Of a stretch of DNA of 22,606 bases, positions 1-22,606 are shown piece after piece. The notes below the pieces were generated by a model. It saw nothing but the letters and a program-made list of their open reading frames with translations. It was not told where the DNA came from and ran no database searches. Within the stretch, counting starts at the first letter, position 1; every line of letters begins with the position of its first letter. The translations under genes were made by a program, and so were the position numbers. The stretch is from a virus. Location of the stretch: positions 1 to 22,606 of IMG/VR virus record IMGVR_UViG_3300035126_000030. One strand, given 5' to 3'.

Positions 1-37
1 CCTCCATGGGATCGGATCACCTAACCCGATGACAAGA

Positions 38-66
38 ATCGTATCGGAACACATACCCAATGTCAA
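38..66 (-). promoter_or_regulatory. Sigma70-like promoter reading leftward out of the window
   Basis: On the minus strand, TTGACA (66-61) is followed after exactly 17 bases by TACGAT (43-38). That is a perfect -35 box and a good -10 box at ideal spacing. Transcription would start near 31 and run off the left edge. The last minus-strand bases (5-1) read GGAGG, a strong Shine-Dalgarno, so a start codon probably lies a few bases outside the window. An alternative is the minus-strand ATG at 54-52, whose frame stays open to the edge, but it lies inside this promoter. Confidence 0.6.
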
Positions 67-127
67 GCCAATCACAAAATATTTTTATTACAATTCGGCT
101 GCCGACGTCACAATCCAAAAAAATAAC

Positions 128-161
128 CCATCACCAAAACAGATCACACACCATCACCAAA
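128..161. repeat. Direct repeat CCATCACCAAA, two copies
   Basis: The 11-base word CCATCACCAAA occurs at 128-138 and again at 151-161, 23 bases apart. It lies in the A/C-rich part of the control region. Its role is unknown; it could be a protein-binding repeat or chance in a low-complexity stretch. Confidence 0.5.
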
Positions 162-181
162 CAAGATAGGCGAGACATCCA

Positions 182-220
182 CTAAGTTACTAATTGGTAA
201 GTTACCAGCCGGTAGCTTAG
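182..220. repeat. Nested inverted and direct repeats around TAAGTTAC
   Basis: TAAGTTAC occurs at 183-190 and 198-205. CTAAGTTAC (182-190) can pair with GTAGCTTAG (212-220) with a single G-T wobble, enclosing a perfect GGTAA-G-TTACC palindrome (196-206). This could be a protein-binding site or a cruciform-type element. It lies where strand composition flips. Confidence 0.45.
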
Positions 221-238
221 CGGGTTTAGTCCCTATGT

Positions 239-354
239 GGGGGTATCACCACTCTAAGCGTTCTCACTCTTAGTGTTCGCCCAACCACAGGCCCAAGCGA
301 ACATCTGTTCGCGCCAATCAGCGCATGGGGGTATGCCGAGGCATGCGGGGGTAT
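239..354. repeat. GGGGGTAT repeat, three copies
   Basis: GGGGGTAT occurs at 239-246, 327-334 and 347-354, all in the same orientation. The last two are 20 bases apart, about two helical turns, so a protein could bind them on the same face of DNA. An ATGCC-GA-GGCAT dyad sits between the second and third copies. Function unknown. Confidence 0.45.
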
Positions 355-406
355 GGATATGTGTAATGCTGTTTCTCTACGTGTGGTTTTGTGACCACTC
401 TGAGTG
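250..406. promoter_or_regulatory. Operator-like repeats CACTCTNAG(T/C)G, three copies
   Basis: The 11-base near-palindrome occurs as CACTCTAAGCG (250-260), CACTCTTAGTG (265-275) and CACTCTGAGTG (396-406). The last sits within the perfect 15-base dyad ACCACTC-T-GAGTGGT (394-408). The first two are 15 bases apart. Such spaced dyads typically bind a dimeric repressor or replication initiator; no such gene is in this window. Confidence 0.5.
297..312. promoter_or_regulatory. LexA/SOS-like box
   Basis: GCGAACATCTGTTCGC is a perfect palindrome with a two-base centre. Its core CGAAC-N4-GTTCG matches exactly the known LexA (DinR) consensus of Bacillus and the closely related actinobacterial site. A further TGTTCGC half-site lies at 274-280 and could pair with 297-303 in RNA. 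If real, host LexA, or a phage repressor using the same site, would act on a promoter here. No classic promoter overlaps it directly, which tempers the call. Confidence 0.5.
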
Positions 407-714
407 GTGGCTTGGGTGTGTGGGTGGTCAACTGGCTGCTTCCTTTTGGAGCATGGTTTGACCTTTGGGGTGGTAGGGAATTTTCGCATACGTGTGTGTA
501 TGTCGAATTCCTGTGAGGTAGGGAATGACAGTAGCTCCCCCCACGGTTCACCCTTTGAGGGTAGGTCGCCGTAGCCAGTTTGTTTTAGCCGACACCTTTG
601 GTTGATGATATGTCGTTCATCACGCTGCTTGAACTAGTGAATAGTTCATCGACCCAGGTTCCCCTGTTTATGCCCCGCCACCTGCAAACGTGGTACAGCC
701 ATGAAGATTGCTTC

Positions 715-847
715 GTGTGCCGTCATCCCGACGGGTGTGCGTGAGAGTGTAGCAGATGTTTTTGTAAATGTTGGTGGATGTGAGGAGGACCGGAGCCATC
801 CAGTTCATTTAAGTGCTGTTGCTCTACGGCACACCCACCAACGGTGG
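715..847 (+). promoter_or_regulatory. Possible pseudoknotted leader before terminase
   Basis: GTGTGCCGT (715-723) is complementary to ACGGCACAC (826-834), and GTTGGTGG (770-777) to CCACCAAC (835-842). The pairs interleave, which is pseudoknot topology. The right element can instead form a local hairpin, CCACC-AAC-GGTGG (835-847), and CCGTC-ATCCC-GACGG sits near 720-734. Competing folds suggest a regulated RNA or a DNA-binding structure. Whether this region is transcribed is not shown. Confidence 0.35.
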
Positions 848-853
848 TAGATT
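845..853 (+). promoter_or_regulatory. Extended -10 promoter candidate for leaderless terminase mRNA
   Basis: TGG-TAGATT matches an extended -10 element (TGN-TATAAT) at 4 of 6 core positions. No -35 is seen at normal spacing. A start near 860 would put the terminase ATG at or within a few bases of the mRNA 5' end, which would explain the absence of a Shine-Dalgarno. Weak evidence. Confidence 0.25.
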
Positions 854-862
854 ATCAGAACA

Positions 863-2842
863 ATGAGTGCAGGGCGTAGCGGGCGACGACAAGTTCCACC
901 ACAGGATGTTGCAAGGTTTTGGCAGGCTCGTGCATCGGGGATGTCTATTAAGGATGCTGCGAAGATTGCTGGTGTTCATTACAACACTGCCCAAAAGTGG
1001 GATGCGAAGAAGAAGATTGCTAAAGCTGAGATAGAGGTTGGGAAGTTGGAGCAGGGGACTGCCCGTAAGAAGGTGGGTGGTGTTCAGGCTGATGCTTGGG
1101 CGAAAGTGATGGATGTTTCTGATCTTCCACCTGTTATCCCATATGACCGTTTATCGGATGAGGCGAAACGTGGGTTAGAAGATTTCGATTATTTCAGGCG
1201 CAGGTATTTGGGGCGTATTCCGTCGCCGTGGCAGGTTGATGCCGCATACAAGATTGAGGATTATTTGTTGTCTGAGGAGAAACAGTTTGTGGTGTTGAAC
1301 TGTCCTCCAGGTGCAGGTAAATCCACCTTGTTTCACGATATTGCTGTGTGGCAGATTGTGAAGAACCGCAAGATTCGTGTGATGATCGGCTCCGTTTCAC
1401 AGTCTCTAGCGAAAATGTATTCGCGTCGTATTCGTGAAACCTTAGAGCGACAGTTCCCGCTTGACCCTGACCCTGTGCTGATTGACAAAGGTTTGGCGAT
1501 TAAAGCGGAAGCGTGTTTGGCGATTGATTACGGTAGGTTTAAGCCGTCAACTAGTGGTAGTTTGTGGCGGGCTGAGGAATTCATTGTCGAACAGGAGGAC
1601 ATGGGTGGATTGGATAACAAGGAACCAACTGTTTCTGCTTACGGTATTGAGTCTGAATTCATTGGTCATCGTGCTGACCTATGTTTGTTTGACGACGTTG
1701 CGAGTCCGGAAAATGCGAAAGAAAGTGCTGCGCGAGATAAACTTATTGAGAGGTGGGACTCAATGGCTGAGGCCCGCGTCGATCCAGGCGGCCTGCTTGC
1801 AGTTGTCGGACAGAGACTTGGCCCGCTTGATTTGTATGCCCACTGTCTCGCCAAAGTTACGTATGAAGATTTTGAGGACGATTACGACGGATCAGACACC
1901 ACGGACATCTCCCAAAACGTCGAGCCGTTAAAGAAACAAAAATATCATCACCTGATCTACAAAGCGTATTACGAGGAACTAGACACAGGTTTAGCGTCTA
2001 AACGCAATAGTTCCCCTGCTTGGCCGAACGGACCACTCCTAGACCCCCACCGTCTGTCATGGAAAGACCTGTCATACATCAAACATTCCAACCCCTCCAA
2101 GTTTGCGGTGGTGTATCAGCAGGAAGATCAAGCTGAAGGCAACTATCTGATCGAGCGTGTGTGGGCTACCGGTGGTGTTGGGCCTGATGGGGTGCTGTAC
2201 CCAGGCTGTGTGGACAATGAGCGTCGCCCAGGTCACGTACCCCACAACTTGCAACCCCCGTTGATTTCGATTGCCAGCGTTGACCCGTCGCCAACAATGT
2301 TTTGGGCTATCCAATGGTGGATATATCAACCTGAAACCAACCTTCGGTTCCTCATTGACGTGGAACGAGTCAAACTCACAGCCGAACAGTTACTCGGCTT
2401 TGATACCACAACCCGTGACTATTCGGGGATTATGGAAGATTGGCAGAACAGGGCTATGGACATGGGCTATCCGATCTCACACTGGGTGGTTGAGGTGAAC
2501 GCAGCGCAACGATTCTTGTTGGCACATGACTTTGTTCGCAAATGGCAGTCCCGACACAACGTAAACGTCATCGCGCACACCACCAGCCGTAACAAGATTG
2601 ACGAAAATCTTGGTGTGGAAGCGTTGCTTCCACAGTTGTTCCGTTCCGGTGCAATCCGAACCCCATCTATGCGGGAAAACTGGAAGACACTTGCCTTCAT
2701 CGAGGAACACTCGTCATGGACACGGGATAAAAAGAACGGTACTGACCTTGTGATGGCGTGTTGGATGGCGATGTTGCATTTACCTAACTTGTCACCGATA
2801 AGTCGGCCACAAAAGAAATGGCGACCGTCTTGGCTGGTGTGA
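863..2842 (+). CDS. terL: Terminase large subunit with N-terminal helix-turn-helix
   Basis: This is the ATP-driven motor and nuclease that cuts concatemeric phage DNA and packs it through the portal. The 659 residues are longer than a typical TerL (about 450-600). Residues about 15-47 form a helix-turn-helix of the kind found in small terminase subunits (around SIKDAAKIAGVHYNTAQKW). The ATPase follows with Walker A CPPGAGKST (147-155) and Walker B LCLFDDV (273-279, acidic pair D277/D278). The C-terminal RNase H-like nuclease shows D474 (ASVDPS), probable E544 (VVEVNAAQ) and D628 (GTDLVMACW). The start is fixed by an in-frame TAG at 848-850. No Shine-Dalgarno precedes the ATG. No separate small subunit is visible, so the fused domain may serve for DNA recognition, or the small subunit lies outside the window. 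Confidence 0.93.
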   Translation: MSAGRSGRRQVPPQDVARFWQARASGMSIKDAAKIAGVHYNTAQKWDAKKKIAKAEIEVGKLEQGTARKKVGGVQADAWAKVMDVSDLPPVIPYDRLSDEAKRGLEDFDYFRRRYLGRIPSPWQVDAAYKIEDYLLSEEKQFVVLNCPPGAGKSTLFHDIAVWQIVKNRKIRVMIGSVSQSLAKMYSRRIRETLERQFPLDPDPVLIDKGLAIKAEACLAIDYGRFKPSTSGSLWRAEEFIVEQEDMGGLDNKEPTVSAYGIESEFIGHRADLCLFDDVASPENAKESAARDKLIERWDSMAEARVDPGGLLAVVGQRLGPLDLYAHCLAKVTYEDFEDDYDGSDTTDISQNVEPLKKQKYHHLIYKAYYEELDTGLASKRNSSPAWPNGPLLDPHRLSWKDLSYIKHSNPSKFAVVYQQEDQAEGNYLIERVWATGGVGPDGVLYPGCVDNERRPGHVPHNLQPPLISIASVDPSPTMFWAIQWWIYQPETNLRFLIDVERVKLTAEQLLGFDTTTRDYSGIMEDWQNRAMDMGYPISHWVVEVNAAQRFLLAHDFVRKWQSRHNVNVIAHTTSRNKIDENLGVEALLPQLFRSGAIRTPSMRENWKTLAFIEEHSSWTRDKKNGTDLVMACWMAMLHLPNLSPISRPQKKWRPSWLV

Positions 2843-2875
2843 TACCTTTATAGGACTTACGCGAACAGAGGTTTT

Positions 2876-3142
2876 ATGGCAGCAGCAAAAAAGAAAAAAG
2901 GTGCAAGTAACCGTGCTGTTCAGGCACAAGCGGCCCGTAGCACTAAGCAGGGTTTGAAGTATGCGATGGAGGACCTCGTTGAAGCAGACAGGCAACGCAA
3001 AAACATGGGTCCAGATACCAAATTTTCTCCGCGTGTAGAGAAGCGTCTTGCACAAGCCAAGAAGTTTGTTTATGACAACCGTTTGGCATGGTCAAATCCA
3101 GCGAGTGTTGTAGTGAAGAAAGCACCAAAAAAGAAAAAGTAA
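2876..3142 (+). CDS. Small lysine-rich protein of unknown function
   Basis: This 88-residue protein sits between terminase and portal. Both ends are strongly basic (AAAKKKK at the start, KKAPKKKK at the end) around a predicted helical core. AGAGG about 6 bases before the ATG is a plausible ribosome site. The stop codon directly abuts the portal ATG, so the two are likely translationally coupled. The charge suggests binding to nucleic acid or to an acidic surface during packaging, but no family is recognised and the role is inferred only from composition and position. Confidence 0.75.
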   Translation: MAAAKKKKGASNRAVQAQAARSTKQGLKYAMEDLVEADRQRKNMGPDTKFSPRVEKRLAQAKKFVYDNRLAWSNPASVVVKKAPKKKK

Positions 3143-4909
3143 ATGCTCACTACTGAGGAAATCGTCCAACTCTACGAGCAACGCCGTAGAAATCAAGGTC
3201 CTGTTCAGGAGCAGATGCGTCGTGTACGCGATCTAGCCAACGGTGACGTGATTGTTCCGTTGAACGAACTTGATAAGAACGCTAAATCTTCGGTAGCGAA
3301 CCTGTTGGTGCAGGGTTTGGATCAGATGTCTATGCGTGTGACATCAACAATGCCATCCCCATACTTCCCGCCAATCAAAGAAGGCTCCGAACGCTCTAAG
3401 TCATCTGCCCGTATGCGTAAACGTGCGATGTTGTCCATTTGGGACCACAACCGTATGCAGATGAAGATGCGTCGTCGCGCACGACACCTCCTCGGCTACT
3501 CACAGTCAGCTGTAGTTATCAAACCTGATTTCAAAACTTTGATGCCTGTGTGGTCTGTGCGTAACCCGTTGGACACTTTCGCTGCACCTGTGGATGATCC
3601 TGATGATCCGCTACCACAGGACTGCATTTTCACGTATCGTGCCAGCGCAAGTTACCTGCTACAAAACTATGGTGAACTGGTATTAGGGAAACTGCGTTTA
3701 GGCAAAATTGCTGCCGACACCAAATACACGATGCTCGAATATGTTTCCCCAGAGTGCATCCAACTGATCGTTCTTGGTGCAGAGGATTCACCGAACCTGA
3801 CTGTCGGTGAACGTGCTGGTGTTGAAGCGATGATGCTTGAATACATCCCGAACCGTACAGGTATGCCACTAGCAATCGTTGCTAACCGCATTACTTTGGA
3901 TAAGCCTCGCGGTCAGTTTGATGGTGTGATGGGAATGTATTACACCCGCGCACGACTACAAGCCTTGACTGAGATCGCTATTGAGCGCGGTATTTTCCCT
4001 GAAGAATATCTGATCGCTCGACCTGGTGAGAATCCAGAAATTTTGCAGGTTGCTGATGGTAAAGCCGGACAACTTGGTGTTGTTAAGGGTGGCGACATTC
4101 AACAGTTGCAACTCAACCCAGGTTATAAGACTGATACTGCGCTTGATCGTTTGGAACGACAGGAACGTTTAGAGGGTGCGATCCCTGCCGAGTTCGGTGG
4201 AGAGTCTGCCAGCAACATTCGTACTGGTCGCCGTGGAGAATCCGTACTGTCAGCAACCGTTGACTTCCGTGTGCAAGAAGCACAAACCACGTTTGAACAA
4301 TCCATCTTGGAAGAAGACAAAGTTGCTATCGCAATCGAGAAAGCGTATTGGGGCAACCAACAAAAGTCGTTCTTCTTTGGACGCAAATCATCTGTCGGTG
4401 AAGAAACCTATACGCCAAACAAACTTTGGCAAACAGATTTCCATTATGTCGCATACTCTGCGGCAGGCTCCGATGTGAACTCGCTGATAGTCGGCCTCGG
4501 TCAACGACTCGGAACAGGACTTATGTCTAAAGAATCCGCTCGCGAAGCCGACCCGCTTATCAGCGACCCAGACCTAGAACATGACCGCATCATCGCAGAA
4601 GGAGTTGAGTCTGCTCTACTTACGAGTATTCAACAACAGGCTTCGGACCCTAATGGTCCGTATCAGCCAGAAGATTTGGCATATCTAACCAAGCTTGTTG
4701 TCGAGCAAGACGTACCGCTGTTTGACGCTGTTCGTCGTACCGATCAACGCGCTAAGGATCGTCAGGCAACACCTGCACCAGCAGGCGCACCTGAAACAAT
4801 GCCAGGTCTTGCGATGCCACAGATGGGCGGACAGCAACCAATGGGTCCACCAGCAGGGCCGCAGGGCGCACCACCAATCGATCAACTACTTGCACAACTC
4901 GGAGGGTAA
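3143..4909 (+). CDS. Portal protein
   Basis: The portal forms the dodecameric ring at one capsid vertex through which DNA enters and leaves. The call rests on position directly after terminase, on size (588 residues, within the portal range) and on the character of the sequence: a helical N-terminus with many charged residues, a mixed alpha/beta body, and a C-terminal tail. The tail from about residue 541 is rich in Pro, Gln, Gly and Met and ends in a short helix (IDQLLAQLGG). Such tails are flexible and may contact internal proteins. The start ATG immediately follows the upstream TAA. The product is recognised by general resemblance to portals of actinobacterial and marine phages rather than by a catalytic motif. 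Confidence 0.8.
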   Translation: MLTTEEIVQLYEQRRRNQGPVQEQMRRVRDLANGDVIVPLNELDKNAKSSVANLLVQGLDQMSMRVTSTMPSPYFPPIKEGSERSKSSARMRKRAMLSIWDHNRMQMKMRRRARHLLGYSQSAVVIKPDFKTLMPVWSVRNPLDTFAAPVDDPDDPLPQDCIFTYRASASYLLQNYGELVLGKLRLGKIAADTKYTMLEYVSPECIQLIVLGAEDSPNLTVGERAGVEAMMLEYIPNRTGMPLAIVANRITLDKPRGQFDGVMGMYYTRARLQALTEIAIERGIFPEEYLIARPGENPEILQVADGKAGQLGVVKGGDIQQLQLNPGYKTDTALDRLERQERLEGAIPAEFGGESASNIRTGRRGESVLSATVDFRVQEAQTTFEQSILEEDKVAIAIEKAYWGNQQKSFFFGRKSSVGEETYTPNKLWQTDFHYVAYSAAGSDVNSLIVGLGQRLGTGLMSKESAREADPLISDPDLEHDRIIAEGVESALLTSIQQQASDPNGPYQPEDLAYLTKLVVEQDVPLFDAVRRTDQRAKDRQATPAPAGAPETMPGLAMPQMGGQQPMGPPAGPQGAPPIDQLLAQLGG

Positions 4910-5284
4910 ATGAGCGACGTACAAGCAGGGACTAACCGTATGGCTGTTCAGGCTGCAACGGGTCAAACCTACGGTAAAGCAACAGAGCAAATGAACGCTC
5001 AACGCGCTGTACCTATGGGTGCATCACCAACAGATGCACAGCCAACACCAGTTCGACCAGGGACCATTGGTGCTTTAACACGCGGGACTGAACGACCTAA
5101 TGAACCTGTTACTGCTGGCGCACCATTTGGTTCAGGCCCAGGACCAACGATGGCTGGAATTGCACCTAACACAGCACCACCAGCAGGAAGTAAACAAGAT
5201 TTAGTTGAGCGTGTTCGCGCAATTTATTCAATGTACCCAAACCCTAATCTGATGGCTTTGATGACTGCATTGGAAGCAGGATGA
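4910..5284 (+). CDS. Hypothetical Pro/Thr/Gly-rich protein between portal and internal proteins
   Basis: The 124 residues consist of a low-complexity first three quarters rich in Ala, Thr, Pro, Gly and Gln, then a compact predicted helix at about 95-124 (around DLVERVRAIYSMYPNPNLMAL). It starts on the ATG directly after the portal stop and ends in an ATGA overlap with the next gene, so it is coupled to both. A disordered linker plus helical anchor suggests a small virion or assembly factor that docks onto a larger protein. I do not recognise the family. Confidence 0.75.
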   Translation: MSDVQAGTNRMAVQAATGQTYGKATEQMNAQRAVPMGASPTDAQPTPVRPGTIGALTRGTERPNEPVTAGAPFGSGPGPTMAGIAPNTAPPAGSKQDLVERVRAIYSMYPNPNLMALMTALEAG

Positions 5285-5589
5285 ACTTAGAGGATGCGCT
5301 GAAGATACGATCCGAAGTTGATTCATACAACGAATCTCAGAAACGGGTTAAGCAGTATCAAGAGATGTATGATGAGAAAATGGCTGAGGCTTTGGGACGG
5401 GCTTACGCTCAATATCATTGGGTTGCCCCAGAAATTCTTGTGCCGATGGTTTTGTCTGGTCAGGAATCTATGTTGCGTGAAGTTTCTAAAGTTTCCGCTA
5501 AAGAGGCGATGTCTAGCGGTTTAACTCCTCACATGATGCGCCAGCAGTATCGGGATAAGTATGTTCCAAAGGTGGCGTTGAATTGGTAA
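5281..5589 (+). CDS. Hypothetical small helical protein
   Basis: This 102-residue protein is predicted to be almost entirely helical, with a charged amphipathic first half (residues about 1-45) and a second half around the phrase APEILVPMVLSGQ. It overlaps the preceding stop by four bases (ATGA) and its own end overlaps the start of the giant gene. It has no signal peptide or membrane segment. Its position between portal and giant internal protein suggests a virion or assembly role. No family is recognised. Confidence 0.75.
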   Translation: MNLEDALKIRSEVDSYNESQKRVKQYQEMYDEKMAEALGRAYAQYHWVAPEILVPMVLSGQESMLREVSKVSAKEAMSSGLTPHMMRQQYRDKYVPKVALNW

Positions 5590-8500
5590 AGAAACAGGAT
5601 AAGACACCGACAGAACAACAAACTTTACCTGTTGCTCCTGCATCAAACCCACCGAAGTTGGGTCCCGCAATACCGGCAACATACCAGCCTCCGCAAGTTA
5701 CACAACTTCAGGAGATGGCGGCCGTTTCTGCGTCACCGTCAGCAAAAAATGTTCAGCAATCTGCAGCTATTTCTGCTGCATTAGAAGGTGCGGGCTTCAA
5801 ACCTTCCACGGCTGCACCAACTGAACGAGTTGGGGAACGCGCACCACAAACAACTTCAGACAGACTTGCAACAATTAACGCTAATAAAAACCGTTTACCT
5901 ATGGGTGACGGTGCATATATCAAGAAGAACGGCGAATGGAAGTTTGTTCCAAAGCAACAGTTCCAAGGTGGTTTCAACCCAGGTACTATCACCGATGTAA
6001 GTACTGGTGGTTTCGGTGTTCAAGAATATATTGGCGGACGATTTGCTAACGACATCCAAACTGTTGTCAAAACTCCGTTTGTTTACTTTAAAAATTATGC
6101 TGGCTCACCAATAGCAAAAGCAAGTTCTAAAACTGTTGACGCAATCCCATACACCGAATGGGCAGAAAATGTTTTAGGAAAAACTTTGTCAATTGCTGCT
6201 TCTGGTGGATCAACTGCATGGAACACGATGGTCCGTGACCCGTTGAGGGAAACCCTGACTGTGGCTATGGCTCCTATACAGATGATCGAAAACTTGATTA
6301 TGTTTTCTCCATCATTGATCCTCAACGACGATAGTTCGATTGTTACTGCTTCTGATGCGAGTATCTGGGAGCAAATGAAAGGAATTATCTCCAATACAAC
6401 TCTTTTTCAAAACAAATCTACTGGCGAAGGTTATCTCCCAGGTGGGCCAGCCGAAGAAGCGCGTAACAAACTTGAAGAACGTTTGCGCCCGAAAATATAT
6501 GGTCAAACAGCAACAGTAGGCAGAATAGTTGCTTCATTGGGCGTGATAGCCGATGTGTATGAAGCTGGTGACGACATCCATAGTTTGCTAAGTGGAACCA
6601 CCGACATGGGTTTTCAAGTGTTTATGGACCCATTGAACGTGGTTCAGGCTCCTAAAGCCTTACGTGCTTTACCAGAGGCAGTTACCGCATCTGCCGAATC
6701 TGCTGCGGCAGCAAGAAAACTGGTTAAGGCTGGGATTGCTTTGACACCGGAAACTATTGCTAAAGCCGATGAAGTTGTTTCAATGGTTGATGAGGCTTCA
6801 CAGTTGTCCGAAACTGCTGTGAGTCTTGTTACGCGCCAGCCTGGGGTCACTTGGTCTGGGGACAGGACGGTAGTGGCGCGTGGTGGTCAACCAATTGATC
6901 AATTTCTTGACATTGGTCCAGACGGTCCGATAAACACAGGGAATCTGATCGGTCCAGGTCTTTACGATACCGATCTTTCCCCTGTTGCAACTTCTTACAA
7001 TTTGGAGACTCGCGCTGGAGACACTCGACTCAATCTTGGCGAAACCGAAGTAACGGTTCCGGTTGTCGGTGAACAATCAGGTCAAGCATACGTCTATGAG
7101 TTTGAGACACCAAAAGAAGGTTTTTTGACAATTAACGGTGAAGAAACTTGGACTCTTGATCCAAACATTCCTTGGAATCTTCGTTCTGCTATTAACGAAT
7201 TGGGTTTTACTTTAGAAAATGCGCTTGAAGTTGAAAGAAGGCTTGTTGAAATAGGTTTTGACTCACCTGTCGGCGGTATTCGACTGCAAAATGTTAATCC
7301 TGAAGATTATTTTATTGGAATAAACGATACCGCAAAACTTGTTGATGTTAGAAGAAGGCTTGCTGCTCCTGCGGATTGGTTGAAAAATAACTTGCGTTTG
7401 ATTGAGCGTTCAAAAAATTATTTTACTAACAGAAATTTGCAGTATCTTTTGGATGATACGTTAGATCAAACGCCGTTTGTTGGGTGGTCTGATGATTTGT
7501 CTGTCGATAGTGAATTTGTTTGGAACCCAGAATTAAATGCTTCGGAATATAAGGCTGTTGCTTATTCAAGCAGGGGTAAAGCTATTGCTTCTGCTATTGA
7601 TAATCCTCAAACTGCTTCCGATTATAGACCTACACCGGTTCAAGCCTTGCAAAGACAAATTGTTGACTGGGAGTTTGCATACAATGGTATGTATACAACA
7701 CCAGAAACGCAAGCAATTCTTGCCCAAAAAATCAGTGAAGCAAAACTGCTAGAAAAAAGATTTGCTGCTGTTGCTGAAAACTTTGTTCAAAGAAAAACTG
7801 CTCAGTTTACGACAGAACTAGCAGGCTCAAAACTTGATAAAAAATTGTTTGATGCGACTGTTGCAGAGTTTAGGCAGCTTACGCAGGAATATCGTTCTTT
7901 CATTGATGAACTGAAAGAAATGTCAAAAGCATTTCAAACAGAAAATTTAGTTGGTGTTGATCTTGCAAAGATCAAATCAATACCAAACTTTTCTTCTTTG
8001 CCAAGAGAAACTCAAAGTGTATTGGCTTACTCACGAATAACCGATGGGGCATTTGACGGGTTCGTTGAAAAAGCGTTGTATCAGATGGGGGTTAATTTAG
8101 AGTTGACTGTCCCCATTGGTGATGTTGGACCTTTCAAAAACATAGTTTTAAGTGCTGACGGAACAGGATTTAGGGATGTAACGTTCAGTTCGTTTCAGCC
8201 AGATGTCATTCCATACCCAACTAGAACCACCGATGTTGTGAATGATTGGTTCAAACTTAAAGGTGTTGATGCAATTAGTTATGACGGCGGTGTGAGAATT
8301 GGATCAGAGTACGGAACCCATACCGCAAGAGTTGTTTTGTCTCCGTCAAAACTAAAAGTAAGAGCTTCTAGAACTGGTGAGATGTTGCCAACGGTGGAGG
8401 CTCGACGACTTGTCGCTGAAGGTGAACAGTTGCAGGTCACAGCAAGAGACATCGCCCAGGCACAAGGATATTTGGATGCACACGGTCTTATTGATGCTGC

Positions 8501-11500
8501 TTCCAAGAGCGTTGCTGCCGAACCTTACTCACTTTGGAAAATATCTGGTACTGGTCAAAATGTTTTCAAAGCCATTGCGTCTGAAGGAAATGCTTACGAA
8601 ATTTGGATGAAGTTCCTTAAAGGTAAGTCGCCTCGTTTGGCACAAAAACTTTCTGAGGCAACTACTCCTGAAGCGGTTGAGGCTGTGTTTGATGCTGCGA
8701 GGGCAAGTCTTGACCCATTGGAGAGCATAGCTCCTGGTGGTTTGCCTGGTTGGAGTGGCAACGTAATTGGTGAAGTTGGGTATCGAACCAAACAATTGAT
8801 TTCTAAAAATTCTCGTATGGCTGCGACACTTCCGCGATCAAATGTTTTGCCGATTAACGATTTGGCTGCTGGAGCAAACCACCTGCATGACACGATGATT
8901 GTTCTTAAAACCCCAATTGAGGCTAGATCGGCTTTGATGAACGAATACATCAGGATTGTGTCTCAGGATGATGCAGCAAAAATCCGTGGTGATCTGTTTG
9001 ACTTCGCTAAAGAATTCAAAAACGTGGTCATCAAGGATAAAATCCAACCAGTAATTGACAAGCTGAAAGCACCTTTGAAGAAAACGTTTGAGGAGATGAC
9101 TCCTTTTGAACGTGTCACGATGAAGCGTCGAACTGAACTTGTGGCAGAGATCGAAGATGCGGTTCGTAAGGCTTCAACATTTTTGGTTTCTAAAGAAGAA
9201 GAAATCGTGCGTTATGTTTGGGACGATGTAGGCAGGGGCGTGAGTCTTGACTACCTAGAGGGTAGTGGTATGGGGCCGATGTATTTGGTTCAACAAAGAA
9301 CAAATGACATCAGCCTGTTGCCGTTTGACACAGATGAACTTGACCAACTTCTTGACCTGACCTCCAATTGGGCCGAGTATTCGCTGCTTGCCCGTGTAAC
9401 CCCTGGTATGGGTCAAACATTGGATGTTCTTGACAAGGCGATGGCTAAAGCTTTTTGGTTGCAGACTGTTTGGAAAAAAGCGGTTCTTTTGTCTGGTCGT
9501 TATGTGCTTCGTGTTGTCCCAGAAGAAATGATGCGTAACTCTCTATCCGGACAGTTCGGCAACGAGTTCGGTTATGTGGCAGAAATTTTCTCTGGTCGTA
9601 TGAATAAAGATATTTATGGTCGAGTTATGCCACGAATATCGGAGGCTGATGATATTGCCTTGAAACTTGACGAGGCTTTGAATGTTTTGCCAGCCCGAAT
9701 TGCTAGAGCAGAAAGTTTGGGTAACACCAAGTTGGCTGACAAGTTGCGTCGCAGACTTGCCAAGATTGATGTTGCTGCTGAGCAGGCACGTCTTGACGAA
9801 ATTGATTCAATTCTAGAATCCGAAGTTGCTTCAGCCCGTGATGTGATGATCGGACCATCGCCAACCAAAGCTGGGGATACCGCTCTAGGAAACCTTGTTG
9901 CTGGTCATGTTCGTGCAAGTTCACAACAAACCGTTTTTAGAAGCGAAAACCCTACCTTGTGGTTGAGGGGTATTGCTCAGGCATCTATTGATCGTGGTAC
10001 TGATGTGTTGGGTTCTGCTGTTGCCCGCGCTTTGCAAACAGGCTCCCGTGGTGCTTTAGAAAAACTGGCTAATGAAATGTTTGATGGTTCGTTAAGAAAA
10101 GCTTACGAATCGTATTTCAAAGGCTTGGGCAAGTTGCGTCCAGATTATGAGTGGGACACTCTTGAAGGTGCAAGGAAATATGTTGAGTATGTAGTGGATG
10201 ACTTGCAACAGGTGACTGGTGGACATCCTAAGTTGCTTGGTGCTATTGCTAACAATGGTGTGATCGTCGGCGGTGAAACATTTTCTCTTGGTCGCAGAAC
10301 CGCATACGGGAACATTCCTTCAGCAGAGTTCATGAACCTGCTCAAAGCCGGTGATCCTGATGATCTGACTGTCCCTATTTTTGCTGAATGGTCAAAAGCC
10401 CCAGAAGCAACAATGGTGTTCCCCCGTGTTTCACAGTTTGATGAAGAAAAATCTGCTGGAATTTTTAGTTGGTTTATGCAGAACGCTTACGGTCGTGCAT
10501 CAGACAAGTTCGCTAGAGTCCCAATGTTTAATGCACGTAAATGGAACCTAATTGCCGACATGATCCCTTTGCTTAGTAAAGAAGAAGCATTGAAACTGAA
10601 GGCTTCCCTACCTGATCTGAACCTTCCGCAGCACGTCGTAGAAAATATCCTTGACAACATTCCACGGGCTAAAGGCACTGGCACATTAGAAAAACTTGAC
10701 AGCCTTGCTGGATATCGAGCAGTTGAGGACACAATCAACTTGCTGTTTGACTCACGCAAGAAAACATTGTTCGGCTACAACCATCGCCTCTTGTTCCCAT
10801 TCTTTGATGCTTTCCGTGAAGTGAGCGTCCAGTTAGCGAAAACTGCAATCAACCCTCTTGCCACCCACAAGATTGATAAAGCTGCTGAGGCTTTAGGTAA
10901 CTTGCAAATTGGTGGACCTGGTGAAACAAACATCATTGGACCAGGGGATATTGACCAAGATGGCAAGAACGAAGGTTTTGTTTACCGTGACCCGCAAACA
11001 GGGTCTTTGAGTTTCAACTATCCACTTGTCGGTGGCGCAGCGCGAGCATTGACGGGTATCCCATTTGACTACAAAGTGAGTGTTGGTTCTTTGTCGATGG
11101 CTACAAGCGTCATCCCGTCGGTTGGTCCGTATGTTGCTTTGACCTACACCGCTATACCTAATAGGCAAGGTGAGGTTTGGGACAAACTGAATAAGGTATT
11201 CATCCCTTACGGTGAGCCATCTAACGAATTGCAGGACTACTTCACTCCTTTGGCTATCCAACGTTTTGCACAAGGTTTGGCCGCTGGAACACCATTTGAG
11301 CGTGTATCACAGTTCTTAGGCAACCCGAACAATGACCCCGTGTATAAAACTTTGCAGAGCCGTACTTTTATGGCTGAGCTTGCTTCAGGTAAATACACAC
11401 AAGACGAAGCTGGTGTTCGTGAAGCGATGCAAGCATCACAAGACAAGGGCAATACTCTATGGTGGTTGCGCGGTTTGACACAGTTCTTCTCCCCTGGCGC

Positions 11501-12377
11501 ACCAATCAGCCAGTTCTACGCAGAACAAGACAGCAAACTGGTTCCGCTCGGTGTTCTGTTAGACAGTATCCGAAAAACAGAAAACGACATTCGTGATAAG
11601 GGTGGCACATTTCAAGATCAAATTGATGGAGTGGTCAACCAATACGGTGATCTTGTCCTACCGTATTTGGCTTCTATCAGCGAAAGTAATGTCCCTGGTT
11701 CAGAGTCCAGTAAAGCGTTCTACAAATTCAAAAACGAAAACGAAGATTTGTTTAGGCGTTATCCAGATGTTGCGGGCTATTTTGGACCGAATACAAACGA
11801 GTTTGACCAAAAGATTTACAACATTCAGAAACGTGCAGGTGAACTTTCTGCTTTGCCCAAAGAAGAAATCGCTGCCCAGATCGAACAGTTGTGGGGTAAC
11901 TTCCGTTACAACAAATATGATCGTGAATTAACACAGGCTTTGGGCGAAACCCCTCTGAAATCCTACGCTTTAAGCATGATGGAATCTCAAATCAAATCAT
12001 CGTTGCCTAGTTGGAACAGGTCACTCGCGTTTCAGGAATATAACGACGAAATCGTTAACTCGGTGAACTCAATTATCAAAGCATCTATTGATCCGAAGTT
12101 AGCCAACTTGCCGGTTATGGCTCCATTGAAAGAGTATTTGGCACAACGTAATGCGATTGTCAATGTGATTACCCGTAGTTCTGGTTTAACTAGCGTTAAC
12201 TCTTGGCGTAATAACCGTGGTGGTATCGTCGAGCGTGAGGCTTTGAAGATTGTTGGGGATCAAATTGCTGAAAAGAATCCTGCGTTCCAGGGCGTGTGGG
12301 ATAGTGTTTTGTCTAGAGAATTTAAGACTTTGACCGAACAAGAGAAACTATTGGTTCAGACAGGACAGTTACCGTAA
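5583..12377 (+). CDS. Giant internal virion protein with ADP-ribosyltransferase-like segments
   Basis: At 2264 residues this takes up 30% of the window. It begins with TTG at 5583; AAAGGTGG at 5568-5575 gives a well-spaced ribosome site, and an in-frame TAA at 5556-5558 excludes a longer start. Residues 1-80 are Pro/Gln/Ala-rich and disordered. Residues about 425-570 look like an ADP-ribosyltransferase fold: RGG at 433-435, GPGLYDTD at 457-464 followed by A469 and Y472, and GFD at 558-560. A second ART-like C-terminal end lies at about 890-925 (GVDAISYDGG from 894, then VVLSPSKLKV). A hydrophobic/basic helix starts at W1297, an LFPFFDAFREV motif lies at 1737-1747, and a calcium-loop-like DIDQDGKNEG at 1789-1798. 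Position between portal and scaffold, together with size, fits a head-packaged ejection protein. Membrane-spanning runs are not prominent. The central part uses more AGA, AAA and TTT codons than the flanks. Confidence 0.75.
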   Translation: MVKKQDKTPTEQQTLPVAPASNPPKLGPAIPATYQPPQVTQLQEMAAVSASPSAKNVQQSAAISAALEGAGFKPSTAAPTERVGERAPQTTSDRLATINANKNRLPMGDGAYIKKNGEWKFVPKQQFQGGFNPGTITDVSTGGFGVQEYIGGRFANDIQTVVKTPFVYFKNYAGSPIAKASSKTVDAIPYTEWAENVLGKTLSIAASGGSTAWNTMVRDPLRETLTVAMAPIQMIENLIMFSPSLILNDDSSIVTASDASIWEQMKGIISNTTLFQNKSTGEGYLPGGPAEEARNKLEERLRPKIYGQTATVGRIVASLGVIADVYEAGDDIHSLLSGTTDMGFQVFMDPLNVVQAPKALRALPEAVTASAESAAAARKLVKAGIALTPETIAKADEVVSMVDEASQLSETAVSLVTRQPGVTWSGDRTVVARGGQPIDQFLDIGPDGPINTGNLIGPGLYDTDLSPVATSYNLETRAGDTRLNLGETEVTVPVVGEQSGQAYVYEFETPKEGFLTINGEETWTLDPNIPWNLRSAINELGFTLENALEVERRLVEIGFDSPVGGIRLQNVNPEDYFIGINDTAKLVDVRRRLAAPADWLKNNLRLIERSKNYFTNRNLQYLLDDTLDQTPFVGWSDDLSVDSEFVWNPELNASEYKAVAYSSRGKAIASAIDNPQTASDYRPTPVQALQRQIVDWEFAYNGMYTTPETQAILAQKISEAKLLEKRFAAVAENFVQRKTAQFTTELAGSKLDKKLFDATVAEFRQLTQEYRSFIDELKEMSKAFQTENLVGVDLAKIKSIPNFSSLPRETQSVLAYSRITDGAFDGFVEKALYQMGVNLELTVPIGDVGPFKNIVLSADGTGFRDVTFSSFQPDVIPYPTRTTDVVNDWFKLKGVDAISYDGGVRIGSEYGTHTARVVLSPSKLKVRASRTGEMLPTVEARRLVAEGEQLQVTARDIAQAQGYLDAHGLIDAASKSVAAEPYSLWKISGTGQNVFKAIASEGNAYEIWMKFLKGKSPRLAQKLSEATTPEAVEAVFDAARASLDPLESIAPGGLPGWSGNVIGEVGYRTKQLISKNSRMAATLPRSNVLPINDLAAGANHLHDTMIVLKTPIEARSALMNEYIRIVSQDDAAKIRGDLFDFAKEFKNVVIKDKIQPVIDKLKAPLKKTFEEMTPFERVTMKRRTELVAEIEDAVRKASTFLVSKEEEIVRYVWDDVGRGVSLDYLEGSGMGPMYLVQQRTNDISLLPFDTDELDQLLDLTSNWAEYSLLARVTPGMGQTLDVLDKAMAKAFWLQTVWKKAVLLSGRYVLRVVPEEMMRNSLSGQFGNEFGYVAEIFSGRMNKDIYGRVMPRISEADDIALKLDEALNVLPARIARAESLGNTKLADKLRRRLAKIDVAAEQARLDEIDSILESEVASARDVMIGPSPTKAGDTALGNLVAGHVRASSQQTVFRSENPTLWLRGIAQASIDRGTDVLGSAVARALQTGSRGALEKLANEMFDGSLRKAYESYFKGLGKLRPDYEWDTLEGARKYVEYVVDDLQQVTGGHPKLLGAIANNGVIVGGETFSLGRRTAYGNIPSAEFMNLLKAGDPDDLTVPIFAEWSKAPEATMVFPRVSQFDEEKSAGIFSWFMQNAYGRASDKFARVPMFNARKWNLIADMIPLLSKEEALKLKASLPDLNLPQHVVENILDNIPRAKGTGTLEKLDSLAGYRAVEDTINLLFDSRKKTLFGYNHRLLFPFFDAFREVSVQLAKTAINPLATHKIDKAAEALGNLQIGGPGETNIIGPGDIDQDGKNEGFVYRDPQTGSLSFNYPLVGGAARALTGIPFDYKVSVGSLSMATSVIPSVGPYVALTYTAIPNRQGEVWDKLNKVFIPYGEPSNELQDYFTPLAIQRFAQGLAAGTPFERVSQFLGNPNNDPVYKTLQSRTFMAELASGKYTQDEAGVREAMQASQDKGNTLWWLRGLTQFFSPGAPISQFYAEQDSKLVPLGVLLDSIRKTENDIRDKGGTFQDQIDGVVNQYGDLVLPYLASISESNVPGSESSKAFYKFKNENEDLFRRYPDVAGYFGPNTNEFDQKIYNIQKRAGELSALPKEEIAAQIEQLWGNFRYNKYDRELTQALGETPLKSYALSMMESQIKSSLPSWNRSLAFQEYNDEIVNSVNSIIKASIDPKLANLPVMAPLKEYLAQRNAIVNVITRSSGLTSVNSWRNNRGGIVEREALKIVGDQIAEKNPAFQGVWDSVLSREFKTLTEQEKLLVQTGQLP

Positions 12378-13159
12378 TGGCTCCAAAACTTAAACAGGAT
12401 GGGACAACCCCTACAACTACGCCTCCGATTGGTCCACCAGCACCGACCACGACTGTTCCGGTATCTCCTGAAGTTCAGGCAGCTCTTGCTTATGTTAAAG
12501 AAGTTTTGGGTCTTGGTGGCGGAGGCAAAAATGTTCTTGGTCTTGAAGGTAGCGGTGTTTTCCAAGATGGTCGGCTAGTTGGATATGAGGGACCTACCAA
12601 AACTGTTGGTGGTCAACCAATCCAGCCTCAATACTTTGAAGGTGATGAACAAGCAATTGCCACTTGGGATGCTGAGGACGTTATTGCTTGGCAAAAACGA
12701 CTTGCTGCTGGAGGATACTTTTCTGGTCAGTCATATCAACCAGGCATTGTTCGCCAGTCAACCCTTGACGCATACAAGCGGGCGTTGATTGATGCCAACC
12801 AAAGTTTCATTAGCGTCGAACAAGCGTTGGAGCGTTCTCTGAAGTTCCCTTATTCGGGTGGTGGCGGTGGTTTGAAGAAGTATCGCATGACTGCTGCGAC
12901 GGATTTGCAAAATGTTTTTGACAAGGTTTCCCAGAACGTGTTGGGCCGAACATTGGACACCGAAGAATTGGATAAGTTGGTTAAGACTTATCAGGGTGTT
13001 GAGTTGGCTGGACAGAAGTCGCAGGCTGGTGTTGCTGAACAGGCTCCTACTGCTGCTGCTTTTGCACAGAAAAAGATTGAGGCTGGTAATCAGGATGAGG
13101 CTGATGCTGTTCAGTTTGCAGGATACGCACAAACTTTAGAAAGGATGCTCGGTGGCTGA
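12377..13159 (+). CDS. Internal virion protein with peptidoglycan-binding-like repeat
   Basis: The 260 residues start with a Pro/Thr-rich disordered segment (about 1-35) and a Gly-rich stretch. At about 95-145 comes a segment with the rhythm of a peptidoglycan-binding type 1 domain (AWQKRLAAGGYF, then TLDAYKRAL). At about 170-205 is a helical domain around DLQNVFDKVSQNVLGRTL, which resembles a conserved segment of internal proteins of actinobacterial phages as I remember them. The ATG overlaps the stop of the giant gene by one base (TAATG). Likely role: part of the ejected internal complex, possibly touching the cell wall. The domain reading is by eye and moderate; no catalytic residues are visible. 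Confidence 0.65.
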   Translation: MAPKLKQDGTTPTTTPPIGPPAPTTTVPVSPEVQAALAYVKEVLGLGGGGKNVLGLEGSGVFQDGRLVGYEGPTKTVGGQPIQPQYFEGDEQAIATWDAEDVIAWQKRLAAGGYFSGQSYQPGIVRQSTLDAYKRALIDANQSFISVEQALERSLKFPYSGGGGGLKKYRMTAATDLQNVFDKVSQNVLGRTLDTEELDKLVKTYQGVELAGQKSQAGVAEQAPTAAAFAQKKIEAGNQDEADAVQFAGYAQTLERMLGG

Positions 13160-13976
13160 GACAAAGAATCCTCGTAAAGCGTATATTGACGCACAAATTA
13201 AGGCTGGTTCTACTAAGACACGTGCTGAACTTGGGCGCGAGTATGACGAACAACAAGCAAAGAAAGCGACGACTGTTGCAAATCCTGCTGATTTGAAGGC
13301 AAAGGTTGATCGCTATTTGCCTGCTTACTCGTTTTTGTTGGACCCTAACAGTATTTTTGGTGCTGATGTTGCACAGGTTTTGGCTGATGCTGTAGCCCAA
13401 AATTATGACGCTACCCGTTTTGAGGGTGCGTTGGCTGCAACAAACTATTTCAAGACTGCTACACCAGAGCAAAAGGCTTTTGCTAGGAAACAGTTACCTG
13501 CTGATAAGGCAAGAATTAGTACTGAAGCGAACTCTTTGAAACAGTTGGCTAAGTCTTACAACTATGCGCTTTCAGATTCCGAATTGCAGGCCGTTTTGAC
13601 TGGTACTCCGATGCCTGGGACTGGTAAGCCTGTTTCGCAGGACGAGTTGTTGAACAAGATGAGGATGTCCGCTAAGGGTGTTCTTCCTCATTTGTCATCT
13701 CAGATTGATGCTGGTTTGTCTTTGAAGGACATTGGTGATAATTACAGGCAATATGCCGGACAGATTTTGGAACGTGACCCAAACCAGATTGATATGTTTC
13801 AGGGTCCGTTTCTTGATGCGTTTGGTAATGCTCAGACTGGTCAGATGTCGTTGGGTGATTGGGTGTCAAAACTTAAATCTGATCCGCGTTACGGTTATCA
13901 GAACACGAAGGCCGCTAATAGGGATGCACAGTCTTTGGCTTTAACTATTGCTAGAGCGTTTGGAAAGGTTCGATAA
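13152..13976 (+). CDS. Internal virion protein, helical
   Basis: This 274-residue protein starts with GTG at 13152; a purine-rich site, AGAAAGGA, lies about 7 bases upstream, inside the end of the previous gene. After a basic N-terminus, residues about 53-105 form a segment (YLPAYSFLLDP ... TRFEGALAATNYFK), and a later segment around LPHLSSQIDAGLSLKDI and QILERDP follows. This pattern recalls internal structural proteins of actinobacterial phages that occur beside giant polyproteins, although I cannot name the family. It has no membrane segment or enzyme motif. The stop overlaps the next start by one base (TAATG). It is probably a partner of the giant protein. Confidence 0.65.
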   Translation: MAETKNPRKAYIDAQIKAGSTKTRAELGREYDEQQAKKATTVANPADLKAKVDRYLPAYSFLLDPNSIFGADVAQVLADAVAQNYDATRFEGALAATNYFKTATPEQKAFARKQLPADKARISTEANSLKQLAKSYNYALSDSELQAVLTGTPMPGTGKPVSQDELLNKMRMSAKGVLPHLSSQIDAGLSLKDIGDNYRQYAGQILERDPNQIDMFQGPFLDAFGNAQTGQMSLGDWVSKLKSDPRYGYQNTKAANRDAQSLALTIARAFGKVR

Positions 13977-15109
13977 TGAGTGACACAGGTTTAGGTAATG
14001 TTGATGTCAGCTTGGGTTTGGAAAATCTTGGTGCTGAACTGGCAGCATACTTTCAGACACCTGAAGGTCAAGCGAATCTTGCTGCATCGGGTTTGTCCGG
14101 TCTAGGTGGTCAGACTCCAGCAACAGGTGATAGTAACGCTGTCACAAGAGACTTCATTGATGCTGCTGGTAATAGACAGGGGTCGTCTTTCAATGATGCT
14201 GGTCAAATCGTCACATCCCCTGTGACCCCAGATGAACCTCCTGCTCCGGCTATGCCAATGTTTAGCCCTAACCCGGATGCCCGCAACACGATCAAAGCCG
14301 TTCTCTCAACCTACGGTTTGGAATCATTGGCAGAGGTTTTGTGGGGTAACTACACGTCGGGATTAGTAGACATCAACAACGAGCAAGCGTTGGTTTTCTC
14401 GATCCGTGATACAGAGCAGTACAAAACCCGTTTCGTTGGTAACGCTGCAAGAGCAAAGCGTGGTTTAGCAGAACTAAGTCCAGCAGAATACATCGGTTTA
14501 GAGGACTCGTATCGACAGATCATGCAGTCCAACGGTATGCCCCCTGGGTTCTACGATCAGAACGATGACTTCTCAAAACTGATTGAAGGTGACGTTTCCC
14601 CATCAGAGTTACAGGATCGTGTCCAGCAGGGTTATTCCGTTGTTGCTCAGGCTGATCCAGAGGTTAGACGACAGATGCAAACCTTGTACGGTGTCACCGA
14701 AGGTCAGTTGGCTGCGTACTTTATTGACCCTGAACGGACTGCACCGTTGCTTAAACAGCAGGCTCAGGCAGCTCGGATTGCAGCCCGTGGACTAGAGCAG
14801 GGTGGTATTCAGTTGACTGGTACGTTCGCTGAGAACTTGGCAGCCCGTGGAATTACTGAACAGCAGGCTCGCGCAGGGTTCGCTGAAGTCGGTGCTTTAG
14901 GCGAACTACAACAGACTTTCGCGGGTGAGACTGCGCTGTCCGGTGAACAACTGGCAGGTGCGGCGTTCGGGATTGATGTCGCCGCGCAACAAGAGTTGGA
15001 GCGTAAACGTCGTCAGCGTGTTGGTGGGTTTGCTGGTGGCGGGTCATTTGCTCGGACAACTGGTGAAACATCAGGCTCTACTTCTATAGGTGTTGGTAAA
15101 GCGCAATAG
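13976..15109 (+). CDS. Internal virion protein of 377 residues
   Basis: The first 100 residues are acidic, Gly/Ala/Pro-rich and probably disordered. From about 100 the protein is helical: a segment around LAEVLWGNYTSGLVD, then YKTRFVGNAARAKRG and LSPAEYIGLEDSYRQ, then SELQDRVQQGY, and FIDPERTAPLL near residues 248-258. The tail is basic, then Gly/Ser-rich (ERKRRQRVGGFAGGG). It is the last gene of the internal-protein series and its start overlaps the previous stop by one base. The segment order resembles a conserved phage structural family often found beside portal and capsid genes; I cannot assign a precise function. Downstream comes a 150-base untranslated leader. Confidence 0.65.
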   Translation: MSDTGLGNVDVSLGLENLGAELAAYFQTPEGQANLAASGLSGLGGQTPATGDSNAVTRDFIDAAGNRQGSSFNDAGQIVTSPVTPDEPPAPAMPMFSPNPDARNTIKAVLSTYGLESLAEVLWGNYTSGLVDINNEQALVFSIRDTEQYKTRFVGNAARAKRGLAELSPAEYIGLEDSYRQIMQSNGMPPGFYDQNDDFSKLIEGDVSPSELQDRVQQGYSVVAQADPEVRRQMQTLYGVTEGQLAAYFIDPERTAPLLKQQAQAARIAARGLEQGGIQLTGTFAENLAARGITEQQARAGFAEVGALGELQQTFAGETALSGEQLAGAAFGIDVAAQQELERKRRQRVGGFAGGGSFARTTGETSGSTSIGVGKAQ

Positions 15110-15114
15110 CATAC

Positions 15115-15145
15115 TTGACACTGTCAAGCAAGGTGTGTGTATACT
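15115..15145 (+). promoter_or_regulatory. Promoter with palindromic -35 upstream of scaffold and capsid
   Basis: TTGACA (15115-15120) is a perfect -35 box and forms half of the dyad TTGACA-C-TGTCAA (15115-15127), an operator-like arrangement. The -10 is either TGTATA (15138-15143, spacing 17) or TATACT (15140-15145, spacing 19). Transcription would start near 15150, giving a leader of about 110 bases before the scaffold gene. It would raise scaffold and capsid expression above the upstream internal-protein genes. Confidence 0.6.
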
Positions 15146-15150
15146 GTTAA

Positions 15151-15240
15151 TGTTCGGTTACGAACACCATTGGAAACCCCCCGATTTCAATGTGCAAAAG
15201 GGGTGAGACTTGCAGCCATCACGTAACCTCCAGCGTGATG
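15151..15240 (+). promoter_or_regulatory. Structured leader RNA before scaffold gene
   Basis: The leader carries TGTTCG-GTTA-CGAACA (15151-15166, six-pair stem and four-base loop) at the predicted transcript 5' end, and CATCACG-N10-CGTGATG (15217-15240, seven-pair stem). Between them a C-run near 15177-15182 faces GGGG near 15200-15203. A stable 5' hairpin often protects phage late mRNA. No poly-U follows any stem, so these are not simple terminators. No known riboswitch class is recognised. Confidence 0.45.
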
Positions 15241-15245
15241 TGGGC

Positions 15246-15253
15246 AGAAGGAG
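15246..15253 (+). promoter_or_regulatory. Strong ribosome binding site of scaffold gene
   Basis: AGAAGGAG lies six bases before the ATG at 15260. It is the strongest Shine-Dalgarno seen in the window, as expected for a protein needed in large amounts. Confidence 0.7.
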
Positions 15254-15259
15254 TGGGTC

Positions 15260-15715
15260 ATGTCAGATGCAAACTACGAGTTTGAGGATGATGTAATGCA
15301 AGACCAGCAGCAATCGAAGGACCCTGTGCGGGCGCACCTGCGAAAGCTTGAAGCCGAAAATAAGGCTTTACGCGAGCAGGCAGCATCAGCAGAGGCAGCC
15401 CGACGAGAACTTAACTTCGTGAAAGCGGGCGTAGACCCGAACGATCCGAAGTACAAGTATTTCGTTAAAGGCTACGACGGTGAATTAACACCGGAGGCGA
15501 TTCGACAAGCAGCAGAAGAAGCAAGTCTCATACCTAGCCAGAACAAGGAAGTGGTTGCTGAACAGCAGTCATGGAATCGGGTGGCACAGGCAGCGCGAGC
15601 TGGACAGACGAGCGAACCTCCTGTTGATTACGCTCAACGTATTGCACAAGCAAAATCCCCTGATGAAGTGATGCAACTGCTGGCCCAGGCGAGAGCCGAA
15701 GCAGAAAAATACTAA
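15260..15715 (+). CDS. Capsid assembly scaffolding protein
   Basis: The 151 residues match the usual scaffold plan: an acidic N-terminus, a coiled-coil helix at about 25-52 (RAHLRKLEAENKALREQAAS), a segment around VKAGVDPNDPKYKYFVKGYD (about 54-73), and a Gln/Ala-rich C-terminal helix thought to touch the capsid protein. Scaffolds guide procapsid assembly and then leave or are degraded. It sits immediately before the major capsid gene, the standard order, and shares its promoter and leader. No protease gene is visible nearby, so removal may be by exit rather than cleavage; this is inferred. Confidence 0.85.
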   Translation: MSDANYEFEDDVMQDQQQSKDPVRAHLRKLEAENKALREQAASAEAARRELNFVKAGVDPNDPKYKYFVKGYDGELTPEAIRQAAEEASLIPSQNKEVVAEQQSWNRVAQAARAGQTSEPPVDYAQRIAQAKSPDEVMQLLAQARAEAEKY

Positions 15716-15768
15716 TCACTCCCCATTGGATTCACATTCTTTGGGGCTACCCCTAAAGGAAAAGACAA

Positions 15769-16737
15769 ATGTCTTATACTCAGCAAAGTTCGGTTGATAC
15801 CGACCAGGCAGCGTATGATCGTTTGGCGTATTTCGCCCTCCGTTCAGAACTCTTGTTCGATCAAGCAGCCGATGTTCAACCAACCAACCAGTCAATGCCT
15901 GGTTCTTCGGTAATCTTCACGATTTTCGCAGACCTCGCAGAAGCAACCAGCACACTTGCTGAAACCACTGACGTTACACCTGTAGCGATGAGTGACAGCC
16001 AAGTGACTGTAACCCTTGCCGAATATGGCAACACAATCAACACCACCGCAAAGCTCCGTGGAACTTCGTTCTTGGACATTGATGCAGCAGCAGCGAACCT
16101 TATCGGTTACAACGCTGGTGACTCAATCGACAAGGTTGTTCGCGACGTGCTTGCTGGCGGTGACAACGTTGCCTACGGTGGCGGTGGATCATCTGATCCT
16201 TCAAGCCGTGTAACGGTTGCAGCAGAAGACATCATTGAAGCCAACGACATCCGTAAGCAGACTGCTGCTTTGCGTGGTGCAAACGTTGCAACCTTCAATG
16301 GTTACTACATGGGTTACATTCACCCAGACGTTTCATATGACCTTCGCCGTGAAACCGGCAACGCATCATGGAACGCCCCACACGTTGCTGTAGACACACA
16401 GAACATCTACAACGGTGAGATCGGAACCTTTGAATCAGTACGATTCATTGAAACCCCTCGCGCAAAGGTGTTCACCAACGCATCAAACGGAACCAGCACA
16501 ACTGGAACGATTGACGTGTATTGCACACACATCATGGGTCGTCAGGCGTTGGCTAAGGCTTACAGCCAGGTTGACGGCAACGGCATGGTTCCGAAGGTTG
16601 TTCGTGGACCTGTTGTTGACTCGCTCATGCGTTTCAACCCAATCGGTTGGTACTGGCTCGGTGGCTATGGCCGCTTCCGCGAAGCATCGTTGCGTCGCAT
16701 TGAGTCGTCATCCAGCATTGGTGCAAACGCCGCTTAA
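15769..16737 (+). CDS. Major capsid protein, N4-gp56-like
   Basis: The 322-residue protein builds the icosahedral shell. Features seen: N-terminal helix and extended arm (about 15-45), a segment around TVTLAEYGNTINTTAKLRG (80-98) and DAAAANLIGYNAGDSIDKVV (105-124), which match the rhythm of the N4-gp56 capsid family (HK97 fold); a Gly-rich loop near 136-140; GYYMGYIHPDVSYDLR (178-193); and a C-terminal PIGWYWLGGYGRFREASLRR (291-310). The ribosome site AAAGGA lies about nine bases before the ATG, after a small GGGG-CTA-CCCC hairpin. The codon choice is regular, with CGT, GGT and AAC prominent, as in highly expressed genes. A strong terminator follows. Confidence 0.85.
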   Translation: MSYTQQSSVDTDQAAYDRLAYFALRSELLFDQAADVQPTNQSMPGSSVIFTIFADLAEATSTLAETTDVTPVAMSDSQVTVTLAEYGNTINTTAKLRGTSFLDIDAAAANLIGYNAGDSIDKVVRDVLAGGDNVAYGGGGSSDPSSRVTVAAEDIIEANDIRKQTAALRGANVATFNGYYMGYIHPDVSYDLRRETGNASWNAPHVAVDTQNIYNGEIGTFESVRFIETPRAKVFTNASNGTSTTGTIDVYCTHIMGRQALAKAYSQVDGNGMVPKVVRGPVVDSLMRFNPIGWYWLGGYGRFREASLRRIESSSSIGANAA

Positions 16738-16760
16738 TTAGCGGTTAGTACCTCACACTT

Positions 16761-16800
16761 GTGGGGTGGTCGAGTCCCCTCGCTCGGCCACCCCACTTTT
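16761..16800 (+). terminator. Rho-independent terminator after capsid gene
   Basis: GTGGGGTGGTCGAG (16761-16774) pairs with CTCGGCCACCCCAC (16783-16796) over 14 pairs with one G-T wobble, around an eight-base loop. TTTT follows at once, then GTATTT. This is the strongest terminator in the window and ends the scaffold-capsid transcript. Confidence 0.85.
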
Positions 16801-16805
16801 GTATT

Positions 16806-16814
16806 TGGTATAGT
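16806..16814 (+). promoter_or_regulatory. Extended -10 promoter after the terminator
   Basis: TGG-TATAGT fits the extended -10 consensus with 5 of 6 core bases. No -35 is clear because the terminator stem occupies that space, which extended -10 promoters can tolerate. Transcription would start near 16821 and restart expression for the downstream block. Confidence 0.45.
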
Positions 16815-16834
16815 CTTTTCAGCGAAAGGTTTGT

Positions 16835-17203
16835 ATGTCGATTTCTAATTATGCGGAACTGAAAATCCTTGAACACACCACAGGTAAGACTGCGTGGACT
16901 ATTCCTTCAAACGTGTATGTGAAGTTGCATACTGGTGATGCTGGTGAGGATGGGACTTCTAACGCTGCGTCTGAAACGACTCGCAAGGTTGCTGCTTGGG
17001 CTACTGCGTCGTCTGGTGCTATAGCGACTTCTGCGACTTTGGAGTGGACGAACGTTGCTTCTACTGAAACTTATTCGCATTGGTCTATGTGGGATGCGTT
17101 GACTTCGGGTAACTGTTTGTGGACTGGCGCGTTGTCGTCATCTGCTGCGGTTACTGCGGGCGATACTTTTCAGATCACCACTCTCACGCTGTCGCTCGAC
17201 TAG
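16835..17203 (+). CDS. Small virion protein, beta-rich
   Basis: The 122 residues contain the phrase VYVKLHTGDAGEDGTSNAAS (about 27-46), followed by a Thr/Ala/Ser-rich beta-strand body with WTNVASTETYSHWSMWD and LWTGALSSSAAVTAGDTF. I recall this pattern from a widespread small phage structural protein next to tail-fibre or head-decoration genes, but the precise name is uncertain. It has no Cys, signal peptide or membrane segment. AAAGG six bases before the ATG is a good ribosome site. As the first gene after the terminator it likely depends on the 16806 promoter. It could be a head decoration protein or a fibre component. Confidence 0.7.
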   Translation: MSISNYAELKILEHTTGKTAWTIPSNVYVKLHTGDAGEDGTSNAASETTRKVAAWATASSGAIATSATLEWTNVASTETYSHWSMWDALTSGNCLWTGALSSSAAVTAGDTFQITTLTLSLD

Positions 17204-17208
17204 CCGTT

Positions 17209-17222
17209 AGGGGATAACCCCT
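17209..17222 (+). promoter_or_regulatory. Hairpin covering the ribosome site of the repeat protein
   Basis: AGGGG-ATAA-CCCCT forms a five-pair stem with a four-base loop, ending one base before the ATG at 17224. The AGGGG arm is the only Shine-Dalgarno candidate, so folding would block it. Ribosomes finishing the previous gene (stop at 17203, six bases away) could open it. Confidence 0.4.
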
Positions 17223-17223
17223 C

Positions 17224-18189
17224 ATGGCGCAAACAGCAGTCACAGGTTTTAGCGAACCGTTTGTTGATACTCACCCGTTTTATCGGGCAACCTATTTCCG
17301 TGTTGTTGGTCGTACTGCGACTGGTTCTGGTGATGGTTCTGCTTCTGTTGCTTCAGGATCGGCGCAGGTTCGTTTAGGTCAGTTAACTGACTTCAGTTTC
17401 CCTTACCGTTTCGGCGGTCGTTTCTATTTGGGTGTTCGTGCGGTTCTCACCGTTACTGCTACAGCTGACGGTTTAGGTACTGCTTCTTCTTCGGCGCAGG
17501 TGTTGCGTCAACGGCAGGGTACGGGTAGTGGTGTTGGTTCTGAGTCTGCGACACGGGTTGTTGTTCTTCTGCGTACCGCTACGGGTAGTGGTGTTGGGAC
17601 GATGGATTCAACGGGGTTGCATATTGCGCCTCGTACAGCTTCAGGTAGCGGTGTTGGCTCTCAGAGTGCTGTTGGGTCTATTACGCCTGTTAGAACGGCT
17701 GTGGGTAGCGGATCAGGGGCTTCTAGCGTCACGTTCATTCGTGTGCCTTTGCGTACTGCTACGGGTTCTGGTGTGGGTGCAGGGTCAGGTGTTGATCTTG
17801 TTGTCAACATTCGTACCGCCATAGGTTCAGGTACAGGCACATCAGTCACGCTTGGTGGCATCCTCTATATCCGTAGTGCTACCGGATCGGGTGTTGGGGC
17901 TTCGTCTGCCGATTGGGTTAAGTCCCGTATCTTCCGTGTGCCATACACCTACAACTATCCAGGTGGATACTTCGGCGGTGGAGATGCAGCGAACCGTTTA
18001 GGCCGTTACGACCGTTCGGGTGTTCGCGCACGAAACCTTTACAAACTTAAAACAGGTGAGTACACCATCGTTGACCAACGTGATCTAGGTCAGGTAGAGA
18101 AACTGTGGCATGGTGGTCGCCTGCATTTCTTGGATGATGCCGAGGTCGCAGAACTAACCGCAGCAGGCTTTGGAGATAGCATCACCTGA
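17224..18189 (+). CDS. Fibre-like protein with 20-residue Gly/Ser tandem repeats
   Basis: The 321-residue protein has a short N-terminal domain, one outlying repeat at residue 33 (TGSGDG), then eight consecutive repeats of exactly 20 residues starting at 80, 100, 120, 140, 160, 180, 200 and 220. Each begins with a TGSGVG-like turn and most end with a hydrophobic strand and RTA. Such repeats can form elongated trimeric fibres or stacked strands. A C-terminal domain follows: VPYTYNYPGG near 239-248, then a module around YTIVDQRD to EVAELTAAGFGD (about 278-318) that the next gene shares. Likely a surface or tail fibre. Its stop overlaps the next ATG (TGATG). Confidence 0.75.
   Translation: MAQTAVTGFSEPFVDTHPFYRATYFRVVGRTATGSGDGSASVASGSAQVRLGQLTDFSFPYRFGGRFYLGVRAVLTVTATADGLGTASSSAQVLRQRQGTGSGVGSESATRVVVLLRTATGSGVGTMDSTGLHIAPRTASGSGVGSQSAVGSITPVRTAVGSGSGASSVTFIRVPLRTATGSGVGAGSGVDLVVNIRTAIGSGTGTSVTLGGILYIRSATGSGVGASSADWVKSRIFRVPYTYNYPGGYFGGGDAANRLGRYDRSGVRARNLYKLKTGEYTIVDQRDLGQVEKLWHGGRLHFLDDAEVAELTAAGFGDSIT
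17461..17940 (+). repeat. 60-base tandem repeat, eight copies
   Basis: Copies begin at 17461, 17521, 17581, 17641, 17701, 17761, 17821 and 17881, with no insertion or deletion. The start of each unit (ACGGGTAGTGGTGTTGG-like) is best conserved, the middle diverges, and several units end in CGTAC(T/C)GCT. Exact period with diverged interiors suggests old duplications under structural selection; the conserved DNA blocks could still recombine and vary copy number. Confidence 0.9.
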
Positions 18190-18488
18190 TGGCAATTTTT
18201 AGACCACCCACCGACAACTTTGTGCGCCCTACGCTCGCAGAGAACTTCACTAAAGGTTTAGTGCTATCTAAAGAGCAACGCCTCGCTAACCGTTTGGCAG
18301 CTCATGTTCGACCAACCGCTAGAGGTAGGAATGTGTTTTTGTTGACGAACGGTAACTACACCGAGAACGAGCCGTCAGATATGACTACGGTTGCGAAGGT
18401 GTATTACGGTGGGCATGACATTGAGGTTGACGCTACTGAGGTAGCATCGCTAACCGCAGCAGGATATGGGGAGTACATAAGTGGTTAA
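18189..18488 (+). CDS. Small protein sharing the fibre C-terminal module
   Basis: The 99-residue protein has a basic N-terminal helix (around LSKEQRLANRLAAHV, 26-40) and a C-terminal module from about residue 49 (VFLLTNGNYTENEP ... VAKVYYGGHDIEVDATEVASLTAAGYG). This matches the end of the upstream fibre-like protein in order and spacing: YT, then V-K, GG, EVA-LTAAG(F/Y)G. The module was probably duplicated. It may be a shared attachment or capping domain. Start and stop overlap both neighbours, so it belongs to one translational unit. No named family is recognised. Confidence 0.7.
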   Translation: MAIFRPPTDNFVRPTLAENFTKGLVLSKEQRLANRLAAHVRPTARGRNVFLLTNGNYTENEPSDMTTVAKVYYGGHDIEVDATEVASLTAAGYGEYISG

Positions 18489-18765
18489 ACATCAGGAAAC
18501 GCATCCTGATCTAAATGTTGAGGGATGCTTTGGTTGCAAGATTGCTCACGTTGGTATTGGTGCTGACGCTATGCCATCACGGGGCGGTAAAGCCAGGGTC
18601 GCGACGATCAACGCTAAAGACCGTGTGCTAGACAAAGACCTAGACGCATACAAGCGTATGAGACAGAACGGTGTTCAACCTAAGAACATTGATGGATCAG
18701 CACAGGTTGAGAAACGAGCAGAAGAAAAATGGCAAGTCGAAACGGGGATAGTTCCAAATACCTGA
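18481..18765 (+). CDS. Conserved-looking CxxC protein of unknown function
   Basis: The 94-residue protein starts with GTG at 18481; GGGGAG seven bases upstream supports this, and it overlaps the previous gene by eight bases. The N-terminus holds His and Cys in HPDLNVEGCFGCKIAHVGIG (residues 8-27), a possible small metal site with CFGC at 16-19. The rest is charged and helical (KDLDAYKRMRQNG). The strongly patterned N-terminus, with a Gly-rich stretch after the cysteines, suggests a constrained fold. I recall similar small proteins in actinobacterial phages but no function. The last 37 bases overlap the glycosyltransferase start. Confidence 0.7.
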   Translation: MVKHQETHPDLNVEGCFGCKIAHVGIGADAMPSRGGKARVATINAKDRVLDKDLDAYKRMRQNGVQPKNIDGSAQVEKRAEEKWQVETGIVPNT

Positions 18766-19853
18766 ACCTTGTTGGGGTGAACCTGCCTCATGTGGGGTAC
18801 GGGAAAATGGTTGCAGGTTTACGGGATGCTTTGTCAAACAAAGTGAACCTTGTTGATGATGCTGAACGGGTGGTGTTCGCGCTTCGACCTAACCTAATCA
18901 AAGGTTGGATTACTGGTCAGAACCCTGCTTTGTTGACAATGTGGGAAACGAACTGGTTGCCACCAGAGTTCTCCGAATATCTGCAACTGTTTGACACGGT
19001 GGTTGTGCCTTCGCTGCATAATTGGGAGTTGTTCTCACAGTTCCATGACAACGTGCGTGTTATCCCTTTAGGGGTTGATCGTGATGTTTGGTATCCGAAG
19101 GAACCGCCACAGAACGACAAGTTCAAGATTTTGTGTGGCGGGTCAGAGTGGTATCGCAAAGGCTTGGACGTGGTACTCAAAGTGTTTTTGGAGATGAATT
19201 TGCCTGACGCAGAGTTGCATATCAAGATTGTTCCCCCATATTTGTGTGCGCCGGACAACCTTGTTTACCCGAATGTGGTTATTCATAACAAGTGGATGAC
19301 TGTTGAGGCTGAAGCTGATTTGGTTCGTTCAGCGGACTGTTTCATTTCTGTGTCCCGTGGTGAAGGTTTCGGGTTGATGCCATTACAAGCAATCTCTGCT
19401 GGTGTGCCAACGATTCTGTCTGACGCGCATGGTCATCGAGAGTTTTCTGATTTAGCAACCCACCGTATCCCGACCCGTTCTGTGCCAACGAATGAGGGAA
19501 CTTGGAAAGATATGGGTGATTGGGATGAACCTGAATTTGATGCGATATTTAGTGCGATCAAAGACCTGTATGACAACCGTGACCGTTACCGGCAACAAGC
19601 AGAAATCTATGCTGGTGAGACAGCGGCGTTCAACTGGAACACGGCAGCCGATCAACTGTTGCAGGTGGTGAAACCTACCGAGAACAGGGTGGCAGGGAAA
19701 TGGCAACCGTTGGAACCGACCTGTGAGATTGAGGTAAAACGTAGGGTGAAAGCCGACATTGGCAGGCATCATGTCGATCTAATGCCTGGTGTTAAGCACC
19801 GTGTAGTGTTGAATGTGCGCGATGTATTAAGAGACTCTGGAGCATTGATATGA
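18729..19853 (+). CDS. GT4-like glycosyltransferase
   Basis: This 374-residue GT-B fold enzyme transfers a sugar from an activated donor to an acceptor. N-terminal domain: GYGK near 23-26 at the first loop. Link region: VIPLGVD (111-117). C-terminal domain: GGSEWYRKGLDVVL (137-150, RKG typical for phosphate binding) and SRGEGFGLMPLQAISAGVP (209-227). The family's E-x7-E motif has its first Glu at E212, but the second position is Q220. A further about 45 residues (about 330-374, with VKADIGRHHVDLMPGVKHRV) lie beyond the usual fold and may bind virion parts. The ATG overlaps the previous gene by 37 bases. Its place among structural genes suggests it modifies virion proteins or host surface glycans; the target is unknown. 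Confidence 0.88.
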   Translation: MASRNGDSSKYLNLVGVNLPHVGYGKMVAGLRDALSNKVNLVDDAERVVFALRPNLIKGWITGQNPALLTMWETNWLPPEFSEYLQLFDTVVVPSLHNWELFSQFHDNVRVIPLGVDRDVWYPKEPPQNDKFKILCGGSEWYRKGLDVVLKVFLEMNLPDAELHIKIVPPYLCAPDNLVYPNVVIHNKWMTVEAEADLVRSADCFISVSRGEGFGLMPLQAISAGVPTILSDAHGHREFSDLATHRIPTRSVPTNEGTWKDMGDWDEPEFDAIFSAIKDLYDNRDRYRQQAEIYAGETAAFNWNTAADQLLQVVKPTENRVAGKWQPLEPTCEIEVKRRVKADIGRHHVDLMPGVKHRVVLNVRDVLRDSGALI

Positions 19854-20020
19854 ACAACACAAGTAAGCCAGTTTGGGATCGACCAAACCCTAAGAAGAAA
19901 TCTAAGAAGTTGTCCCCTAAGCAGAAGGCTTCGGCTAAAGCGTCAGCAGCGAAAGCTGGTCGTCCTTACCCGAACCTGATTGACAACATGAAGGCCGCAA
20001 AGAAGAAGAAGCGTGGCTAA
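19850..20020 (+). CDS. 56-residue lysine-rich protein
   Basis: This short gene overlaps the glycosyltransferase stop as ATGA. The 56-residue product is very basic: WDRPNPKKKSKKLSPKQK in the first half, AGRPYPNLIDNM in the second, and a KKKKRG end. The PNPKKKSKK and GRPYPNLIDN blocks look like a small family I have seen in other phages, so it is likely a real gene. High charge suggests DNA or RNA binding, or packing within the virion, but function is unknown. It overlaps the next start. Confidence 0.75.
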   Translation: MNNTSKPVWDRPNPKKKSKKLSPKQKASAKASAAKAGRPYPNLIDNMKAAKKKKRG

Positions 20021-20273
20021 AACTCCTGCTTGGCAACGCAAGGAAGGCAAGAACCCTGCTGGTGGTTTGAACGCTAAAGGTCGTGCGTCAGCAAAGAAGC
20101 AAGGCATGAACTTGAAGCCACCTGTTTCTGCTTCACAGGCTAAGAAGTCACCGAAAGCAGCGGCTCGACGTAAATCGTTTTGTGCGCGGATGGGTGGGAT
20201 GCCAGGTCCGATGAAAGACAGCAAGGGTCGTCCTACTCGTAAGGCTTTGGCTTTGCGGAAGTGGGACTGTTGA
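20013..20273 (+). CDS. Small basic phage protein (KSFCARMGGM type)
   Basis: The 86-residue protein starts with GTG inside the end of the previous gene. It contains phrases typical of a compact, strongly conserved phage family: AWQRKEGKNPAGGLNAKGRA (6-25), KSPKAAARRKSFCARMGGM, GPMKDSKGRPTRKALALRKW, and a final Cys. I recall it from marine tailed phages, possibly filed as DUF6321; that name is unverified. The predicted charge is strongly positive, with two Cys. Role unknown; a virion or DNA-binding function is plausible. Confidence 0.8.
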   Translation: MAKTPAWQRKEGKNPAGGLNAKGRASAKKQGMNLKPPVSASQAKKSPKAAARRKSFCARMGGMPGPMKDSKGRPTRKALALRKWDC

Positions 20274-20314
20274 GGCGTGGTAATCTGATTGCCTAACTAA
20301 CGAAAGGTTGTGTT

Positions 20315-20428
20315 ATGCCAAAGGTCGGAAAGATGGAATTCCCTTACACCGCTAAGGGTATGGCTGATGCCAAGAAAGCCAAGAAGAAGATGGACAAGCC
20401 TATGAAGAAGGCTAAGAAAAAGAAGTAA
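20315..20428 (+). CDS. 37-residue lysine-rich protein
   Basis: A minute gene with a good ribosome site (GAAAGG about 8 bases upstream). The product begins MPKVGKMEFPYTAKGM and ends in a run of Lys. The PKVGK-FPYT opening recurs in tiny proteins of marine and actinobacterial phages as I remember them, so this is more than a chance frame. The stop codon abuts the ATG of the next gene. Together with the two genes before it, it forms a trio of very basic micro-proteins. Function unknown. Confidence 0.7.
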   Translation: MPKVGKMEFPYTAKGMADAKKAKKKMDKPMKKAKKKK

Positions 20429-21313
20429 ATGTCTACCGCTGGTGCGCTCCTTGATCGGGTGTCACGCCAACTTCTTTCTGGGACTGTTGAAGAACGAAAC
20501 AAGTTAGCGTCATCTGTATCCTCATCGGACACGTCTTTTGTCATGTCCTATGACTTAGCGGGGCTTCGCGCTGGCACAATTTTTGAGGTTGATTCCGAAC
20601 TGGTTTATGTTTGGGAAGCAACAAGCGGTAACAAGACCGTAACGGTCGAGCGTGGCTACGGTGGCACTACCGCAGCTTCACATACGGCTGGTGCGATTGT
20701 CACGTTGAATCCGCGTTTCCCTAAAGCACAAATGTTGGAAGCGTTGAATCAGGACATTGATGATATGTCTAGTCCGTTGAACGGTTTGTTTCGTGTTGTG
20801 TCTGCGAACGTGGACTATAACGGTGCTGACCGTCAGATCAATTTGACTGGTGCTACATCAATAATTGATTTGCTTGATGTTCGTTTGCGTTATCTCGCTA
20901 CCGATTATCCGGTGATCCGCAAGGTTCGCTTGCAACGCGATCTACCAACGAGTGATTTTGCGTCAGGGTTTGCTTTGGTGTTTGATGAGTCGGTGATGGC
21001 TGGAACTTTGCGTGTCCGTTATAAAGCACCGTTTGTTCGTGTGTCCACGATCAGCGACAGTTTGCAGTCGGTTGCGAATATCCCTGTGACGATGGAAGAT
21101 ATTTTAGAAATGGGTGTGATGTCTCGAATGTTGTCTACCCGTGAAGTGAAACGTAACTTCATTGAATCGCAGGGTGATACTCGTCGTTCTGATGAGGTTC
21201 CACCTGGGGCTATGCGTGACTCGTTCAGCAACATTCTGCGTTTGCGTCGTGACCGTATCATCGCTGAAGCAGCGAAACTTGCGAGACAATACCCGTTGAC
21301 TATTAGGGCGTAG
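20429..21313 (+). CDS. Probable head-tail connector (adaptor) protein
   Basis: The 294 residues show an N-terminal domain with short beta strands (AGTIFEVDSELVYVWEA, about 49-65; then TVTVERGYGGTTAASHTAG, about 70-88), a phrase I associate with phage connector or tail-assembly proteins, where a structural strand pair is followed by NPRFPKAQMLEALNQDIDDM. The middle is beta-rich (NVDYNGADRQINLTG). The C-terminal third is helical and basic (VMSRMLSTREVKRNF, NILRLRRDRIIAEAAKLA). It is followed at once by a long beta-propeller-like gene, the order of T7 gp11 then gp12. The role as portal adaptor is inferred from that order. The ATG abuts the previous TAA. Confidence 0.55.
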   Translation: MSTAGALLDRVSRQLLSGTVEERNKLASSVSSSDTSFVMSYDLAGLRAGTIFEVDSELVYVWEATSGNKTVTVERGYGGTTAASHTAGAIVTLNPRFPKAQMLEALNQDIDDMSSPLNGLFRVVSANVDYNGADRQINLTGATSIIDLLDVRLRYLATDYPVIRKVRLQRDLPTSDFASGFALVFDESVMAGTLRVRYKAPFVRVSTISDSLQSVANIPVTMEDILEMGVMSRMLSTREVKRNFIESQGDTRRSDEVPPGAMRDSFSNILRLRRDRIIAEAAKLARQYPLTIRA

Positions 21314-21315
21314 CG

Positions 21316-22606
21316 GTGGCAACGCTTATAGATTTCACTACCGCATACCGTGGTGGGCCTTCGTTCTTTACGGGTACAGGTTCTACACAGGTAGTTCCAT
21401 ACATTTACCCTGTCGCTATTAACGGCAGACCGTACATGATTGATACGAAGTCAAACGATTTCGGTCGACAGTTTGATGCGCGTGTTCGTGACTCGGTTGA
21501 CCAGTCTGCTGAGCCTGGTGAGTCAGCTATCAACCCGCAGGGTTTATGGCGTAGGTCGCAGTCATCTTGGCATTATGGTGCGGGGCAAACCTATTCGGAT
21601 ACCGCTGACGCTGAGGCATACCGTTTCCGTTCTAGCAAAGGTGTCAACGTGTGGAACCGCGGCAAGTTGTCGTTGCTTCCTGACACCGCGCAAGCGTATT
21701 CTTCCGCTAACACCAACTTGTATATGGCTACGGCGAGTAACAGAATCTATGGGACTGACGGACAAACTGTTAAGCACACAACCGATTGGGTGACTTTCAC
21801 TACGGTGACTAGCACCAATGCGTCAAACCTTTACAGCATTACTTCTGACGGTTACAACGTGTACTTTTCTTACGCTGACGGTGACATAGATCAAACCAAC
21901 GCTGGCACTTCTGCTGCATCCAACTACATCACCGGTATTGAGGCTGGCGTGTTGGCTTATGTGCGTGGACGTTTGATGGTTGCTGGTCAAGGTACAGATA
22001 AGCAAAAGATTTGGAACATCACCACAGCACCAGGTTCTTCAGCAAACAACCCGACAGCATTGTTTACTCATCCGAACACCGAGTTCAACTGGGTTGGTTT
22101 CGCTGGTGGGCAGAACCAAATTTATTGTGCAGGTTACGCAGGCAACAAGTCGTTGATCTACAAGACTGGTATCAAAGCTGACGGTACAGCATTGGACATT
22201 CCTACGGTTGCAGCCGAGTTGCCGATGGGTGAAATTGTGACTACAATCGATGCGTACCTCGGTTACGTGGTTATTGGGTTAACGACAGGGTTGCGGTTCT
22301 GCTCGTCGGACAGCGACGGCAACCTTGTCGTTGGTCCACTGATTGAGACTGGTACATCTGTTAATGCTTTCGCTGCTATCGGGCAGTACGTGTACTTCGG
22401 TTGGACAAACTATGACACCACCTCTACAGGTATCGGTCGTTTGGACATTGGTACACAGGTCGCTACCAACCAGCCTGCATACGCCTCAGACCTGATGGTT
22501 ACAGGGCAAGGTGCTGTTGCTGACATCCATGAGTTTGATAACAAGGTGGTGTTCACTGTTGCGGGTCTTGGTGCATACCGTCAACACCCAACCGACAAGG
22601 TTGCTT
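21316..22606 (+). CDS. Partial beta-propeller-like tail protein, runs off the right edge
   Basis: A frame opens with GTG at 21316, two bases after the connector stop, and stays open for 430 codons to the window end. The sequence is almost all short beta strands with repeated Tyr/Gly/Asp/Asn patterns (NLYMATASNRIYGTDGQ, NLYSITSDGYNVYFSYADGD, GGQNQIYCAGYAGNKSLIYK, GQYVYFGWTNYD), each like a propeller blade. This fits the tail nozzle of podoviruses such as T7 gp12, which closes the tail tube, or another propeller-type tail protein. No stop is seen, so the C-terminus lies outside. An alternative is a fibre or receptor-binding protein. A weak ribosome site suggests coupling to the connector. Confidence 0.65.
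   Translation, partial: MATLIDFTTAYRGGPSFFTGTGSTQVVPYIYPVAINGRPYMIDTKSNDFGRQFDARVRDSVDQSAEPGESAINPQGLWRRSQSSWHYGAGQTYSDTADAEAYRFRSSKGVNVWNRGKLSLLPDTAQAYSSANTNLYMATASNRIYGTDGQTVKHTTDWVTFTTVTSTNASNLYSITSDGYNVYFSYADGDIDQTNAGTSAASNYITGIEAGVLAYVRGRLMVAGQGTDKQKIWNITTAPGSSANNPTALFTHPNTEFNWVGFAGGQNQIYCAGYAGNKSLIYKTGIKADGTALDIPTVAAELPMGEIVTTIDAYLGYVVIGLTTGLRFCSSDSDGNLVVGPLIETGTSVNAFAAIGQYVYFGWTNYDTTSTGIGRLDIGTQVATNQPAYASDLMVTGQGAVADIHEFDNKVVFTVAGLGAYRQHPTDKVA

Follow-up and report, generated by a model that had tools for sequence, protein, structure and literature searches.

The control region upstream of the terminase gene

Close to its left end, the window analyzed here (the whole 22,606-nucleotide viral stretch) carries a 16-bp palindrome, GCGAACATCTGTTCGC (297–312), in noncoding DNA between small leftward genes and a rightward operon that opens with the gene for the terminase large subunit (TerL) (Table 1). 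Further to the left, a near-identical 36-kb contig (L002; one difference in 8,839 bases) carries a small ORF on the opposite strand, and the region therefore lies between divergent transcription units. The core of the palindrome, CGAACATCTGTTCG, matches CGAACNNNNGTTCG exactly, and no second exact match occurs in either the window or its 22.6-kb record; by chance, 0.02 exact LexA-type cores with an RNNY spacer are expected per window. The box is flanked by G and C and lacks the T and A of actinobacterial sites (TCGAAC..GTTCGA). The original prediction had recognized here the CGAAC-N4-GTTCG site of Gram-positive LexA proteins together with an additional TGTTCGC; both sequences lie exactly where it placed them, and the LexA-type core is exact, with a spacer of exactly four nucleotides.

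Table 1. Features of the terminase-side control region and the first structural gene
Feature	Position	Strand	Remarks
Leftward σ70-like promoter TTGACA-N17-TACGAT	38–66	−	For the divergent small-gene module; TTGACA block conserved in aligned relatives
Two 16-nt repeats, CACTCTAAGCGTTCTC / CACTCTTAGTGTTCGC	250–280	none	Third related copy at 396–411; separate repeated element flanking the box
Extra half-site TGTTCGC	274–280	+	Overlaps repeat 265–280; not conserved; probably outside the operator
LexA/SOS-type box CGAAC-ATCT-GTTCG, core CGAACATCTGTTCG	298–311	none	Exact, unique in the window; class of site kept upstream of TerL in relatives
Promoter-like module GGTATGCCGAGGC-N19-TGTAAT	330–367	+	TGCCGAGGC in the −35 slot, TGTAAT (362–367) as −10
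Terminase large subunit	863–2842	+	Opens the rightward structural operon; phrog_38, E 3.6e-64

The extra half-site had been proposed to act as a third arm of the operator, and this part of the prediction was not supported. TGTTCGC is over-represented in the window (10 copies against 3.85 expected), so that a third copy 17 bp from the box is weak evidence, and in an alignment of 12 relatives it falls in a variable stretch, whereas the full box is kept between divergent flanks. Pairing of 297–303 with the half-site, which had also been suggested, is seen in the RNA fold of 265–330, but that fold is no better than those of shuffled sequences (z −0.44). An RNA element was likewise rejected: neither an Rfam match nor a tRNA was found, positions 1–900 contained no terminator, and there was no covariation.

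From the module downstream of the box, transcription is predicted to start at about position 374, which would center the box near −70. Modules of the form GGTNTGCCGAGGC-N~19-TATAAG/TATTAT/TGTAAT, directed toward TerL, occur at 39 loci. Sixteen of these carry a box with at most one mismatch 24–82 bp upstream, compared with 0/39 for the control palindromes listed, and one more, weaker match lies 103 bp upstream of its module. At four loci (L206, L210, L212, and L218) boxes directly abut a TTGAC −35 element, so that binding there should affect the polymerase directly; in L206, L210, and L212 a small conserved ORF (MNKQD...) follows these boxes. About 230 bp separate the leftward promoter from the box, and the promoter pattern was found once, against 1.0 expected in shuffled sequences.

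Several other elements were noted in the region. The CACT-N3-AGTG repeats flank the box, relatives have similar CAC..AGTG(GTC) sequences in their control regions, and these repeats may bind another regulator. A GTTACT..GGTAAGTTACC motif at 186–215 is conserved in relatives, as is, strongly, a noncoding block at 532–598 between the promoter module and TerL (GCTCCCCCCACGGTTC...CAGGTCGCCGTAGC...TTTTAGCCGACACC in relatives), which has no Rfam match. The start of TerL itself (863–1000) is helix-turn-helix-like, with a weak HTH_3 match in the TerL proteins of relatives, and perhaps replaces a small terminase subunit.

Recurrence and base preferences of the box among related phages

Genes for a WhiB factor and an exonuclease of the YqaJ type lie on the longer contig L002. 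WhiB is present in 25 of 28 related records, and among 14 control genomes it has a match only in Corynebacterium, a distribution that places the host among the actinobacteria. The phages are a group of freshwater, WhiB-encoding actinophages. Positions 1–3000 have no DNA relatives in the cultured-phage collection, and TerL and WhiB scans of genome contigs, carried out in search of prophages and hosts, returned no relative in either case. Named phages are only distantly related, the nearest being Streptomyces Beephvirinae, with TerL 26% and capsid 45% identical and a similar gene order, and the Planktophila phage LanE43-AprE7 (OX376640), which is reported to lyse its host (PMC10202952). The Beephvirinae (Immanuel3, FlowerPower, and Zeigle) and LanE43-AprE7 have TerL and capsid proteins homologous to those of the present group, and in the Beephvirinae the resemblance extends to gene order and WhiB; all of them lack the box and the TGCCGAGGC module. 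Specifically, the box is absent from four Streptomyces Beephvirinae and from Planktophila phage E7.

A search of viral contigs with the exact 16-mer GCGAACATCTGTTCGC returned 24 stretches, of which only the window's own phage (L091) was taken further. The broader comparison used 105 nonredundant TerL-upstream regions, made up of a first TerL set and an independent set gathered by TerL alignment. Across these regions CGAAC-N4-GTTCG ranks first among all 1,024 N4 palindromes, with 18 sites at 15 loci, while control palindromes of the same composition occur at 0–3 loci each; CGAAC-N4-GTTCG is absent from the 238 kb of coding DNA that lies downstream, and the enrichment is limited to a spacer of four. 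Other palindromes in the same 105 regions include TTACC-N4-GGTAA (in 9) and CACCT-N4-AGGTG (in 10). Close relatives carry the box at the corresponding position, where its spacer differs and its flanks have diverged (ACCC, GGGT, AAGT, ACAC). When contigs were scanned for the box combined with GGGGGTRTG, a pattern blind to TerL, most of those returned encoded a TerL homolog (36 to 98% identical). Tandem arrangements also occur, with three boxes in L182 and three each in L106 and L105. Related phages thus carry the site in the same setting, as the original prediction had asked, and on these comparisons its recurrence makes it more than a chance occurrence.

The distribution of the box is nonetheless patchy. 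It is found in 15 of the 105 regions, and some phages with identical TerL do not have it; to account for its presence and absence, the TerL tree requires at least 14 changes, and decayed copies are visible in L053, L061, and L072. Together, these features fit with the box being an optional input, quickly gained and lost, and not a core part of the life cycle. Additional exact boxes that fall within genes, at SELLFD codons of the capsid and with a spacer other than RNNY, were set aside as the product of chance or codon constraint. Box-like sequences were also seen at G035:C1:4676, G037:C1:30475, and L132:5182; those of G035 and G037 encode CEQLFD at the 3′ end of the gene that immediately precedes whiB, and possibly reflect codon constraint or possibly a whiB operator.

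The base preferences of the box resemble those of LexA sites. Among 33 nonredundant sites, the spacer is RNNY in 30 and its first position is never C, while the dyad ends do not covary (17 Watson–Crick pairs against 16.8 expected), a combination that argues for a protein-binding dyad rather than a hairpin. The one-mismatch sites adjoining the promoter module are mostly CAAAC..GTTCG. Both the RNNY spacer and the tolerance of CAAAC/GTTTG agree with the published Gram-positive LexA consensus, CGAACRnRYGTTYC (PMC2248561). LexA of Streptomyces venezuelae binds tCGAAC-N4-GNNCGa, and the phage sites share with the Streptomyces LexA regulon the core half-sites, the spacing, and the purine/pyrimidine preference of the spacer; they differ in lacking the flanking T/A and in their location, at a phage late promoter instead of host gene promoters (PMC9380542). 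A T precedes CGAAC in only 5% of the half-sites in the 33 sites, in contrast to actinobacterial SOS boxes. TCGA is under-used in the window (51 seen, 81 expected), and this general avoidance explains the missing T only in part. In L105, L106, L108, and L133, TCGA is almost absent (3 seen against 104 expected), which suggests avoidance of a host restriction enzyme.

The likely ligand of the box

The site probably serves as an operator at which a LexA-type regulator, most likely the actinobacterial host's own LexA, would act as a brake on the TerL-side promoter until RecA is activated. With no damage to the cell, LexA would occupy the box as a dimer, some 30 bp ahead of the promoter module that reads into the terminase and structural operon, and would hold back this promoter, either by keeping off an activator or by keeping off RNA polymerase at a promoter that has no normal −35 element. 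Activation of RecA, whether by host damage or by the replication and recombination of the phage, would then lead to LexA self-cleavage and release of the structural genes. From the sequence comparisons we infer the identity of the ligand, the sign of its action (repression, not activation), an effect on late genes, and damage-responsive expression. Host LexA is the likeliest ligand because the phages themselves appear to encode neither an integrase nor a repressor of this kind: tyrosine integrases (PF00589) were found in 0 of 22 records, serine integrases (PF00239) in 0 of 19, the S24 repressor/protease (PF00717) in 0 of 30, and the LexA DNA-binding domain (PF01726) in 0 of 17, counts that are incomplete since several of the records are fragments. 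By these usual signs, the temperate or pseudo-temperate lifestyle hinted at by the earlier reading of the SOS-type site is not supported; what stands of that reading is the class of operator in a phage control region and its recurrence. Against host LexA count the rarity of the flanking T, the patchy presence of the box, its absence from the cultured relatives checked, and its predicted center near −70, which is not the classical position of a repressor.

A phage-encoded regulator that mimics the specificity of LexA could bind the same sites and time phage genes independently of host damage. We consider this unlikely, although the missing T does set the sites apart from host SOS boxes, weak helix-turn-helix candidates are encoded, and small unannotated proteins are common in these phages. 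LexA and S24 domains were not found, most HTH_3 matches are to the N-terminal helix-turn-helix of TerL, and no phage protein family was found in every clade with the box and in none of the rest, which argues against a phage regulator without excluding it. It is improbable that host LexA binds with little effect, or that the site is a by-product of a mosaic control region, a weak site gained and lost without consequence: the patchiness, the decayed copies, and the number of changes on the TerL tree would suit such a site, but its strong enrichment over every control palindrome and the preservation of its core between diverged flanks would not. Finally, that the palindrome is a hairpin or cruciform, for instance near a terminal repeat or packaging site, is highly improbable, since, although related Streptomyces phages have direct terminal repeats adjoining TerL, the left end of the FlowerPower record is repeated at its right end, and a 31-nt stretch folds well (z −3.9, as expected of any palindrome), both compensatory changes and stem extension are absent, one-mismatch forms break a pair, boxes also occur in tandem and adjoining −35 elements, and they are gained and lost among phages with identical TerL.

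A possible SOS-type input in actinophages

Temperate phages and plasmid-prophages provide the best-known cases of phages that use host LexA. The Bacillus tectivirus GIL01, in which host LexA and the phage protein gp7 control the lysogenic promoter P1, resembles the present case in having SOS boxes in a phage promoter region, no classical CI-type repressor, and host LexA as sensor (PMC4551915). GIL01 is, however, a temperate linear plasmid-prophage with a corepressor, whereas the phages described here are tailed actinophages with no sign of lysogeny, in which a putative LexA box lies beside the TerL-side promoter. Streptomyces tectiviruses have been scanned for LexA sites and none were found (PMC6950372), and a literature search of incomplete coverage returned no report of such sites in lytic actinophages. 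Virulent phages do co-opt other host regulators, CtrA and Spo0A. In the CtrA-dependent lytic deferment of Alphaproteobacteria phages and with the Spo0A sites of phi29, too, phages of unrelated lineages carry clusters of sites for a master regulator of the host in their intergenic promoter regions; the regulators and signals are different, and CtrA binding and regulation were established experimentally, whereas the present evidence comes from sequence (PMC9437464). Co-option of host LexA by phages is thus already known, and a recurrent box beside the TerL-side promoter of integrase-less actinophages would represent a new variation on it.

It is conceivable, if doubtful, that an actinophage lineage with neither integrase nor repressor has repeatedly gained operators for host LexA at its structural-operon promoter, such that late expression awaits RecA, a form of SOS-gated lytic deferment in seemingly purely lytic phages. 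If this is true, then phages without a visible repressor or integrase may sense the damage alarm of their host, and the phages of an abundant, hard-to-culture group would time their late genes by host DNA damage. The SOS box would then also be a marker of deferred lysis that could be put to the test in phages from metagenomes.

What the first reader, a model, noticed from the sequence alone, without database searches (positions are those of the whole stretch)
6840..7360. ADP-ribosyltransferase-like module inside a giant internal virion protein
Seen: an RGG at residues 433-435, a GPGLYDTD at 457-464 followed by A469 and Y472, and a GFD near 558-560 followed by strand-like segments. Known: ART toxins and phage polyvalent proteins share an R/H-G motif, a GxGxYxT..A..Y motif and a late G-(Y/F)-D segment. 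Inference: the phage may inject an enzyme that ADP-ribosylates host targets at the start of infection, as T4 Alt does, but carried within a 2264-residue ejection protein.
Basis: partly seen in the sequence, partly recalled or inferred. Interest (0 to 1): 0.68.

Follow-up and report, generated by a model that had tools for sequence, protein, structure and literature searches.

The report
Split ADP-ribosyltransferase-like module in ejection protein
A giant protein that this short-tailed-type phage probably injects into its host carries an inserted, swappable module that resembles the ADP-ribosyltransferases other phages inject to take over bacteria, but it is cut in two by a long insert and has an altered active site, so it may work differently or not as an enzyme at all.

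Summary
Against an alignment of 12 phage ART-PolyVal-type domains, the family of this protein matches in two separate, collinear pieces: residues 405-545 match GxYxT..A..Y and strand 3, and residues 860-940 match the final GYDG strand pair. Both beat all decoy segments of the same proteins and all shuffled references. About 340-370 residues separate them. R433 and D560 occur only in close relatives. The conserved set is S425-G426, F441, G457, Y461, T463(S), Y472 and D896; the strand-1 His of the reference is Ser in every copy. Relatives without the module show it is a ~525-560 residue insertion in a conserved podovirus-type ejection protein. It is exchanged by recombination and is under purifying selection. 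Two AlphaFold runs were too poor to test the fold. Most likely an injected, divergent ART-like domain; catalysis is unproven.

The parts
5583..12377 (+). giant ORF, 2264 aa, probable ejection (internal virion) protein
   Evidence: ORF; no Pfam/PHROG hit; lies between portal and capsid genes; homologous giants of 1480-1890 aa at the same place in related phages
6855..8432 (+). inserted module, residues about 425-950
   Evidence: 19 relatives align to residues 215-424 and 949-2244 with the two ends adjoining; L129 aligns 257-361 and 964-2254 with 43 residues in between
6834..7142 (+). ART-like N-terminal half, residues 418-520 (strands 1-3)
   Evidence: profile match score 28.1, 0 of 42 decoys, 0 of 149 shuffled references
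6855..6863 (+). S425-G426-D427, aligned to the strand-1 HG[TS] of reference ARTs (His replaced by Ser)
   Evidence: alignment; invariant in all 7 copies
6879..6887 (+).
   Evidence: N-G or gap in L127, L139, L100
6951..6998 (+). GPGLY461DTD....A469..Y472, ART strand-2 motif
   Evidence: Y461 and Y472 invariant in 7 copies; aligned to GxYxT..A..YA
7254..7262 (+).
   Evidence: D560 is E/T/P/V in L002/L127/L139/L100; score 17.7, at decoy level
7218..8159 (+). fast-evolving, mostly helical insert between the two halves, residues 546-859
   Evidence: 30-75% identity between phages that are mostly 90-100% identical outside; local G+C 0.37-0.40 versus 0.43-0.49 around
8220..8357 (+). ART-like C-terminal half, residues 880-925 (helix, KGVDAISYDGGVRIG, GTHTARVVLSPSKLKV)
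   Evidence: profile match score 22.8 to the last two strands, 0 of 58 decoys, 0 of 149 shuffled references
8268..8270 (+). D896, aligned to the invariant Asp of GYDG in reference ARTs
   Evidence: 12 of 12 in the reference, 8 of 8 in this family
8319..8324 (+). H913-T914; His invariant, next residue E in L127 and L038, T/R/N in others
3143..4909 (+). portal protein
   Evidence: phrog_104, E 3e-20
15769..16737 (+). major capsid protein
   Evidence: PF13252 E 1e-56, phrog_1357; about 45% identical to Beephvirinae capsids

Best explanation
The giant ORF is an ejection protein of a podovirus-type phage. An ADP-ribosyltransferase-like module of the phage ART-PolyVal (Tox-ART-HYD2) type has been inserted between its N-terminal region and its long conserved body. 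The ART-like core is discontinuous: strands 1-3 lie at residues 418-520, the last helix and two strands at 880-925, and a mostly helical insert of about 340-370 residues sits between. The pocket residues would be S425, Y461 and D896 instead of His, Tyr and Asp. The module enters the host with the ejected protein and binds NAD or an ADP-ribosylated ligand, or modifies a host protein, early in infection; the variable insert would set target choice. Shown: insertion, homology of both halves at profile level, conserved residues, purifying selection, recombinational exchange. Inferred: ejection, a single folded domain, NAD binding, target.
For: Both halves match a 12-domain phage ART reference, in order and without overlap (ref 33-84 and 94-125 of 127): scores 28.1 and 22.8; best decoys 17.6 (of 42) and 16.8 (of 58); 0 of 149 shuffled references each. 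Near-invariant reference positions H,G,F,G,T,A,Y,P,D appear as S425,G426,F441,G459,T463,A469,Y472,P510 (approximate register),D896; G426, F441, Y472 and D896 are invariant in the family. Insertion relative to 19 relatives and to L129. dN/dS 0.09-0.22 and 0.12-0.25 in the two halves; dS 0.94-1.52 in the module versus 0.15-0.28 in the flanks (window vs L002). The reference includes ARTs inside virion RNA polymerases of N4-like podoviruses and a polyvalent protein. Streptomyces Beephvirinae with about 45% identical capsids include TEM-verified podoviruses (PMC11536984).
Against: No Pfam, NCBIfam or PHROG family hit worth the name. hhalign probabilities are only 34% and 16%. With the smaller reference a middle segment also beat its shuffles, so the column-shuffle null alone is too easy. 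AlphaFold models have pLDDT 36 and 44 and fold searches with the second hit nothing credible. The strand-1 His is Ser in every copy, and the residue before the last strand is T in the window. Virion location was not tested.
Confidence: 0.63

Rival explanations
1. Two ART-like domains in tandem, both degenerate: ART1 at 418-580 ending in the first reader's GFD, and ART2 ending at 925.
For: GFD 558 with E574/D575-Y followed by strand-like text looks like a second GYDG...E strand pair; the middle segment 546-700 aligns to ART positions 91-106 with score 17.7.
Against: D560 and the following residues are not conserved in L002, L127, L139, L100; 17.7 equals the best decoys; no second strand-1/strand-2 motif is seen between 580 and 880.
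Confidence: 0.13
2. An ART-like fold without transferase activity: a pseudo-enzyme that binds NAD, ADP-ribose or a partner, or serves only as a structural part of the ejection apparatus. (This can be true together with the best explanation's anatomy.)
For: His to Ser in all copies with Y461 and D896 kept; residue 914 varies E/T/R/N.
Against: SGD, Y461 and D896 are invariant in a module under purifying selection, which fits a retained ligand site; active ARTs with other triads are known (general knowledge).
Confidence: 0.4
3. Not an ART at all; the module is an unrelated virion domain whose motifs resemble ART by chance.
For: No curated family hit; no confident structure; low hhalign probabilities.
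Against: Two independent, collinear profile matches above all decoys and shuffles.
Confidence: 0.24

Closest known systems
ART-PolyVal (PF18760) / Tox-ART-HYD2 domains of phage polyvalent proteins and N4-like virion RNA polymerases (PMC5512222)
   Same: strand-1 G, F, GxYxT..A..Y and the final G-x-D strand pair, in the same order; carried in a giant virion-type protein
   Different: His in strand 1 is Ser; about 340-370 residues inserted between strand 3 and the last strands; below curated cut-offs
T4 Alt (Alt/VIP2, R-S-E type)
   Same: an ART delivered with the DNA, the working model for function
   Different: different active-site type (R-S-E) and a separate head protein; no conserved Arg here
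Giant ejection-type proteins of related phages without the module (L024, L027, L049, L129 and others)
   Same: homologous N-terminal region and body at the same gene position
   Different: lack the counterpart of residues about 425-950
Giant hypothetical protein of Streptomyces Beephvirinae podoviruses (Kumquat gp9, 1644 aa)
   Same: giant ORF at the same place in the gene order; capsid about 45% identical
   Different: sequence relationship of the giant protein itself not significant here; no ART-like module seen

Membership tests
ART-PolyVal / Tox-ART-HYD2 | significant match to the family profile | tested here: inconclusive
   no hmmscan hit; hhalign beats all decoys and shuffles but probabilities are 34% and 16%
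ART-PolyVal / Tox-ART-HYD2 | His in strand 1 | tested here: not met
   Ser425 in the window, Ser in all 7 copies; His in 12 of 12 references
ART-PolyVal / Tox-ART-HYD2 | Tyr in strand 2 (GxYxT) | tested here: met
   Y461 invariant in 7 copies
ART-PolyVal / Tox-ART-HYD2 | Asp in strand 5 | tested here: met
   D896 invariant in 8 of 8, aligned to the Asp present in 12 of 12 references; that this is the Asp meant in PMC5512222 is my reading
ART-PolyVal / Tox-ART-HYD2 | ART fold | tested here: inconclusive
   two low-confidence models
T4 Alt / R-S-E ARTs | conserved Arg in strand 1 and conserved catalytic Glu | tested here: not met
   R433 not conserved; residue 914 is E only in L127 and L038
podovirus ejection proteins | large protein encoded between portal and capsid/tail genes | tested here: met
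podovirus ejection proteins | present in virions and ejected into the host | not testable with these tools
   no proteomics
polyvalent proteins | several enzymatic domains in one virion polypeptide | tested here: not met
   no other recognisable enzymatic domain in the 2264 aa

The most novel reading that the evidence does not exclude
A new class of injected ART-like effector with a Ser-Tyr-Asp pocket and a large target-specifying insert inside the ART core, carried as a recombining cassette in podovirus ejection proteins, whose chemistry differs from known ARTs.
Probability: 0.2. Interest if true: 0.75.

Novelty: new variant of a known kind. Interest (0 to 1): 0.52.

Why it matters
Injected ARTs are known mainly from T4 Alt and predicted in polyvalent proteins; a 2022 survey found ARTs in only about 3% of sipho- and podoviruses (PMC9503650). 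A module that is absent from many relatives, exchanged between close relatives and kept under purifying selection would show that ejection proteins act as carriers for swappable early-infection effectors, and would give a set of natural variants with which to test target choice and the role of the strand-1 His.

Tried and rejected
Pfam, PHROG and NCBIfam scans at E up to 10: nothing credible. PDB sequence searches: only unrelated hits. tblastn of the module against phages and plasmids: none or chance; weak hits for the halves of relatives lay on the opposite strand or in genes without a related product. Two genome-contig scans: no relative. AlphaFold twice with 6-7 rows: pLDDT 36 and 44, not usable; Foldseek with the second model: no ART at any meaningful score. 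The first hhalign test on the whole module did not exceed shuffles; the signal became clear only after adding relatives L127 and L139 and more references. Homology of Kumquat gp9 to this giant: not significant.

Full report
Setting. The window is one IMG/VR record of 22,606 bases. A 36 kb IMG/VR contig from another dataset carries the same giant protein at 100% identity. Gene order is terminase (863-2842), portal (3143-4909), two small ORFs, the giant ORF (5583-12377, 2264 aa), three ORFs of 260, 274 and 377 aa, a 151 aa ORF and the major capsid protein (15769-16737). The capsid is about 45% identical to those of Streptomyces Beephvirinae, which have a giant hypothetical protein at the same place and, for Abafar, podovirus morphology by TEM (PMC11536984). 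By position and size the giant is an ejection protein; this is inference.

The observation. All letters are at the stated residues.

Relatives. Scans of IMG/VR gave L002, L007 and L008 (65-69% identical in the module), L127 (53% overall, 37% in the module), L100 (29% in the module), L139 (26% in the module; its other end is L128), and L038 and L009, which are cut by contig ends. Capsid-based scanning gave 80 loci, among which 19 giants of 1483-1778 aa were used as an outgroup family. Profile alignment places those 19 against residues 215-424 and 949-2244, with the two ends adjoining. L129 aligns at 257-361 and 964-2254 with only 43 residues between. So residues about 425-950 are an insertion relative to these proteins.

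What the module is. A reference alignment was built from 12 phage ART domains: N4-like virion RNA polymerases of roseophages, the polyvalent protein of Pseudoalteromonas phage Y3, a crAss-like phage, Ackermannviridae proteins and others. PF18760 was verified directly for the prototype, Roseovarius Plymouth podovirus 1, and for phage EspM4VN, a near relative of a reference row that was itself left out because its tail is out of register; the other members were taken by similarity. Residues 405-545 of the window family match the reference at strand 2 and strand 3, score 28.1; the best of 42 real segments from the same giants is 17.6. Residues 860-940 match the last two strands, score 22.8; the best of 58 segments is 16.8. 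With reference columns shuffled, 0 of 149 reach either score. The two matches are in order and tile the reference. The absolute hhalign probabilities are low (34% and 16%), and the first attempt with fewer sequences was not significant.

Residues. The reference is invariant or nearly so at H, G, F, G, T, A, Y, P and D. The window has S425, G426, F441, G459, T463, A469, Y472, P510 and D896 there; S425, G426, F441, Y461, Y472 and D896 are invariant in every copy. S425 is placed opposite the strand-1 His by the alignment; the register of P510 is approximate. PMC5512222 gives the active site of polyvalent ARTs as His in strand 1, Tyr in strand 2 and Asp in strand 5; on my reading that Asp is the GYDG Asp, so this family keeps Tyr and Asp and has Ser for His. 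H913 is invariant and is followed by E in L127 and L038 but by T, R or N elsewhere.

Evolution. Between the window and L002 the module has dS 0.94-1.52 while the flanks have 0.15-0.28; between L007 and L008 the pattern is reversed, with the N-terminal region at 0.53 and the module at 0.08-0.17. This means exchange by recombination, not only faster selection. dN/dS is 0.09-0.22 in the N-terminal half, 0.12-0.25 in the C-terminal half and 0.23-0.43 in the middle for the divergent pairs, so the module is under purifying selection, weakest in the insert. G+C dips to 0.37-0.40 in the insert.

Structure. Two AlphaFold jobs failed to reach usable confidence. The order of secondary structure in the second is compatible with ART but is not proof, and Foldseek gave no credible match.

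Mechanism. Most likely the protein is packed in the head, is ejected with the DNA, and its ART-like module acts on a host protein, or on NAD or ADP-ribose, at the start of infection, the variable insert choosing the partner. Transferase activity is unproven, and a binding-only role is about as likely.

Noticed in passing
window 5583-13976 and L024, L027, L049, L082: The giant protein with its 260 and 274 aa neighbours behaves as an exchangeable cassette: phages with 93-96% identical capsids (L024, L027) have giants only about 25% identical.
   Followed up: partly
window 7250-8250: G+C falls to 0.37-0.40 in the insert between the two ART-like halves, versus 0.43-0.49 around it.
   Followed up: no
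window 18729-19853: Glycosyltransferase family 4-like gene (PF20706, PF13692, phrog_2170) among the virion genes.
   Followed up: no
window 8199-8402 (residues 873-940): Weak hits to phrog_30867, a family of unknown function, in both the window and L007 at the C-terminal half (E 0.06 and 0.22); possibly an unrecognised phage ART family.
   Followed up: no
L024-L093: Many relatives of the capsid exist in IMG/VR (516 confirmed, 80 kept); their giant proteins fall into several types of 1480-1890 aa that were not examined for other inserted modules.
   Followed up: no
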